In this document: piece after piece, positions 1-64,000 of the stretch
How positions within the stretch are numbered: the stretch's first letter is position 1
How the letters are laid out: the number at the start of each line of letters is the position of its first letter
Origin: Shinella lacus
Lineage (GTDB): Bacteria; Pseudomonadota; Alphaproteobacteria; Rhizobiales; Rhizobiaceae
Direction: 5' to 3'
Assembly (NCBI RefSeq): GCF_010994755.1
Contig: NZ_WHSB02000002.1
Span: 186,001-250,000 of the forward strand
DNA: 64,000 nucleotides
Notes under the pieces: generated by a model
Told to the model about the DNA's origin: nothing
Databases searched by the model: none
The model's input: only the letters and a program-made list of their open reading frames with translations
Position numbers and translations under genes: made by a program

Positions 1-612
1 GTAGTCCATGATGGAGACGAAGCCCGCGATGAGCGGCAGCGCGACGGCGAGCCGCGTCAGGCGCTCCTTCTTCGTCAGCGGCCGGAAGCGGCGCCAGGCG
101 AAGACCCAGAGGCTGATGAGGGCGACGACGGACGCGACGACGGTCAGTGCAAGGGCTGCGGCCGTCCACGGCCGGTCCTGCACCAGCACCGGCATCAGCT
201 CCATGATCTGGCGGCCGAAGAGCAGGTCGGTCGGATAGAGCGGATCGGTCAGAAAGACCTGTTTCTGCTGAGAAATGACACCCATCAGCACGACGAGCGG
301 CGAGACGAGCAGCACGGCCTTGTGCTGCCGGCCGATAAGCGCATCGATGGCGAGGTAGAGCAGGAAGAACACGCCCGTGGTGGTCCAGGCGGGCTGTTCG
401 GGGTTGGTGAAGTAGAGCCAGGTCTGGTCGACCGAGCCGCGCGTGATAAGCTCGACGGCAACGACGGTCAGGAGGGCGAGAAGCAGGGAGACGGCGAGCG
501 AACGCAGGACCGCCAACGCCTTGATATGACGCGCGAAAAAGCCTGCTTCAACGGCAAGGCCTTCGGCGGCTTCGATAGCCACGGCGGTGGGAGTGAACAG
601 GGCCAAGGCCAT
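1..612 (-). CDS. LTA synthase-like phosphoglycerol transferase, N-terminal membrane part (partial)
   Basis: An open minus-strand frame of 204 codons runs off the left edge, so only the N-terminal membrane part is present. It has hydrophobic segments near residues 34-55, 80-93, 98-112 and 150-170. A conserved-looking stretch (LYPTDLLFGRQ) resembles the linker of LTA synthase / phosphoglycerol transferase membrane sulfatases, which transfer phosphoglycerol to periplasmic glucans or lipids. The catalytic sulfatase domain would lie outside the window. Start is uncertain: ATG at 612 sits directly on a GGAG, while the in-frame TTG at 606 has six bases between GGAG and the start. Family assignment rests on the membrane pattern and one motif, so it is moderate. 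Confidence 0.55.
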   Translation of the reverse strand, partial: MALALFTPTAVAIEAAEGLAVEAGFFARHIKALAVLRSLAVSLLLALLTVVAVELITRGSVDQTWLYFTNPEQPAWTTTGVFFLLYLAIDALIGRQHKAVLLVSPLVVLMGVISQQKQVFLTDPLYPTDLLFGRQIMELMPVLVQDRPWTAAALALTVVASVVALISLWVFAWRRFRPLTKKERLTRLAVALPLIAGFVSIMDY

Positions 613-914
613 CTCCAAACTTCATAAAACTTTCGTACCATTGTCATATGGATGTCATCTTGAACAGGAGATGAACGGTTTCTGCAACGTTCATCCAGTG
701 CTTTGGTTCCCCCTGTTGCATCGCGGCAATGTTCGGCGCGAGACGCTGAAAAACCGGGGTTTGCGCCGAAAGCGCGCGCAAACCGCACGCAAACCCCACC
801 GGCCTTCATTCCCAAAGCGCCCGTCATGCTCTAAAGAGCTTGTCGACCGTTCGAGAGTGCGGCAGCGAGGCGCGGCCGCAGGATCGGACACCATGAGGAA
901 ACGGGTCCGCAGAC
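613..914. other. Divergent intergenic region between phosphoglycerol transferase and nadE
   Basis: About 300 bases separate the two divergent genes. It holds a PhoB-box-like direct repeat at 641-658, listed separately. I see no convincing small gene; an ATG at 671 preceded by AGGAG opens a basic frame that overlaps nadE and looks like noise. Confidence 0.5.
641..658 (+). promoter_or_regulatory. Candidate Pho box (two TGTCAT repeats)
   Basis: TTGTCAT and ATGTCAT are separated by four bases, giving the 11-base period of PhoB boxes (consensus CTGTCAT-N4-CTGTCAT). Each half deviates only at its first base. The repeats point toward nadE, 257 bases away, while the nearer gene is the divergent phosphoglycerol transferase. 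The target is therefore unclear. Confidence 0.35.
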
Positions 915-2594
915 ATGACTTCCGAGACTGAAAAGGCGACGCTGCGCATCGCTATTGCGCAATTGAACCCGACCGTCGGCGACGTTGCCGGCAATCTCGC
1001 CAAGGCGCGCGCCGCGCGCGAGGACGCCGCCCGCCAGGGCGCCGACCTGCTGCTTCTGACGGAGCTCTTCATTTCCGGCTATCCGCCGGAAGACCTCGTG
1101 CTGAAACCCGCCTTCCTGAAGGCCTGCCGCCGCGCGGTGGACGACCTCGCCAACGACACCGCCGACGGTGGGCCCGGCGTCATCATCGGCTTTCCCCGGC
1201 AGGACGAGACCGGTCGCTACAACGCCGTCGCCGTGCTCGACGGCGGCAAGGTGATCGCGGTGCGCGATAAGGTCGATCTGCCGAACTACGGCGAGTTCGA
1301 CGAGAAACGCGTCTTCGACCAGGGCGCCATGCCCGGCCCTGTCAATTTCCGCGGCGTGCGCCTCGGCATTCCGATCTGCGAGGATATCTGGGGCGAGCTC
1401 GGCGTCTGCGAGACGCTGGCCGAAAGCGGCGCCGAAATCCTGCTGTCGCCGAACGGTTCGCCCTATTATCGCGCCAAGGTCGACGTGCGCCACCAGGTGG
1501 TGCTGAAGCAGGTCATCGAGACCGGGCTGCCGCTCATCTACGCCAACCAGCTCGGCGGCCAGGACGAACTGGTGTTCGACGGCGCGAGCTTCGCCTTTAA
1601 CACGGACAAGTCGCTTGCCTTCCAGATGAGCCAGTTCGAGGAAACGATCGCGCTCACCACCTGGAAGAAGCGCGGCGACGGCTGGGTCTGCGACGGCGGG
1701 CCGATGTCGCGCATTCCCGAGCACGAGGAGGCGGATTACCGCGCCTGCCTGCTCGGCTTCCGCGATTACGTCAACAAGAACGGCTTCAAGAATGTCGTGC
1801 TCGGGCTGTCCGGCGGCATCGATTCGGCGATCTGCGCGGCGATCGCCGTGGATGCGTTGGGCGAGGAGCGGGTGCGCTGCATCATGCTGCCCTACCGCTA
1901 TACCTCGAAGGATTCGCTGAAGGATGCGGCCGATTGCGCCAAGCTGCTCGGCTGCCGTTATGACATCGTGCCGATCGAAGCACCGGTGAGCGGCTTCCTC
2001 TCCTCGCTTTCGGAACTCTTCGAAGGCACGGAAGAGGGCATCACGGAAGAAAACCTGCAGAGCCGCACGCGCGGCACGATCCTGATGGCCGTCTCCAACA
2101 AGTTCGGCTCGATGGTCGTCACCACCGGAAACAAGTCGGAAATGTCTGTCGGTTACGCCACGCTCTACGGCGACATGAACGGCGGCTTCAACCCGATCAA
2201 GGACCTCTACAAGATGCAGGTCTATGCGCTGTCGCGCTGGCGCAATGAGCACACGCCGCCGGGCGCGCTCGGCCCCACGGGCGAGGTGATCCCGAAGAAC
2301 ATCATCGACAAGGCGCCGTCCGCCGAGCTGCGCCCCAACCAGACCGACCAGGATTCGCTGCCGCCCTATCCGGTGCTCGACGACATCCTCGAATGCCTCG
2401 TCGAAAAGGAGATGAGCACCGAGGAGATCGTTTCGCGCGGCCATGACGTGGCGACGGTGCATCGCATCGAGCACCTGCTCTACATCGCCGAATACAAGCG
2501 CCGCCAGTCGGCGCCGGGCGTAAAAATCACCAAGAAGAACTTCGGCCGCGACCGCCGTTACCCGATCACCAACCGGTTCCGGGATCGGGGCTGA
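915..2594 (+). CDS. nadE: Glutamine-dependent NAD+ synthetase
   Basis: 559 residues. It converts nicotinate adenine dinucleotide to NAD+ in the cytoplasm using glutamine-derived ammonia and ATP. The N-terminal half is a nitrilase-type glutaminase: the Glu lies in LLLTELF, the Lys in the VDLPNYGEF region, and the nucleophilic Cys at about residue 155 in PICEDIW. The C-terminal half is the synthetase with the PP-loop SGGIDS at about 299-304 and the TGNKSE motif. Length matches the compact two-domain bacterial form. The start is the ATG at 915. The next gene begins three bases after the stop, so the small membrane protein is probably co-transcribed. Confidence 0.97.
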   Translation: MTSETEKATLRIAIAQLNPTVGDVAGNLAKARAAREDAARQGADLLLLTELFISGYPPEDLVLKPAFLKACRRAVDDLANDTADGGPGVIIGFPRQDETGRYNAVAVLDGGKVIAVRDKVDLPNYGEFDEKRVFDQGAMPGPVNFRGVRLGIPICEDIWGELGVCETLAESGAEILLSPNGSPYYRAKVDVRHQVVLKQVIETGLPLIYANQLGGQDELVFDGASFAFNTDKSLAFQMSQFEETIALTTWKKRGDGWVCDGGPMSRIPEHEEADYRACLLGFRDYVNKNGFKNVVLGLSGGIDSAICAAIAVDALGEERVRCIMLPYRYTSKDSLKDAADCAKLLGCRYDIVPIEAPVSGFLSSLSELFEGTEEGITEENLQSRTRGTILMAVSNKFGSMVVTTGNKSEMSVGYATLYGDMNGGFNPIKDLYKMQVYALSRWRNEHTPPGALGPTGEVIPKNIIDKAPSAELRPNQTDQDSLPPYPVLDDILECLVEKEMSTEEIVSRGHDVATVHRIEHLLYIAEYKRRQSAPGVKITKKNFGRDRRYPITNRFRDRG

Positions 2595-2596
2595 AC

Positions 2597-2923
2597 ATGG
2601 AGGCGCGCTCCAGCGAGCCGGGCGGTGATGAAAACCGCCCGGATTTCACGACCGAGGAGATCAGGCTCATCCGGTTGTGGTCGCTGAGCGACATGTCGGC
2701 CGCCCGGCAGGTTTCGGCGCAGGTCGCCTATTTCGCAACACCGGCGGTGTTCGGAATCTACGGCCTTGCGACCGGCAGCCTCGTCATCGTCGGTGTGGCC
2801 TTCACCTGCATCCTTTTGTTGTTGGTCTGGGGTTTCGTTTCGACCTGGCGCGACCAGAGCAATGTCGTGCTGATGCAATCGATCTGCCGGAAGCTGTTGC
2901 CGGCGATGGATGAGCAGCGATAA
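2597..2923 (+). CDS. Small membrane protein of unknown function
   Basis: 108 residues. The first 40 are polar and acidic, followed by two adjacent hydrophobic segments at about 43-60 and 62-82 and a short basic tail. It starts two bases after the nadE stop. I do not recognise the family. Codon use is like that of its neighbours, and the tight spacing to nadE supports it being a real gene. Confidence 0.75.
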   Translation: MEARSSEPGGDENRPDFTTEEIRLIRLWSLSDMSAARQVSAQVAYFATPAVFGIYGLATGSLVIVGVAFTCILLLLVWGFVSTWRDQSNVVLMQSICRKLLPAMDEQR

Positions 2924-2937
2924 CGGCAGGAGAACCC

Positions 2938-3765
2938 ATGCGCAGTTCCGTCGAGATCCACGATATCGTCACCGGTGAGACCCAGGTCGTCTGGCAAACG
3001 GAGCGGTTGGTCGAGGCGCCGAATTTTTCGCGGGATGGGCGTTTCCTGGTGATCAATGGCGACGGGTTGCTGTATCGCCTTTCGCTGGATGGCGGCGAGC
3101 CGGTGCAGATCGACACGGGGTTTGCGACGCTCTGCAACAACGACCACGGGCTCTCGCCCGATGGCACGTTGCTGGCGATCAGCGACAAGGTGGAGTTCGG
3201 CAAGTCGGCGATCTATGTGCTGCCGGCGGAGGGCGGGACGCCGCGGCTGGTGACGCCGAACCTGCCGTCCTACTGGCATGGCTGGTCGCCGGATGGGCCG
3301 ACATTCGCCTATTGCGGCATCCGCGGCGATCTCTTCGATATCTACACGATCCCGGTCGCGGGCGGCGAGGAGCGGCGGCTGACCTTTGGCGAAGGGCGCA
3401 ACGACGGGCCGGATTATTCGGCGGATGGCGAATGGATCTATTTCAACTCCAGCCGCACCGGCCGCATGCAGATCTGGCGGGTGCGACCCGACGGTAGCGA
3501 GCCCACGCGCATCACCGACAGCCCCTATGGCGACTGGTTCCCGCATCCGTCGCCCGACGGCCGGCACTTGCTGGTGCTCTCCTATGATGGCGATGTCTTC
3601 GACCATCCGCGCGATCTCAACGTGCGCCTGCGCCTGATGGACATGGATGGCGGCAATGCACGCGAACTCTTCCCGCTGTTCGGCGGGCAGGGCACGATGA
3701 ACGTGCCGAACTGGGCGCCGGACGGCGAAAAATTCGCATTCGTGCGCTACGCGCCGGCCGCCTGA
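2938..3765 (+). CDS. TolB-like beta-propeller protein (WD40-like PD40 repeats)
   Basis: 275 residues made of repeated blades of the PD40 type. Recurrent S/A-x-DG turns are visible (SRDGRF, SPDGTL, SPDGPT, SADGEW, SPDGRH, APDGEK), each followed by a beta strand. No signal peptide is visible, unlike periplasmic TolB, so a cytosolic propeller is likely. The family resembles the C-terminal propeller of TolB/DPP-type proteins; partners and substrate are unknown. It follows the small membrane protein by 14 bases. Confidence 0.85.
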   Translation: MRSSVEIHDIVTGETQVVWQTERLVEAPNFSRDGRFLVINGDGLLYRLSLDGGEPVQIDTGFATLCNNDHGLSPDGTLLAISDKVEFGKSAIYVLPAEGGTPRLVTPNLPSYWHGWSPDGPTFAYCGIRGDLFDIYTIPVAGGEERRLTFGEGRNDGPDYSADGEWIYFNSSRTGRMQIWRVRPDGSEPTRITDSPYGDWFPHPSPDGRHLLVLSYDGDVFDHPRDLNVRLRLMDMDGGNARELFPLFGGQGTMNVPNWAPDGEKFAFVRYAPAA

Positions 3766-3778
3766 TCTCTCGATATCC

Positions 3779-3807
3779 GGTGAGCGCAAGTTAAGTTTTT
3801 GCTCACC
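3779..3807. terminator. Hairpin downstream of the propeller gene
   Basis: GGTGAGC (3779-3785) pairs with GCTCACC (3801-3807). The loop is T-rich, and a second palindrome CGCTTAAGCG with ATTTTT follows at about 3812-3826. It lies just after the stop at 3765 and is plausibly a transcription end. Confidence 0.4.
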
Positions 3808-3895
3808 AGCCCGCTTAAGCGATTTTTGCCGTCTTGCCTGTAGCCTTTGTTCAACAATGTCCGGAAAACCGGGCGGGGGACAGGCAGGGGCAGAG

Positions 3896-5407
3896 ATGAC
3901 GAGCAAAGCGGAAGAAAGCCGCGCGACACGGCGACGCGGTGTTGGTTTGGTGATCCGGACGGCGGCCGTGATAATCGTGCTGCTGTTCGGCGCCGCCAAT
4001 TACCTCGTGCTCGACTACGCGATCGAGCGGGCCGACAGTTTTGTCGCCGAGACCGAGCGCACGCTGGTGCGCAACGAGTTCGGCCACCAGATCGACCAGG
4101 TCGTACAGTACCAGAGCCAGCTTTCCTTTTGGGACAAGAGCTTCAACGAGCTTGCAGACGGCATGCCGGGCGACGCCTTCGTGCGGGACCAGCTGCGTGA
4201 CTGGATGTGGTCCGACTTCGGTTTCTCCTGGATGATCTTCGCTTCGCCGGACGGCGAAAAGGTGCTCGGCGTTTATCGCGGGGAAAAGGTTTCCGAGAGC
4301 AAGGCGCGCGAAAAGCTGCATTGGGTAAGCGATCTCACCCACAAGGCCGAGCGCAAGTATCGTGAGGCGCTCTCGCCGGACCGCGGCGGCTGGCAGGTGG
4401 CGCGCGCGAAGGAGGATCCCGACCTCCTGACCCCGGCGCTGCCGGAAATCCATGTCACCGGCATGCGCCTCATCGACCGCGTCATGAGCATCGTCGTCGT
4501 GCAGGCCGTCGTTCCGAAGTCGCTCTATATCCCGGCCCACCGGCTGGAGCCGACACTGCTCATCACCGTCAAGCCGGTCTCGAAAAAGATGCTGGCGAAC
4601 ACCGAGCGACGACTCGGCGTGCACGATCTCGGCTTTACCCCCATCGTGACGCAGGAGCCGGGGCTGGTAATGACGCCGGTCGGCGCCGATGCCTACAATC
4701 CCATGGTCGCCTCCTGGCGGCCGAATATGCCGGGCTCCTTCGTCTGGCGCTCGGCGCTGCCGCAGATCGCGATGTTCGTGCTGGTCTTCGCCGGCGTCAT
4801 GCTCTTCGTCACGCTGCGCTTCTCTGCCCTCATCAAGGCGCTCCAGCGTAGCGAGGCGAAAAACGCCTTCCTCGCGCGGCATGACACGCTGACGGGGCTG
4901 AAGAACCGCAGCGGCTTCGACGAGGAGGTGCGCCGCGCCATCCGCAAGGGCGAGACCAAGCCCTTCGCCATTCTCGCGCTCGACCTCGACAAGTTCAAGG
5001 CGGTCAACGACCGGCATGGCCACGCGGCCGGTGACGCCGTGCTACAGGCCGTCGCCCGGCGTTTTTCCGATCGTATCGGCAAGCAGGGCTGCGTCGCCCG
5101 TCTTGGCGGCGATGAATTCTCCGTGCTGCTCACCGGCGAGCGGAGCTGCGAGGCGCTGCTGGAGCTTGCCGGTAGTCTCGTGCGCGATACGCAGGTGCCG
5201 ATCGCCTATGACGGCCAGTTGCTCGTCATCGGCGGCAGCGCGGGCATCGCGCAGTTCCCGCAGCACGGCGGCTCGGTGCACGATGTGATGGTGATGGCGG
5301 ATGCCGCGCTCTACGCCGCCAAGAACGCCGGCCGAAACCGCGCCGTCCATGCGGATCATGTCGGCCAGGAGATGATCATCGAGGCCGGCGAGGCGCGCGC
5401 GGCCTGA
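3896..5407 (+). CDS. CHASE4-sensor diguanylate cyclase
   Basis: 503 residues from the ATG at 3896, which has a GGGGCAG region upstream; an ATG at 3857 is possible but poorly placed. It has an N-terminal membrane helix, then an extracytoplasmic CHASE4-like sensor with the typical aromatic-rich stretch (SFWDKSF, DWMWSDF), a second helix at about 293-312, and a GGDEF domain with intact GGDEF at about residues 402-406. It should make cyclic di-GMP in response to a periplasmic signal. The RxxD inhibitory site normally five residues before GGDEF is absent (KQGC there), so product inhibition is unlikely. No EAL domain. Confidence 0.9.
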   Translation: MTSKAEESRATRRRGVGLVIRTAAVIIVLLFGAANYLVLDYAIERADSFVAETERTLVRNEFGHQIDQVVQYQSQLSFWDKSFNELADGMPGDAFVRDQLRDWMWSDFGFSWMIFASPDGEKVLGVYRGEKVSESKAREKLHWVSDLTHKAERKYREALSPDRGGWQVARAKEDPDLLTPALPEIHVTGMRLIDRVMSIVVVQAVVPKSLYIPAHRLEPTLLITVKPVSKKMLANTERRLGVHDLGFTPIVTQEPGLVMTPVGADAYNPMVASWRPNMPGSFVWRSALPQIAMFVLVFAGVMLFVTLRFSALIKALQRSEAKNAFLARHDTLTGLKNRSGFDEEVRRAIRKGETKPFAILALDLDKFKAVNDRHGHAAGDAVLQAVARRFSDRIGKQGCVARLGGDEFSVLLTGERSCEALLELAGSLVRDTQVPIAYDGQLLVIGGSAGIAQFPQHGGSVHDVMVMADAALYAAKNAGRNRAVHADHVGQEMIIEAGEARAA

Positions 5408-5464
5408 TATAGGGCGCTGACAGGCCGGTGCGCGGCGCGGGCAGGCTTGATCGCGCCGCCAAGC

Positions 5465-7620
<2,156 letters not shown>

Positions 7621-7798
7621 TTGTGATTAATGCGCGCGGGAAAATATGAGTTGCGTATTCATCTTTTTGCCTGCTGCCCGCAATTGATCTCGCCGGGGGC
7701 TTGGTGTAGCACTCTGCGCACATACAACAGCCGGTTATGCGCCCGTCGCCGCGCAGCCGCCGTTTGGCGGAAGACCGGCCCTTCACAGGCAGGTGAAC

Positions 7799-8860
7799 AT
7801 GCGGATTTCGTCAGTTTTGTTGAGCCCATTCTACGCGCTCCAGCTCGCATCCGGCGCAAAATCCTTCGCCGACAATCCCGTCATCGGCAGCAAATGGCTG
7901 AACCGCAAGGGATTGCACGAGAAGCGCGTCTCGCTCGCCATGCGCATGGCCGCCTGGCGCCGCACCAAGCTGGAAAAGCTCGTCGCTCCGGAATATCGCC
8001 GGCAATATGCCGAAAACGGCTTTGTGAAGATCGAGGACTTTCTGTCGCCCGAGGTTTTTGCCGCGGTGACCCGCGAGATCGCCGAGCGTGATTTCGAGCG
8101 CTACGACATGCTGCAGGGAGAGACCGTCACACGCCGCGCCATCATCGACGACAGCGACTTGGAAAGCCTGCCGGGCTTCAAGGCCGCGCGCAATGATCCG
8201 CGCGTCACCAATCTGCTGCGCTACGTCTCCTCGCATGACGGCCAGCCGCTGCTCGTCGTGCAGGTGGTGATGGCGCTGCCGTCGGTCGTCACGCAGGGCT
8301 CGACGGACCCGCAGACCGCGCTGCACAGCGATACGTTCCAGCCGACCGCCAAGGCCTGGCTGTTCCTGCGCGATGTCGGCGAGGAGGACGGTCCGTTCTC
8401 CTACGTGCCGGGCTCGCACGAGATGACGCCGCAGCGCCTCGCCTGGGAGCGCCGCATCAGCGAGAACGCCGATTCGATCGAGAACAAATATTCCGCCCGC
8501 GGCTCGCTGCGCATCATGCCGGACGAGCTTTCGGCGCTGGGTTATGTCCAGCCGGTCAAGATGACGGTCAAGGCCAACACGCTGATCGTCGCCGATACGC
8601 ATGGTTTCCATGCCCGCAGCCCGAGCTACAAGACGACGACGCGCATCGAGATCTACGGGTCGCTGCGCCGCAATCCGTTCCTGCCGTTCACCGGCCTGCA
8701 CATCGCCTCGCTGCCTTTCATCGCGTCCGGCATGAACCGGCTGATCATCAATGCGATGGGTTTTCGCGCCAAGCTCGGCCTCAAGGGCTCGCCCTGGAAG
8801 GATGCCGGCAAGGGCAAGGCCGATGAATGGTCGAAGCGGCTGAAGCAGCCTTCGGCCTGA
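7799..8860 (+). CDS. Phytanoyl-CoA dioxygenase (PhyH) family protein
   Basis: 353 residues from the ATG at 7799 after GGCAGG. The jelly-roll Fe(II)/2-oxoglutarate oxygenase metal site is visible: His176-x-Asp178 (LHSDTF) and a distal His at 268 or 271 (THGFHARSP). A VPGSHEMTPQRL segment is typical of PhyH. The substrate is unknown; bacterial members hydroxylate varied small molecules or lipids. The gene stands alone, divergent from the DUF2865 gene. Confidence 0.85.
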   Translation: MRISSVLLSPFYALQLASGAKSFADNPVIGSKWLNRKGLHEKRVSLAMRMAAWRRTKLEKLVAPEYRRQYAENGFVKIEDFLSPEVFAAVTREIAERDFERYDMLQGETVTRRAIIDDSDLESLPGFKAARNDPRVTNLLRYVSSHDGQPLLVVQVVMALPSVVTQGSTDPQTALHSDTFQPTAKAWLFLRDVGEEDGPFSYVPGSHEMTPQRLAWERRISENADSIENKYSARGSLRIMPDELSALGYVQPVKMTVKANTLIVADTHGFHARSPSYKTTTRIEIYGSLRRNPFLPFTGLHIASLPFIASGMNRLIINAMGFRAKLGLKGSPWKDAGKGKADEWSKRLKQPSA

Positions 8861-9014
8861 CCCTGACGAATCGTCGGATCGGCCGTGCTGCCCTTGCAAG
8901 GCGGCCGGTCCGGCCCTAAATGTCCGGCATCGTCAATGCCGACCGGATGGTGCACCATGGATTTCAACCCGACCACAAATCGACGTCGTTTTGTCCTCGG
9001 GGAATTTTCCATCC

Positions 9015-10625
9015 ATGCCGCATTCCATCACGCTTTCCAAAATCACCTGGTCCACGCCTGACGGCCACACCCTTCTTTCCGATCTCGACCTGACCTTCGG
9101 CGCCGAGCGCGCCGGCCTCATCGGCCGCAATGGCGTCGGCAAGACCACGCTGCTGAAACTCGTCACCGGCGATCTGGTGCCGCAGGCCGGCACCGTCACC
9201 GTCGATGGCACGCTCGGCCTGTTGCGCCAGAGCGTGCAAGTCTTTGCCGACGAGACCATCGCCAGCCTGTTCGGCATCGTCGACGCGCTCGATCTGCTCG
9301 CCCGCGCCGAGCGCGGCGAGGCTGAGGCGCTTGAACTCGCTGACGCTGACTGGACGCTGGAGGCGCGGCTTTCCGCAGCGCTGGCGCGTGTCGGGCTGGA
9401 GGCCGCGCCGGAAACGCCGCTTGCGTCGCTCTCCGGCGGGCAGCGCACGCGGGCAGCACTTGCTGCCCTGATTTTCGCGGAACCGGATTTCCTGCTGCTC
9501 GACGAGCCGACGAACAATCTCGACCGCGATGGGCGCCGGGCAGTGATCGACATGCTGGCCGGCTGGCGGGCCGGCGCGATCGTCGTCAGCCACGACCGCG
9601 AGCTGCTCGAAACCATGGACGCGATCGTCGAACTCACCACGCTTGGCGCCACCCGCTACGGCGGCAATTGGAGCGCCTATCGCGCCCGCAAGGCGCAGGA
9701 GCTCGCCGCCGCGCATCGCGACCTCGCGGATGCGGAAAAGCAGGCCGCGGAGGTGGCGCGCACCATGCAGACCATCGCCGAGCGCAAGGCGCGCAAGGAC
9801 AGCGCCGGACGCCGCAAGAAGGCGAGGGGCGACATCCCGCGCATCATGCTGGGCGCGATGAAGGAGCGCAGCGAGCTGACCAGCGGTGCGAATGCCCGGC
9901 TTGCCGAAAGCCGGCAGGGGCAGGCGGCGGATGCCGTGGCGGCGGCGCGCGAACGCATCGAAATCCTCCAGCCGCTCACCGTCAGCGTGCCGCCGACCCA
10001 TCTCGCCACGGGAAAATCGGTGCTGAAGATGGAGGGCGTCACGGCAGGCTATCTGCCGGAGCGGCCCGTTATCCGTGACCTCTCCTTCGCCATGACCGGC
10101 CCGGAGCGGGTCGCCGTGACGGGGCCGAACGGTTCCGGCAAGACGACCTTTCTGGGGCTCGTCACCGGAGACATCCAGCCATGGCAGGGAAGCGTGCGCC
10201 GCTTCACCGACTTCGCCATGCTCGACCAGCGCGTGAGCCTGCTCGATCCGGCGCTGTCGATCCGCGACAACTTTCGCCGGATCAACCCGGCTGCCGATGA
10301 AAACGCCTGCCGGGCAGCGCTGGCGCGCTTCATGTTCCGCGCTGACGCCGCCTTGCAGATCGTTGGCAGCCTCAGCGGCGGCCAGCTGCTGCGCGCCGGC
10401 CTTGCCTGCGTGCTCGGCGGCGCCACACCGCCGCCGCTGCTCATCCTCGACGAGCCGACGAACCATCTGGACATCGACTCGATCGAGGCGGTGGAGGCGG
10501 GCCTGCGCGCCTATGACGGTGCATTGCTCGTCGTCAGCCATGACGAACCGTTCCTGGAGGCGATCGGCATCACACGGCGGCTGGAGCTTTTGGGTGCATC
10601 TCTCCTCCGTCATGGTCGGGCTTGA
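9015..10625 (+). CDS. ABC-F family ATP-binding protein
   Basis: 536 residues from the ATG at 9015. Two ABC ATPase domains in one chain, no membrane segments. Walker A motifs are GRNGVGKTT and GPNGSGKTT, signatures are LSGGQRTRAAL and LSGGQLLRAGL, and the Walker B regions are LLLDEPTNNLD and LILDEPTNHLD. A basic, charged linker lies between them, as in ABC-F proteins that act on the ribosome (translation factors or antibiotic-protection factors). The C terminus is abrupt: the last few codons and the stop lie inside a palindromic repeat. Confidence 0.9.
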   Translation: MPHSITLSKITWSTPDGHTLLSDLDLTFGAERAGLIGRNGVGKTTLLKLVTGDLVPQAGTVTVDGTLGLLRQSVQVFADETIASLFGIVDALDLLARAERGEAEALELADADWTLEARLSAALARVGLEAAPETPLASLSGGQRTRAALAALIFAEPDFLLLDEPTNNLDRDGRRAVIDMLAGWRAGAIVVSHDRELLETMDAIVELTTLGATRYGGNWSAYRARKAQELAAAHRDLADAEKQAAEVARTMQTIAERKARKDSAGRRKKARGDIPRIMLGAMKERSELTSGANARLAESRQGQAADAVAAARERIEILQPLTVSVPPTHLATGKSVLKMEGVTAGYLPERPVIRDLSFAMTGPERVAVTGPNGSGKTTFLGLVTGDIQPWQGSVRRFTDFAMLDQRVSLLDPALSIRDNFRRINPAADENACRAALARFMFRADAALQIVGSLSGGQLLRAGLACVLGGATPPPLLILDEPTNHLDIDSIEAVEAGLRAYDGALLVVSHDEPFLEAIGITRRLELLGASLLRHGRA

Positions 10626-10682
10626 GCCGACCATCCACGCAGCGGGGCCGCCTGGATCCTCGGGGCGAGCCCGAGGATGACG
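10611..10682. repeat. Palindromic intergenic repeat (two adjacent hairpins)
   Basis: ATGGTCGG (10612-10619) pairs with CCGACCAT (10627-10634), and ATCCTCGGG (10656-10664) pairs with CCCGAGGAT (10670-10678). This two-hairpin pattern with GCTTGAG-like loops resembles the dispersed palindromic elements common between genes in rhizobia. The first hairpin overlaps the 3' end and stop codon of the ABC-F gene. Confidence 0.7.
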
Positions 10683-10744
10683 TAGAGAGTGGGGGCGAGG
10701 TTCGGCAGCGATCTGAACCGGGTGCACGACCCGGTCCACCACCG

Positions 10745-11452
10745 TTAGGCGCGGCCGAAGTGTTCGATGACCTCGGCGAGTGGTATGTGCCCCTTGAAGG
10801 CACCGGAGCCGACCGGGGTTTCGCCGTCCTCCAGGGCTGTTGCAAAGCGCACCGCCGGGTCTGCCTCCAGCCGGCGGCGGATGGCTTCGATGCGGGGCCA
10901 GCGGCTGGCGGGGGCCACCTCGTGGTAGTCCAGCCAGCGGGCGACGCCGATCAGGACGCCGTCTGCGAGGGTGGGATGGTCGCCGACGAGGTAGGCCGTG
11001 TCGCCGAGCATGGCTTCCAGCTTGTCGTGCCGCTCGATGACGGCTTTGCGGCCCCATGTCCTGAGCGATTGCTGCAAGACCGGGTCCGGCGTCTCCATTT
11101 CGAGCGCGGACCAGAGCGGGCTGAAGGCGCCGGTGAAGCCGGTGTTGAGATAGGCCATCAACTGGTGCATGCGATCGGCCTCGGGGGACTTGGGGGCGAA
11201 GCTGATGCGGCGTTCGGTGTCCCGCGCGGCAAACCAGTGGGCGATCGCCATGGTTTCGGTGATGACCCGGCCGTCGTCGGTGACGAGCGCCGGTGTTTCA
11301 TGCCGGGCGTTGAGGCGGGCATAGGATGGGTCGCGCATTTCGCCCAGCATGTCTACGCGGCAGAGCCTGTAGGGCTTGCCGAGCCATTCGAGGGACGAGA
11401 CGAGGCCCATGGAGCTTCCGGCGGGAAAGCCGTAGATGAGGATCGGTTCCAA
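10745..11452 (-). CDS. Glutathione S-transferase family protein
   Basis: 235 residues. The N-terminal thioredoxin-like domain contains LIYGFPAGSSMG (probable Ser active site) and the glutathione-binding cis-Pro region ETPALVTDDGRVITETMAI; an all-helical C-terminal domain follows. It is probably a cytosolic detoxification enzyme. The start is a TTG at 11452 with GGAGAA a few bases upstream. It is divergent from the HxlR-type regulator, which is its likely controller. Confidence 0.87.
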   Translation of the reverse strand: MEPILIYGFPAGSSMGLVSSLEWLGKPYRLCRVDMLGEMRDPSYARLNARHETPALVTDDGRVITETMAIAHWFAARDTERRISFAPKSPEADRMHQLMAYLNTGFTGAFSPLWSALEMETPDPVLQQSLRTWGRKAVIERHDKLEAMLGDTAYLVGDHPTLADGVLIGVARWLDYHEVAPASRWPRIEAIRRRLEADPAVRFATALEDGETPVGSGAFKGHIPLAEVIEHFGRA

Positions 11453-11522
11453 TGGTGTTCTCCGTGATTTCTGTTGACCACGCTGCGCAGCGACACTGGA
11501 CCTAAGCGCTCTCCGCCCCCAT

Positions 11523-11531
11523 GTAAATTAC
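11523..11531. promoter_or_regulatory. Candidate HxlR operator in the GST/hxlR intergenic region
   Basis: GTAAATTAC is a perfect nine-base palindrome centred in the 110-base gap between the divergent GST and HxlR genes. It is AT-rich in a GC-rich context and well placed for autoregulation and GST control. It is short, so weak on its own. Confidence 0.3.
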
Positions 11532-11562
11532 GCACATTTTTGTCACCACGCCGGAGCCCGCC

Positions 11563-11925
11563 ATGAAGGATCTCGTTTCCCGTTGCCCGATCGAGGAGGT
11601 CATGCAGGTGCTCGGTGGCCGCTGGCCGACGCTCTTGATCTACTATCTGAAGGACGGCACGAAGCGATTCAGCGACCTGCGCCGCGACAATCCCACTGTC
11701 TCGCACCGCATCCTGACGCTCGAACTGCGCAAGCTGGAACAGGCCGGAATCGTCGAGCGCACCGTCTTCGACGGCTATCCGCTGCGCGTCGAGTATGACC
11801 TCACGCCCGCCGGCCACACGCTGATGCCACTGGTCGATGCGCTGGGCGATTGGTGGGAGGCGCACGACGCGGCGCGACCGGCCGCGCAAACGAAAACGGC
11901 CGCCGAGGCGGCGGCCGTTTCGTAA
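11563..11925 (+). CDS. HxlR family transcriptional regulator
   Basis: 120 residues, winged-helix HxlR family: CPIEEVMQVLGGRW at the N terminus with Cys8 in the position used for redox sensing by some members, then RFSDLRRDNPTVSHRILT (recognition helix) and a wing ending in YDLTPAG. It probably senses electrophiles or oxidants and controls the divergent glutathione transferase gene. The last dozen codons (Ala-rich tail) lie inside a terminator-like hairpin. Confidence 0.88.
   Translation: MKDLVSRCPIEEVMQVLGGRWPTLLIYYLKDGTKRFSDLRRDNPTVSHRILTLELRKLEQAGIVERTVFDGYPLRVEYDLTPAGHTLMPLVDALGDWWEAHDAARPAAQTKTAAEAAAVS
11894..11920. terminator. Bidirectional terminator hairpin inside the hxlR 3' end
   Basis: AAACGGCCGCC (11894-11904) pairs perfectly with GGCGGCCGTTT (11910-11920) across a five-base loop. 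Flanking A and T tracts serve both strands. Only 17 bases separate the stops of the convergent hxlR-like and malic enzyme genes, so the hairpin lies within coding sequence. Confidence 0.65.
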
Positions 11926-11942
11926 GGCGCAAGGATTTCCGA

Positions 11943-14255
11943 TCAAACCGGGTAGGAGGCTTCCACCACGGCAAGCGCCGCCATGTTGACGACGCCGCGC
12001 GAGGTGGCGGACGGCGACAGGATATGGGCGGGAAGCGCAGCGCCGAGCAGGATCGGGCCGACATGCAGCGAATCCGTCATGGTCTTCACCACGCCGAGCG
12101 CGATGTTGGCGGCGTCGAGGTTCGGGAAGACGAGCAGGTTGGCTTCACCGGTCAGCGTCGAATCCGGCATGACGCGCTGGCGCAGCGCCTCGGAGATGGC
12201 AGCATCGCCGTGCATTTCGCCGTCGGCTTCCAGCGTCGGGTCCATGTCGCGCACCAGCGCCATGGCTTTGCGCATCTTGAAGGCGCTTTCCGAATCGCGT
12301 GAACCGAAATTCGAATGCGAGACAAGGGCGGCGCGCGGCGTGATGCCGAAGCGGCGGATTTCCTGGGCGGCCATCACCGTCATCTGCGCCACTTCCGCAG
12401 CCGTCGGCTCGCAGGTGACGTAGGTGTCGGTGAAGAAGGTCGCGCCGCGCTGAGAGATCAGTAGGCTGAGGGCGGAGAAATTCAGCACGCCGCCCTTCTT
12501 GCCGATGATCTGGCTGACATCGCGCATGTGGCGGGCATAGCGCCCTTCGACGCCGCAGATCAGCGCATCGGCCTCGCCGCGCTTGACGGCGAGCGCGCCG
12601 ATGACCGTCTGGTTGGTACGCACGATGGTGCGGGCGGCTTCCGGGATCACGCCCTTGCGGCCGACGATGCGGAAATAGTCGTCGACATAATCACGGAAGC
12701 GCGGATCGTCTTCCGGGTTCACCACTTCGAAATCCACATGCGGGCGCACGCGCAGGCCGTAACGCTTCAGGCGCGTCTCGATGATGTGCGGACGGCCGAT
12801 GAGGATCGGCTTGGCGATCTCCTCCTCCAGCAGCACCTGGGCGGCGCGCAGCACGCGTTCGTCCTCGCCTTCGGCAAAGATCACGCGCTTCTTGGCGGCG
12901 TTCTTCGCGGCGGCGAAGATCGGCTTCATGATGAAGCCGGAGCGCCAGACGAAGCGGTTGAGCTGGTCCAGATAGGCGTCAAAATCGGTGATCGGGCGCG
13001 TCGCGACGCCGGTTTCGGCCGCCGCGCGCGCCACGGCCGGCGCGATGCGCAGGATGAGGCGCTGGTCGAAGGGCGAGGGGATCAGGTAGTTCGGCCCGAA
13101 GCTCGGCGTGTCGCCGGAATAGGCGCGCGCGGCGACGTCCGACACCTCCTCGCGGGCGAGCGCTGCGATGGCGCGCACCGCCGCCATCTTCATCTCCTCG
13201 TTGATCGTGCGCGCGCCGCAATCGAGCGCGCCGCGGAAGATGTAAGGGAAGCAGAGAACGTTGTTGACCTGATTGGGGAAATCCGAACGGCCGGTGCAGA
13301 TCATCGCGTCGGGACGCGCGGCGCGTGCCTCTTCCGGCATGATTTCCGGCGTCGGGTTGGCGAGCGCCATGATGAGCGGGCGCTCGGCCATGCGGGCGAG
13401 CAGTTCCGGCTTCAGCACGCCGGCAGCCGAAAGGCCGAGGAAGACGTCGGCGCCGTCGATCGATTCGGACAGCTGGCGCTTGTCCGTCTCCTGTGCGTAG
13501 ACGGATTTCCACTGGTCCATCAGCGCTTCGCGGCCCTTGTAGACGAGGCCTTCGATGTCGTGCACCCAGATGTTCTCCACCTTCGCGCCGAGCACGACGA
13601 GCTGGTTGAGGCAGGCGAGCGCTGCCGCACCGGCACCCGAAGCGACGATCTTCGCCTCATGCAGCGACTTGCCGGCAAGCTCCAGGCCGTTCAGCACTGC
13701 CGCCGCGACGATGATCGCCGTGCCGTGCTGGTCGTCGTGGAAGACGGGGATGTCCATCTTCTCGCGCAGCTGGCGCTCGACCTCGAAACATTCCGGCGCC
13801 TTGATGTCTTCGAGGTTGATGCCGCCGAACGTCGGCTCCAGGGCGGAGACGACATTGACCATCTCGTCGACGGTCGGCGCGTCGATCTCGATGTCGAAGA
13901 CGTCGATGCCGGCGAATTTCTTGAAGAGCACCGCCTTGCCCTCCATCACGGGCTTGGAGGCGAGCGGGCCGATATTACCGAGGCCGAGCACGGCCGTGCC
14001 GTTCGAGACGACGGCGACGAGGTTGGCGCGGGCTGTATAGTCGGCGGCCGTGCTCGGGTCGTCGCGGATGGCGAGACAGGGGGCGGCAACGCCCGGCGAA
14101 TAGGCGAGCGCCAGGTCGCGCTGGTTGCCGAGCGGCTTGGTGGGGGTGATCTCGAGCTTGCCGGGGCGGGGATGGCGGTGGAAGAAGAGAGCCTGCTGAT
14201 CGATATCGCCGCTTGCGGGTCCGTCCTGCGTCCTCGATTTATCGCCCGTGCTCAT
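11943..14255 (-). CDS. maeB: NAD(P)-dependent malic enzyme with phosphotransacetylase-like domain
   Basis: 770 residues from the ATG at 14255, preceded by AGGGAG; an ATG at 14270 is an alternative. It decarboxylates malate to pyruvate. Domains: malic enzyme N-terminal domain (about 20-155, with the [12 protein letters not shown] motif), NAD-binding domain (about 165-400, [10 protein letters not shown]) and a C-terminal phosphotransacetylase-like domain (about 430-765) typical of long bacterial malic enzymes and thought to be regulatory. The length equals that of Sinorhizobium Dme, needed for nitrogen fixation there; whether this copy is the NAD (dme) or NADP (tme) type cannot be read safely. 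Confidence 0.95.
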
Positions 14256-14490
14256 GGTGCTCCCTGTCATATGCTGTTTTCGTTGCGGCTCTTTCTGCCA
14301 TGAAACCGCCGCTACGTGAAGTTTCCGGAACATTCCATAAAGCCGCAATCAGCGACCTGTGCAATGCCTATTTACGGACCGGAAATGCATAGGTGTGTCA
14401 TCAATTTGAAACAGGAGTCTGGTTTTCAACGGAGCCAAAGCCGCCCGTTATGAAGATGTTTGCGGCGGCCGGCCACCCGGAGACCAAGGC

Positions 14491-15327
14491 ATGACTGCGA
14501 CCCTCGCCGACCCGAATGTCCGTCATTTCCGCACGCTGTTCATCTCGGATGTGCATCTGGGATCGAAAGCGGCCAAGGCGGATTTCCTGATCGATTTCCT
14601 GCGTCACCATGAAGCGGAGACGATCGTGCTCGTCGGCGACATCGTCGACGGCTGGCGCCTCAAGCGCAACTGGTACTGGCCGCAGGCCTTCAACGACGTC
14701 ACGCAGAAGTTCCTGCGCAAGGCGCGCAAGGGCACGCGCATCATCTACATCCCCGGCAACCACGACGAATTCCTGCGCGAATTCCCCGGCACGCATTTCG
14801 GCGGTGTCGAGGTGGCGCAGCGCATCATCCATGAAGGTGCGGACGGCAAGCGCTACCTCGTGCTGCATGGCGATGAGTTCGACGTCGTGGTGCGCCACGC
14901 CCGCGTCGTCGCCTATCTCGGCGACTGGGCCTATGACGCCGCCATCGCCATCAACGTCGTGTTCGCCGCGGTGCGCCGCAGGCTGGGGCTGCCCTACTGG
15001 TCGTTCTCCTCCTGGGCCAAGCAGCAGGTGAAATCGGCCGTCAACTTCATCGGCGAGTTCCAGAAGGTGGTGGCCGAAGAGGCGCGGCGCAACAATGCCG
15101 ATGGCGTGATCTGCGGCCACATCCACCATGCCGTCATCACCGAGATCGACGGCATCCGCTACATCAACAGTGGCGACTGGGTGGAAAGCTGCACGGCGAT
15201 CGCCGAGCACCATGACGGCGAGATGGAACTGATTACCTGGCAGAAGATTTCGACCTCGACCGTGCCGGTCGCGCTCGCCTCGCGCAACATCGGCGCCATC
15301 GAGCCTGCCGGGGCGGAAGCCGCCTGA
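14491..15327 (+). CDS. UDP-2,3-diacylglucosamine diphosphatase-like metallophosphoesterase
   Basis: 278 residues with the calcineurin-like metal signature in order: SDVHLGS, VGDIVDGW, GNHDEF, the HGDEFD segment, and GHIHHA near residue 210. This resembles LpxH, which cleaves UDP-diacylglucosamine during lipid A synthesis. Alphaproteobacteria often use LpxI for that step, so the exact substrate is unsettled. The gene is monocistronic, followed by a hairpin, and divergent from malic enzyme across 235 bases. Confidence 0.85.
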   Translation: MTATLADPNVRHFRTLFISDVHLGSKAAKADFLIDFLRHHEAETIVLVGDIVDGWRLKRNWYWPQAFNDVTQKFLRKARKGTRIIYIPGNHDEFLREFPGTHFGGVEVAQRIIHEGADGKRYLVLHGDEFDVVVRHARVVAYLGDWAYDAAIAINVVFAAVRRRLGLPYWSFSSWAKQQVKSAVNFIGEFQKVVAEEARRNNADGVICGHIHHAVITEIDGIRYINSGDWVESCTAIAEHHDGEMELITWQKISTSTVPVALASRNIGAIEPAGAEAA

Positions 15328-15341
15328 CGCGGCATTCCCGT

Positions 15342-15365
15342 ATTGCCGCCGATTTCGGCGGCAAT
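15342..15365. terminator. Hairpin after the metallophosphoesterase gene
   Basis: ATTGCCGCCG (15342-15351) pairs with CGGCGGCAAT (15356-15365) around a four-base loop. There is no clear U tract. It sits 15 bases after the stop codon. Confidence 0.5.
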
Positions 15366-15448
15366 GGCGTCCGGTAGAAATAGCGGATTGGCGTACGTAC
15401 ATCGGCGTGCTAGAGCCCGGAGCGTCTCCCAACGCAGGTTTCCCGCCA

Positions 15449-16666
15449 ATGACTGCCCCTTCCGGGTTTACCGTGACCTCAGGCGCGCCGCCGTTCTTCG
15501 CCGCGCGCATCGCCCTCGTTTTCTGTGCGCCGATGATGGTCAACGGCATTGCGCTGCCGTTCTTTCCGGTTTGGCTCGAAACCCTGTCGATGAGCGATTT
15601 CCAGATCGGCATCGTGTTGGCCGTGCCGTTGTTCGTGCGCGTCTTCACGGCGCCGGTGGCCGGTATCATCGCGGACCGGATTGGCGAGCGCTCGATCGTG
15701 CTGATCTGGTCGGCGCTGCTTTCGCTCGCAACCGCGATCGCGCTCTTTGCCACCGGCTCCTTCTGGCCGGTGCTGCTGCTCTATACGCTGCAAGGTGCGG
15801 TCTATTCACCCTATGTGCCGATTACCGAGGCGATCATGCTGTCCGGCGTGCGGCGCTGGAATTTCGACTATGGCAAGATGCGTCTCTGGGGCTCGCTCGC
15901 CTTCATCGTCGCGACGATGATCGGCGGCTGGCTTGCCGGGCTTTATGGCGGCGCCATGGTGCTGCCGGCGATGGCGGCCGCCTTCGTGCTGACGGTGCTC
16001 GGCGCCGTGATCGCGCCCAGGATCGGCAAGCCACGCCGGCCCTCGCCGATCACTGCGATTGCCGAAGTGCCGCGAACGAGCACGCTGCGCCAGCGAGATG
16101 TGCAGCTCATGCTGATCGGCGTCTCGCTCGTCAATGCCAGCCACGCCATGCTCTTCGCCTTTTCGGCGATCTACTGGCAGAAGATGGGTTTCAGCGGAGT
16201 GGATGTCGGCATCCTGTGGAGCGCCGGCGTGCTGGCGGAGGTGGTATTCTTCCTCTTCGCCGTCCAGCTCCGGCGGCGCTTCAATTTGTGGTCGATGATG
16301 ATCTTCGGCAGCACGGTCGCCGTCGCCCGCTGGATCCTCTTTCCGATGGAAATGTCCTTCGCCGGCTACTTCATGCTGCAATGTCTGCATGCCTTCACTT
16401 ACGCGATCATCCACATGAGCGTGCAGAGCCGGCTGGTGGAGCGCGTGGCGGAGGAGCAGGAAGCGGCGGCGCAGGGGCTCTATTTCTTCTACACCGGCAT
16501 CTTCACGGCGCTCGCTACCTTCCTGTCGGGCTATGCCTTCAGCTGGTACGGCGTGCAGGGTTTTTACCTGATGTCGGTCGTCGCGGCGGCCGGCCTCGTC
16601 TCGGTCATTGCCGGGCGGCTGGTCGCGCCAAGCGCTCAGCCCCAGAGTGTTGCGTCCGGCGGATAG
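15449..16666 (+). CDS. MFS transporter (HcaT/nucleoside-symporter-like)
   Basis: 405 residues with about 12 predicted membrane helices. The N-terminal ARIALVFCAPMMVNGIALPFFPVWLE pattern (helix 1), the RVFTAPVAGIIADRIGER loop between helices 2 and 3, and the YGKMRLWGSLAFI segment match the MFS_1-like group that includes HcaT. The substrate cannot be inferred. The start is the ATG at 15449. Its 3' end overlaps the convergent epimerase gene by about 30 bases. Confidence 0.87.
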   Translation: MTAPSGFTVTSGAPPFFAARIALVFCAPMMVNGIALPFFPVWLETLSMSDFQIGIVLAVPLFVRVFTAPVAGIIADRIGERSIVLIWSALLSLATAIALFATGSFWPVLLLYTLQGAVYSPYVPITEAIMLSGVRRWNFDYGKMRLWGSLAFIVATMIGGWLAGLYGGAMVLPAMAAAFVLTVLGAVIAPRIGKPRRPSPITAIAEVPRTSTLRQRDVQLMLIGVSLVNASHAMLFAFSAIYWQKMGFSGVDVGILWSAGVLAEVVFFLFAVQLRRRFNLWSMMIFGSTVAVARWILFPMEMSFAGYFMLQCLHAFTYAIIHMSVQSRLVERVAEEQEAAAQGLYFFYTGIFTALATFLSGYAFSWYGVQGFYLMSVVAAAGLVSVIAGRLVAPSAQPQSVASGG

Positions 16667-17619
16667 ACAGACGAGCCTTCGTAATGCAGGCCCGGCTCCC
16701 GGTCGCGCGCCAGCAGCAAGGGGCCGTCGAGATCGACGAAATCGGCGCCCTGCGCCAAGAGAACGGCCGGCGCCATACCGAGCGATGTGCCGACCATGCA
16801 GCCCACCATAATCTTGAGGCCATGGCGCTTTGCCGCCTCGCGCAACGCTAGCGCCTCCGTCAACCCGCCCGCCTTGTCGAGCTTGATGTTGATCGCGTCG
16901 TAGCGGTCGATGAGGCTTGCCACATCCTCGGTGCGGTGCACGCTCTCGTCTGCGCAGACGGGAATGGGGCGGGCGAGGCCGCGCAGGGCCGAATCATCGC
17001 CGGCCGGAAGCGGCTGTTCGACGAGGGCGATGCGCGCCTCGGCGCAGATCGAAAAATGATGGGCGAGGTTTTCCGCCGTCCAGCCTTCGTTGGCATCGAG
17101 GATGATGGCGCTTTCGGGTGCCCCGGCGCGCACGGCGCGGATGCGCGCGGCATCGTCCACTGTCCCGACCTTGACCTTCAGCAGCGCCCGCCAGGCCTGT
17201 TCCGCCGCCTGCCGCTGCATTGCCTCGGGCTCGCCAAGCGAGAGCGTATAGGCGGTGACGAGTTTCTGCGGGGCGCTCGTGTTGATCACCTGCCAGGTCG
17301 GCACGCCGGAGAGTTTGGCTTCAAGGTCCCAGAGCGCGCAGTCGAGCGCGTTGCGCGCCGCACCGGCCGGCATGACTTGGGCAAGCTCCTCGCGGCCGAT
17401 GCCGTCCTCGATCGCGCCGCGCATCTCTTCGATGGCCGCGAGCACGCCGGCGACCGATTCGCCGTAGCGCGCATAGGGCACGCATTCACCGCGGCCGATT
17501 AGGCCCGAAGCGCCGATCGTGCAGGTCACCACCTCGGCCATCGTCTTCGCGCCGCGCGAAATCGTGAAGGTTCCGGCAATCGGGAAGGTTTCCGGCGTGG
17601 CGAGCAAGGTGCGGTGCAT
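16636..17619 (-). CDS. Dipeptide epimerase (L-Ala-D/L-Glu epimerase type, enolase superfamily)
   Basis: 327 residues from the ATG at 17619. Enolase-superfamily barrel: catalytic Lys pair in LKVKVG, metal ligands in ILDANEGW (Asp), VEQPLP (Glu) and CADESV (Asp), second catalytic Lys in INIKLDKAGG, and the terminal substrate motif DLDGPLLL typical of Ala-Glu epimerases. It probably epimerises muropeptide-derived L-Ala-D-Glu for cell-wall recycling. Some in-frame codons exist upstream but lack a good ribosome site. Confidence 0.9.
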   Translation of the reverse strand: MHRTLLATPETFPIAGTFTISRGAKTMAEVVTCTIGASGLIGRGECVPYARYGESVAGVLAAIEEMRGAIEDGIGREELAQVMPAGAARNALDCALWDLEAKLSGVPTWQVINTSAPQKLVTAYTLSLGEPEAMQRQAAEQAWRALLKVKVGTVDDAARIRAVRAGAPESAIILDANEGWTAENLAHHFSICAEARIALVEQPLPAGDDSALRGLARPIPVCADESVHRTEDVASLIDRYDAINIKLDKAGGLTEALALREAAKRHGLKIMVGCMVGTSLGMAPAVLLAQGADFVDLDGPLLLARDREPGLHYEGSSVYPPDATLWG

Positions 17620-17754
17620 TGTGTCGATCCTGGCATGGTCCCCGAAAAAATCGGGGCGTGGCGCGGCTTTTGCCGGTTCGTTCGGTGACAGAGGGGCGGC
17701 GAGCCGATAAGACAGGCGCATGTTGTCCCCAGCACACGGGAAGATGCAAGAGAC

Positions 17755-18909
17755 TTGACCGCCGCTGCCCGTACCTCACTCGACATCGCGACCGAAAGCC
17801 TGCCCGGCAATTGCGGGGAGATCTGGCGTCTCACCGGCGAATGGGTGAACGCGTCCGCAGTTGCCGCCAGCAAGCGGCTTGAGGAGCTCGGCCGCGGGCA
17901 GGGCGGCGCGCTGGAGATCGACCTCAGCGGCGTCGCGGCCATGGATACCGCCGGCGCCTGGCTGTTGCGCCGCGCGATCACCGAGCGGCAGGCCGGTGGC
18001 GCCGATGTAAGCCTGACGGACCGCGAAGGCGCCAATTACGCCGACCTGATCTCTGCCCTGCCGGAAAAGCTTGCCGAGCCCGGCGATGGTGACGGCGAGC
18101 GCAAGACGCTGTTCGAGCGCGTTTTCGAACCCGTCGGCCGCGTGATGGTGGAGGTGTGGGACGACACGGTCGCTGCCATGTTCATCCTCGGTTCGGCGGT
18201 GCGCGGTGCCCAGCTCAAGCTCGGCCGGCAAAGCGGCCTGTCGCCGGCGGCGATCGTCCACCAGATCGACCGCATGGGTGTTCGCGCCGTGCCGATCATC
18301 CTACTGATGTCCTTTCTTATCGGCGCGATCATCGCGCAGCAGGGCGCCTTCCAGCTTCGTTACTTCGGCGCGGAAGTCTTCGTCGTCGACCTCGTCGGCA
18401 TTCTCCAGTTGCGCGAAATCGGCGTGCTGCTCACCGCCATCATGATCGCCGGGCGCTCCGGCAGCGCGATCACGGCCGAAATCGGCTCGATGAAGATGCG
18501 GGAGGAGATCGACGCGCTGAAGGTCATGGGCCTCAGCCCGATTGGCGTGCTGGTCTTCCCGCGGCTCGTGGCGCTCACCATCGCGCTGCCGCTTCTCACC
18601 ATTATCGCCAATTTTGCCGCACTGCTCGGGGCGGCCTTCGTCTCCTGGTCCTATTCCGGCATCACCTTCGATACGTTCCTGTCGCGGCTGCGCGAGGCGA
18701 TCGACCTTTCGACGATCGTTTCCGGCATGATCAAGGCGCCCTTCATGGCGCTGATCATCGGCATCGTCGCCTCCGTGGAAGGCCTGAAGGTCGGCGGCAG
18801 CGCCGAATCGCTCGGCCGCCACGTCACCGCCGCCGTGGTGAAGTCCATTTTCGTGGTCATCCTCGTCGACGGCCTCTTCGCCATGTTCTACGCCGCAATC
18901 GACTTCTGA
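17755..18909 (+). CDS. mlaE: STAS-MlaE lipid ABC transporter permease
   Basis: 384 residues. The first 100 or so form a STAS domain (IDLSGVAAMDTAGAWLL), the equivalent of the separate MlaB protein of enterobacteria. The rest is the MlaE permease with the family stretch GRSGSAITAEIGSMKMREEIDAL and several membrane helices. No ATG is suitably placed; translation probably starts at the TTG at 17755. It is the first gene of a four-gene operon moving phospholipid between inner and outer membranes. Confidence 0.93.
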   Translation: MTAAARTSLDIATESLPGNCGEIWRLTGEWVNASAVAASKRLEELGRGQGGALEIDLSGVAAMDTAGAWLLRRAITERQAGGADVSLTDREGANYADLISALPEKLAEPGDGDGERKTLFERVFEPVGRVMVEVWDDTVAAMFILGSAVRGAQLKLGRQSGLSPAAIVHQIDRMGVRAVPIILLMSFLIGAIIAQQGAFQLRYFGAEVFVVDLVGILQLREIGVLLTAIMIAGRSGSAITAEIGSMKMREEIDALKVMGLSPIGVLVFPRLVALTIALPLLTIIANFAALLGAAFVSWSYSGITFDTFLSRLREAIDLSTIVSGMIKAPFMALIIGIVASVEGLKVGGSAESLGRHVTAAVVKSIFVVILVDGLFAMFYAAIDF

Positions 18910-18917
18910 GGACGCTG

Positions 18918-19703
18918 ATGGATCAGGTTTCGGCAAAACAGGACGACGTCGTGCTCTCGGTGAAGGACCTGACCGTCGGCTTCGGCAGCAATGTCGTGCT
19001 CGACGAACTCAACCTTGACATCTATCGCGGCGAAATCCTCGGCTTCGTCGGCGCGTCCGGCACCGGCAAGTCCGTGCTGATGCGCACGGTCCTGCGCCTG
19101 CTGCCGCGCCGCTCCGGCGCCATCCGCATCTTCGGCGTGGATTTCGACAAGGCGACGGAGGAGGAGCGGCTGAGGCTCGACATGAAGCTCGGCGTGCTTT
19201 TCCAGCACGGCGCGCTGTTTTCCGCGCTGACGGTCAAGGAGAACATCCAGGTGCCGATGCGCGAATATCTCGACCTGCCGCAGGCGATGATGGACGAGCT
19301 GGCGCGGCTGAAGATCGAGCTGGTGGGCCTCGCGCCGGAAGCGGCGGACAAATATCCGTCCGAACTTTCCGGCGGCATGATCAAGCGTGCGGCGCTGGCG
19401 CGCGCGCTGGCGCTGGACCCGGCCCTCGTTTTCCTCGACGAACCGACCTCTGGCCTCGACCCTATCGGCGCGGCCGAATTCGATGAGCTGATCGCCAAAC
19501 TGCGCGACACTCTGGGACTGACCGTGTATATGGTGACTCACGATCTCGACAGCCTGTTTTCGGTCTGCGACCGCATTGCTGTTCTCGGGAACAAGAAAGT
19601 CATGGTCGAAGGCACGATCGAGGACATGCTGGCCTTTGACGATGCGTGGGTGCAGTCCTATTTCCAGGGCAAACGCGCGCGGTCGATCGTCCGCAATGCG
19701 TGA
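18918..19703 (+). CDS. mlaF: MlaF-type lipid ABC transporter ATPase
   Basis: 261 residues from the ATG eight bases after the mlaE stop. Walker A GASGTGKS, signature ELSGGMIKRAALARAL, Walker B LVFLDEPTSGLDP and the switch His in MVTHDLDS are intact. It powers the STAS-MlaE permease. The insertion of the Mla/Mkl subfamily is visible in LGVLFQHGALFSALTVKENIQVP. Confidence 0.95.
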   Translation: MDQVSAKQDDVVLSVKDLTVGFGSNVVLDELNLDIYRGEILGFVGASGTGKSVLMRTVLRLLPRRSGAIRIFGVDFDKATEEERLRLDMKLGVLFQHGALFSALTVKENIQVPMREYLDLPQAMMDELARLKIELVGLAPEAADKYPSELSGGMIKRAALARALALDPALVFLDEPTSGLDPIGAAEFDELIAKLRDTLGLTVYMVTHDLDSLFSVCDRIAVLGNKKVMVEGTIEDMLAFDDAWVQSYFQGKRARSIVRNA

Positions 19704-19711
19704 AGGAGTGT

Positions 19712-19731
19712 CCGGGGCTTTTTCGCCCCGG
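19712..19731 (+). terminator. Intercistronic hairpin between mlaF and mlaD
   Basis: CCGGGGC (19712-19718) pairs with GCCCCGG (19725-19731), with a T-rich loop. It has no trailing U tract, so it may stabilise or attenuate the mlaEF message and need not end the operon. Confidence 0.45.
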
Positions 19732-19764
19732 TGGATGGATTTGCGAGCAGGATAACCGGAACGC

Positions 19765-21135
19765 ATGGAAACGAAAGCCAACTACGCCCTTGTCGGTTTC
19801 TTCACCGTGCTCGTCATGGCCGCCGCCTTCGCCTTCGTCTACTGGATGTCGCAATATGGCCGCGGCGGCGAGATGGCGCAGCTCGCGATCCGCATTCCGG
19901 GCTCCGCGAACGGCCTCAGCATCGGCTCCCCGGTGCGCTTCAACGGTATCCCCGTCGGCTCGGTGCGCAGCCTCGCGATCGATGCTGAAGACCCGCGTTT
20001 CTCCGTCGCCATGACGGAAGTCTCGACCAGCGCGCCGGTCAAGAAGTCCACGACGGCGGTTCTGGAAGTACAGGGGCTGACCGGTGCGGCTTACATCGAG
20101 CTTTCGGGCGGCAATGGCGGCGATGAGAACATCCTTCGCCAGGCATTCGACAGCGAAGTGCCGGCGGTTCTCAAGGCCGAACAGTCGAGCGTGACGAACA
20201 TCCTGTCGACCGCCGACAAGATCCTGAAGCGCGCCGACACGGCGATCACCGACATCCAGGGTTTCGTCGCCGATGCGCGCGGGCCGCTCACCACGACGAT
20301 CCGCAATGCCGAGCAGTTTTCCGGCTCGCTTGCCCGCAACGGCGAGAAGATCGACGAATTCCTGCAAAGCGTCGGCGGCCTGTCGGAAACCTTCCGCAAT
20401 CTCTCGACCCGGCTCGATACGACGCTCGCTTCCGTCGACGACCTGATCAAGGCGGTCGATCCCAAGAAGGTCGAAGACTTCGTCGGCAATGTCGACAAGA
20501 TCAGCAAGGACATCGCGGACGCCTCCGGCGACATCAAGACCACCGTCGAAGGCTTCCGCAAGACGGCCGAGACCTTCGACACCTTCGGCAAGCGGGCGAC
20601 GACGACGCTCGACAAGGTCGACGGCCTGGTCGCCGCGGTCGACCCCCAGAAGGTCGGCGGTGCGATCGACAATATCTCCGTCGCGACCGCAGATGCGCGC
20701 AAGGCCATCGCCTCGGTGACCGGTGTCGCCGACCGCATCGGCGCGCGCAAAGAGGATATCGACCAGATCATCACCGACGTGCAGCAGATGTCGAACAAGC
20801 TGAACGCCGCCTCCACGCGCGTCGACGGCGTGCTCGCCAAGCTCGACGGCTTCCTGGGCGAGGGCGATTCCGAATCGCTCTTCGCGGAAGCCAAGGCGAC
20901 GCTGCAATCGATCAAGCAGGCGGCGGACACGCTGAACGGCCGGATCGGCCCGATCGCCGACGGGCTGCAACGCTTCTCCGGCTCCGGCCTGCGTGACGTC
21001 GAGGCGCTGGTGCTCGATACGCGGCGCACGATCCAGAATCTCGACAGCGCGATCTCCGGTTTCGAGCGCGATCCGCAGCGCCTGCTCTTCGGCGGCGAGA
21101 CGGTCAAGCAGTATGACGGCCGCACAAGGCGTTGA
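19765..21135 (+). CDS. mlaD: MlaD family (MCE domain) lipid-binding protein
   Basis: 456 residues: a short cytoplasmic start, one membrane helix (about 8-28), an MCE domain (about 38-120, with GSANGLSIGSPVRFNGIPVG and the LTGAAYIEL strand), then a long helical, heptad-rich tail of about 300 residues. That is far longer than enterobacterial MlaD (about 180) and resembles tunnel-forming MCE proteins. It should form the periplasmic ring above MlaE. The tail repeats motifs such as VDPKKV/VDPQKV. Confidence 0.93.
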   Translation: METKANYALVGFFTVLVMAAAFAFVYWMSQYGRGGEMAQLAIRIPGSANGLSIGSPVRFNGIPVGSVRSLAIDAEDPRFSVAMTEVSTSAPVKKSTTAVLEVQGLTGAAYIELSGGNGGDENILRQAFDSEVPAVLKAEQSSVTNILSTADKILKRADTAITDIQGFVADARGPLTTTIRNAEQFSGSLARNGEKIDEFLQSVGGLSETFRNLSTRLDTTLASVDDLIKAVDPKKVEDFVGNVDKISKDIADASGDIKTTVEGFRKTAETFDTFGKRATTTLDKVDGLVAAVDPQKVGGAIDNISVATADARKAIASVTGVADRIGARKEDIDQIITDVQQMSNKLNAASTRVDGVLAKLDGFLGEGDSESLFAEAKATLQSIKQAADTLNGRIGPIADGLQRFSGSGLRDVEALVLDTRRTIQNLDSAISGFERDPQRLLFGGETVKQYDGRTRR

Positions 21136-21270
21136 TTTCGCCCGCAAGTGTGGCTCTATCTCCACAATGGTTAACAGCCGGATGCAGGACGCGATTTTGT
21201 CCGCCCCCGCAGCCGTGACAGCGTGCCATGCCCCTGATACAGATTCGTGGCGTAAGGGTTTGAGGACGAC

Positions 21271-21888
21271 ATGACGGTATCGGGTATGGGTTTGTTGCGG
21301 AACGGGACTGCGGCGCGCGCCGCGCTGATCGCCGTTCTGGCCGCCACGCTTGCCGCCTGCGGCAGCACACAGGCGAAGAACGATACCTACGCGCTCTCTT
21401 CCACCGCTTCCGTGGAAGGCCCGTCGGCTAAGAACCGGCAGATCCTCGTGCCGCAGCCGTCCGCGCTGAAGGCGCTCGACAGCGGACAGATCGTAATCCG
21501 CCCGTCCGCCTCGGAAATCCAGTATCTCGCCGGCGCCCAATGGAGCGACAGCCTGACCAAGATGGTGCAGGCGAAGCTCGTGCAGGCGTTTGAAAATACC
21601 GGCCTTGTCGGCGGTGTCGGCAAGCCGGGCGAGGGCCTGGCGATCGACTACCAGGTTGCCACCGACATCCGCACGTTCGAGGTGGAGACTGCCGGCGCGG
21701 ATACCGCGGTGGTGGAAATTTCCGCAAAGCTGCTCAACGACCGCAACGGCACGGTGCGGGCGCAAAAGGTCTTTCGCGCGGCGGTGCCGGTTGGCGGAAC
21801 GGGAAATACGGCCTTCGTGAAGGCGCTCGACGCGGCCTTCGCCACGGTCACCGCCGACATCGTCGGCTGGACGCTCGCCGCGATCTGA
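21271..21888 (+). CDS. ABC-type transport auxiliary lipoprotein (PqiC/LPAT-like)
   Basis: 205 residues. The signal peptide ends in a lipobox (ATLAACGS), so it is lipidated. The remainder matches the ABC-type transport auxiliary lipoprotein family, which includes PqiC-like outer-membrane partners of MCE systems. It is preceded by GAGGACGAC and completes the Mla-like operon; no MlaC or MlaA is present here, so this lipoprotein may be the outer-membrane end. Confidence 0.87.
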   Translation: MTVSGMGLLRNGTAARAALIAVLAATLAACGSTQAKNDTYALSSTASVEGPSAKNRQILVPQPSALKALDSGQIVIRPSASEIQYLAGAQWSDSLTKMVQAKLVQAFENTGLVGGVGKPGEGLAIDYQVATDIRTFEVETAGADTAVVEISAKLLNDRNGTVRAQKVFRAAVPVGGTGNTAFVKALDAAFATVTADIVGWTLAAI

Positions 21889-21910
21889 TCCGGCATTCGT
21901 GAGAATCAAA

Positions 21911-21945
21911 AAGGCCGTGCGCTGCGGATCGCAGCGCACGGCCTT
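21911..21945. terminator. Strong bidirectional terminator
   Basis: A perfect 15-base stem, AAGGCCGTGCGCTGC (21911-21925) with GCAGCGCACGGCCTT (21931-21945), has a five-base loop and A-rich sequence upstream. It separates the convergent lipoprotein and Tim44-like genes. Confidence 0.85.
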
Positions 21946-21951
21946 GTCACA

Positions 21952-22941
21952 TCAGGCGCCTTGCACGCCCTGGATGGCCGAGACCTTCCACTCGGCGCCG
22001 TTGCGGCGCACGAAGGTCCAGATCTCGACGGCTTCCGTGAGGTTGTCGGGATCGCCGGAGACGAGCTTGCCGGTCGCGCGGTCGCGCATCACGTCGATGC
22101 TCTCGTAGCGCATGGCCACCGTCGCATAGTCGTCCGTGCCTTCGCTCCAGGCTTCCGCAACGTCGCCCTGCACGAGATGGATGTCACGCACCTCGTTCTT
22201 CAGGCCCTGGGTGGCATTGTCGCTGAGTTCTTCGGCGAGATAGGACATCGCCTCCGGCGTGGTGATCTGGCGCAGCGTGCGGAAGTCTTCCGCCGCATAG
22301 GCCGCCTGCAATTCATTCAGCAGGCCTTCAAACTGTTCGAGGTCTTCCGGCTTGACGCCGATCTCGTCGCCGCCGGTTTTCGGCTGAACCGCCGCTGCTG
22401 CCGCCTGGCGATTGCCGCCACCGATGCGCGGGATTTCGAAGTCCGAGCCGCCAGTCTGATAGGCGTTGCGGGCTTGCGCATTGCCGGGGCCGGCATAGGC
22501 GGGTGCGTTCTTCTGCGCGAACATGCGGCGCAGGAACAGGAAGACGCCGGCGATCAGCAGCACTTGCAGGATGAGGCCGAGGAAGCCGATGCCGCCGCCA
22601 AGGCCCTGGCCGAGCAGCATGCCAACGAGGCCACCGAGCATCAGGCCGCCGATGAGCGAGCCGCCGAAGCCGCCGAACAGGCCGGGGCGCTGGCCATTTG
22701 CCGTCGTGGTGCGGTTTGCCGAGGGCTGGGCGGACTGCTGGCGCGTCATGGTGCGGTCGATCGGCTGGGCATCCAGCGGCGCGGTGCGCGTCGTCGAGGG
22801 GGTCTGGAAGGTTCGTGTGCCGCGGCTGCCGAAACCGCCGCCGGCGCGGCGCGCTTCCGCAAAATCGACCATCGTCATCATCACCATGACCGCCACCGCG
22901 ATCGTCGCCAGAAACCGTGCAAAGCCCTGTATCAAGATCAT
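21952..22941 (-). CDS. Tim44-like domain membrane protein
   Basis: 329 residues from the ATG at 22941. A signal/anchor helix is followed by a low-complexity Gly/Arg/Thr region, a Gly-rich hydrophobic double segment (about 90-130, GGFGGSLIGGLMLGG and later), and a C-terminal Tim44-like / Tim44-associated domain (about 185-325) with FEGLLNELQAAYAAED and the closing WTFVRRNG-WKVSAIQ. Bacterial Tim44-like proteins of this type are membrane-attached with unclear roles. Confidence 0.88.
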   Translation of the reverse strand: MILIQGFARFLATIAVAVMVMMTMVDFAEARRAGGGFGSRGTRTFQTPSTTRTAPLDAQPIDRTMTRQQSAQPSANRTTTANGQRPGLFGGFGGSLIGGLMLGGLVGMLLGQGLGGGIGFLGLILQVLLIAGVFLFLRRMFAQKNAPAYAGPGNAQARNAYQTGGSDFEIPRIGGGNRQAAAAAVQPKTGGDEIGVKPEDLEQFEGLLNELQAAYAAEDFRTLRQITTPEAMSYLAEELSDNATQGLKNEVRDIHLVQGDVAEAWSEGTDDYATVAMRYESIDVMRDRATGKLVSGDPDNLTEAVEIWTFVRRNGAEWKVSAIQGVQGA

Positions 22942-23053
22942 TTCCGTCTCTCTTCCCATGCGCCGACCGGCGCGTCGAAACGCATATAGAGGGTAAGAGC
23001 GCGGAATTTAAGGGTTTTGGCCGCGAAAAGACGCCGTGATCGTTCACAAAAAC

Positions 23054-23081
23054 GAGACGGCCGCCCGGAGGCGGCCGTCTC
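23054..23081 (-). terminator. Rho-independent terminator of the gpr gene
   Basis: GAGACGGCCGCC (23054-23065) pairs with GGCGGCCGTCTC (23070-23081), a perfect 12-base stem with a four-base loop. On the minus strand a run of five T residues follows. It lies 44 bases past the stop of the giant gene. Confidence 0.85.
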
Positions 23082-23124
23082 TGTTCGATTTTTCGCCAAA
23101 GCGATGCGCTTCGGCCGGAAATGC

Positions 23125-26100
23125 TTAGCTGAAGCGGCCTGCCGCATGCGCCAGCATGGTGTAGACCTTGCCGGTGTCGGAGGTGAGGTAGGTCTGCGTC
23201 ATCACCTTATCGCGGTCGTTGCGGGCGACGTCGGCGAGCAGCTTTTCGAAGTCCGAGATGTAGCGGTCGACCGCGGTGCGGAATTCCGGCTCGCGCTCAT
23301 ATTTGCGCTTGATCTCGTCGAAGGTCTGCTGGCCCTTCAGCGTGTAGAGGCGGCGCGTAAAGACGTCGCGCTCGCCGCGCTGGTAGCGCCGCCACAGGTC
23401 GACCGAGGCATCGTGATCGATGGCGCGGGCGATATCCACCGAGAGCGAGTTCAGCGATTCGACGACATGGCGCGGGTTGCGGGTGTCGGCCGGGCGGGCC
23501 GCCTGGGCATCACCGCGCGGCTGGGCGAACTGGGCTTCCTCGCGCGAGACGGCGCCGCGCAGCAGGTCACGCATCCAGCCGCCTTCGCCGGCGGTCTTGT
23601 TCTCCGCCTCGGCGGCGGGCAGGGGCTGCGCGCGCTGCGGCACCGTGGCGGTCGCCGCACGCTCGAGGCCGAGGCTGCCGCGCAGCGGCACGCTCTCCTC
23701 ACGGCGCGGTTCTGCGCGGGTTTCCTGCACCGGCTGCTGCACGGCCTTGGCCTGGACCACGGCGGGGCGCGAGACTTCCAGCGCGGAAGACGACTTGCCG
23801 ATAATGTCGGAAAGGTCCTGCAGCGCCTTGATCTGCTCGCTGACGGCGCGGCGCATCTGCGCGGCGTTTTCCTTGGCTTCTTCCGGCAGGTCGAAGGCGC
23901 CGCGCTTCAGCTCGCCGCGCGTCTGGTCGAGTTCCTTGCGGATATCGGTGGCGGCGCGGCGGATTTCCTCGGTGGCGCCGGAGAACTTGCCAACGGCTTC
24001 CTCGACGGCCTGGCGCAGCGTTTCGCGCATGACGGTCGTGGCGGCGTCGGATTTCTTGCCGGATTCGGTGAGCAGGCGATCGACATCGGAGAGCGAGGCG
24101 CCGACGCTGCCGCGCAGGCGGTTCGCCACTTCCTTGGTGCGTTCTTCCGCACGGTTGAACGCGCCCTCGACGGACTGGCTCGCTTCCTCGCCAGCCTTCA
24201 CCATCGAATCGCGCAGTGCTGCGGCCGTTGCCTCGGCGCGCTTCTCGGTTTCGCCGAGAATGCGGCCGACATCGGCAAAGGAGCTCTGGATGCCGCCGCG
24301 CAGGTTGCTGGCGATGAGGCCGGAGCGTTCCTCGGCGCGGCTGAACACGCCCTCGACCATGCCCTCGAGCGACTGCATGGTCTTCTCGATCTCTTCCGAG
24401 CGCTGCACGAGGCCGACGGAGAGGGAGCGCAGCGCGTCCTGGCGTTCTTCCAGCGTCGAGACGAGGTTCGACTGGGCGGCGGCGAGCAGGTCGGAGGCCT
24501 GTGACAGGATCTTCGAGTGATCCTCGAAGCGTCCGACGATGCCTCCGATCTGCGACAGCGTGCCGGAGGAAATGTCGGAGAGGCGATCGACCTTGCCTTC
24601 GAGCAGGCGCGACGTGGTGGAGACCATGTCGGCCGCGCGGTCGGCGGAGGCGGAGAAGCGCTCGGTGGTCGTGGTCAGTTGCTGGTCGACGGCGCCGAGC
24701 GTCTGGCTTGCGGCATCGACGAGGCCGGCGATCGCGCCATTGCTTTCCGAAAGGCGGGCGATCAGGCTCAGGACATTCGCCTGCAGGCCGCTTTCGATCT
24801 CGCGCATCTGGCCGGCGGCTTCTTCCGTGCGGCTGGAGATGGCGGCGAGCGTATCGGCGGTGCGGGCGGAGATCGCGTTTATCAGCGCGGCGTTCTCGTT
24901 GCGCATGCGGTCGGCGCTTTCGCGGGCGACGCCGCTGAGGCGCTCTGCACCCTCGCGGGTGACACCGCTCAGACGTTCTGCACTCTCCTGCGCGACGCCG
25001 CTCAAGCGCTCGGCGGCCTCGCGGGCGACACCGGTGATGCTTTCCGCAGCCTCGCGGCCGACGGCGGCGTAGTCGTCGATGACCGGACGGGCTTCCTCGT
25101 TGATCACGCGCGACAGTTCTTCCGTGCGGCTGGCCAGCATGGAGTTGAGTTCGCGCGTGCGCTCGTCGAGCGTCGAGCGGATCGACGCGCCGCGGGTTTC
25201 CAGCGCCTTCTCGACCTCGCCGAGGCCGGTGCGAAGCGACTGCGCCTGGCCGGCAAGGCGGTTTTCCGTCTCGGCGAAGCGGGCGACGGCGGCCGTGGTG
25301 GTTTCGTCCACGGCGCGCGTGAAGGCTTCGTTGCGAGCCGTAAGGTTGCCGGCGAATTCCTCGCCCGTGCGGGCGATGGTTTCGGCGGCGCGCTGGGCTT
25401 CCGCACCCATGTCCTGGGCCGCGCGGGAAACCGCGCCGCGCAGCGTCGAGCTGAGGCTGGCGAACTCCTCGCCGGTCTTGGCGAGCGACTGGGCCGAGCG
25501 GATCGCCTCGGCGTCCATGTCCTGCGCGGCCTGCGAGACGGCTTCGCGCAGCGTGTGGGCAAGGCCCGCGGCCTTGCCGTCGATCGTGCGGTTGACGCTG
25601 TCGAGACCGATGGTGAGTGCCCGGTCCATCGTGCCGAGGCGTTCCTCGATGCGGCCGGTCTTCTCGTCGATGGTGACGCCGATGCGCGTGGCAGCCTCGT
25701 CGGTGACGCGTTCGATCTGGCTGGTGCGTTCGGCAAGCGTTCCATCGATGCGTTCGGCGGCTTCGCCGGCAAGGCGGGCGATCTCGCTGCCGCGTGCGGC
25801 AAGCGTGCCGTCGATCAGCGAGGTGGCCTCGCCGACAGCGCGCTGGATTTCGCCGGCGCGGCTGACGAGGGCGCCATCCATGCGTTCGGCAGCTTCATTG
25901 ACGCTGCGCTCGATCTGGTCCGCACGGCCGTTGAGGGTCTCCTCAAGGCGGTCTGCTGCCTGGCCGGCAACGCGGGTGAGTTGCTCGGCGCGGCTGGCAA
26001 GCGTGCCGTCGATGCGATCGGCGGCTTCGCCGGTGACGCGGGCGATCTGTTCGGCGCGGTTGGCGAGCGAACCGTCGATACGGTCGGCGGCTTCGCCGGT

Positions 26101-29100
26101 CACCCGTTCGATATCCGTGATGCGGCCCGACAGGGCACCTTCGATGCGGAGTGCGGCATCGGCGCTGACGCGCTCGATATCGGTGACGCGGCCGGCAAGC
26201 GTCGCGGCGATGCGCGCCGTCGTCTCGTCGCCGATGCGGTCGACCTCGGCCATCGGGCGGGAGAGGGCGTCGGAGACGCGCAGCGACACATCGCTGCCCA
26301 CGCGGTCGAGATCGGAAAGGCGTTCCGACAGGGTGTCGGAGATGCGCAGCGCCGCCGTATCGACGATGCCGGAGACGTTGTCGACGCTGTGTTCGATGCG
26401 GGCTTCGAGCTTGCCGAGGTTTTCCTCCAGCCGGCTGCCCGTCGTGTCGAAGCGAGTGGCGACGCTGTCGACGGTCTGCTCCATGCGGTTGCCGAAGGTG
26501 ACGGCCGCCTCGGCGATCTTCGAAGAGCTTTCGATGAGGCGCTCGGCGACGACACCCGCACTTTCGCGCACGCGCTGGTCGAGCACGGCGGCGCTGCCGT
26601 CGATCGTGCGGCGCAGCGCTTCCTCGTGCTGCTCCATGGTCAGTTCCAGCATGCCGGCGCTGGTGGCGATCGAGGTGCCGATTGTGGTGACCTGGTCGTT
26701 CAGGGTCTCGGTGAGGTGGTTGCGACCCTCGGTGATCGCCAGGTTGATCGCGTTGATGCGGTCGTCCAGCGTCGCGCGGATCTCCTCATGGGTGGAGGTG
26801 AGCGAACCGGCAAGCTCGGAGGCCCGGCCGGAAAGCTGTTCCATCGACATTTCCAGCATGCCGGCGCTGGTGGCAATGGAGGTGCCGATCGAGGTGACCT
26901 GGTCGTTCAGGGTCTCGTTGAGGTGGTTGCGGCCGTCGGTGATCGCGGCATTGATCGCGTCGATACGGTCGTCGAGCGTCGCACGGATCTGGTCGTGGGT
27001 GGAGACGAGCGAACCCGTGAGCTCCGAGGCGCGGCCGGAGAGCTGCTCCATCGACATTTCCAGCATGCCGGCGCTGGTGGCGATCGAGGTGCCGATCGAG
27101 GTGACCTGGTCGTTCAGGGTCTCGGTGAGCTGGTTGCGGCCCTCGGTGATCGCGAGATTGATGGCGTTGATGCGGTCGTCGAGCGTTGCGCGGATCTGCT
27201 CCTGGGTGGAGACGAGCGAGCCGGCAAGCTCCGAAGCACGGCCGGACAAGGCTTCCGCGATGTTGGCGGCGCGGCCGGAGAAGGCCTCGGCGAATTCGGC
27301 CGCCTGGCCGTGCAACACACCGCCGAGCTGCTGCGTGCCTTCGGACAGAACAGTCTCGACACGGTTCGCTGCGGCGTCGATCGACGACTGCATGGAGCCG
27401 GCGCTGTTGGAGAGCACCGAGGCGAGGTTGGCCGTGCGGCCGGTGATGACCTCGTCGATCTGGCGGGCGGCGCCGGTCAGCGCGTTCTCGACGCGGCTGG
27501 CGGCCGAGCCGACCGACTGTTCGAGCTGGCTGCCGGTCTCGTTCAGCATGGAGGAGAGAGCGGCGGTGCGCTCGGAAAGCGCGTTGTCGATGCGGCCGTG
27601 GCTGGCGGCGATGGTGGAGGTGATCTGATCGGCACGCGCACCGAGCGCGTCTTCCATGCGAGCCTGGGCGGCTTCGATATCGGTGGCGATGGCCGTGCCG
27701 CGGCTGTCGAGCGCCTGCGTCAGGCGGCGTTCGCTGCTGGAAATGCTTTCGACCAGCGCTTCGGCGCGGGCACCAAGGGCGTTTTCCATGCGGGCCTGGG
27801 CGGCCTCGATATCGGTGGCGATGGCTGTGCCGCGGCTGTCGAGCGCTTCCGTCAGGCGGCGTTCGCTGCCCGAAACACTTTCCGCCAGAGCCTCGGCGCG
27901 GGCGCCAAAACCGGTTTCGATGCGGTTCTGCACGTCGGCGAGGCCGCCGAGCAGGGCTGCGGACTTTTCCGAGAGCACCGAGTTCATGCGCTCATGCGCG
28001 CCGGTGACGGCATTCGTAATGGCGTCGGCGTGGCCGGTCACGGCGCTTTCGAAGACTTCCTGGCCGGTGCCAAGCGTCGTCGCCAGCGCGAAGGACTGGT
28101 CGGTCAGCGTGTTGCCGAGGCGGTCGATGCTGGAGGTGAGGATGCCGTCGATCGCCTCATGGCCGCTGGCGACCGTCTCGTTGATGCGGGCGAGGCTTTC
28201 CATCAGCTTGGAATCGAGCGAGCCGGCGCGCTGGTCGAAGGCGGTGGCGAATTCCTCGACGCGCTGGTCGAAGGCGCTGGCGATCTGGCCGACGGTCGCC
28301 TGCATGCGCTCGTCGAAGAAGCCGGAGCGCAAGTCGAGGTCCATGACCGTGTCGTCGGCGGCGTTCTTCAGGCTCTGGCGGAACTGTGCGCCCTTTTCGT
28401 CGAGGGCCGCGTTCATCGATTCGAGAACATGGTCGAGGCCGCCGGTGACGGCCTGCTGGCCGATCGACAGGCTTTCGCTGATCTCGCGGGTGCGGGCGAT
28501 CAGCGTCTCGTTGAGCTGCTTGGCGCGTTCGTTCAACGCCGCGTTCAGCTTTTCCGTGTTGGTGTCGAGCGAGGTGGCGCGGGTCTCGAACTGGTTCAGC
28601 AGGTCCCGGCCGCGCGAATCAAGGCTCTTGGTCAGGTGGTCCAGGCGGGTGTCGAACTCCTGGGCGAGCGCCAGACCGGAGGAGGAGAGGGTGGACAGCA
28701 GGCTGTCGGTGCGGGCCGAGAGCATGGCGCCGATAGTCTGCGTCGCGCTGTCGGACTTTTCCATCAGCATGGCGGCGCGGGTGTCGAGCATGGAGGCGAA
28801 GGCCTCGCCCGACGTCGCAAGGCGGTTCGTTATGCTCTCGCCGGCGCTTGCCAGCTCATCCTTCAACTGTTCATGCGCGCCGGAAATCGACGAGCGGACG
28901 CGTTCCGCATGGCTGACGATCGCCTCGCGCTCGGAGCCGAGTTCCTGCACGAGCGTGCGCACGCGCATTTCATTGTCGGCGTAGCTGCGTTCCAGCGCGT
29001 TCACTTCGGAATGCACGAGGGTTTCGAGTTCGGTGGCGCGCGCGATGGTGCGCTCGATGCCTTCGTTCATCGCCGAGACTTCGCGGCGCACGGCCTGGCC

Positions 29101-29718
29101 GACGGTCATGATACGGTCGGTGGCAACGGTTTCCGGCTCGGACAGGCGAAGGGCGACTTCCGCCATGGAACGGGCGGCGCTGCGCAGCTCATGGGCGCGC
29201 GAAATCATGATGGCGAAAGCGAAGAACAGCATGATCGGCATGACGATGGCGACCAGCATGCCGATGGCGCCGGGCAGCGCCACGAGATCGGCGACCGAGC
29301 GGATCTGCCAGATCTGCGGTGCATAAAGCAGGTTCGCGACGCCGAGGCCGCCGATGACCCAGAGAACGGACATCAGGATGGCCATGCGGATCGAGGTGCG
29401 GCCGGAGCGCACGTCGAGCGACTTGAGAATCGCGGCGGGCGTCTTGCGCGAACCGTCATTGGCCGGCTGGAAGGTCGGTGTCTTCGGTGCGGGATCAGGC
29501 GTCAGGCTGCGCGCCGTCTCGCCGGAGGCCGGGCGCGTGGCGGGCTTTTCCTGCGTCTTGTTCGGAATGCGACTTGCTGGTTCAGACACATGGGCCTCCG
29601 AAGCGTCCTTCTTCGAGGGCGTCTCCGGAGCTAGATCGTCAAAGTCGATTTTAAGCGCCTCTTCGAGGGCCTGAAAGGCCTTGTCGTCGATCGACTCGGT
29701 GGACTTGTTCGTCGCCAT
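23125..29718 (-). CDS. rgsE: Giant polar-growth coiled-coil protein (GPR / RgsE homologue)
   Basis: 2197 residues from the ATG at 29718. An N-terminal acidic/polar cytoplasmic segment is followed by two membrane helices near residues 110-170, then about 1900 residues of almost uninterrupted amphipathic helix with apolipoprotein-like repeats, and a short C-terminal globular region. Size, topology and repeats match Agrobacterium GPR (growth pole ring) and Sinorhizobium RgsE, which organise peptidoglycan insertion at the growing pole. Internal repeats: three tandem 69-residue units (825-1031), about seven 22-residue units (near 1200-1353) and four 11-residue units (near 1560-1605). It ends in its own terminator; a CtrA-type box lies upstream. 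The large frames on the opposite strand are shadows of its codon bias. Confidence 0.92.
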   Translation of the reverse strand: MATNKSTESIDDKAFQALEEALKIDFDDLAPETPSKKDASEAHVSEPASRIPNKTQEKPATRPASGETARSLTPDPAPKTPTFQPANDGSRKTPAAILKSLDVRSGRTSIRMAILMSVLWVIGGLGVANLLYAPQIWQIRSVADLVALPGAIGMLVAIVMPIMLFFAFAIMISRAHELRSAARSMAEVALRLSEPETVATDRIMTVGQAVRREVSAMNEGIERTIARATELETLVHSEVNALERSYADNEMRVRTLVQELGSEREAIVSHAERVRSSISGAHEQLKDELASAGESITNRLATSGEAFASMLDTRAAMLMEKSDSATQTIGAMLSARTDSLLSTLSSSGLALAQEFDTRLDHLTKSLDSRGRDLLNQFETRATSLDTNTEKLNAALNERAKQLNETLIARTREISESLSIGQQAVTGGLDHVLESMNAALDEKGAQFRQSLKNAADDTVMDLDLRSGFFDERMQATVGQIASAFDQRVEEFATAFDQRAGSLDSKLMESLARINETVASGHEAIDGILTSSIDRLGNTLTDQSFALATTLGTGQEVFESAVTGHADAITNAVTGAHERMNSVLSEKSAALLGGLADVQNRIETGFGARAEALAESVSGSERRLTEALDSRGTAIATDIEAAQARMENALGARAEALVESISSSERRLTQALDSRGTAIATDIEAAQARMEDALGARADQITSTIAASHGRIDNALSERTAALSSMLNETGSQLEQSVGSAASRVENALTGAARQIDEVITGRTANLASVLSNSAGSMQSSIDAAANRVETVLSEGTQQLGGVLHGQAAEFAEAFSGRAANIAEALSGRASELAGSLVSTQEQIRATLDDRINAINLAITEGRNQLTETLNDQVTSIGTSIATSAGMLEMSMEQLSGRASELTGSLVSTHDQIRATLDDRIDAINAAITDGRNHLNETLNDQVTSIGTSIATSAGMLEMSMEQLSGRASELAGSLTSTHEEIRATLDDRINAINLAITEGRNHLTETLNDQVTTIGTSIATSAGMLELTMEQHEEALRRTIDGSAAVLDQRVRESAGVVAERLIESSSKIAEAAVTFGNRMEQTVDSVATRFDTTGSRLEENLGKLEARIEHSVDNVSGIVDTAALRISDTLSERLSDLDRVGSDVSLRVSDALSRPMAEVDRIGDETTARIAATLAGRVTDIERVSADAALRIEGALSGRITDIERVTGEAADRIDGSLANRAEQIARVTGEAADRIDGTLASRAEQLTRVAGQAADRLEETLNGRADQIERSVNEAAERMDGALVSRAGEIQRAVGEATSLIDGTLAARGSEIARLAGEAAERIDGTLAERTSQIERVTDEAATRIGVTIDEKTGRIEERLGTMDRALTIGLDSVNRTIDGKAAGLAHTLREAVSQAAQDMDAEAIRSAQSLAKTGEEFASLSSTLRGAVSRAAQDMGAEAQRAAETIARTGEEFAGNLTARNEAFTRAVDETTTAAVARFAETENRLAGQAQSLRTGLGEVEKALETRGASIRSTLDERTRELNSMLASRTEELSRVINEEARPVIDDYAAVGREAAESITGVAREAAERLSGVAQESAERLSGVTREGAERLSGVARESADRMRNENAALINAISARTADTLAAISSRTEEAAGQMREIESGLQANVLSLIARLSESNGAIAGLVDAASQTLGAVDQQLTTTTERFSASADRAADMVSTTSRLLEGKVDRLSDISSGTLSQIGGIVGRFEDHSKILSQASDLLAAAQSNLVSTLEERQDALRSLSVGLVQRSEEIEKTMQSLEGMVEGVFSRAEERSGLIASNLRGGIQSSFADVGRILGETEKRAEATAAALRDSMVKAGEEASQSVEGAFNRAEERTKEVANRLRGSVGASLSDVDRLLTESGKKSDAATTVMRETLRQAVEEAVGKFSGATEEIRRAATDIRKELDQTRGELKRGAFDLPEEAKENAAQMRRAVSEQIKALQDLSDIIGKSSSALEVSRPAVVQAKAVQQPVQETRAEPRREESVPLRGSLGLERAATATVPQRAQPLPAAEAENKTAGEGGWMRDLLRGAVSREEAQFAQPRGDAQAARPADTRNPRHVVESLNSLSVDIARAIDHDASVDLWRRYQRGERDVFTRRLYTLKGQQTFDEIKRKYEREPEFRTAVDRYISDFEKLLADVARNDRDKVMTQTYLTSDTGKVYTMLAHAAGRFS
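24904..25040 (-). repeat. Four tandem 11-residue units in gpr
   Basis: The protein reads GVAREAAERLS, GVAQESAERLS, GVTREGAERLS, GVARESADRM in direct succession. Eleven-residue periodicity is that of apolipoprotein-type amphipathic helices. At DNA level it gives 33-base direct repeats. Confidence 0.8.
25660..26120 (-). repeat. About seven 22-residue amphipathic units in gpr
   Basis: Consecutive units follow the pattern I-x-R-V-T-G-E-A-A-D-R-I-D-G-T-L-x-x-R-A. The 22-residue length equals two 11-mers, as in apolipoproteins A/E. Boundaries are approximate. Confidence 0.75.
26626..27246 (-). repeat. Three tandem 207-bp (69-residue) repeats in gpr
   Basis: Copies occupy 27040-27246, 26833-27039 and 26626-26832, exactly 207 bases each and abutting. 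Each encodes SGRASEL through MEQL/MEQH with the invariant core TLNDQVT and IGTSIATSAGMLE. High nucleotide identity suggests recent duplication or gene conversion. Confidence 0.9.
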
Positions 29719-30244
29719 GCGGTTACGCCTCGTTACCATGTCCGGGATCGGGCTTCATACGCGCTGCCGCTGCTCAGGCGCATTCGAACCGTCCGGTTGG
29801 TGGCCGGTCTTGCTGCTTACCCTCATGGCAAGCAGCGTCCGGACCGCCGTTCATTCCAATTCGCTCGATAGACCGAAAAGGCGAAGCGGTGTATCTCCGC
29901 CCACGGCTTATCCACCGGCACTATCCGGTCGTATCGTAGTGACACATTAGCCTGTATCACACAATTCATTGCCATCTCCCTTAGGTCGAAACTTAACAGG
30001 AAGTTAACATTCCACAGATTTGTATCGCGATGGAATAGTTATGAAAAAGGCAATTTTTCAGCCGTTAACCATAGTTTGCGATTCATGCCCCTTTTGCGCC
30101 GCCTTTTAATCGGATAGGCGCGCCGGCCACGCAGAATGGCTGTCCATGTCCCAGCCGGTTGCAGGCCAGGCGCCCGGACCGCTTCGACATCTGCGTGCAT
30201 CACAACGAAACAAGCGTACGTAGCGTATATAAGGATATTGGCAA
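29719..30244. other. Long divergent regulatory region between gpr and hpt
   Basis: 526 bases with no gene, more AT-rich than the surroundings from about 29950 to 30105. It contains a full CtrA-type site (29993-30008), a DnaA-box-like sequence TTATCCACC (29908-29916) and a lone GTTAAC half-site near 30064. It should carry both divergent promoters; I cannot place -35/-10 elements with confidence. Confidence 0.6.
29993..30008. promoter_or_regulatory. CtrA-type binding site
   Basis: TTAA at 29993-29996, seven bases, then TTAAC at 30004-30008. This is a perfect match to the alphaproteobacterial CtrA consensus TTAA-N7-TTAA(C). It lies 275 bases upstream of gpr and 237 bases upstream of the Hpt gene. 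Confidence 0.7.
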
Positions 30245-30613
30245 ATGGCAGCGCTCAACATTGCATTCGAGGCGCCCGACAATGCAGGCGGCATGTCCCA
30301 TTCCGGGGGACGGCCGATCGATCTGATACACCTTGCGCGCCAGACCATGGGCGACAAGGCACTGGAACTGGAAGTCTTGCAGATGTTTGCGCGGGCCGCC
30401 CGCGAGAGCATGAAGGAGCTTGCCGGCTCCGAAGGCGAGGCCCGCGCTGCCGTCGCGCATCGCCTGAAGGGGTCCGCCCAGTCGGTCGGCGCCACCGTCG
30501 TCAGCAAGGCTGCCGAGGCGCTGGAGGCAAACCCGGCCGATGCGATCGCGCTTTCCGCCGTTGCCGCCGCCGTCGTCGAAGCTGAAAATTTCATCCTCAA
30601 ACTCTGCCGCTGA
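30245..30613 (+). CDS. Hpt-domain phosphotransfer protein
   Basis: 122 residues, a single four-helix Hpt domain. The phosphorylatable histidine is His72 in AHRLKGSAQSVGA, which matches the HxLKG motif. There is no kinase or receiver domain, so it should shuttle phosphate between a hybrid kinase and a response regulator. Its partners are not adjacent. It shares a CtrA-box intergenic region with the polar growth gene, so a cell-cycle relay is possible but unproven; it is not recognisably ChpT. Confidence 0.88.
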   Translation: MAALNIAFEAPDNAGGMSHSGGRPIDLIHLARQTMGDKALELEVLQMFARAARESMKELAGSEGEARAAVAHRLKGSAQSVGATVVSKAAEALEANPADAIALSAVAAAVVEAENFILKLCR

Positions 30614-30730
30614 TCGTCGCAGGCTCGCCGCCCCGGACGTGGCGCGGTGGGCAAAGCCGATGGCGCGTCCGGACCTGCCACAGCCCTGCCGGGCGCGCGA
30701 TGTTGACTGGGAAGGGGTTTTGTTGGAAAC

Positions 30731-30752
30731 AACCGCCGGAAAACCGGCGGTT
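30731..30752 (+). terminator. Hairpin between hpt and ferredoxin genes
   Basis: AACCGCCGG (30731-30739) pairs with CCGGCGGTT (30744-30752) across AAAA. No U tract follows, so it could be a processing or attenuation element. Confidence 0.4.
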
Positions 30753-30817
30753 CGGCACCGTCCCTTCGCCGGCCCGTCTTTCGCCTCCTCGGGCAGCCTA
30801 CAGGATCCGGACCCATC

Positions 30818-31138
30818 ATGAGCAAACTCACCATCGTCGCCTTCGACGGCACGCGCCACGAACTGGATGTCGCCAACGGCTCCACGGTCATGGAGAATGC
30901 CGTGCGCAACTCCGTGCCCGGCATCGAGGCCGAATGCGGCGGCGCCTGTGCCTGCGCGACCTGTCATGTCTATGTCGACGATGCCTGGAGTGGCACCGTC
31001 GGCCCGCCGGAAGCGATGGAAGAGGACATGCTGGACTTCGCCTACGACGTCCGCCCGACCTCGCGGCTCTCCTGTCAGATCAAGATGTCGGATGCGTTTG
31101 ACGGGCTCGTGGTTCACGTGCCGGAACGCCAGGCCTGA
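30818..31138 (+). CDS. 2Fe-2S ferredoxin (adrenodoxin type)
   Basis: 106 residues. Cluster ligands are Cys40, Cys46, Cys49 and Cys86 (C-x5-C-x2-C ... C), set in [11 protein letters not shown] and RLSCQIKM; Cys44 is extra. This is the adrenodoxin/putidaredoxin group, used in electron transfer to P450s or in Fe-S assembly. No P450 or reductase lies beside it. It starts at the ATG at 30818. Confidence 0.93.
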
Positions 31139-31272
31139 CATCTCCCATTTTCGCTGGAATTGTATTCGCGCCTCTGCCCATCCGGCAGGCGGACGGCGCT
31201 CGACCATGCGATGTCTTCTACGCACTTGAAGAAGAGAATCGGTTGTTCTGCCGGCTGGAAAGAATAGAGGGG

Positions 31273-31432
31273 CAAAAAAAGAGCCTCGCCGGTCGATAAG
31301 GACGAGCGAGGCCAGGAGGGCGCATCGCAGACAGGAGAGGGAGGAGACACCTGCTGCTAAGATAAGGACGCGCCAGGAGAACCTGTTACAAACCGTTTCA
31401 TGCAACTTCGGGAAGGAAAATCGTCTTCCCGT
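31273..31432 (-). ncRNA. Putative small RNA with anti-Shine-Dalgarno loop and terminator
   Basis: On the minus strand three structured parts follow one another. A hairpin (CGGGAAG at 31409-31415 with CTTCCCG at 31425-31431) comes first, then a small CAGG/CCTG hairpin (31374-31385). A pyrimidine-rich stretch containing CTCCTCCC (31339-31346) follows, flanked by CAGG and CCTG. The element ends with GCCTCGC/GCGAGGC (31283-31312) and seven T residues, a textbook terminator. It lies 270 bases past the nearest minus-strand gene. Exposed CUCCUCCC loops characterise rhizobial trans-acting sRNAs of the alpha-r14/NfeR1 type. Boundaries and promoter are not determined. Confidence 0.45.
31274..31312 (-). 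terminator. Rho-independent terminator, minus strand
   Basis: GCGAGGC (31306-31312) and GCCTCGC (31283-31289) form a seven-base stem. On the minus strand it is followed by TC and seven T residues (31274-31280). Confidence 0.8.
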
Positions 31433-31578
31433 TCACTGTTGAAATGAAGATACGGTGATTTGCGGATTTGCGCTATCGCTAAAACTAACCATTAATTTCA
31501 TGCATGCGCAGGCACCCGGGCCTTGCCCCGGTCCGAATCCATTAAAACTCTTTCAAGAAATACATGCGCCGCCGGCTT

Positions 31579-32190
31579 TTACTCGCCGCGGTTCTTCAGC
31601 CGGTGCACCAGGAGCCGCATCATGCGGTCGTTGAAGTTCTTCGATTCGACGCGGTCGAACCTTGCCTGGTCGGCATCGTGTTTCGTCACGGCATCGGCTG
31701 TCACCCGGTCAACGCGCGCCTGCATGCGCTCGCAATCGGATTCGGGGCGCAGCTTTTTCAGATCGCGCTCCAGGCCGCGGGCATGCTGGCGGGCGATTTC
31801 GGCATGGCGCTCCTCGTGGCGGCGGATGTCGCTTGCCAGCGTATCCCAGATGAGGGCGAGCGAGGCGGTCGTGCGGTTGCGGTTCTTCCAGCGCGGCAGG
31901 ATGATCTGCGTGGAAAGCGTCACCTTCGCCTCGCCGACAGCACAACGGCTGCCGCGGCGCACATAGGTGACCGAGCCGCCCCACTTGATCTTGGTGGCGC
32001 CGGGATGGCGCGCGCCGCTGTGTTTCATCATCGGGCCGCGCTTCGACAGTTCCGCATCGAGCTCCGCCGCGGTGTGGCCGCCGACGGAGAAATAGGCGAA
32101 GGTCTTCGACGTGATCGTCTGGGCGGCGGCCGGCTGAAGAGCGAGGCAGGTGAGGGCGGCAACGGCCATCAGGCGAGCGATGGTCTTCAT
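31579..32190 (-). CDS. DUF922 secreted putative Zn-dependent protease
   Basis: 203 residues from the ATG at 32190. It has a signal peptide (to LQPAAAQT) and a C-terminal HEERH motif (HExxH) near residue 145 as in DUF922 proteins, predicted secreted zinc peptidases. The conserved RRHEERHAEIARQHA helix carries the metal site. It should act in the periplasm; substrate unknown. It is divergent from folP. Confidence 0.87.
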   Translation of the reverse strand: MKTIARLMAVAALTCLALQPAAAQTITSKTFAYFSVGGHTAAELDAELSKRGPMMKHSGARHPGATKIKWGGSVTYVRRGSRCAVGEAKVTLSTQIILPRWKNRNRTTASLALIWDTLASDIRRHEERHAEIARQHARGLERDLKKLRPESDCERMQARVDRVTADAVTKHDADQARFDRVESKNFNDRMMRLLVHRLKNRGE

Positions 32191-32336
32191 TCGGTTCCGT
32201 ATTCCTTTCGCCATCGGGTGTGCCCGATGCAGTGCCGGCGGACGGCGCCGGTTGAACTTCCCTTAAGCTTGGGGCATAGGCTCGGCAAGCGCAACACTCT
32301 TTCCCCGGCGCTGGTTAATTGCGGAAGGAAACCGCC

Positions 32337-33236
32337 ATGTTCTCGCCGTTCGATCCCTTCCGCTGGGCGCTCGCCCATGGCCGGTTTCTGGAGCTCGGCC
32401 CGCGCGGCATCCTGATGGCGATCGTCAACGTGACGCCCGATTCCTTTTCCGACGGCGGAAAATTCGACAGCGCGGATGCCGCGGTGGCGCAGGCGATCCT
32501 CTGTCTGGACCAGGGTGCCGAAATCGTCGATATCGGCGGCGAATCGACGAGGCCCGGCGCCGCCCCCGTGACGGCGGCCGAGGAGCAGGATCGCATCCTC
32601 CCGGTCATCGAGGCGCTGGCCGGCACCACCGACGCCATCCTCTCCGTCGACACCTTTCGCGCCGAGACGGCCCGCCTCGCCATTGCCGCCGGCGCGCATA
32701 TCGTCAACGACGTGCACGGCCTGCAACGCGAGCCCGACATTGCCCGGGTGGCCGCGGAAACCGGGGCGGGCCTCTGCATCATGCATACGGGCCGCGACCG
32801 CGAAAAGCGGCCGGACGTGGTGGAGGACCAGTATCTCTTCCTCGGCCGCTCGCTGGAGATCGCCCGTGAGGCCGGCGTGGCGCGCGAGGCGATGGTGCTC
32901 GATCCGGGCTTCGGCTTTGCCAAGGATACCGACGAAAATCTCGAACTGATGGCGCGTTTCGGCGAGCTTTACGGTTTTGCGCTGCCTATGCTCGCCGGCA
33001 CCTCGCGAAAACGCTTTGTCGGCGCGGTCACGGGGCGCGATGCGGCCGACAGGGATGTCGGCACCGCCGCGACGACGGCGCTGCTGCGGGTCGCAGGCGC
33101 TGCGGTCTTCAGAGTGCACGATGTCGCAATCAACAGGGATGCGCTCGCCATTGCCGATGCTATGCTTGCCGCAGGGCGCACGGTGAAGGCGCGCGAGGCG
33201 CGCGCCGCAGAGCCGGCCAGACAGGAAAGATCATGA
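32337..33236 (+). CDS. folP: Dihydropteroate synthase
   Basis: 299 residues from the ATG at 32337, with GGAAGGAAA just upstream. It condenses p-aminobenzoate with dihydropterin pyrophosphate in folate synthesis and is the sulfonamide target. Signature loops are MAIVNVTPDSFSDGG and DIGGESTRPGA, with a DPGFGFAK strand and a TSRKRF motif. It overlaps folB by four bases (ATGA), so it is translationally coupled. Confidence 0.97.
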   Translation: MFSPFDPFRWALAHGRFLELGPRGILMAIVNVTPDSFSDGGKFDSADAAVAQAILCLDQGAEIVDIGGESTRPGAAPVTAAEEQDRILPVIEALAGTTDAILSVDTFRAETARLAIAAGAHIVNDVHGLQREPDIARVAAETGAGLCIMHTGRDREKRPDVVEDQYLFLGRSLEIAREAGVAREAMVLDPGFGFAKDTDENLELMARFGELYGFALPMLAGTSRKRFVGAVTGRDAADRDVGTAATTALLRVAGAAVFRVHDVAINRDALAIADAMLAAGRTVKAREARAAEPARQERS

Positions 33237-33601
33237 CCACCACCTACACGATCACGCTCAAGAACTGCGCCTTCTTCGCCCGCCACGGCCTGCACGATGC
33301 GGAAGAATTTTTAGGCCAGCGATTCTTCGTCGATGCGGAGCTTGAGGTGCGGCCGCTGCGCCCGCTTTCCGACGACGCGATCGAATCGACCGTCGACTAT
33401 GGCGTGGCCTTCCAGGAGATCGAGAAGATCGTCACCGGCCAGCGCCGCTACCTCATCGAGGCCCTGGCGCAGGAGATCGCCACCGTGCTCTGTGCCCGCT
33501 TCCCGCAGATTTCGCGCGCGCGCATCACGGTGCGCAAGCCGAACGCGCCGGTGCCCGGCGTGCTCGACTATGTGCAGGTCACGGTCGACCATGCCGTCTG
33601 A
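33233..33601 (+). CDS. folB: Dihydroneopterin aldolase
   Basis: 122 residues. It carries out the aldol cleavage of dihydroneopterin to hydroxymethyl-dihydropterin. The pattern FFARHGLHDAE with GQRFFVD at the N terminus, ESTVDYG in the middle and a terminal VRKPNAPVPG match the small FolB fold. It lies between folP and folK with overlapping starts and stops. Confidence 0.96.
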   Translation: MTTTYTITLKNCAFFARHGLHDAEEFLGQRFFVDAELEVRPLRPLSDDAIESTVDYGVAFQEIEKIVTGQRRYLIEALAQEIATVLCARFPQISRARITVRKPNAPVPGVLDYVQVTVDHAV

Positions 33602-34109
33602 CGCCTTCCGCCAGGCCTCGCTCGGCCTCGGCGGCAATATCGGCGATCCGGCGCGGGCGATGGCGCAGGCGCTCCAGGCACTCGATGCGCGGCCCGACTG
33701 CCGTGTCACGGCCGTGTCCAGGCTCTACCGCACGCCGCCCTGGGGCAAGACGGACCAGGACTGGTTCTTCAATGCCTGTGCGCTGGTCGAGACGCTGCTG
33801 GAGCCTGAGCCGCTGCTCGATACCTGCCTCGGCATCGAGCGCGACATGAAGCGTGAGCGCAAGGAACGCTGGGGTCCGCGCACCATCGATATCGACGTTC
33901 TGACCTTTGAGGGTGTCGCGCAATCCGGCGGGCGACTGGAACTGCCGCATCCGCGCATGACGGGCCGCGGTTTCGTGCTGATGCCGCTCGCCGACGTGGC
34001 GCCCACGCTGGAGGTGCAGGGGCGCACGGTCGGATCCTGGCTGAAGGATGCGGATGTCGCGGGCATCGAGCCGGCGAGCGCCGGCGCCGAATGGTGGAAG
34101 GTTACTTGA
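33591..34109 (+). CDS. folK: 2-amino-4-hydroxy-6-hydroxymethyldihydropteridine pyrophosphokinase
   Basis: 172 residues from the ATG at 33591, which overlaps the folB stop by 11 bases. It pyrophosphorylates hydroxymethyl-dihydropterin, making the FolP substrate. Motifs: SLGGNIGDP near the start, YRTPPWGKTDQDWFFNA, and the HPPK signature RWGPRTIDIDVL. The third gene of the folate operon; its last bases overlap the convergent secreted-protein gene. Confidence 0.96.
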   Translation: MPSDAFRQASLGLGGNIGDPARAMAQALQALDARPDCRVTAVSRLYRTPPWGKTDQDWFFNACALVETLLEPEPLLDTCLGIERDMKRERKERWGPRTIDIDVLTFEGVAQSGGRLELPHPRMTGRGFVLMPLADVAPTLEVQGRTVGSWLKDADVAGIEPASAGAEWWKVT

Positions 34110-34650
34110 TCGACCCGACGGCGATGTCGTCGAGGTTGCGGTCGAGCGAGACGCCGATGACCGGGATCATCTTGTTTTCGACCTTCACCGAGATGGTGAT
34201 GTTCAGCTTGTTGTCGCTTTCGAGGCGCGCGATCATCGCGCCGTTCAGCTTCTGGCGGTTGATGCCCATCACGACCTTGTTGCCGTTGACCTGGCCCGAG
34301 GTGATGTCGAGGCCCTTGCCGGCTGCGCCGTCGAGGAACTTGCCCTTGTAGGTGCTGCCCGCCTTGCTGATCAGCGCGGACATCGGCTGCTTGAAGACGC
34401 CGACGCGGCAGAAGCCGTCAAGCTGGATGCCGGCGCCCTTGGCCGGCGCCGTGTCGCCCGTCAGGTCGCAGGAGAATTTTGTGCCCTTGTACTTGCCGGC
34501 GACGATTTCGCCCTTGCCCTGCCAGTTGCCGGTGACCTGCTCGAAGAAGGCCTTGTCGCGCGAGCCGGCGGACGCCGGAACCGCGACGGTGGTGGCTGCG
34601 AGGAAGGCCGCTACGGAGGCGCGGGCGATCAAAGAGGTGCGCGAAAACAT
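34102..34650 (-). CDS. Secreted protein of unknown function
   Basis: 182 residues from the ATG at 34650 after AAGGATC. A clear signal peptide (SLIARASVAAFLAATTVAV, cleaved near ASA-G) precedes a mature region with alternating beta strands such as GNWQGKGEIVAGKYKGTKFSC and MIARLESDNKLNITISVKVE. Two Cys residues in the mature part may form a disulfide. It resembles rhizobial beta-rich periplasmic proteins of unknown role; I do not recognise a named family. Confidence 0.8.
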   Translation of the reverse strand: MFSRTSLIARASVAAFLAATTVAVPASAGSRDKAFFEQVTGNWQGKGEIVAGKYKGTKFSCDLTGDTAPAKGAGIQLDGFCRVGVFKQPMSALISKAGSTYKGKFLDGAAGKGLDITSGQVNGNKVVMGINRQKLNGAMIARLESDNKLNITISVKVENKMIPVIGVSLDRNLDDIAVGSIK

Positions 34651-34805
34651 GAACGATCCTTGATGGGCGACGGCCATCTGGCCTGCTGTTGTGCGATGAG
34701 ATTTGCGCGAAAATGGTTAATGGACGGTTTCCGACAGCCTTGCGCTTCGTCATTTGATCGGATCGCACCCCCGGAAAACCGGGGTGTTGCCGCTACTCCA
34801 CAGTT

Positions 34806-35864
34806 CTACAGCGCCTCGTCGCGCCGGCCGGCCGAGGTGCCCGGCGTCAGATCGCCGATGAAATCGCCGATGCCGGGCCGTTTCAGCGCGCGGAAGGGCA
34901 TCGGGCGGCAGAGGTCCATGGCGGCAATGCCGATTCGTGCCGTCATGAGGCCATTGATGACGCCTTCGCCGAGGCGGGCGGAGAGTTTTGAGGCAAGCCC
35001 ATGGCCCAGCACCTGCTGCACAAGGCTGTCGCCCATGGCGATGGAACCGGTGACGGCGAGATGGGCAATGACGTCGCGCATCAGGCGCAGCATGCCGATC
35101 TTTCCGGGCCTTCCGCCGTAGAGTTCGGCCATGCCGCGCACCAGCCGGCTGCTTTCGTAGATGACATAGCCGAGATCGACCAGCGCCCGGGGGCTCACCG
35201 CCGTGACGATGGAGACGCGCTTGGCGGCGCCGAGAATCAGCGCGCGCGCCTCGCGGTCGAGCGGCGCCATCAGTTCGCGCTCGGCAAGATCGACGAGATG
35301 GGCCGCGTCGATGATCTCGCCCTCCGTCTCGGCAAGCCGTGCCCGGCCGCGCGCCGTCTGCGGGCGGGCGGAGAGCAGGTGGACCAGCCGGGCAACGATG
35401 GCGCGGCCGACCGACGGGGTTGGCGACAGCGTGGCGTCGACGACATCGCGCTTCAAATCCTGGACGGCCGCAAGCCGCCGCAGGCCGATCAGTTCGCGCA
35501 GCACGAGGCCGAGCACCGCGAGGACGGCGACGGCCGCGGCACCGATCGCCAGATAACCGAGCCAGTCGTTGCGGCTGAACAGATCGCGGATCAGCGAATC
35601 GACCCACAGGCCGATCGCAAGCGAGACGAGCAGGCCGAGCGCGCCGAAGGCGATGCGGCCGAGCGTGAGGCGGCGCCGGCGCGGGGTGGCGACCGGCGGG
35701 ATCAGTTCGGGCACGTCCGCCGTCGTCGCGATGAAGGGATCTTCGGCATCCGGCGTCAGCCGGACGGCCTCGTCGAAGGCGGCGGGTGCGCGGGGTTTGG
35801 CGCGTTCCGGCGTGGTATCGGCGGGCAGCGAGAAGGCGGCGGGCTTGCGCGGACGGTCGTTCAT
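34806..35864 (-). CDS. ycjF: YcjF family membrane protein (TIGR01620/DUF697)
   Basis: 352 residues: a Pro/acid-rich cytoplasmic N terminus, two adjacent membrane helices at about 70-135, and a DUF697 C-terminal domain (about 200-350) with AVSPRALVDLGYVIY. Its ATG overlaps the ycjX stop (ATGA), so translation is coupled. YcjX and YcjF are co-conserved stress-associated proteins linked to phage-shock type regulons in other bacteria; the molecular role is unknown. Confidence 0.9.
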   Translation of the reverse strand: MNDRPRKPAAFSLPADTTPERAKPRAPAAFDEAVRLTPDAEDPFIATTADVPELIPPVATPRRRRLTLGRIAFGALGLLVSLAIGLWVDSLIRDLFSRNDWLGYLAIGAAAVAVLAVLGLVLRELIGLRRLAAVQDLKRDVVDATLSPTPSVGRAIVARLVHLLSARPQTARGRARLAETEGEIIDAAHLVDLAERELMAPLDREARALILGAAKRVSIVTAVSPRALVDLGYVIYESSRLVRGMAELYGGRPGKIGMLRLMRDVIAHLAVTGSIAMGDSLVQQVLGHGLASKLSARLGEGVINGLMTARIGIAAMDLCRPMPFRALKRPGIGDFIGDLTPGTSAGRRDEAL

Positions 35865-37336
35865 GCGAGCCGGTCTCCGATCAGATATTGCAGCGCCCGG
35901 TCGAGCCGGATGTGCGGCACGGACAATTTCAGGCCGCCGCCCGTCTCCTCGATATGCGGCGGGCGGAAGCGCACGAAGTTCAGGAGATGCGGCGGCTCGC
36001 CTTCGGGAGCGGCATCAAGCGCTTTGAAAAGTGAATCCGGATTCTCCGGCAAGTCCCCGGAAAATATCGCTGTTTTGCGTTCGCCGTCGAAGACCTCGCC
36101 ATTGATCCTCTCGCCCGCCATCGGCGTGCCGACGATGACCGGCAGCACCTGTCCGTCATGCGGCACGGTCGCCTCGCGCGTGGCGCGCACGGAGGCGAGC
36201 GCCATCACCTCGATGCCGGCCCCGCTCATGCCGATGCGCTCGATGGCGCGTTCGACGAGCCGCCGCGTGACCGCTTCCAGCCGCGCATGGCTCTCATGGT
36301 GCAGGTGGTCGGCCTTGGTAGCGGCGATGACGATGCGGTCGATGCGGCGCGTCACGAAGGACGACAGGAAATTGTTGGAGCCGGCGCGAAAACAGTCGAG
36401 CACGTCACCAAGCGCGCGCTCCAGGTCGTGCACGGCCTCGGCACCGCGGTTGATCGCCTGCAGCGCGTCGATGAGCACGATCTGCCGGTCGAGCCGGGCG
36501 AAATGCTCGCGGAAGAACGGGCGCACCACATGGGTCTTGTAGGCCTCGTAGCGCCGTTCCATCATCGCATGCAGCGAGCCCTTGGCGGGGCTGCCCTTGG
36601 GAAGGTTCGCCAGCGGCGCGAAGGTGAGCGCGGGCGAACCTTCGAGATCGCCGGGCATCAGGAAGCGGCCGGGCGGCAGCGTCGAGAGCGAGCGTTCGTC
36701 GGATTTGCAGGCTTTCAGATAGGCAGTGAAGGCGTCTGCGAGCGAGCGGGCGGTTGCCTCCTCTCCGCTCGCGGCCGGATCGACCGTGGCCGACAGCGCC
36801 AGCCAGTCGCGCGCCAGCTCCGCGCGGATGCCGGAGCCGGCGAGCGCCACAGTGTTTTCGCTGAAGGTGCGAAAATCCTGCGCCAGCAGCGGCAGGTCGA
36901 GCAGCCATTCGCCTGGGTAATCGACGATGTCGATCGACAGTTTGCCGGGCGAGAACAGCCGGCCCCAACCGGAGGCGCTCTCATAATCGAGCGTGATGCG
37001 AAGCTGCGATATGGCGCGCGTCGAATCCGGCCAGACGCGATCGGCGACGAGCGCGCGGATATGGTCCTCGTACTGGAAGCGCGGCACCGCGTCGTCCGGC
37101 TGCGGCTCCAGCCGGGTTTTTGACACGCGCCCGGAGCGGCCGGCCTCGAACAGCGGCAGGCGGCCGCCGTTCAGCAGATTGTGCACGAGCGAGGAGATGA
37201 AGACCGTTTTCCCGGCGCGCGACAGACCCGTCACGCCGAGGCGGATCGACGGGTTGACGAGATTGGTGGCGCGGCCGGTCAAGGCGTCGAGCGCGAGCAG
37301 GGCTTCGTCGGTGAGGGTGGTCAGGCTAGGGGGCAA
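35861..37336 (-). CDS. ycjX: YcjX family P-loop protein (DUF463)
   Basis: 491 residues. Walker A GLSRAGKTVF at about 35-44 and a Walker B-like IVDYPGEWLLDLPLL identify the YcjX GTPase-like family. The probable start is a TTG at 37336 behind GAAAGAGA; no ATG fits. It is encoded directly before ycjF with overlap, as in enterobacteria. The SixA-like gene upstream on the same strand is 67 bases away and may share the transcript. Confidence 0.92.
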   Translation of the reverse strand: MPPSLTTLTDEALLALDALTGRATNLVNPSIRLGVTGLSRAGKTVFISSLVHNLLNGGRLPLFEAGRSGRVSKTRLEPQPDDAVPRFQYEDHIRALVADRVWPDSTRAISQLRITLDYESASGWGRLFSPGKLSIDIVDYPGEWLLDLPLLAQDFRTFSENTVALAGSGIRAELARDWLALSATVDPAASGEEATARSLADAFTAYLKACKSDERSLSTLPPGRFLMPGDLEGSPALTFAPLANLPKGSPAKGSLHAMMERRYEAYKTHVVRPFFREHFARLDRQIVLIDALQAINRGAEAVHDLERALGDVLDCFRAGSNNFLSSFVTRRIDRIVIAATKADHLHHESHARLEAVTRRLVERAIERIGMSGAGIEVMALASVRATREATVPHDGQVLPVIVGTPMAGERINGEVFDGERKTAIFSGDLPENPDSLFKALDAAPEGEPPHLLNFVRFRPPHIEETGGGLKLSVPHIRLDRALQYLIGDRLA

Positions 37337-37403
37337 GGTCTCTTTCCAGCATCGAAGGCGATATAGGAAACGAAATCCGGCGGGAAAAGAGGTTGCCCTA
37401 TGA

Positions 37404-37928
37404 TCAGCGCGCCGGCCGCGGCGTCATGAAGCCGGCAAGGCAGGCTCCGGCATAGGCATCCTCGCTCGGCCGCTCGTCGAAATCGAGGATGGCGAGGCCC
37501 GCGGTCGGGTAGCCGAACGGGGCGGCGGCCTCCGCGATCTCCTTGCCGACCAGGCGGTGGAAGAGTTCCTCGATCATCGGATTGTGGCCGACGATCATCA
37601 CGGAGGTCTCCTGGCGGCTGGCGAAGGCGAGTTCGGCATAGGCATCGATCGTGCCGGAATAGAGCTGGTCGACATGCTCGATCGTCAAATCCTGGCTGAC
37701 CGAGCGGTGGAACGGTTCGGCGGTCTGCCGGCAGCGCGCCGCGGTGGAGGAAAAGATGAGGGCCGGCTTGTAGCCCTGGTCGGCGGCTTCCTCGGCGATC
37801 ACCTCGGCTTCGGCAAAGCCGTCATCGTCGAGCGAGCGGTCGAAATCCGACTGGCCGGGCTCGGCCCAGGCGGCGCGGGCGTGGCGAAGCAGATAGAGCC
37901 GGAATGCCGGCGTACCGAGAGATGCCAA
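37404..37928 (-). CDS. SixA-type histidine phosphatase
   Basis: 174 residues from a TTG at 37928 that follows GGAGGA by six bases; longer readings lack a ribosome site. Catalytic motif LRHARA (phosphohistidine acceptor), then SSTAARCRQTAEP and the second active His in VGHNPMIEEL. This single-domain phosphatase family includes SixA, which removes phosphate from His in Hpt domains. An Hpt protein is encoded 7 kb away, but no direct link is visible. Confidence 0.88.
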   Translation of the reverse strand: MASLGTPAFRLYLLRHARAAWAEPGQSDFDRSLDDDGFAEAEVIAEEAADQGYKPALIFSSTAARCRQTAEPFHRSVSQDLTIEHVDQLYSGTIDAYAELAFASRQETSVMIVGHNPMIEELFHRLVGKEIAEAAAPFGYPTAGLAILDFDERPSEDAYAGACLAGFMTPRPAR

Positions 37929-38001
37929 GTCTGTCCTCCATCCGCCTCGCGGCCGATGATCCGCGCCGCTTCCGACTTCATGTCTTTCCTCGCCGGAAAG
38001 A

Positions 38002-39972
38002 TCAACCGGTTTTGCGAATGGGGGCATTCACGATCGTGTCGGAAACCGCCCGGTAGGCGAGCGTGTCTTCCAGCCGCTGCGGCCTTGCGAAGTAATAACC
38101 CTGCATCATGCGGCAGCCGAGCGCCCGGAGCGCCACCATCTGCTCGTGGGTTTCCATGCCCTCGACGACGCAGACGCAGCCGATATTGCGCGACAGGTCG
38201 ACGATGGTCTTGACGATGCTGCGGCTGAGTTCGTTCGTCGCGATGTCGACGATGAAGCCGCGGTCGATCTTGATCTTGGTGAGCGGCAGCTTGTGCACGT
38301 AGCTGAGGCTGGAATGGCCCGTGCCGAAATCGTCGAGCGCGATGCCGATGCCGCGCTCGGCAAGGCGGCGGATGTTTTCCGCGGCGAGCGCGAAATTGCG
38401 CATGACGGCGGTTTCCGTCACCTCGATGTCAAGGCGGGCGGGATCGACGCCGCTTTCGGCGATGATGTCGAGCAGGGCGTCGACGGTCTTGTTGGACACG
38501 ACGTCGCGGGTCGACAGGTTGACGGAGAGGCGTATGTGGTCCGGCCAGCTTTTCGCCGCCACGAGCGCCTTGCGCATCAGGGTCTCCGTCAGGCGGCCGA
38601 TGATGCCGGCGCGCTCCGCTGCGCGGATGAAGACCGCCGGGGGTACGAGGCCGAGCGTGGGGCTCTCCCAGCGGGCGAGCGCCTCATAAGCGGAGATGCC
38701 GTTGGTGTCCGCGTCGACCATTGGCTGAAAGACGAGGTACATTTCGTTTTCGAAGTCGGCGGCGCGTAGCGCCTGCTGGATGCGGCCCTGCTCGTTGATC
38801 TCGGCCTCGTGCTCCGCGGAGAAGACCACCGCGGTGCCGCGAAAATTCTGCTTGGCGAGGTAGAGGGCGAAATCGGCGCGGTCGAACAGCCTGTCAGCCG
38901 TCGTGCCGGCGTCGCCCAGGATCGAGATGCCGAGCGAGCCGGAAACCCGCGCCGTCTGGCCGTTGAAGACATAGGGTTCCTGGAGTGCGGCGCAGATTTC
39001 TTCGCCCAGTCCGTGCAGCCGGTCGGGGCAGGGGCTGCCCTCGAAGACAATGCCGAATTCATCGCCGCCGAGCCGGGCGGGAAACACGCCCTCGCCGGAA
39101 AAGCTGGAAAGTCGTTCGCCCACTTCGATCAGCAGCTTGTCGCCGATGCCGTGGCCGAACGCGTCGTTGACCGGCTTGAAGCCGTCGAGGTCGATGAGGC
39201 CGAGGGCGAGGCCGGCGCCGTTCTTCTCCGCCTCGGCGATCCGCTTTTCCAGCTCGGCGCGGAACTGTCGGCGGTTCGGCAGGTTGGTCAGGCTGTCGAG
39301 ATTGGCAAGGCGATGGTTTTCGTCGCTGAGCCGCTGGGTTTCCGCCTGACGCTCAGTCAGATCCTTCTGCGACTGGATGAGCGCGCCGAAATCCCGGTAA
39401 TAGGTCAGCAGGATGAACACCATGGCGACGGTGACGAGCGCGACGTTGAGCGCCAGCGCCGTGAAGACCGGGTTGCCCGAGGTGCCGAAGAATATCGTGA
39501 ACGGCCCGAGCACGATCGCCGTCAGCGCGAGCGCTGCCGCGCGCAGATGCATCAGGCAGAAGATGCAGCCGATCACCGTGTTGGCGATGTAGAAGGCGAC
39601 ATGGGACTGCTGGTAGGCATCGCCGTAGGAAAACAGGCTGAGCGACCAGGCGCAGAAACCGGCGCCGAGCAGCGCGGTCAGCCGATAGGTCGAGCGCAGC
39701 CGGCCGGTCGCTTCCTCATGCGTATAGGTCCGGTTGCGGCTGAACCACCAGTGCACCAGGCGGAACACGCTGACGGCGTAAAGCATGGACGGAATATAGA
39801 GGGTGAGAAGGGCGGGCGCCGCCTGGAAATGCGTGACCGTAAGGGCAACGGTATTGGTGACCAGCATGAAGTAGAGCAGCGGCACCTGCTTCGTAAAAGC
39901 GGCAAGCTGCGCCTGTACGAGTTCCGGATTACCGGATTCGATCGTGAGAACGGCCTTTGCCCTGCTGAACAT
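38002..39972 (-). CDS. GGDEF-EAL cyclic di-GMP enzyme with membrane sensor
   Basis: 656 residues from ATG 39972; the TTG at 39975 has better spacing to a GGAG. Five or six membrane helices fill residues 30-205, then a GGDEF domain (RLGGDEFGIVF intact, no RxxD site) and an EAL domain. The EAL catalytic set is intact: YEALARW, NLSTRDV, EVTET, DDFGTG, KIKIDR, EGMET and MQGYYFARP. So it is probably an active phosphodiesterase, with possible cyclase or GTP-sensing activity. It is divergent from dksA. Confidence 0.92.
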   Translation of the reverse strand: MFSRAKAVLTIESGNPELVQAQLAAFTKQVPLLYFMLVTNTVALTVTHFQAAPALLTLYIPSMLYAVSVFRLVHWWFSRNRTYTHEEATGRLRSTYRLTALLGAGFCAWSLSLFSYGDAYQQSHVAFYIANTVIGCIFCLMHLRAAALALTAIVLGPFTIFFGTSGNPVFTALALNVALVTVAMVFILLTYYRDFGALIQSQKDLTERQAETQRLSDENHRLANLDSLTNLPNRRQFRAELEKRIAEAEKNGAGLALGLIDLDGFKPVNDAFGHGIGDKLLIEVGERLSSFSGEGVFPARLGGDEFGIVFEGSPCPDRLHGLGEEICAALQEPYVFNGQTARVSGSLGISILGDAGTTADRLFDRADFALYLAKQNFRGTAVVFSAEHEAEINEQGRIQQALRAADFENEMYLVFQPMVDADTNGISAYEALARWESPTLGLVPPAVFIRAAERAGIIGRLTETLMRKALVAAKSWPDHIRLSVNLSTRDVVSNKTVDALLDIIAESGVDPARLDIEVTETAVMRNFALAAENIRRLAERGIGIALDDFGTGHSSLSYVHKLPLTKIKIDRGFIVDIATNELSRSIVKTIVDLSRNIGCVCVVEGMETHEQMVALRALGCRMMQGYYFARPQRLEDTLAYRAVSDTIVNAPIRKTG

Positions 39973-40335
39973 CAATGCGTGCTCCTGCCCTTATGCGAAG
40001 AAAAGCACGAGTTGCTAAAATAAATCTGAATCCACAGGCGAGACAGTTTCGCGAAAGAAAATTCTCCTACCATTCCTCGCATAGCGAATGCTTCTGCCTA
40101 TATTTGCGGCAGGACGGCATGCCGGGCAGGCCATTGCGGCCCCCGAATGCGGAATGGTTTGCGGGCCTTTACCGGCCGGTTTTGCCATCTCGTTGTAATC
40201 TTGATGAAATATTAGTCTGGCAAGGTTCAAAACAAAGGCAGGCGCGAAAATCCGTGGGTAAGTCCCGGCAGGCTTGAATCACGCAACCCGTGGGGATATA
40301 CAGCGCGCCTTGAGATGTTCTTCAGGAGAATCGCG
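39973..40335. other. Divergent intergenic region, GGDEF-EAL gene to dksA
   Basis: 363 bases. It is AT-richer than the surrounding coding DNA, with GC islands near 40120-40180. I see no gene, RNA motif or clear operator. The dksA leader, with AGGAGA at 40324, forms its right end. Confidence 0.4.
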
Positions 40336-40755
40336 TTGAGTGAGAAGATCGATCTTAGCAATCTCGTCCTCAATGAGGACGATGAATTCATGAGTGCCAA
40401 CCAGCGGGCTTACTTCCGAGCGAAGCTGAACGCCTGGAAAAACGACATCCTGCGCGAAGCGCGCGAAACCCTCGACCACCTGGCAGAAGAAAGCGCAAAC
40501 CATCCGGACCTCGCGGATCGGGCTTCTTCGGAAACCGATCGTGCCATTGAACTTCGGGCACGCGACCGCCAGCGCAAGCTGATCTCCAAGATCGATGCGG
40601 CGCTGCAACGTCTCGACGAAGGCACCTACGGCTATTGCGAGGAAACGGGCGAACCGATCGGCCTCAAGCGTCTCGACGCCCGACCGATCGCCACGCTTTC
40701 GATCGAGGCGCAGGAGCGCCACGAGCGTCGGGAAAAGGTGTATCGCGACGAGTAA
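40336..40755 (+). CDS. dksA: DksA-type RNA polymerase-binding transcription factor
   Basis: 139 residues from a TTG at 40336, six bases after AGGAGA; an upstream ATG would add seven residues and is less likely. DksA binds the secondary channel of RNA polymerase and works with ppGpp. The coiled-coil helices precede the finger region. Of the four canonical zinc cysteines only the first remains: CEET in place of C-x2-C, then LSIEAQ where the last two Cys would be. Such C-x2-T proteins fold without zinc (compare Pseudomonas DksA2). Confidence 0.93.
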   Translation: MSEKIDLSNLVLNEDDEFMSANQRAYFRAKLNAWKNDILREARETLDHLAEESANHPDLADRASSETDRAIELRARDRQRKLISKIDAALQRLDEGTYGYCEETGEPIGLKRLDARPIATLSIEAQERHERREKVYRDE

Positions 40756-40800
40756 GCGTTTTCTGCGGGATTTCCGCAGGCGGCGTTGACGACGATCGAA

Positions 40801-40818
40801 CACCGGAGATCTCCGGTG
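40801..40818. repeat. Perfect 18-base palindrome after dksA
   Basis: CACCGGAGATCTCCGGTG is fully self-complementary. It lies 46 bases beyond the dksA stop, with a short T run (TTTTTT) 10 bases further on. It could be part of a first termination site. Confidence 0.6.
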
Positions 40819-40863
40819 CCGGCAGCTTTTTTACTGCGCGGCATCGGCAGGGTCAAAAATTGA

Positions 40864-40897
40864 AGCCGTTGGAAGCTTTTCTTCCAACGGCTTTTTT
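40864..40897. terminator. Strong terminator between dksA and the FliO-like gene
   Basis: AGCCGTTGGAAG (40864-40875) pairs perfectly with CTTCCAACGGCT (40881-40892) around CTTTT, followed by a T tract to 40897. It ends dksA transcription. Confidence 0.9.
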
Positions 40898-40922
40898 CTG
40901 TCCTCACGCCGCGTAAATTGAC

Positions 40923-41927
40923 TCAGGCCTTGCGGTTGGCGGCGATTTCGCCGAGCAGGCGGGCCATTTCGGCTTCGGTCTCTTCACGGCTCTTGGCGCT
41001 CGCCTGTCCGCTCATCGCTGCGGTCTGTGTGGGGTTCGAGGTGGGCTGCGCGCTGGTGCGGGCAGCGCTGCTCGCTCCGGCGTTGCTGGCCATTTCAGCT
41101 TCGAGGATCTTTTCGAATTCGCTGACGAGGGCCGGATTGTCGGTGATGTTGGTCGTCGGCTTGGCGAGCACCGGGGTCGTCACCGGGCGCTGTACAACCT
41201 GGCCGGTGGTTGCCTGACCGCTCGTCGTCGCCACGGATTGTGGGCTCAGCACGCGCTGGCGGCTCTGTTCCAGCACATCCTCGATGCGGCGCTCCGACGA
41301 GCGCTGCTCGGCATTCACCTGCGCCTGCTGGTTTGTCGTCACCGGCTGGGTGACGGTGCGCACCGGCACGGCGCGTGCGGCGCCCTCGTCGTCGCCGGCA
41401 TAGAGCACCTTGGCCATGGCAGAGACGCCATCCGGCGTCGCGACCGCGCGGCGTTCCACGGCGCCTGCCGTCGTGGTGGCGGCGCTGGAGGACGCTGCCG
41501 AGCGTGCGGCGGCGGCGGTCTCGACGGCCTTGACCGGCGTTTCGCGCAGGACGGGCGCGGGTTCGGCGCGTTCGATGGTCTGGGTCGCCTTTTCGACGGC
41601 CAGGGTTGCCTTGTCGGCGGGCTGGGCGGTTTCGGTCGAGGCGGTTGCGATGCGGGTTTCGATGACGATGTCGGTCGGGCCGCCGATCATCAGGAGATGT
41701 TCCACGTCGTCGCGGCGCACCAGCACGAGGCGGCGGCGTGTGTCGATCGCCGCGGCATCGAGCACGGCAAGCCGCGGCGTGCGGTTGCGTCCGCCGCGAA
41801 TGAAGGGCGAGGAGGGACGGCCCCGGATGATCCACAGCACCAGTGCAAGGCAGAGCAGGCCGAGCAGCACCACCACGGCGGCGATGACGAACTTCGTGCC
41901 GTTCTCTGCGAGAATCTCCTGGAACAT
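40923..41927 (-). CDS. Orphan FliO/MopB-like membrane protein
   Basis: 334 residues from the ATG at 41927. One membrane helix (about 11-33) is followed by a compact domain NRTPRLAVLDAAAIDTRRRL-VLVRRDDVEHLLMIGGPTDIVIE (about 45-90), the pattern of FliO flagellar export proteins. The remaining 240 residues are Ala/Thr-rich, disordered and poorly conserved, which is unlike classical FliO (about 120 residues). No flagellar gene is in the window. Role in flagellar export or another envelope process is not settled. Confidence 0.7.
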   Translation of the reverse strand: MFQEILAENGTKFVIAAVVVLLGLLCLALVLWIIRGRPSSPFIRGGRNRTPRLAVLDAAAIDTRRRLVLVRRDDVEHLLMIGGPTDIVIETRIATASTETAQPADKATLAVEKATQTIERAEPAPVLRETPVKAVETAAAARSAASSSAATTTAGAVERRAVATPDGVSAMAKVLYAGDDEGAARAVPVRTVTQPVTTNQQAQVNAEQRSSERRIEDVLEQSRQRVLSPQSVATTSGQATTGQVVQRPVTTPVLAKPTTNITDNPALVSEFEKILEAEMASNAGASSAARTSAQPTSNPTQTAAMSGQASAKSREETEAEMARLLGEIAANRKA

Positions 41928-42223
41928 GGCGCGGTCACTCCTTCGGGCATTTGCCCTTTTTGGGCAGATTGCTGCATTTGACGGCTTTTTACGGGGTCCT
42001 ACAAGCGCTTCGCCGCGCTTGTCCAGCACCGAATGCCGTCGTCATCGTCGCGTAAGTATGGCAGGTTACGAAAATTGCGATGTTTGAGCCGGGAATATTC
42101 CCTGTGAATTCGCGGCCTTGCTTCCCCTCGATGGCTTTTTGCGCTTCCCTCGTGCGGATAAACATGATTCTCGCATCGGGTCCCGGCCAAGCGCAAGGCC
42201 GGACGGATGCAGACGAGGGATTG

Positions 42224-44827
42224 ATGACGACGATGAAGCGGCCGGGCGAGGACAATCTGCCGATCGTGGACCGCGGTGTGCGGCCGGCGGTGGCGCTTCG
42301 CGTCGTGCTGCTGGCGATCGTGCTCGCGGCCTCGGCCGGCGCGTTCATCGTGTTCAAGAACCAGCTCGACAACGAGCTCGTGCTCGGCGTTCTCGGCGTG
42401 CTCGCCATGGCCGGCATCTTCTTCGTCGTCTCGGCGCTGATCGGCTTCATCGAGATCATGCCGCAGGCGACGCGCTCCGACGATCTCGCCCGCGCCTTCC
42501 TCGATTCGCACCCGGACGGCACCGTCATCACCGATCGCAAGGGCCGCATCGTCTATGCCAACGCCGCCTATGGCGCGCTGACGGGGGCAAACGGCGAGGC
42601 GGAGGTGCAGACGCTCGAAACGCTGCTGTCGCGCAACCGCGACGCCACCGAGGCCGTCTACCGCCTGACGAACGGCCTGCACGAGGGCAAGGAAGGGGCG
42701 GAGGAATTCCGCGTCCAGAAGCCGCTCAATCCCTCCGCCGCCAACGGATCCGGCGCGCAATGGTATCGCCTCAAGGCCCGCGTGCTGCCGAACCGCGAGA
42801 AGGCCAAGCAGCCGCTCTATATCTGGCAGGTCTCCAACATCACCTCCGAGCGCGACGATCAGGAGCGCTTCTTCAAGGAATTGCAGAACGCGATCGACTA
42901 TCTCGACCATGCGCCGGCCGGCTTCTTCTCCGCCGGCCGCAAGGGCGAGATCGTCTACCTGAACGCCACGCTTGCCGAATGGCTCGGCATCGATCTCGCG
43001 AAATTCCATCCCGGCGCGCTCTCCATCGCCGATGTCGTGGCGGGCGAGGGGCTGGCCCTCATCCAGTCCGTGCAGGCCGAGCCCGGCCTGAAGCGCACCG
43101 AGATGCTCGACCTCGACCTGCGCAAGACCAATGGCCAGAGCCTTCCAGTCCGCATCGTGCACCGCGTCACCTCGATGCGCGACGGCGCGCCGGGCGAAAG
43201 CCGCACCATCGTGCTCGCCCGCGAAGAAGGCGGCGAGGGCGACCAGTCCGCCTCGATCGCCTCGATGCGCTTCACGCGCTTCTTCAACAATACGCCGATG
43301 GCGATCGCCTCCGTCGATGGTAACGGCCGGATCCTGCGCACCAACGCGCCGTTCCTGAAACTGTTTTCCACCGTCGTCTCGCGCGACGATATCGACCACG
43401 GCGCCAAGCTTGAAACTATCGTGCACGAGACGGACCGGTTGCGCCTGCAATCGGCGCTCGACGCGGCCAAGGACCGGCAGGGCGACATCGCGCCGCTCGA
43501 TTCGCTGCACCCGGCCGACGACACGCGGCATTTCCGCTTCTACGTGAACGCCGTCATCGACCAGAGCGACGAGGCGCCGGAAGAGGCCGCCATCGTCTAT
43601 GCCGTCGAGAGCACTGAGCAGAAGGCGCTCGAAACCCAGATGGCGCAGACGCAGAAGATGAATGCGGTCGGCACGCTCGCCGGCGGCATCGCGCACGATT
43701 TCAACAACGTGCTGACGGCGATCCTGCTGTCCTCTGACCACCTGCTGCTCTCCGCCCGCCCGTCGGATGCGAGTTTTGCCGATCTCATGGAGATCAAGCG
43801 CAACGCCAACCGCGCCGCCGTGCTCGTACGGCAACTGCTCGCCTTCTCGCGCAAGCAGACGATGCGCCCGACCGTCCTGAACCTCACCGACGTCATCGGC
43901 GACCTGCGCATGCTCGTCGACCGCATGACCGGCACGAACGTCAAGATCGAGGTCGAGTACGGTCGCGACCTCTGGGCGGTGAAGACCGATCTCGGCCAGT
44001 TCGAGCAGGTGCTGATCAACCTTGCGGTCAATGCCCGCGATGCCATGCCGGAGGGCGGCACGATCACCTTCCGCACCCGCAACGTGGAGGCCGAGGAGGC
44101 CGCCGCCCGCAATCTGCGCGACCTGCCGGAGGGCGACTATGTGGAAGTCGAGGTCGCCGACCAGGGCACCGGCATCCCGCCGGAGATCATCGACAAGATC
44201 TTCGAGCCCTTCTTCACCACCAAGGAAGTCGGCAAGGGCACCGGTCTTGGCCTTTCCATGGTCTACGGCATTGTCAAACAGTCCGGCGGCTACATCTATC
44301 TCGATTCCGAAGTCGGCAAGGGCACGACCTTCCGCATCCTCATGCCGCGCCACACCGAGGAAGAACTGCCGGTCGATGCGACCGCCCTGCAAGCCGGCGA
44401 AAAGCAGCCGGTCGCCGCCGTGCCTGCCGTGGAGAAGGAACCGCGCGACCTCACCGGCGGCTCGGCCGTCGTGCTGCTCGTCGAGGACGAGGAGGCGGTG
44501 CGCCGCGGCGGAAAACGCATGCTGGAAACCCGCGGTTATACCGTGCACGAAGCCGGCTCCGGCGTCGAAGCGCTCGACATCATGGACGAGCTGAACGGCG
44601 CTGTCGACATCGTCGTTTCGGACGTCGTGATGCCCGAAATGGACGGCCCGACGCTGCTGCGCGAATTGCGCAAAGGCTATCCCGACATGAAGTTCATCTT
44701 CGTCTCCGGCTACGCCGAAGACGCCTTCGCCCGAAACCTCCCCGCCGACGCCAAATTCGGCTTCCTGCCAAAACCGTTCTCGTTGAAGCAGCTTGCGGAA
44801 GCGGTGCGGGAGATGCTGGACGCGTGA
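42224..44827 (+). CDS. cckA: Cell-cycle hybrid histidine kinase CckA
   Basis: 867 residues from the ATG at 42224. Two membrane helices (about 20-75), PAS domains (about 85-400), a HisKA domain with the phosphorylated His491 ([14 protein letters not shown]), an HATPase domain ([15 protein letters not shown]-like, [19 protein letters not shown]) and a C-terminal receiver with acceptor Asp800 ([12 protein letters not shown]). This is the CckA arrangement that drives the CckA-ChpT-CtrA/CpdR relay in alphaproteobacteria. The Hpt and CtrA-box features elsewhere in the window belong to the same regulatory world. Confidence 0.95.
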
Positions 44828-44834
44828 TGGTTTT

Positions 44835-45194
44835 TCAGCGCGCGGTGATGCCGCGGCTCGAAACGGAAATGGAGTTTCCGTCCGGGCCTTTTGCGTTTGC
44901 AAAGTCGTAGGAGGCGGTGCGGTGGATTGGGCCGAAGGGAACGCCTCGCACAGCGCTCTCAGCGCAAAATGCGTCTACATTTTCCACAGAAAACACCAGC
45001 TTCACGGCTGATTGTCCCATCTTCTGGCTTTTTGCGGCGGGATAGAGCATGAGATTTGCCCCGCCACGAGGGTCGAGCAGTTCTACGATCCGGTCGCCAT
45101 CAGCGCGATGAACCTCGAAACCAAATGGCGCCGTGTAGAAACGCGCCGTCTCCTCGACATCACGCACATAGAGCAGGATTCGCGTCAGCGGCAT
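44835..45194 (-). CDS. VOC family protein (glyoxalase-like)
   Basis: 119 residues from the ATG at 45194. Vicinal oxygen chelate fold: ILLYVRDVEETARFYTAPFGFEV at the N terminus with paired beta-alpha-beta modules and a C-terminal GPDGNSI. Such proteins are glyoxalases, dioxygenases or resistance proteins; metal ligands are not evident enough to choose. It is convergent with cckA, seven bases apart. Confidence 0.82.
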   Translation of the reverse strand: MPLTRILLYVRDVEETARFYTAPFGFEVHRADGDRIVELLDPRGGANLMLYPAAKSQKMGQSAVKLVFSVENVDAFCAESAVRGVPFGPIHRTASYDFANAKGPDGNSISVSSRGITAR

Positions 45195-45431
45195 GGCATT
45201 TTCCGAGCAAGAGGGGGCGGGTGAGTAAGCCGACCGCCAAAAAATCAATTCACCAGCATCACGGTGATTTTGGCCAGCCGCGTTTTGTTTTCATTGCTAA
45301 CATATTTTTCTTCGAACTGTGGCCGCCCTCATGGGGGAACAGGCGGCCTCGTCGCATGAGATCGTAACGGTCTCCGGCAAAGATTGGCAATCAGCATACC
45401 GAGCCTCCGCACGACGCGCCGCCGGAAACCC

Positions 45432-45842
45432 TTATTTCATCGGATAGACGAGTTCCTTCTCCGCCGAATCAACCACGAAGACCGCGAGCAGCTTGGCGGG
45501 GTCCGTCGTGCTGTCATTGGCGCTGACGCCGTGGCGGTCGCCGGGCAGTTCGGAAAAGTTTTCGCCCGCCTTGTAGACCTTGACCGGGCCGTCATTGACC
45601 TGGCTGCGGATCGCGCCTTCGAGCACGGTCGCATAGATGAAGGCCGAAGTCGGGTGGGTATGGCCTTCAGAAAAGCCGCCCGGACCATATTCGACCAGCA
45701 CGCCGCGGATGCTCTTGCCCGGCACGTTCGGCAGCTCGTGTTCATAGACGAGCGTCACCTTCGCGGCCTCGCTGGCAAGCGAAGGGCTGGCGGTGGCGAT
45801 TGCGGCGGCAAGCGCTGCGAAGAGGAGGGATGTTCTGGTCAT
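45432..45842 (-). CDS. Secreted cupin protein
   Basis: 136 residues from the ATG at 45842. It has a signal peptide (LLFAALAAAIATASPSLA-S) and a single cupin barrel with metal-site residues in GHTHPTSAF and the closing GDRHGVSAN. It is probably a periplasmic cupin. It is the last gene of a likely three-gene operon with the NmrA-like and AhpD-like genes, divergent from a LysR regulator. Confidence 0.87.
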   Translation of the reverse strand: MTRTSLLFAALAAAIATASPSLASEAAKVTLVYEHELPNVPGKSIRGVLVEYGPGGFSEGHTHPTSAFIYATVLEGAIRSQVNDGPVKVYKAGENFSELPGDRHGVSANDSTTDPAKLLAVFVVDSAEKELVYPMK

Positions 45843-45898
45843 GTCGATGCTCCTGATGGTGGGAAGGAAAGGATGTGCCGCACCATGGCGGCACGCGG

Positions 45899-46651
45899 TT
45901 ACCGGCGCGGGGCGGTAGCGAACCACTGCTTGAAGGTGCTTTTGCCAAGGCGTGGGCTGTCGTCCGAGACGAGCGAGCCGTCTTCGAGCCGGGCGCCGAA
46001 ATACCGGGCTTCAGGGTCGGCCGCGACCTGGCGGGGATCGTTCATGGCCTGGAGGTAGAGCGCGACCAGTTCGTGAAGCCGAAAGCGCTCGGGGCCGGCG
46101 ATTTCGATCGTGCCGTTGATCGGCGCGGCCTGCGCCACGTCGGCCATCGCATCCGCGACGTCGTCCGAGGCGATCGGCTGGACGTAGGCGGCAGGGAGAT
46201 GGACGGTATCGCCGATCGTTCCAGACTGCGCAATGCCGCTCACGAACTCCATGAACTGCGTCGAATGCACGATCGTGTAGGGAATGCCGGACGCCTTGAT
46301 CAGCTTTTCCTGCGCGAGCTTAGCGCGGAAATAGCCGCTTTCCTGCAAGCGCTCCGTGCCGACGACGGAGAGCGCGATATGATGCTTCACGCCTGCCACC
46401 TTTTCGGCGGCAAGGAGGTTGCGCCCGGAGGTCTCGAAGAACGCCATCACATCCGCGTCGGCGAAGGAGGGGGAGTTTGCGAGGTCGAGCACGACGTCGG
46501 CGCCGGCAAGCGCTTCGGCCAGGCCTTCGCCGGTGATCGTGTTGACGCCGGTGTTGGGCGAGGCGGCGATGACCTCGTGGCCATTTTTGCGCAGGCGGTC
46601 CACGGTCTTCGAGCCGATGAGGCCGGTGCCGCCGATGATGACGATTTTCAT
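45899..46651 (-). CDS. NmrA-like NAD(P)-binding protein
   Basis: 250 residues. An N-terminal Rossmann motif (IIGGTGLIGSKT) and downstream HHIALSVVGTERL and YFRAKLAQEKLI segments identify atypical SDR / NmrA-like proteins, which act as NAD(P)H-dependent oxidoreductases or redox sensors. The usual active-site YxxxK is YFRAK here. It is co-directional with the AhpD-like and cupin genes with gaps of about 60 bases. Confidence 0.88.
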   Translation of the reverse strand: MKIVIIGGTGLIGSKTVDRLRKNGHEVIAASPNTGVNTITGEGLAEALAGADVVLDLANSPSFADADVMAFFETSGRNLLAAEKVAGVKHHIALSVVGTERLQESGYFRAKLAQEKLIKASGIPYTIVHSTQFMEFVSGIAQSGTIGDTVHLPAAYVQPIASDDVADAMADVAQAAPINGTIEIAGPERFRLHELVALYLQAMNDPRQVAADPEARYFGARLEDGSLVSDDSPRLGKSTFKQWFATAPRR

Positions 46652-46716
46652 GATAGGTCTCCCTTCGCGGCGCTGGGTAGCGCCACGGTTCCAGTGTTCG
46701 TGATGATCGCTGCGGA

Positions 46717-47196
46717 TTAGCTGAGGCCGGCCTTGTCGAGGCCGTAGACCTTGTCGGCCGAGCCCGGCACGGACTTGAAGGCGATGCTGGCGCGGTTCCA
46801 GGCGTTGATCGCCATGATCGCGAAGGTGAGGTCGGAAATTTCCTTCTCGGAAAGCTGACCGCGCACGCGCTCGTAAAGCTCGTCCGGAATGCCACCCTCG
46901 GGCAGCTTCGTCAGGGCTTCGGTCCAGGCAAGCGCCGCGCGCTCGCGCGGGATGAACAGGGTCGATTCACGCCAGATGGCGACGTGATGGACGCGCAGTT
47001 CGCTTTCGCCGTGGATCTTGGCTTCCTTCACATGCATATCGAGGCAGAAGGCGCAGCCATTCATCTGCGAGGCCCGGATGTTCACCAGGTCGCGGATCTT
47101 CTGTTCGATGACGCTGCCCGCGAGCGCCATGCTCAGATCGGAAATCTTCTTGAACAGTTCGGGGGACTGCTGCGCGTAGTTCAGGCGTTGGGTCAT
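46717..47196 (-). CDS. AhpD-like carboxymuconolactone decarboxylase family protein
   Basis: 159 residues. The redox motif C-x2-C-x3-H (CAFCLDMH) of alkylhydroperoxidase AhpD-core proteins is present at about residues 56-63. It should reduce peroxides or related electrophiles in the cytoplasm. It is first in a minus-strand operon and divergent from the LysR regulator. Confidence 0.92.
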   Translation of the reverse strand: MTQRLNYAQQSPELFKKISDLSMALAGSVIEQKIRDLVNIRASQMNGCAFCLDMHVKEAKIHGESELRVHHVAIWRESTLFIPRERAALAWTEALTKLPEGGIPDELYERVRGQLSEKEISDLTFAIMAINAWNRASIAFKSVPGSADKVYGLDKAGLS

Positions 47197-47209
47197 ATTC
47201 GCTCTCCTT

Positions 47210-47255
47210 AATTAAGGATATTAAGCATCCTTATGGATATAAAATATCCTTAATT
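47210..47255. promoter_or_regulatory. Nested inverted-repeat operator between ahpD-like operon and lysR
   Basis: AATTAAGGATATT (47210-47222) and AATATCCTTAATT (47243-47255) are perfect 13-base inverted repeats. Between them lies ATCCTTATGGAT (47227-47238), a smaller inverted repeat of the same ATCC/GGAT motif. The AT-rich block starts 14 bases before the AhpD-like start codon and is typical of a dimeric or tetrameric operator. Confidence 0.75.
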
Positions 47256-47325
47256 GCTGGACTGTAAAGCCGAAACGGCATAAGCTTCGCGTATAAGTCT
47301 TATGTCGAAGAGTATGAGGCGGGCG

Positions 47326-48234
47326 ATGGACATCGTATCGGCGTTGCGCACGTTCCTGCGTGTGGCGGAGACCTCTTCTTTCTCGGCTGCCGCGCAAGAT
47401 CTCCACCTGACGCAGCCGGCGGTATCGCGGCAGATTTCCGCCCTGGAGGCGCGTCTCAACGTCCGCCTTCTTCACCGCACGACCAGCGCGCTGGCCCTAA
47501 CGGCCGAGGGGGAGCGCATCATCCCCATGGCGCTGCGCGTGCTGGAAGCCGTGGACGAGCTTGGCGACAGCCTCGGTCAGGATGCCGCCACGTTGACAGG
47601 GAATGTGAAGCTCAGCGTTCCGGCGCCGCTCGGGCTTTTTCTCGCCGACCGGGTGGAAAGCCTGCTCGCGCGCCATCCCGGGCTTTCGGTCGAGCTGATC
47701 TTCAAGGAGGACGCCTCCGATCTGGTGCAGGACGGGATCGATCTTGAGGTGCGGATCGGCCCGGTCTCGGACAATGGCCTGATCTGTCGGCGGATCGGAT
47801 GGACGACGGCGTTTCTCGTCGCCTCTCCCGCCTATCTCGCGACGTGCTGTCCCCCGACCGTGCTCGAAGACCTCACCGACCACGCCTGCATCTGCTACCA
47901 GCGGGCGGGCGACAATCGCGCCTGGTCCTTTTCCGATGGGGCGTGCGACGTGGCGGTTCGCATCACGCCGCGGCTGATCGCGCACAATGCCGTCGCGGTT
48001 CATCGCGCGACCGTCGCGGGCGCGGGCCTCTCGGTGCTTTCCCACATTCTCGCCCTGCCGGACATGCAAAGCGGCAGGCTTGTCGAGGTCATGCCGGATT
48101 TCCGGCCCACGCGACTGCCGATCAGCGTGGTCTATCCCTCACGGCGCAACATGCCGCTGCGCACGAAGGTGGTGCTGGAATTCCTGGCCGAGGCGGTTCA
48201 CGACGATCCACTGATGCGCGCATCGGAAGCATAG
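47326..48234 (+). CDS. LysR family transcriptional regulator
   Basis: 302 residues from the ATG at 47326 after GAGG; an earlier ATG exists at 47302. N-terminal winged helix with FSAAAQDLHLTQPAVSRQI, then the substrate-binding domain (about 90-300) of the CrgA/DsdA-like group. It is divergent from the AhpD/NmrA/cupin operon, with the nested inverted repeat between them, so it is probably both its controller and self-regulated. Confidence 0.93.
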   Translation: MDIVSALRTFLRVAETSSFSAAAQDLHLTQPAVSRQISALEARLNVRLLHRTTSALALTAEGERIIPMALRVLEAVDELGDSLGQDAATLTGNVKLSVPAPLGLFLADRVESLLARHPGLSVELIFKEDASDLVQDGIDLEVRIGPVSDNGLICRRIGWTTAFLVASPAYLATCCPPTVLEDLTDHACICYQRAGDNRAWSFSDGACDVAVRITPRLIAHNAVAVHRATVAGAGLSVLSHILALPDMQSGRLVEVMPDFRPTRLPISVVYPSRRNMPLRTKVVLEFLAEAVHDDPLMRASEA

Positions 48235-48365
48235 GTCCGGCGCAAGAATGGCTTGATCGTTTTTGATCGTTTGAAGCGGAATGACTCTCCTTGATGGCCT
48301 GAACGGCCCGCAACGCGCTTGATGTGGCGGTATCGATCCGCAACTGTGCGCCGTAAGGAGATCAA

Positions 48366-50126
48366 ATGATCAAAGAACAGCGACATGCGCGGATCATTTC
48401 CATGCTGCGCCAGCAGGGCGTCGTCAGCATGGAAGAGCTGCGCCGATCCATGCCGGGCGTCGCCGCGGTAACGCTGCGGCGTGATCTGGCGCAACTCGAT
48501 GAGCTCGGGGCGATCCGGCGCCGTCATGGTGGAGCCGTGCTGTCGGACGAGACGCTGCTTCGGGCGCGCGGCACATTGCCGGGGTCCGAGGCGAGCCCAC
48601 TGGCTTCCGATCTCGATTCGCTGGATGCGGTCATCCTGCCGCCGATTTCGGGCCGTGGAAGCGACGTGCTGCGGCGCGAGATCGTTCGCCGGGGTATCCC
48701 CTTCATCGCGGAGAGCGCGCCGCAGCAGGGTGGCGCCTATCTCGGTCCGGACAACTTTGTCGCCGGCGTCGAGCTTGGCCGGCTGGCGGGGCAGGAGATG
48801 GGCGGCAAGCTGGTCTCTATGCTCGTGATCGGTGTCGCCGAGCTGCCCAATACGCGCGAGCGCGTGGCGGGCTTCGAGGCGGGGCTGGCTGAAGCCGGCG
48901 TTAGGCCGACGATGATCCATCGGGTCAACGGTCAAGGCAGTTATAGGATCGGCCTGCGCGTGGCCCACGACGCCTTTGCTGCGGATGAGGCGATCAACCT
49001 TGTCTTCGCCGTCAACGACCATGCCGCCATTGCCGGGATCGAGGCCGCCGAGCGTCTCGACAGGCAGGTTGCCGTCTATTCGATGGGCGGCGAAAGCGCA
49101 GGCTTCATGGCGCGGCTTGCCGAGGCCGGACCGCTTCGGGCGGTCGGCGCGCTCTTTCCGGAAGTGGTGGGACGCCTCGGTATCGATATGGCCGTGTTGG
49201 GAATTCTTGGGCAATCCTTGCAAGACACGATCACGCCGCACGCCGTCATCACGCCGGAAAGTCTCGCCGACTACTTCGATAATTCGGCAGGGACCTGGCG
49301 GCTCAAGGAGGATGTGCTCGAACGACTGAGCAGCGTACGGCTGGGATTCAACACGAAGCTCCTGCGGTCGCGGCGCATCGGTTTCCTGCCGCATTATCCG
49401 GCGCATGATTGGTATCGCAGCATGGCGATCGCCATGCAGGACCGCTGCCTGGTCTATGGAGCGACGCTGGTCACCGCGCCGCCGCACCACGGCATTTCGG
49501 CCGAAATCGCCCGGTTGCGGCGTGAAATCGCGCAGAGTGCGGCGCAATTGCTGCGGCCGGGAATGGTGGTCGCGCTCAATGAGGGCCAGGTCAATCTCTT
49601 CCTGGCGGAGGAACTGCGCAATCTCGCGGCGCAAAAGTCGGAGCGCCTGCAGGGCGTGACCGTGTTGACCAATTCCTTCGACGTCCTGCACGCGCTTGAG
49701 GACACCTCCGCCGTCAAGGTCATCCTGACGGCCGGTGAGTATCAGAAGGCCGATCGCTGCCTGGTCGGCCCAAGTCTCGGCGCGATATTCGAGCGGGTTC
49801 GCCCGCATCTCGCTTTCATCGCGTCGGACGGCGTGACGCCGGGCTTCGGCCTGTCGTCGCTCGACGAGCGGCGGGCGCTCGCCGCCCAGCGTTTCATCAA
49901 CGCGGCCGAGATCAGCATCGTGCTGGCCGACAGCGTGGCGCTCGGCTCCGACGCCAACCACCGCATTGCCGGTATATCGCAGGTTCGCTCGGTTCTGACG
50001 GATGACGGCGCACTGCCGGAGGATCGGCAGCGCTTCCGTTCGGTCGGCGTCGATGTGCTGATTGCCGGCGAAGCGCTTCCCGAGCCGGCCTTCGAAGCGG
50101 GCGGGAACTATCGAAATCAAACCTGA
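48366..50126 (+). CDS. Composite DeoR-type regulator with embedded substrate-binding domain
   Basis: 586 residues, start ATG with AAGGAG. Residues 1-58 are a DeoR helix-turn-helix (MEELRRSMPG-VAAVTLRRDL). Residues about 86-315 resemble a LacI-type periplasmic-binding fold that lacks its first beta-alpha unit (LDAVILPPISGRG, then PNTRERVAGFEAGL). Residues about 336-372 (RIGFLPHYPAHDWYRSMAIAMQ) look like that missing unit. Residues about 385-560 match the DeoR C-terminal sensor (LLRPGMVVALNEG, VTVLTNSF, VGPSLGAIFERVRP). It stands before the sugar-type ABC / CoA operon and probably controls it. Confidence 0.85.
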   Translation: MIKEQRHARIISMLRQQGVVSMEELRRSMPGVAAVTLRRDLAQLDELGAIRRRHGGAVLSDETLLRARGTLPGSEASPLASDLDSLDAVILPPISGRGSDVLRREIVRRGIPFIAESAPQQGGAYLGPDNFVAGVELGRLAGQEMGGKLVSMLVIGVAELPNTRERVAGFEAGLAEAGVRPTMIHRVNGQGSYRIGLRVAHDAFAADEAINLVFAVNDHAAIAGIEAAERLDRQVAVYSMGGESAGFMARLAEAGPLRAVGALFPEVVGRLGIDMAVLGILGQSLQDTITPHAVITPESLADYFDNSAGTWRLKEDVLERLSSVRLGFNTKLLRSRRIGFLPHYPAHDWYRSMAIAMQDRCLVYGATLVTAPPHHGISAEIARLRREIAQSAAQLLRPGMVVALNEGQVNLFLAEELRNLAAQKSERLQGVTVLTNSFDVLHALEDTSAVKVILTAGEYQKADRCLVGPSLGAIFERVRPHLAFIASDGVTPGFGLSSLDERRALAAQRFINAAEISIVLADSVALGSDANHRIAGISQVRSVLTDDGALPEDRQRFRSVGVDVLIAGEALPEPAFEAGGNYRNQT

Positions 50127-50153
50127 AACAATCACATCGCGAGGGAGGAAACC

Positions 50154-51371
50154 ATGAAGCGATCATTTTTGACGACTGTGGCTCTGGGAGTTGGGTTGCT
50201 GGCAGCAGCGCCGGTTTTGGCCCAGGAGGTCACACTGCAATTCTGGGACAACCAGCAGACCGAAAGCGGCCTTTCGGACGTGCAGAAGGCCGCCGTCGAG
50301 CGGTTCATGAAGGAAAACCCCGATATCAAGATCGAGGTGACGACCGTTCCCTATCCGGAATACCAGCAGAGGCTGCTCACCGCCGTGCAGGGCGGCAACG
50401 CACCGGACATCGCGACGCTCGACCAGATCTGGGTCGGCGCCTTTGCCAAGGCGGGCGCGGTCTCCGACCTGACGGCGCAGGCCGGTGCGGCTGGTCTTGC
50501 CCGTGACGGCTTCTTCGGCGGCGCGTGGGATTCGGCCGTGCTGGACGGCAAGCTCTACGGCATTCCGTTCAACGTGGATGTCTGGCAGTTCAGCTACTAT
50601 AACAAGGCCCTGCTCGACGCTGCCAAGATCGATCCGGCGAGCCTTTCGACCTTCGATGGCCTGAAGGCTGCGGCCGAAAAGCTGACGGCGGATGGCAAGT
50701 TCGGGGTCGGCCTGTTCGGCCACAAGGGCGAGGATACGGTGGTCGTCGGGGATTCCTTCATCTTCTCCAACGGCGGCAAGATCCTCAACGACGACGGCAG
50801 CTGCGCGCTGACGGAGGCACCCGCCGTCGAGGCGCTCACCTACCTCCAGGGGTTGTCGAAGTTCGCGCCCGCCGGCATTCTCAACGCGTCGTCCGGCGAC
50901 ATGCGCGAACTGTTCCTCAACGGTTCGCTCGCCATCGAGTTCTGGCCGGCGCTGGAACAGCCGACCTTGCAGAAGAGCAGCCTCAGCTGGGGCTTTGTCA
51001 ATGGGACCGCACCTGAGGGCAAGACGCCGGTCGGCACCTTCGGCGGCTGGAATCTCGCTGTCTTCGAAACGTCGCAGCACAAGGACGCGGCCTGGAAGTT
51101 CATCCAGTTCATGGTGCGTGAGGATGTGAACGGCGATGTGGTCGATCTCATCCCGGCCAACAAGAAAGCCGCTGAGGCCTTCCTCGCGAAGAACCGGCAG
51201 GACCCGCAGACGATCATGACGCATCTCGACAATGCGAAGGCGCGGCCGCTCTCGCCGCGCTACCTCGAACTGGCGGATGCACAAGTCGCGATGTTCCAGG
51301 ACATCTATGCGGGCAACGATGTGGCCGCGGCGACGGCGAAGGCCTGCGACGTCATCAATTCCCTCAAGTAA
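50154..51371 (+). CDS. Sugar-type ABC transporter substrate-binding protein
   Basis: 405 residues with a signal peptide (ending PVLAQ-EV) and a strong GGAGGA ribosome site. Family-1 solute-binding fold: LQFWDNQQTE, FMKENPDIKIEVTTVPY and GGNAPDIATLD are the typical N-terminal stretches. It is periplasmic, delivering a sugar-like substrate to the permeases that follow. First gene of a ten-gene operon running to 60052. Confidence 0.95.
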   Translation: MKRSFLTTVALGVGLLAAAPVLAQEVTLQFWDNQQTESGLSDVQKAAVERFMKENPDIKIEVTTVPYPEYQQRLLTAVQGGNAPDIATLDQIWVGAFAKAGAVSDLTAQAGAAGLARDGFFGGAWDSAVLDGKLYGIPFNVDVWQFSYYNKALLDAAKIDPASLSTFDGLKAAAEKLTADGKFGVGLFGHKGEDTVVVGDSFIFSNGGKILNDDGSCALTEAPAVEALTYLQGLSKFAPAGILNASSGDMRELFLNGSLAIEFWPALEQPTLQKSSLSWGFVNGTAPEGKTPVGTFGGWNLAVFETSQHKDAAWKFIQFMVREDVNGDVVDLIPANKKAAEAFLAKNRQDPQTIMTHLDNAKARPLSPRYLELADAQVAMFQDIYAGNDVAAATAKACDVINSLK

Positions 51372-51428
51372 TTCCAGCGTCTGCCGCATCCCGGAAACGG
51401 GGTGCGGCAAGAGGACAAGGCTTTTCCC

Positions 51429-52313
51429 ATGCGCCAAGATCGCCGGCTTCACTGGCTGCTTCTTGCACCCGCTCTCCTTCTGATGGCGGTCATGCTGTAT
51501 TACCCGATGCTCGGTACGGTCTATGAAAGCTTCCACGAGACGAGCTTTCTGAATCCGGACCCGAAGTTCGCCGGCCTCGCGCTCTACCGGCGCGTTCTGG
51601 CCGACGGCACCTTTATCGAGGTTCTGGTAAATTCGATCGTCTGGACGCTCGGCGTCGTGCTGTTGCAAAACATTCTCGGTTTCCTGACGGCACTGCTGCT
51701 CAACCAGAACCTGCCCATGCAGGGCACCTTGCGCGCCATCGTGCTGCTGCCCTTCATCCTGCCGGGTGTCGTTGCCGCCATCCTCTGGCGCTTCATGTAC
51801 GATCCGCAGCTAGGGCTGGTGAATTCACTGCTGCTCCAGATTGGCCTGATCGAAAACAGCGTCGCCTGGCTTGCCGACAGCCGCATAGCCATGGCCTCCG
51901 TCATTATCGCGGCGGTCTGGAAGGGCTTTCCCTTCTCCATGCTGATCTATCTTGCAGCGCTTCAGAATGTCGATCGCAGCCAGATCGAGGCGGCGACGCT
52001 CGACGGCGCGGGGCCGGTTCGCCGGCTAGTCGATGTCACCTTGCCAGCGATCCGTGACGTGGTCGTTGTCAACATCGTGCTGACGATGATCCTGACATTC
52101 AACTATTTCGACATCATCTGGGTGCTGACCAAGGGTGGCCCGCAATCGGCGACTCATATCTTCCCCACCAAGATCTACGAGACCGGATTCGGCCAGTTCC
52201 GCTTCGGCGAGGCGGCGACCTACGGCGTCTTCTCGATCCTCGTGCTCGCTGTGCTCGTGGCGCTCTATGCCATCGTCCAGGGTGGCGCCAATCGCCGGAG
52301 GGCCGCGGCATGA
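51429..52313 (+). CDS. ABC transporter permease (MalF type)
   Basis: 294 residues from the ATG at 51429, six membrane helices. The cytoplasmic EAA loop IEAATLDGAGPVRRLVDVTLPAI couples to the ATPase. It overlaps the next permease by four bases. Confidence 0.94.
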   Translation: MRQDRRLHWLLLAPALLLMAVMLYYPMLGTVYESFHETSFLNPDPKFAGLALYRRVLADGTFIEVLVNSIVWTLGVVLLQNILGFLTALLLNQNLPMQGTLRAIVLLPFILPGVVAAILWRFMYDPQLGLVNSLLLQIGLIENSVAWLADSRIAMASVIIAAVWKGFPFSMLIYLAALQNVDRSQIEAATLDGAGPVRRLVDVTLPAIRDVVVVNIVLTMILTFNYFDIIWVLTKGGPQSATHIFPTKIYETGFGQFRFGEAATYGVFSILVLAVLVALYAIVQGGANRRRAAA

Positions 52314-53137
52314 AACAGACCCGCTCGACCCGTATCGGACTGATGTTGCTCCAGCTTCTGCTGGCCCTGCTTGTGCTCCTGCCGTTCTTCTGGATGTTTT
52401 CCGTCAGCCTCAAGCCGCCGGCAGAACCCTTTGCGATCCCGGCCCGGCTGTGGCCGGACAATCCGACGATCGACAATTACATCACCGCATTCCGGCCGGA
52501 ATTTCGCACCTATTTTTTCAATTCGCTGGTGGTTTCGCTGTCGACGGTCGTCATTAGCGTCACGCTCGGCCTGCTCGCCGCCTACAGTTTTACCCGGGCG
52601 CAGCTCGGCGTGATCTCCGCGCTGGTGGGGCTGGTGGTTCTGGCGCAGATGTTCCCGCATTCCGCAATCATCATTCCGATCTACAAGATGATGCGCAGCG
52701 CGAACCTGCTCAACACCTATTGGTCGCTGATCCTGGCCTATGTGTCAGTGACGCTGCCGGTGGCGATCTGGATGCTGCGGGGCTTCCTGCTGAAGTTGCC
52801 GGCAGCACTCGAAGAATCCGCGGCGATCGATGGCGCGACGCCGCTGCGCGTGTTTTGGGATATCGTCGTGCCGCTGTCGCGACCCGGCCTCATCGCCACC
52901 TCGGTCTACGTGCTGATCGTCACCTGGCAGGAATTCCTCTTTGCGCTCTCCTTCACCTCCACGAAAGAGATGCGCACGCTGCCGGTCGGGCTCAACGACT
53001 TCATCGGCCAGTACGGCATCCGCTACGGCGAACTCATGGCCTCCTCGGTCATGGTCTCCCTGCCGGTCATGGCCGTCTTCTTCTTCCTGCAACGCTATTT
53101 CGTCGCCGGCATCACCGCCGGTGCGGTGAAAGGATAG
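52310..53137 (+). CDS. ABC transporter permease (MalG type)
   Basis: 275 residues with six helices. EAA loop LEESAAIDGATPLRVFWDIVVPL followed by the MalG-type C terminus. It pairs with the preceding MalF-type permease, whose last four bases it overlaps (ATGA). Confidence 0.94.
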   Translation: MKQTRSTRIGLMLLQLLLALLVLLPFFWMFSVSLKPPAEPFAIPARLWPDNPTIDNYITAFRPEFRTYFFNSLVVSLSTVVISVTLGLLAAYSFTRAQLGVISALVGLVVLAQMFPHSAIIIPIYKMMRSANLLNTYWSLILAYVSVTLPVAIWMLRGFLLKLPAALEESAAIDGATPLRVFWDIVVPLSRPGLIATSVYVLIVTWQEFLFALSFTSTKEMRTLPVGLNDFIGQYGIRYGELMASSVMVSLPVMAVFFFLQRYFVAGITAGAVKG

Positions 53138-53140
53138 GCC

Positions 53141-53920
53141 ATGGCGCTGATCGAACCTTCCGATCTCCTACCGGGCATCCGCCAGATCCTGTTCAACCGG
53201 CCGGAGAAGCTGAACGCGCTCTCCACGCCCCTGATGCACGAATTCGAGGCCGCGCTCGACGCCGCGGCGGCGGACCCTGCCGTCCGCGTCATCGTGTTGC
53301 GTGGCGCCGGCGGTAAGGCCTTCGTCGCGGGGGCGGATATTGCCGAATACCAGGGAAACAAACGGGCGGAATTCATCGCCTATCAGCTCAATTCCCGTCG
53401 CGTCTTCGACCGGCTCGAACGCATCAGCAAGCCGGTCATCTGTGCGATCGACGGTTTTGCGCTCGGCGGCGGTTTCGAGATCGCGCTCTGCTGCGACATC
53501 CTGATCCTGTCGCAAGCCGCGCAAATCGGCCTGCCGGAAGGCCGGCTCGGGCTCAGTCCCGGCGGTGGCGGCACGCAGAGGCTGTTGCGGGCGATCGGCA
53601 AATACGCTGCGTCCGACCTGCTTCTGGCGGGATGGCGGCTATCGGCGGAGCGTGCCTTGGCGCTCGGGATCGCCGCCGATGTCGTGCCGGCGGAAGACAT
53701 GGACGAGGCGATCCTGCGCCGGGCGCGTGCCTGTCTCAAGATCGCGCCGCTAGCGGCCGCCGAAATGAAGCGGCTGCTGCGCGAAGGGCAGGATGCCGGC
53801 ATCGAGACCGCCAAGAGCCTGGAGCAGGAGGTGCTGTTTCGCCTCTATTCGACGGCCGATGGTCAGGAGGGCATCGATGCCTTCCTGGAAAAGCGCGATC
53901 CCCAGTTCAGGATGGAATAA
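53141..53920 (+). CDS. Enoyl-CoA hydratase/isomerase family protein
   Basis: 259 residues, crotonase fold. The CoA/oxyanion segment FVAGADIAEY, the GFALGGGFEIALCCDIL helix and the GLPEGRLGLSPGGGGTQRLLR loop are intact, with both catalytic Glu residues (FEIAL and LPEG). It acts on an acyl-CoA in the cytoplasm. It lies three bases after the permease stop in the same operon, an unusual partner for a sugar importer. Confidence 0.93.
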   Translation: MALIEPSDLLPGIRQILFNRPEKLNALSTPLMHEFEAALDAAAADPAVRVIVLRGAGGKAFVAGADIAEYQGNKRAEFIAYQLNSRRVFDRLERISKPVICAIDGFALGGGFEIALCCDILILSQAAQIGLPEGRLGLSPGGGGTQRLLRAIGKYAASDLLLAGWRLSAERALALGIAADVVPAEDMDEAILRRARACLKIAPLAAAEMKRLLREGQDAGIETAKSLEQEVLFRLYSTADGQEGIDAFLEKRDPQFRME

Positions 53921-53922
53921 TC

Positions 53923-54681
53923 ATGGAATTCGAAGGCAAAGTCATCGTCGTAACGGGTGGCGCCAAGGGCATCGGCCGCTCGTGCGTGGAACTGTTTGCG
54001 GCACGCGGCGGCCAGGTCGTCTTTTCCGATATTGACGAGGCAAGCGGCGATTCGCTCGCGGGCACACTCGGCCAATCCGTCGTGTTCCTGCGCGGCGACG
54101 TGCGCAGCCTTGCCGATATGCAGGCAATGGCGGCCTTGGCGGAGACGCAGTTCGGTGGGCTGGACATCATCGTCAACAATGCCGCCGTCGCCCTCAACGG
54201 CGTGATCGACGAGATCGACGAAGAGCGCTGGACGACGGTGATCGACACAAACCTGACCGGCTTCTGGCGGACCATGAAGGCCTGTGTGCCCTTGCTGCGC
54301 AAGCGCGGCGGCGGTGCGGTGGTCAATCTTTCCTCCGTCCAGGGCTTGATCGGCTTCCAGGGGTGGCCGGCTTATGCGGCCGCGAAAGGCGCGATCATTT
54401 CGCTGACCCGACAATGCGCCATCGACCTCGCCAAGGCGGGCATCCGCGTCAATGCGGTGGCGCCCGGTACGATCATGACTCCGATGAACGAGAAGATCTT
54501 CGAGGAGACCGACGACGCCCAGGCGCTGATCGACAGCTGGAACCGGGCGCACCCGATCGGCCGTTTCGGCCAGCCGATGGAGGTTGCCGAGCTCGTTGCC
54601 TTCCTCGCCTCGGACCGGGCAAGCTTCATCACCGGCGAGGTGGTGCGCTGCGACGGTGGTCTCGCCATTCGGGGTGAGTGA
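53923..54681 (+). CDS. Short-chain dehydrogenase/reductase
   Basis: 252 residues, classical SDR. TGGAKGIG cofactor loop, NNAAVA strand, catalytic Ser in NLSSVQG and Y-x3-K as YAAAK. Asp in FSDID following strand 2 suggests NAD preference. It overlaps the next gene by TGATG. Probably oxidises a hydroxyl of the imported compound or of its CoA ester. Confidence 0.94.
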   Translation: MEFEGKVIVVTGGAKGIGRSCVELFAARGGQVVFSDIDEASGDSLAGTLGQSVVFLRGDVRSLADMQAMAALAETQFGGLDIIVNNAAVALNGVIDEIDEERWTTVIDTNLTGFWRTMKACVPLLRKRGGGAVVNLSSVQGLIGFQGWPAYAAAKGAIISLTRQCAIDLAKAGIRVNAVAPGTIMTPMNEKIFEETDDAQALIDSWNRAHPIGRFGQPMEVAELVAFLASDRASFITGEVVRCDGGLAIRGE

Positions 54682-55763
54682 TGCAGGATCTGCTTTCCAT
54701 AGAGACTGCCTGCGGCGCGTTGCAGTTCGACCCCGCCGTCGGCAACATTCCCCGGCTGCGCTTCCATTGGGCGGGCCACACGATTGAGCCGCTTTACGCG
54801 GCGCCCTGGCGCGACGAGCCGGAGGCGCAGGCGGATGCGAACCTTTCGCCTGCCGAGCGCCGGCTGGCAGGGGATTTTTTCTGTGCGCCTTTCGCCGCCG
54901 CCGTGGATCCGGACGTGCCCGCCCATGGCTGGACGGCCAACAGCCCCTGGCGTCTCGAAGCGCGCAAGCCCGGCGGGCTGCGTCTTGCCCTTGCTCAGGA
55001 CGTGCACGGTGCAAGGATCACCAAGGATCTTGCGCTCGCCGAGGATGCGCCGCTTGTCTACCAGGAGCACCAGATCGAGGGCGGCGAGAGTCTGCTGCCT
55101 GTATCCCACCATCCGATGCTGCATCTTTCAGGGCAGGGGCGCTTCTTCACCTCGAAGAAACGGGCGATACTGACGCCCGGACAGGTTTTCCAGCCGGGGC
55201 GCTCCTGCCTTGCCTATCCGACGCGGGCAACCGAGCTGGAGCATATCGCCGGCGCAAGTGGCAAGCCGGTGGACCTGACGCGCTGGCCGATCGGCATCCG
55301 CAACGAGGATTTCGTCACCCTGGTGGAGGCGCCCGGCGCCACGCTCGGCTGGTCAGCGGTGATCCGGGACGATGAAAACGACATTGTCTTCTTCCTCAAG
55401 GACCCGTCCGTCCTGCCGATCACCATGCTGTGGTTCTCCAATGGCGGGCGCGACCATGCGCCGTGGAACGGACGTGTTCTCGGCGTCACCGGCATCGAAG
55501 ACGCCTGCTGCGCGGGGGCGACCGGCGAAGCCGCAGCACTGCGGGAAAACCCGATCGCGGCTGAAGGCGTGGCGACCGGCTTGCCACTTGGCGAAGGTCG
55601 CAGCCACACCGTCCGCCATGTAATGGGCGCCGTGCCGCGTCCCTCCGGCTGGACGGAGATTGCCGGCATATCCGTCGCGGGTGACCGGCTTACCATTTCG
55701 GACGACGCCGGGCGGCAAGTGTCGCTACCGTGGCGCCGTGACTTCCTGAAAGGACATGAATGA
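54681..55763 (+). CDS. Uncharacterised protein, possible sugar-mutarotase-like fold
   Basis: 360 residues from the ATG at 54681. No signal peptide or membrane helix. It is beta-rich throughout, with clustered aromatic and His residues (LRFHWAGHTIEPL, QEHQIEGGESLLPVSHHPML) reminiscent of carbohydrate mutarotase / galactose-mutarotase-like sandwiches. I cannot assign a family. Operon position between the SDR and the ATPase argues for action on the imported sugar-like substrate. Confidence 0.8.
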   Translation: MQDLLSIETACGALQFDPAVGNIPRLRFHWAGHTIEPLYAAPWRDEPEAQADANLSPAERRLAGDFFCAPFAAAVDPDVPAHGWTANSPWRLEARKPGGLRLALAQDVHGARITKDLALAEDAPLVYQEHQIEGGESLLPVSHHPMLHLSGQGRFFTSKKRAILTPGQVFQPGRSCLAYPTRATELEHIAGASGKPVDLTRWPIGIRNEDFVTLVEAPGATLGWSAVIRDDENDIVFFLKDPSVLPITMLWFSNGGRDHAPWNGRVLGVTGIEDACCAGATGEAAALRENPIAAEGVATGLPLGEGRSHTVRHVMGAVPRPSGWTEIAGISVAGDRLTISDDAGRQVSLPWRRDFLKGHE

Positions 55764-55764
55764 C

Positions 55765-56817
55765 ATGGCCGCAATCGAATTGCGCAAACTGACCAAGAGC
55801 TTTGGCGCTTACACGGCGCTGGGCGGACTGGACCTCTCCATCGGCGACGGTGAATTTCTCGTCCTGCTCGGCCCCTCCGGCTGCGGCAAGTCGACCACCA
55901 TGCGGATCGTCGCAGGCCTCGAAGAGCCCACATCGGGGGAGATCCTGATCGGCGGGCGCCGGGTCAACGATATCCCGGCCCGCGACCGCGACCTCGCCAT
56001 GGTGTTCCAGAATTATGCGCTCTACCCACACATGACGGTTGGCGAGAACATCGCCTACCCGCTGAAGGTCCGCAAAGTGGCAAAGCCCGAGCGGGAGGAA
56101 CTGGTTCGCGCCGCAGCCCAGCGCGTGGATATGCTGCATCTCCTGACGCGGCGCCCGGCCGAGCTTTCCGGCGGCCAGCGCCAACGCGTGGCACTCGCCC
56201 GCGCCATCGTGCGCCGTCCGCAGATTTTTCTGATGGACGAACCGCTTTCCAACCTCGATGCGAAGCTGCGCACGGTGATGCGTGGCGATTTGAAGAACCT
56301 GCAACGGGACCTTGGGGTCACCACCATCTACGTAACCCACGACCAGGTTGAGGCCATGACGCTCGCCGACCGCATCGTCGTGCTGAACAAAGCAACGATC
56401 CAGCAGATCGGAACGCCGGCCGAAATCTACGCCCGTCCCGCAAACACCTTCGTCGCCGGCTTCATCGGCTCACCGCCGATGAACCTCTTGCCCGGCCATC
56501 TGCGGGACGGATGGTTCGCCAGTGATGGCGGGCGTTTCCCCTTGGCGCAGGCAGCGGGCGATGTGACGCTCGGGGTGCGGCCGGAGCATGTTCGGCTCGC
56601 CCCGGAAGGCGGTGGCCATTTCTCCGGCACCGTCTTTTCTTCGGAACTGCTCGGCGATTGCACGATCCTGATCGTCAAGGCGGGCGAAGCTCTGGTCGCC
56701 GCCAAGTTGCCGCCGGAGACGGGCTTTGAAAGGGGGGCGCCTGTCAGCCTGAGCTTCGATGGGGGACGCATGCATCTCTTCGACACGGCAAGCGGTGAGC
56801 GCCGGGGAGAGGCGTGA
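55765..56817 (+). CDS. Sugar ABC transporter ATPase (MalK/UgpC type)
   Basis: 350 residues from the ATG at 55765, which is better spaced to AAAGGA than the ATG at 55756. Walker A GPSGCGKST, signature LSGGQRQRVALARAI, Walker B IFLMDEPLSNLD, switch His in VTHDQ and a C-terminal TOBE region (LGVRPEHVRL). It energises the MalF/MalG permeases. It overlaps the next start by TGATG. Confidence 0.95.
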   Translation: MAAIELRKLTKSFGAYTALGGLDLSIGDGEFLVLLGPSGCGKSTTMRIVAGLEEPTSGEILIGGRRVNDIPARDRDLAMVFQNYALYPHMTVGENIAYPLKVRKVAKPEREELVRAAAQRVDMLHLLTRRPAELSGGQRQRVALARAIVRRPQIFLMDEPLSNLDAKLRTVMRGDLKNLQRDLGVTTIYVTHDQVEAMTLADRIVVLNKATIQQIGTPAEIYARPANTFVAGFIGSPPMNLLPGHLRDGWFASDGGRFPLAQAAGDVTLGVRPEHVRLAPEGGGHFSGTVFSSELLGDCTILIVKAGEALVAAKLPPETGFERGAPVSLSFDGGRMHLFDTASGERRGEA

Positions 56818-57677
56818 TGTCAACGCCCATTCTCCCCTCGGATCGCCTGCGGGTCTTCTTCGACGGCATCTGGAGCGAGCCAAGGCTCAGCCATCCGGAA
56901 GGCGTCGCCATCGGGCCGGACCGGTGGATCTGGTGCGGCAACCAAGACGGCGATATTTGCCGTATCGCCCCGGACGGCGGCCGCATCGAGCGTGTCGCTG
57001 GAACCGGCGGTTTCATCCTCGGCCTTGCCTTCGACGGCGACCGGGCGCTCTATGCCTGCGACCTGAAACACGCGGCCGTGTTTCGGCTGGATCTCGTGAC
57101 CGGCGCGCTTGCGCGGCTCGAAGCAGCGGGACTGCGCATTCCCAACTACCCCATCATCGATCGGCGCCGGGGCCGGCTCCTCGTTTCGGACAGCCATGAT
57201 TCCGCGAAACCCGGGCCGGGCATATGGTCCTTCGACCTCTCCGGTGGAGAAGGTCGGCTCTGGTGCTGCGCCGATTTCACCTTCGCCAATGGGCTTGCCA
57301 TGCGGCCCGGCGAAAACGCGCTCTATGTCTGCGAGACCTTCGCGCAACGGGTATCGCGTCTTGAGATCGAAGCGGATGGCGCCGCCGGTGCCATCCGCCC
57401 TTTCGTTACCGATCTGCCCGGCTATCCGGACGGCGTGGCCTTTGACGGCGAAGGCAATCTGCTGATCTCTCTTTACGAACCTTCGCGCATCCTGCGCATC
57501 GACAGTGCGGGAAACGTGCGCGTGCTTGCCGAAGACCCGACGGCGCATGTGCTCTGCCATCCGACGAACATTGCCTTCGACGGCACGACACTCTTTGCCG
57601 CCAATATCGGCCGCTGGCACATCGCGGCCATCGAGTGTGATGTCGGGGCACCGCCGCTCTGGAGGGAAACACTATGA
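56817..57677 (+). CDS. SMP-30/gluconolactonase family lactonase
   Basis: 286 residues, six-bladed propeller. Metal ligands visible: Glu28 (HPEGVA), Asn158 (FANGLAM) and Asp205 (YPDGVAF), as in SMP-30/LRE gluconolactonases, which open sugar lactones. No signal peptide, so cytoplasmic. Its stop overlaps the next start (ATGA). Confidence 0.92.
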   Translation: MSTPILPSDRLRVFFDGIWSEPRLSHPEGVAIGPDRWIWCGNQDGDICRIAPDGGRIERVAGTGGFILGLAFDGDRALYACDLKHAAVFRLDLVTGALARLEAAGLRIPNYPIIDRRRGRLLVSDSHDSAKPGPGIWSFDLSGGEGRLWCCADFTFANGLAMRPGENALYVCETFAQRVSRLEIEADGAAGAIRPFVTDLPGYPDGVAFDGEGNLLISLYEPSRILRIDSAGNVRVLAEDPTAHVLCHPTNIAFDGTTLFAANIGRWHIAAIECDVGAPPLWRETL

Positions 57678-58810
57678 CCTTCATCGGCCTGACCTGGGAC
57701 CATCCGCGCGGCTACAATGCGCTCGCCGAGACCGCGCGCCGCGTGAATACGGGCCGCACGAAACCATTGATCCACTGGAAAAAGCAGCCGCTCGAAGGCT
57801 TTGAAAGCGCGTCGATTCGCGAACTTGCCGAAAACAACGATCTATTGGTGATGGATCATCCGCATATCGGCGAGGCTTTTGCGGAAGGGTGCTTCATGCC
57901 TCTAGAAGACCTCTATTCCGCCGAGCAGTTGCAGGCTTGGCAGCAGGAGAGCGTCGGCCCCTCGGCCGAAAGCTATCGCTGGGACGGCAGGACCTGGGCC
58001 TTGCCGCTGGATGTCGCGACGCAGGTCACGGCGCGCCGCACCGACCGAATCGCCAGGCCTCCCCAGAGTTGGGACGAAGTCACGACGTTGGCAAAGCGCC
58101 AGCCGGTGGCGCAATCGCTCGCCGGGCCTCATGCGGTGCTGAGCCTGATCTCGATGGTGGCGGGTGCCGGCGGTCGTGTTGGCGGGGAGGATTTCGTGTC
58201 CGACGCCAAAGGTGCCGCCGCGCTTGAAATCATGCACCGCCTTTATGCCCGCCGCCCGCCCGGCAGCGAGGATCTCAATCCCATCGGTCTTCTCGAAAGC
58301 ATGGCGCGAAGCGACGATATTGCGCTCGTGCCGCTGGTCTTCGGTTACGTCACCTATGCCGCGCTGGGCCATGCGCCCCATACGATCGGGTTTTCGGACA
58401 CGATCCGCATGTCCGGGGGAAAGGGCGGCGTAATAGGGGGCACGGGCATCGCCTTTTCGCGCCGGTGCCGACCGACGCCGGAGCTTCTCGCCCATATCGC
58501 ATCGTTGCTCTCGGTGCCGACGCAGGTCGAAACCTTACCCGCTTTCGGCGGCCAGCCGTCCGCGCGCGCCGCGTGGCAAGACGCGGCGGTCAACGCGGTC
58601 TGGGGTGATTTCTACCGCAACACGCTGGCCACAGCGGAAACCGCGCTGCTGCGCCCTCGTTTCGACGGTTACATCGCTTTCCAGACAGCGGCGGCGGAAC
58701 GGATCCGCAGCGCGCTGGAACGCCGGGAAGAGCCGGAAACCACTCTTGCCATCCTTCGCACCCTTTGGTTCCGCGCGCGCCATGCCGCACGCGGGCTGCT
58801 CGATACCTGA
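57674..58810 (+). CDS. Substrate-binding-protein-like cytosolic protein
   Basis: 378 residues. The two-lobed family-1 solute-binding fold is suggested by GLTWDHPRGYNALAETARR, LLVMDHPHIGEAF and WALPLDVATQV, yet there is no signal peptide or lipobox: the chain starts MTFIGLT. It sits between a lactonase and a CoA transferase and overlaps the lactonase stop. As far as I recall, homologues with conserved WDHPRG and DHPH motifs occur next to CoA transferases elsewhere, but no function is established. It may bind a cytosolic intermediate. Confidence 0.82.
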   Translation: MTFIGLTWDHPRGYNALAETARRVNTGRTKPLIHWKKQPLEGFESASIRELAENNDLLVMDHPHIGEAFAEGCFMPLEDLYSAEQLQAWQQESVGPSAESYRWDGRTWALPLDVATQVTARRTDRIARPPQSWDEVTTLAKRQPVAQSLAGPHAVLSLISMVAGAGGRVGGEDFVSDAKGAAALEIMHRLYARRPPGSEDLNPIGLLESMARSDDIALVPLVFGYVTYAALGHAPHTIGFSDTIRMSGGKGGVIGGTGIAFSRRCRPTPELLAHIASLLSVPTQVETLPAFGGQPSARAAWQDAAVNAVWGDFYRNTLATAETALLRPRFDGYIAFQTAAAERIRSALERREEPETTLAILRTLWFRARHAARGLLDT

Positions 58811-58822
58811 AAGGCTTTCCCG

Positions 58823-60052
58823 ATGACCGAACCACAAACCGACACTCCCGCGGCCTTGGCGGGCATTCGCATCCTCGATTTTTCGCATCTGCTGCAAGGC
58901 CCGTTCGCTACGCAGCTCCTGGCGGATATGGGGGCGGATGTCATCAAGATCGAGCGCCCCGGCAAGGGTGATCTCTTCCGCTCGCTCACCTTCCGCAACA
59001 AGTGGGTCGGCGGCAGCGAGAGCCCGAATTTCCTCGCCTGGAACCGCAACAAGCGCTCGATCGCACTGAACCTCAAGGCGCCGGAGGTGAAGGCCGTTCT
59101 CATGGAGATGGCGAAGAGCGCCGACATCGTCGTGCAGAATTTCCGGCCCGGCGTGATGAAGGCGATGGGGTACGGCTACGAGGATTTTCGCGCCGTCAAT
59201 CCGCGCATCATCTATTGCTCCGGGTCCGGCTATGGCGAAGACGGTCCCTATGTCGACCGGCCCGGCCAGGACATGCTGGTGCAGGGCCTCACCGGCATCA
59301 TGGCGGCGACCGGGCAGGCCGATGCACCGCCAACGCCCGTCGGGGCGGGCTTTTCCGATCAGGTCGGCGCGATGAATATGGTCTACGGCATCCTTTCGGC
59401 ACTCTACTGGCGCGAAAAGTCGGGGCTCGGGCAGGAGGTCAAAGTGAACCTTCTCGCCGGCATGCTGGCGCACCAGAACCAGGAAATGGTCATGGCACTG
59501 AACTTCAATGAGGATTTTCAACGCCCCCGCTCGGGCATCGGCCACCCCGGCATGGACGCGCCGTTTGGCACCTATCCGACCAAGGACGGCTGGGTGACGA
59601 TCGCTATGAGCCCCTACAGCACCCTAGTCGGCGTCCTCGGCAATGACGATCTGCTCGTCTACGACGACCCGCAAAAGCTCTTTGCGCAGCGAGACGAGAT
59701 TTGGCGCGCGCTTGCGGCAGAGACGGGGAAATGGACGAGTTCCGCGCTGCTGGAGGCCTTGCTCAATGCCGATATCTGGTGCGGAGAGGTGAAATCCCAC
59801 CTGCAGGCCGCGGAAGACCCGCAGGTGCGCCACATGGAACTGGTGACCAGCTACGAGCATCCGCGCGCCGGCACGGTGAAGGTCGTCGCGCCTGCCGTGC
59901 GCCATTCGGAAACGCCCGCCACGATCCGGCGACCCGCACCGTTGGTCGGGCAGCATAGCCGCGAGATCCTGAGCGAGTTCGGCTACAGCCAGGATGAGAT
60001 CGAGGCGTGGTTGGCTTCGGGCGTCGTCTATGCCGACGAGGTTTCTGCATAA
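58823..60052 (+). CDS. CaiB/BaiF (class III) CoA transferase
   Basis: 409 residues. The N-terminal ILDFSHLLQGPFATQLLADMGADVIKIE and the catalytic Asp150 (GQDMLVQGLTG) are intact. Class III transferases move CoA between acyl groups, here presumably activating a carboxylate derived from the imported compound. Last gene of the operon; the convergent AsnC gene ends 15 bases downstream. Confidence 0.95.
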   Translation: MTEPQTDTPAALAGIRILDFSHLLQGPFATQLLADMGADVIKIERPGKGDLFRSLTFRNKWVGGSESPNFLAWNRNKRSIALNLKAPEVKAVLMEMAKSADIVVQNFRPGVMKAMGYGYEDFRAVNPRIIYCSGSGYGEDGPYVDRPGQDMLVQGLTGIMAATGQADAPPTPVGAGFSDQVGAMNMVYGILSALYWREKSGLGQEVKVNLLAGMLAHQNQEMVMALNFNEDFQRPRSGIGHPGMDAPFGTYPTKDGWVTIAMSPYSTLVGVLGNDDLLVYDDPQKLFAQRDEIWRALAAETGKWTSSALLEALLNADIWCGEVKSHLQAAEDPQVRHMELVTSYEHPRAGTVKVVAPAVRHSETPATIRRPAPLVGQHSREILSEFGYSQDEIEAWLASGVVYADEVSA

Positions 60053-60066
60053 TAGTAGCCTCCGGG

Positions 60067-60534
60067 CTAATAGCCCTCGACCGGGACGCCCAGGCCCACC
60101 TTCACGCGATCCATCGCAACGAAGGTGCGGAAGCGTTTGACGTTGTTGTTGCCGAAGAACAGGCGGCGGGTGAGGGCTTCGTAGTCGGCCATCGCCGGCA
60201 CGACGACGACGAGGATGAAGTCGGCTTCGCCGGTGACATAGTAGCACTGCTGGATTTCCGGGGCGGCGGCGAACTCCCGCTTGGCCGCCTCGATCTGTGC
60301 CGCCGTTTCGCTGATCACCTCCACCTCCACGAAGATGGTAATGGATTGCCCGAGGGCGACCGGATCGACGACCGCGACATTCGCCCGGATGACGCCCTCT
60401 TCTGTCATGCGTTTTATGCGGCGCTGGACGGCCGGTGCGGAGAGATTGACGGCCTCGCCGATGGTGCGCTGCGGCGTCGTGTTGTCCTTTTGCAGGATCG
60501 CGAGGATTTTTCGGTCGAAGGCATCAAGGCGCAC
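60067..60534 (-). CDS. Lrp/AsnC family transcriptional regulator
   Basis: 155 residues from a GTG at 60534 (RLDAFDRKIL) with GGAG upstream; an ATG at 60591 would extend it by 19 residues. N-terminal helix-turn-helix (TIGEAVNLSAPAVQRRIKRM), then the RAM ligand-binding domain (about 70-150). It is divergent from the diaminopropionate ammonia-lyase gene across 107 bases and so is probably its substrate-responsive activator. Confidence 0.92.
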   Translation of the reverse strand: MRLDAFDRKILAILQKDNTTPQRTIGEAVNLSAPAVQRRIKRMTEEGVIRANVAVVDPVALGQSITIFVEVEVISETAAQIEAAKREFAAAPEIQQCYYVTGEADFILVVVVPAMADYEALTRRLFFGNNNVKRFRTFVAMDRVKVGLGVPVEGY

Positions 60535-60641
60535 GAATGGGTCTCCGGACGAAACAAACTTGCAAAACAGAGGCCGAATATCAGCGCTCATTTCGGTGTG
60601 GTTGCAATATCTTTCAGCAGCCACATCGAAGGAGGCCGCCC

Positions 60642-61853
60642 ATGTTTCTCAAGAATTCCCATGTCGACTATCGCGCTCCGCTCGATCCACGCGATGCCGA
60701 GACCCTCGGCGTCGCCGCCGCGGCAGAGGTCGAACGCTATCTCTCCTTCCGTGACAACCACGTGGAGACGCCGCTTGTCGCGCTGCCAGGGCTGGCGGAA
60801 AAACTCGGTGTTGGCGCGGTCCACATCAAGGATGAGGGGCACCGTCTCGGGCTCGGCAGCTTCAAGGCACTCGGCGGGGCCTATGCGGTGATCCGGCTCG
60901 TGCTGGAGGAGGCCGGCAGGCGGCTCGACCGGGTCATCGACATATCCGAGCTTCATGCGCCGGAGGTGCAGGCCGTCGCGCGCAGCATGACGGTCGCTTG
61001 CGCCACGGATGGCAATCACGGCCGTTCGGTCGCGCAGGGCGCTGAGCTCGTGGGCGCACGCGCGGCGATCTTCGTGCATTCAGGCGTTAGCGATGAGCGG
61101 GTGGCCGCCATTGCCCGCTTCGGTGCGGAGATGGTCCGCGTCGAGGGCACCTATGACGATTCTGTCCGCGAGGCGGCGCGCGTGGCGGCCGAGAGGGACT
61201 GGACGATCGTCTCGGACACGTCCTGGCCGGGCTATGAACGCATCCCCGGACTGGTGATGCAGGGCTACACCGCGCTCGTTCGCGAGGCGCTGCGGAAACT
61301 GCCGGAGCTTCCGACCCATGTCTTCATCCAGTCGGGCGTGGGCGGCATCGCCGCTGCCGTTGCCGGCCACCTCGCGCTCGAATTCGGCGAAGCCCGCCCT
61401 GTCTTCACCGTCGTCGATCCGGCCCGCGCCGCCTGCCTCTTCGAGACGGCGCGGGCTGGCCATCCGGTGACGATCGCGCATGGTGCGCCGACTGTCATGG
61501 CTATGCTCGAATGTTACGAGCCGTCGCTCATCGCATGGCGTGTCCTGTCGCGCGTCGCGGATGCCTTCATGACCGTCGACGAGGAGGACGCGGTCGCGGT
61601 GATGCGGCAGCTCGCCAATCCGGTGGCCGGCGATCCCGCCATCGTTGCGGGCGAAAGCGGCGGTGTCGGGCTTGCGGGCCTGATGCGTGCGATGGCCGAT
61701 CCGGCGGCCAAGGCTGCGCTGGGTATCGATGCCCGGTCGCGGATATTCCTCGTGAACACGGAGGGGGCCACGGACCCCGGAAAATACGCGGAAATCGTCG
61801 GGTTTTCGCCTGTGGTCGTCGCGGCGCGCAACAACAGAGGTGCCGGTGCATGA
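60642..61853 (+). CDS. dpaL: 2,3-diaminopropionate ammonia-lyase
   Basis: 403 residues from an ATG behind AAGGAGG. PLP enzyme that splits 2,3-diaminopropionate into pyruvate and two ammonia. The Schiff-base Lys75 lies in LGLGSFKALGG, the phosphate/PLP-binding DGNHGRSVAQ and the GVGGIAAAVAGH loop are present, and the length equals YgeX/DpaL. Its last bases overlap the hydrolase start (ATGA). Threonine-dehydratase relatives are less similar in the DGNHGR segment. Confidence 0.93.
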   Translation: MFLKNSHVDYRAPLDPRDAETLGVAAAAEVERYLSFRDNHVETPLVALPGLAEKLGVGAVHIKDEGHRLGLGSFKALGGAYAVIRLVLEEAGRRLDRVIDISELHAPEVQAVARSMTVACATDGNHGRSVAQGAELVGARAAIFVHSGVSDERVAAIARFGAEMVRVEGTYDDSVREAARVAAERDWTIVSDTSWPGYERIPGLVMQGYTALVREALRKLPELPTHVFIQSGVGGIAAAVAGHLALEFGEARPVFTVVDPARAACLFETARAGHPVTIAHGAPTVMAMLECYEPSLIAWRVLSRVADAFMTVDEEDAVAVMRQLANPVAGDPAIVAGESGGVGLAGLMRAMADPAAKAALGIDARSRIFLVNTEGATDPGKYAEIVGFSPVVVAARNNRGAGA

Positions 61854-63097
61854 GCCATCCATCGATCAACGCGGCGCGGCTTCTCGGGCGTATCCGAACC
61901 CTCGGCTCCATCGGTCGTGATGGCGAAGACCGGCTTGTTCGCCTCGCCGCGTCCGATACGGAAAAGCTCGGGCGCGACCAGTTCGTGGCTTGGCTGGAGG
62001 GAGCCGGACTCGCCGTCGCCGTGGACCGCATGGGCAACATTTTTGGCATCTGGCGGCCGGAAGGTCTGGACGATGCGGCGCCGCTGATGCTCGGCTCGCA
62101 TATCGACACGGTCATCGATGCCGGCATCTATGACGGATGTTACGGCGTTCTTGCGGGGCTGGAGGTGATCGAGACCTTGAAAGCCGAGGGTTTTCGGCCA
62201 TCGCGCCCGGTGGTTGTCGCCGCTTTTACCAACGAGGAAGGTGTGCGTTACGCGCCCGACATGATGGGCTCGCTGGTCTATGCGGGCGGGCTCGATGTCG
62301 ATGCGGCGCTTGCATCGGTCGGGACGGATGGAACGGTGCTCGGCGACGAACTCGCCCGCATCGGCTACGCCGGCGACTATGAACCCGGCTTCCTGAGGCC
62401 GCAGGCCTATCTCGAACTGCACATAGAACAAGGCCCCGCGCTGGAGCGCGAGAGCATCTCGATCGGTGCGGTCGAGAACCTGCAGGGGATTTCCTGGCAG
62501 CGGGTGACGATCGACGGCGACGCCAATCATGCCGGCACCACGCCGATGTCGATGCGCCGGGATGCCGGCCATGCGGCCGCACGCGTCGTCACCTTCCTGC
62601 GGGAGCGCGCGGTGGCCGCCAACACGCCAACAGTCGCCACGGTCGGCTGCATGCGCTTCGAGCCCAACGCCATCAACGTCATCCCGTCGCGCGCGACCTT
62701 CACGGTCGACCTGCGCGATCCGGACGAGGGGCGCCTGACGCAGGAGGAGGCGGCCCTTGCCGCATTCCTCGACGTTTTGGCGATGGAAGAGCGGTTTTCG
62801 GTTTCCGTCGAGCGGCTGGCCCGGTTCGAACCGGTCACGTTCGACCGGGGGATTGTCGAGCACATCGAGGCAGCGGCCGGAGAGCGCGGTCTTTCCTGCA
62901 AACGCATGACATCCGGCGCCGGCCACGATGCGCAGATGATCGCCCGCATCGCGCCCGCCGCGATGATCTTCGTGCCGAGCGCCGGTGGCATTAGCCACAA
63001 TCCGAAGGAATATACCGCGGACGACGACCTTGTTGCCGGGGCCAACATCCTGCTCGATGTCGTTCGCCGCCTGGCCGCTGAAGGAGAAACGGCATGA
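61850..63097 (+). CDS. Zn-dependent amidase (N-carbamoyl-L-amino acid hydrolase / allantoate amidohydrolase type)
   Basis: 415 residues. M20/M28-like di-metal site: GSHIDTV (His, Asp), the Glu pair in TNEEGVRY, HIEQGP (His), and a C-terminal His in SGAGHDAQM. This group removes carbamoyl or ureido groups from amino acids. It overlaps dpaL by four bases and is followed directly by a second M20 enzyme. Confidence 0.92.
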   Translation: MSHPSINAARLLGRIRTLGSIGRDGEDRLVRLAASDTEKLGRDQFVAWLEGAGLAVAVDRMGNIFGIWRPEGLDDAAPLMLGSHIDTVIDAGIYDGCYGVLAGLEVIETLKAEGFRPSRPVVVAAFTNEEGVRYAPDMMGSLVYAGGLDVDAALASVGTDGTVLGDELARIGYAGDYEPGFLRPQAYLELHIEQGPALERESISIGAVENLQGISWQRVTIDGDANHAGTTPMSMRRDAGHAAARVVTFLRERAVAANTPTVATVGCMRFEPNAINVIPSRATFTVDLRDPDEGRLTQEEAALAAFLDVLAMEERFSVSVERLARFEPVTFDRGIVEHIEAAAGERGLSCKRMTSGAGHDAQMIARIAPAAMIFVPSAGGISHNPKEYTADDDLVAGANILLDVVRRLAAEGETA

Positions 63098-64000
63098 CCA
63101 TCGACAGGAAGGCGCTTCACGCCGAAATGACCGCATGGCGGCGAGACCTGCACGCCCATCCCGAATTCGGCTTCGAGGAGAAACGCACCGCGGCCTTCGT
63201 GGCGGCGAAGCTTCGCGAATTCGGCCTCGGCGAGGTTGTTGAAGGCGTCGGTGGCACGGGTGTCGTCGGAACGCTGAAGCGCGGGTCGGGCAATCGCGCC
63301 ATCGCGCTCAGGGCGGATATGGATGCGCTGAGGATTCCCGAGCAGGGTGACAAGGCCTATCGCTCGCGAAACCCCGGCGTCATGCATGCCTGCGGCCATG
63401 ATGGACACACGGTGATGCTGCTCGGCGCCGCGAAGATGCTGGCCGAGCAGGGCGGTTTCGATGGCACGGTCCGGTTCATCTTCCAGCCGGCAGAGGAATG
63501 GGGCAAGGGCGCACTCGCCATGCTCGACGATGGCCTCATGCAGCGGTTTCCCTTCGACGAGATCTACGGCATCCACAATATGCCGGGCCTGCCGGTCGGG
63601 CATTTCGAGACGCGGCCCGGCCCTTTCATGTCCGCGGAAGACAATTTCGAGATCGTGCTTCAAGGTGTGGGCGGCCACGCGGCGCGGCCGCACTGGGGCA
63701 ACGAGGTGCTCGTCGCGGCCTGCGCGCTGGTCACCAATCTGCAGACCATCGTCTCGCGCCGGCTGAGCCCGACGGATGTGGGTGTCGTCTCGGTCACGGA
63801 ACTCATCACCGACGGCACGCGCAACGCGCTGCCGGGCCTGGCGCGCGTGCTGGGCGATGCCCGCAGTTTTCGACCGGAGGTGAGCGCTTCCATCGAAAAG
63901 CAGATGCGCATCATCGCAGAGGGCACAGCGCTGGCGCACAACGTCACCGCGACGGTCACCTATACGAGGGAGTTCGTTCCGCTTTTGAACGATGCCGCAC
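63094..64000 (+). CDS. M20 family amidohydrolase (hippurate hydrolase/aminoacylase type), 3' truncated by window
   Basis: 302 codons are visible before the right edge. M20D features: RRDLHAHPEFGFEE, LRADMDAL, MHACGHDGH and QPAEEWGKGA, then a dimerisation domain beginning GVGGHAARPHWG. Enzymes of this group cleave N-acyl or N-benzoyl amino acids. It overlaps the previous stop (ATGA). The C-terminal part lies beyond 64000. Confidence 0.93.
   Translation, partial: MTIDRKALHAEMTAWRRDLHAHPEFGFEEKRTAAFVAAKLREFGLGEVVEGVGGTGVVGTLKRGSGNRAIALRADMDALRIPEQGDKAYRSRNPGVMHACGHDGHTVMLLGAAKMLAEQGGFDGTVRFIFQPAEEWGKGALAMLDDGLMQRFPFDEIYGIHNMPGLPVGHFETRPGPFMSAEDNFEIVLQGVGGHAARPHWGNEVLVAACALVTNLQTIVSRRLSPTDVGVVSVTELITDGTRNALPGLARVLGDARSFRPEVSASIEKQMRIIAEGTALAHNVTATVTYTREFVPLLNDAA

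Follow-up and report, generated by a model that had tools for sequence, protein, structure and literature searches.

The locus and its genes

What a CoA-transferase and an enoyl-CoA hydratase contribute to an operon fed by a sugar importer is the question raised by positions 50154–60052 of the window, by which we mean the whole 64,000-nucleotide stretch of Shinella lacus DNA that was analysed. The features of the locus, assigned by Pfam unless another basis is given, are listed below.

48366..50126, + strand: regulator of 586 aa with a DeoR-type HTH, Peripla_BP_4 and a DeoR C-terminal sensor in one protein (domain search)
50154..51371, + strand: CUT1-type periplasmic sugar-binding protein (SBP_bac_1) with an apparent signal peptide, judged by eye
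51402..52313, + strand: ABC permease 1, with a possible ATG start at 51429
52310..53137, + strand: ABC permease 2
53141..53920, + strand: ECH, a crotonase-fold enoyl-CoA hydratase/dehydratase (Pfam, alignment)
53923..54681, + strand: SDR dehydrogenase, a proposed aldose 1-dehydrogenase (Pfam, alignment)
54678..55763, + strand: BETA, a galactose-mutarotase-fold protein (predicted structure)
55756..56817, + strand: MalK/UgpC-type ABC ATPase
56814..57677, + strand: SMP-30/gluconolactonase-family protein, a proposed lactonase (PF08450)
57674..58810, + strand: CSBP, a leaderless, predicted cytosolic MalE-fold protein and marker of the module (fold, alignment)
58823..60052, + strand: CaiB/BaiF (class III) CoA-transferase (Pfam, alignment)

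The open reading frame coordinates agree with a preliminary description of the locus as ten co-directional, nearly contiguous genes with overlaps or small gaps. Permease 1 begins 57 bp beyond the importer SBP if its ATG start is used and 30 bp beyond it with the GTG start, and the spacings that follow are, gene by gene, -4, +3, +2, -4, -8, -4, -4 and +12 bp. The start of the SDR is at 53923, and a longer open frame from 53632 runs into the hydratase gene. The upstream regulator ends 27 bp before the importer SBP and probably belongs to the operon, which would then start one gene earlier. Promoter-like sites numbered 1 versus 2.3 in shuffles, and terminator-like sites 14 versus 9.6, counts that are uninformative about the transcript.

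Pfam matches among the ten genes (SBP_bac_1, two BPD_transp_1, ECH_1, SDR, ABC_tran/TOBE_2, SGL, SBP_bac_8 and CoA_transf_3) bear out the complete sugar-family ABC importer and the ECH, SDR, SMP-30 and CaiB/BaiF proteins recognized earlier. As also stated earlier, Pfam and NCBIfam profiles identified no kinase, aldolase or thiolase family among the ten genes; family profiles identified no acyl-CoA dehydrogenase there either.

A conserved module marked by CSBP

A finding missed in the preliminary description is that CSBP marks a conserved module which, judged from sequence, is found well beyond the rhizobia. A pattern scan found 312 relatives; both of its peptide patterns closely resemble the CSBP of the window, and the counts per 80 loci refer to the best 80 of these 312; other counts refer to 121 loci (really 120, as L110 and L201 are one place). 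The counts omit six of 47 places besides the window. Family labels were assigned by tblastn against chosen reference proteins in loci spanning up to 8–10 kb on each side, some shorter, with dehydratases elsewhere in those genomes lying outside this view.

A crotonase-type hydratase was present in all of the best 80 loci, CaiB/BaiF in 78 (no more than 3 kb away and on the same strand in 77) and an SDR in 75, and 110 of the 121 loci had CaiB plus a hydratase, either crotonase or MaoC, within 8 kb. A control set of ordinary SBP loci from the window's genome (best 30 of 55, own importer SBP included) had CaiB/hydratase within up to 1.5 kb in 0/30 cases which, together with the conservation in relatives, indicates that the gene grouping is more than chance. 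These counts amount to strong clustering, not the rare clustering that the preliminary description had envisaged as evidence against its reading. The full ten-gene set, however, is confined to window-type loci. That type is defined by the presence of the regulator or BETA gene, and 22 of the 80 loci have regulator, importer, ECH, SDR and CaiB; BETA occurs in 21 of those 22, SMP-30 in 20 and a regulator relative, part of the definition, in all 22. Relatives of the module span at least three phyla and come from bacteria of soils and plants, among them Alphaproteobacteria, Actinomycetes and Acidobacteriota. Pairwise distances correlate at 0.93 for CaiB-ECH, 0.73 for ECH-CSBP and 0.68 for CaiB-CSBP, values to which shared species ancestry may contribute and which we give no weight.

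CaiB and its exchangeable hydratase

CaiB matches PF02515 at near full length (355.8 bits, residues 12–379 of 409), and Asp150, which we take to be the catalytic Asp of class III CoA-transferases, is retained in 79/79 aligned rows. ECH matches PF00378 with 206 bits and has Glu113 and Glu133, presumably the two catalytic Glu as in hydratases, in all 81 aligned rows; its nearest PDB relative is a 3-hydroxypropionyl-CoA dehydratase, followed by enoyl-CoA hydratases. Across the 121 loci, 91 have a crotonase, 23 have MaoC without a crotonase, and seven have neither within 8 kb. The crotonase/MaoC label changes three times on a FastTree tree of CSBP (115 rows with either label), and this swapping of one CoA-hydratase fold for another argues that the common need is CoA-ester (de)hydration. 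A generic beta-oxidation arm was set aside because thiolase and acyl-CoA dehydrogenase are absent among the ten genes, and the CaiB/hydratase pair instead resembles a device for dehydration by CoA cycling.

The crotonase might alternatively carry out retro-Claisen C-C cleavage of a CoA-activated 3-keto sugar acid, supplied by the SDR or by a Gfo/Idh/MocA oxidoreductase, with no dehydration. Crotonase-fold hydrolases acting on diketones exist, and the near-universal SDR is accompanied by a Gfo/Idh/MocA oxidoreductase in 16 of the 80 loci. We regard this reading as very improbable, however, given that both Glu are kept, that the nearest structures are those of a dehydratase and hydratases, and that the crotonase is replaced in 23 loci by MaoC, a family in which we know of no C-C hydrolases.

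Candidate sugar-oxidation genes

The SDR motif YxxxK is kept in 73/73 aligned rows, and the SMP-30 protein matches PF08450 with 63.5 bits (cut-off 26.3); among the 80 loci SMP-30 was found in only 20, all window-type. BETA, previously called an unrecognized beta-rich protein, indeed has no match in Pfam or NCBIfam, but its fold is recognizable: the predicted structure (pLDDT 93.2) models as a galactose mutarotase by structural comparison. Either BETA (21) or a DUF4432 protein (42) is present in 63 of the 80 loci. BETA and the DUF4432 family found in type II loci showed no sequence relation in a profile comparison (hhalign probability 0.1), and the two may be equivalent on the basis of fold and position only.

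Canonical acid-sugar dehydratases missing from most loci

In the non-phosphorylative Routes I–III for pentoses and deoxyhexoses (PMC6336799), an aldose is converted through lactone and aldonate to a 2-keto-3-deoxy acid, with dehydration by IlvD/EDD, enolase-superfamily or UxaA/GarD enzymes. The module resembles those routes in its clustered ABC importer and regulator and in its candidate downstream genes, namely FAH-family genes related to 2-keto-3-deoxypentonate dehydratase (31/80 loci) and genes for a KGSA-dehydrogenase-like ALDH (KGSADH, 16/80). It is unlike them in that tblastn of the loci alone found no relative of these dehydratases or of UxuA in 63 of the 80, which have CaiB, hydratase and CSBP. 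None of these dehydratases is among the window's ten genes, nor did we find one in 26 of 37 loci with FAH, KGSADH or LRA6-like genes or in 11 of 14 with both FAH and KGSADH. The Azospirillum brasilense locus is of the kind in which FAH and KGSADH genes are neighbors. IlvD was found in none of the 80 loci with one reference and in one (L080) with five references. Other contigs of the window's genome carry five IlvD relatives and one UxaA relative; they also carry FAH relatives, and no 2-keto-3-deoxy-acid enzyme is found at the window locus itself.

The MaoC-type loci differ, as 12 of 23 hold a canonical dehydratase, enolase-superfamily or other. The CaiB, hydratase and CSBP triad may therefore do another step there, and the notion that it replaces the canonical dehydratase everywhere was rejected for these loci. 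The same 12 loci lend weight to a second alternative, in which the CoA arm acts on a 3-hydroxy or 3-alkoxy acid lacking the normal 2-OH/3-OH diol, such as a 2-deoxy- or O-methyl sugar acid, yielding an ordinary enoyl-CoA for further breakdown, with no aldonate dehydratase being replaced. Crotonase and MaoC are ordinary 3-hydroxyacyl-CoA dehydratase/hydratase families, and such a substrate would suit an operon wired to sugar import and oxidation. Against it are the same missing thiolase and acyl-CoA dehydrogenase and the resemblance of the downstream genes, where seen, to 2-keto-3-deoxy-acid enzymes, and we consider it rather unlikely.

Proposed route

We favor, at somewhat less than an even chance, a reading of the operon as non-phosphorylative aldose oxidation with acid-sugar dehydration through CoA thioesters. 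In the steps suggested by the gene families, the CUT1 importer would take up the sugar, BETA would provide the right anomer, the SDR would oxidize C1 to yield a lactone, and the SMP-30 protein would convert the lactone to the aldonate. CaiB would then transfer CoA to the aldonate; the donor would be a CoA ester, which at steady state is the reaction product. The crotonase (MaoC in sister systems) would exploit the acidity of C2-H beside the thioester and expel the C3-OH, so that the enol of a 2-keto-3-deoxy-aldonyl-CoA forms. Finally, CaiB would place the CoA back onto the next aldonate, releasing 2-keto-3-deoxy-aldonate to downstream enzymes. CSBP would act in the cytosol with CaiB, presenting the sugar acid or being itself catalytic. 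The earlier outline of import, oxidation, delactonization and degradation as a CoA ester survives as a proposal from gene families; what it lacked was CoA-cycling dehydration and the mutarotase fold.

CoA-dependent dehydration is supported by the co-occurrence of CaiB, hydratase and SDR, the hydratase exchange, the kept Glu and Asp residues, the majority of loci without a canonical dehydratase, the frequency of BETA/DUF4432 and the precedents discussed below. Further support comes from Microvirga L168, where CSBP occurs with two UxuA-type dehydratases, SMP-30, SDR and an aldose epimerase, and no CaiB is annotated in 23 kb of a gene table that may be incomplete. The model is weakened by the MaoC-type loci with canonical dehydratases, the scarcity of SMP-30, the 16 of 80 loci with neither BETA nor DUF4432, the window locus having no downstream enzyme, the loci without CaiB or without a hydratase, and the absence of a priming CoA ligase from the ten genes.

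The closest functional parallel is in E. coli, where CaiB enables CaiD to dehydrate L-carnitine by CoA cycling (PMC2131755). Both systems pair a class III CoA-transferase with a crotonase-fold hydratase, the cai pair being a CoA-dependent dehydratase of a free hydroxy acid. In contrast, the cai substrate is carnitine, with CaiT as carrier and CaiC as ligase, whereas the operon here has a sugar ABC importer, and the cai system lacks the SBP-fold partner, the mutarotase-fold protein, the SDR and the putative lactonase present here; use of MaoC as hydratase in related loci is a further difference. Neither a CaiC-type CoA ligase nor a CaiT-type betaine carrier is among the ten genes, and we therefore liken the operon to cai systems in its proposed mode of working but do not class it among them. 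Among the matches listed in the open-access literature, none described such a module, in keeping with the earlier remark that the route matches no described pathway.

The role of CSBP

CSBP has the SBP (MalE-type) fold, and in the window no export signal was found on it: its conserved motif starts as early as residue 7, and there is a 4-bp overlap of its start with the preceding gene, confirming a binding-protein homolog without a signal peptide. Upstream starts were scored in 108 of 121 entries, the remainder having no match to the motif; 68 of the 108 have no start codon at least 30 codons upstream, and in the 40 that do the leader question is unsettled. Eight positions (H10, R12, D61, H62, D113, Y228, Q294 and R327) are invariant in 122/122 rows. 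By rough alignment, H62, D113, Y228 and Q294 occur in at most one of 12 ordinary SBPs, while H10, R12, D61 and R327 also occur in four to six of the 12, which weakens the CoA-dehydration model. CSBP is set apart from MalE/LpqY/SmoF-type proteins by having no signal peptide, by a gene placed amid catabolic genes beside CaiB, and by its invariant His/Arg/Asp/Tyr/Gln set.

CaiB lies on the same strand within 100 bp of CSBP in 96 of the 121 loci; among the ORFs of 87 stretches, none joined CSBP to CaiB or to any other protein of the module. Eight of the 121 loci have no CaiB within 8 kb, indicating that CSBP is not strictly tied to it; these include L192 and L196, in which a Meth_synt_2 protein is near CSBP. 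Both the close pairing and the eight invariant polar or aromatic positions, half of them rare in ordinary SBPs, tell against CSBP being a passive cytosolic sensor or buffer of sugars or sugar acids, with the CoA genes degrading an acyl group or other co-imported acid and the neighborhood reflecting co-regulation only. That explanation is improbable in our assessment.

Returning to CoA-dependent dehydration, an SBP that evolved into an enzyme is cyclohexadienyl dehydratase (CDT; PMC7683729). MqnA is another enzyme with the SBP fold. Both belong to other SBP subfamilies than CSBP and serve as precedents for the change of a binding protein into a dehydratase; catalysis by CSBP is putative. It is possible, although we hold it to be doubtful, that a MalE-type binding protein gave rise in CSBP to a new class of enzyme or to an obligate catalytic subunit. 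On this reading CSBP, CaiB and either crotonase or MaoC, which are interchangeable, would make up a modular CoA-dependent dehydratase for acid sugars, taking the place of metal-dependent dehydratases when Alphaproteobacteria, Actinomycetes and Acidobacteriota catabolize sugar acids.

Entner-Doudoroff-like oxidative pathways have acid-sugar dehydration as their committed step, and to our knowledge the known acid-sugar dehydratases use Fe-S clusters or metal ions. If the proposal is true, a CoA-cycling alternative would represent a different chemistry in at least three phyla and might do without oxygen-sensitive clusters. It would also explain why the annotation "carbohydrate ABC transporter substrate-binding protein" occurs beside "CoA transferase", the proteins under the former name probably being misannotated, and CSBP would exemplify in nature how a binding protein can become a cytosolic enzyme or subunit.

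Distribution and Conservation of the Gene Set

Relatives of the operon's leaderless MalE-fold binding-protein homolog (CSBP, predicted to be cytosolic; window 57674..58810) were sought with two peptide patterns across an 84,980-species genome collection, which identified 312, the best 80 of which were retained. Among these best 80 of 312, 60 are from Alphaproteobacteria, 15 from Actinomycetes, three from Acidobacteriota, one from a Gammaproteobacterium and one from a Bacillota-named MAG. The MAG record 'Exiguobacterium profundum' (L051), probably misnamed or a mixed bin, has a window-type operon, elsewhere seen in Alphaproteobacteria. By tblastn, all 80 loci have a crotonase, 78 a CaiB/BaiF CoA-transferase (CaiB; same strand and within 3 kb in 77) and 75 an SDR.

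Twenty-two of the best 80 loci (type I, defined by presence of the regulator or of BETA, the galactose-mutarotase-fold protein at 54678..55763) match the window's set: relatives of its regulator, importer parts, crotonase, SDR and CaiB are each in 22/22, BETA in 21 and SMP-30 in 20. The window regulator (48366-50126), which combines a DeoR HTH, a periplasmic-binding-protein domain and a DeoR sensor domain in a single chain, possibly has two ligand sensors. Downstream of the operon and separate from it (60067-63097) are a minus-strand Lrp/AsnC regulator, a PLP-dependent enzyme and an M20-type hydrolase. Type II comprises 42 of the best 80 loci and has a DUF4432 'aldose 1-epimerase' as its defining gene; SDR and crotonase are in 42/42, CaiB in 40 and an FAH protein in 23. 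The 16 loci of neither type all have CaiB and crotonase. In the type II loci L071 and L103, which have the remaining set and no CaiB match, the SDR gene ends ~9 bp upstream of CSBP.

In a wider set of 121 CSBP loci (120 distinct), the 8 kb around CSBP include CaiB in 113 loci, a crotonase in 91 and MaoC without crotonase in 23; either hydratase is present in 114, and 110 combine CaiB with a hydratase. Pfam confirmed the MaoC assignment in three plasmid relatives. The crotonase/MaoC label requires three changes on a CSBP FastTree (115 labelled rows), although support is weak for 46 of its 118 inner branches. As a control, the best 30 of 55 SBP_bac_8 matches in the window's genome were tested, and none had a CaiB, a crotonase or a MaoC up to 1.5 kb away; over the same distance, 101/121 CSBP loci have CaiB and 79/121 have a hydratase.

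CaiB is missing within 8 kb in eight of the 121 loci, two of which have a Meth_synt_2 protein nearby and two a DUF2264 protein; a hydratase is missing at that distance in seven. The Meth_synt_2 (MetE-like) pair, L192 and L196, also have SDRs and a CUT1 importer nearby, and the DUF2264 pair, L207 and L208, have no hydratase match either.

Elsewhere in the window's genome, another CSBP adjoins CaiB (L132, G000:C24:358500-378400), with neighboring L-rhamnose mutarotase, enolase-superfamily, Gfo/Idh/MocA and ABC genes; this 20-kb stretch has MaoC matches and no crotonase match. Used as a query against 249 genomes of the order, it had matches in 36, at 47 places besides the window, 41 of which were examined. 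On a Microvirga plasmid (L168:8937-14762), CSBP lies alongside two UxuA-family dehydratases, SMP-30, SDR and an aldose epimerase, in a 23-kb stretch whose annotation includes no CaiB.

A Candidate Acid-Sugar Dehydratase

Both crotonase glutamates are kept in 81/81 aligned rows and the CaiB aspartate in 79/79; we take these to be catalytic positions. No relative of the canonical dehydratases (IlvD, enolase-superfamily, UxaA/GarD or UxuA) was found in 63 of the best 80 of 312 loci. Such relatives are likewise absent in 26 of 37 loci with genes for the candidate downstream enzymes FAH, KGSADH or LRA6-like FAH, and in 11 of the 14 that have FAH together with KGSADH. Carnitine dehydratase activity in E. 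coli requires CaiD and CaiB, the latter cycling CoA between product and substrate (PMC2131755), and non-phosphorylative pathways convert pentoses and deoxyhexoses to 2-keto-3-deoxy acids (PMC6336799). Taken together, these observations are most simply read as CaiB and the hydratase acting as an acid-sugar dehydratase, in which CSBP would be the sugar-acid-binding partner or a catalytic subunit. SBP-derived enzymes, a dehydratase among them, are described in PMC7683729. Counting against dehydration by CaiB and the hydratase, a canonical dehydratase is also present in 12 of 23 MaoC-type loci, and eight of the 121 loci lack CaiB and seven a hydratase within 8 kb.

Solved relatives of the loci's FAH protein include 9kkt (an FAH-family protein) and 2q18 (2-keto-3-deoxy-D-arabinonate dehydratase). 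An ALDH occurs in 16/80 loci, its best family being alpha-ketoglutaric semialdehyde dehydrogenase at a score under the family cut-off. A further point against the dehydratase reading is that no enzyme to process a 2-keto-3-deoxy acid is encoded at the window locus; relatives of FAH lie away from the operon on contigs C40 and C24, and IlvD, UxaA and DHDPS relatives are present elsewhere in the genome.

Candidate Substrates and Novelty

Neighbors seen in sphingomonads and caulobacters include rhamnogalacturonidase, GH2 and GH141 genes. In seven loci (L057, L058, L064, L068, L074, L106 and L117) the gene set adjoins rhamnogalacturonidase-like and GH2 or GH141 genes and a 2-hydroxyacid dehydrogenase, together with a P-loop kinase that resembles glycerate kinase by eye and has no NCBIfam match. 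Plant cell-wall sugars are candidate substrates in view of these neighbors and of the rhamnose-mutarotase genes, and FAH with KGSADH in some loci points to a pentose; the substrate need not be a single sugar.

No account of the CSBP-CaiB-hydratase gene set was found in the open-access literature searched, and no CSBP-specific Pfam or NCBIfam model scored above cut-off. We rate the gene set as a putative module for the oxidative breakdown of sugars that would cycle CoA much as the carnitine system does.
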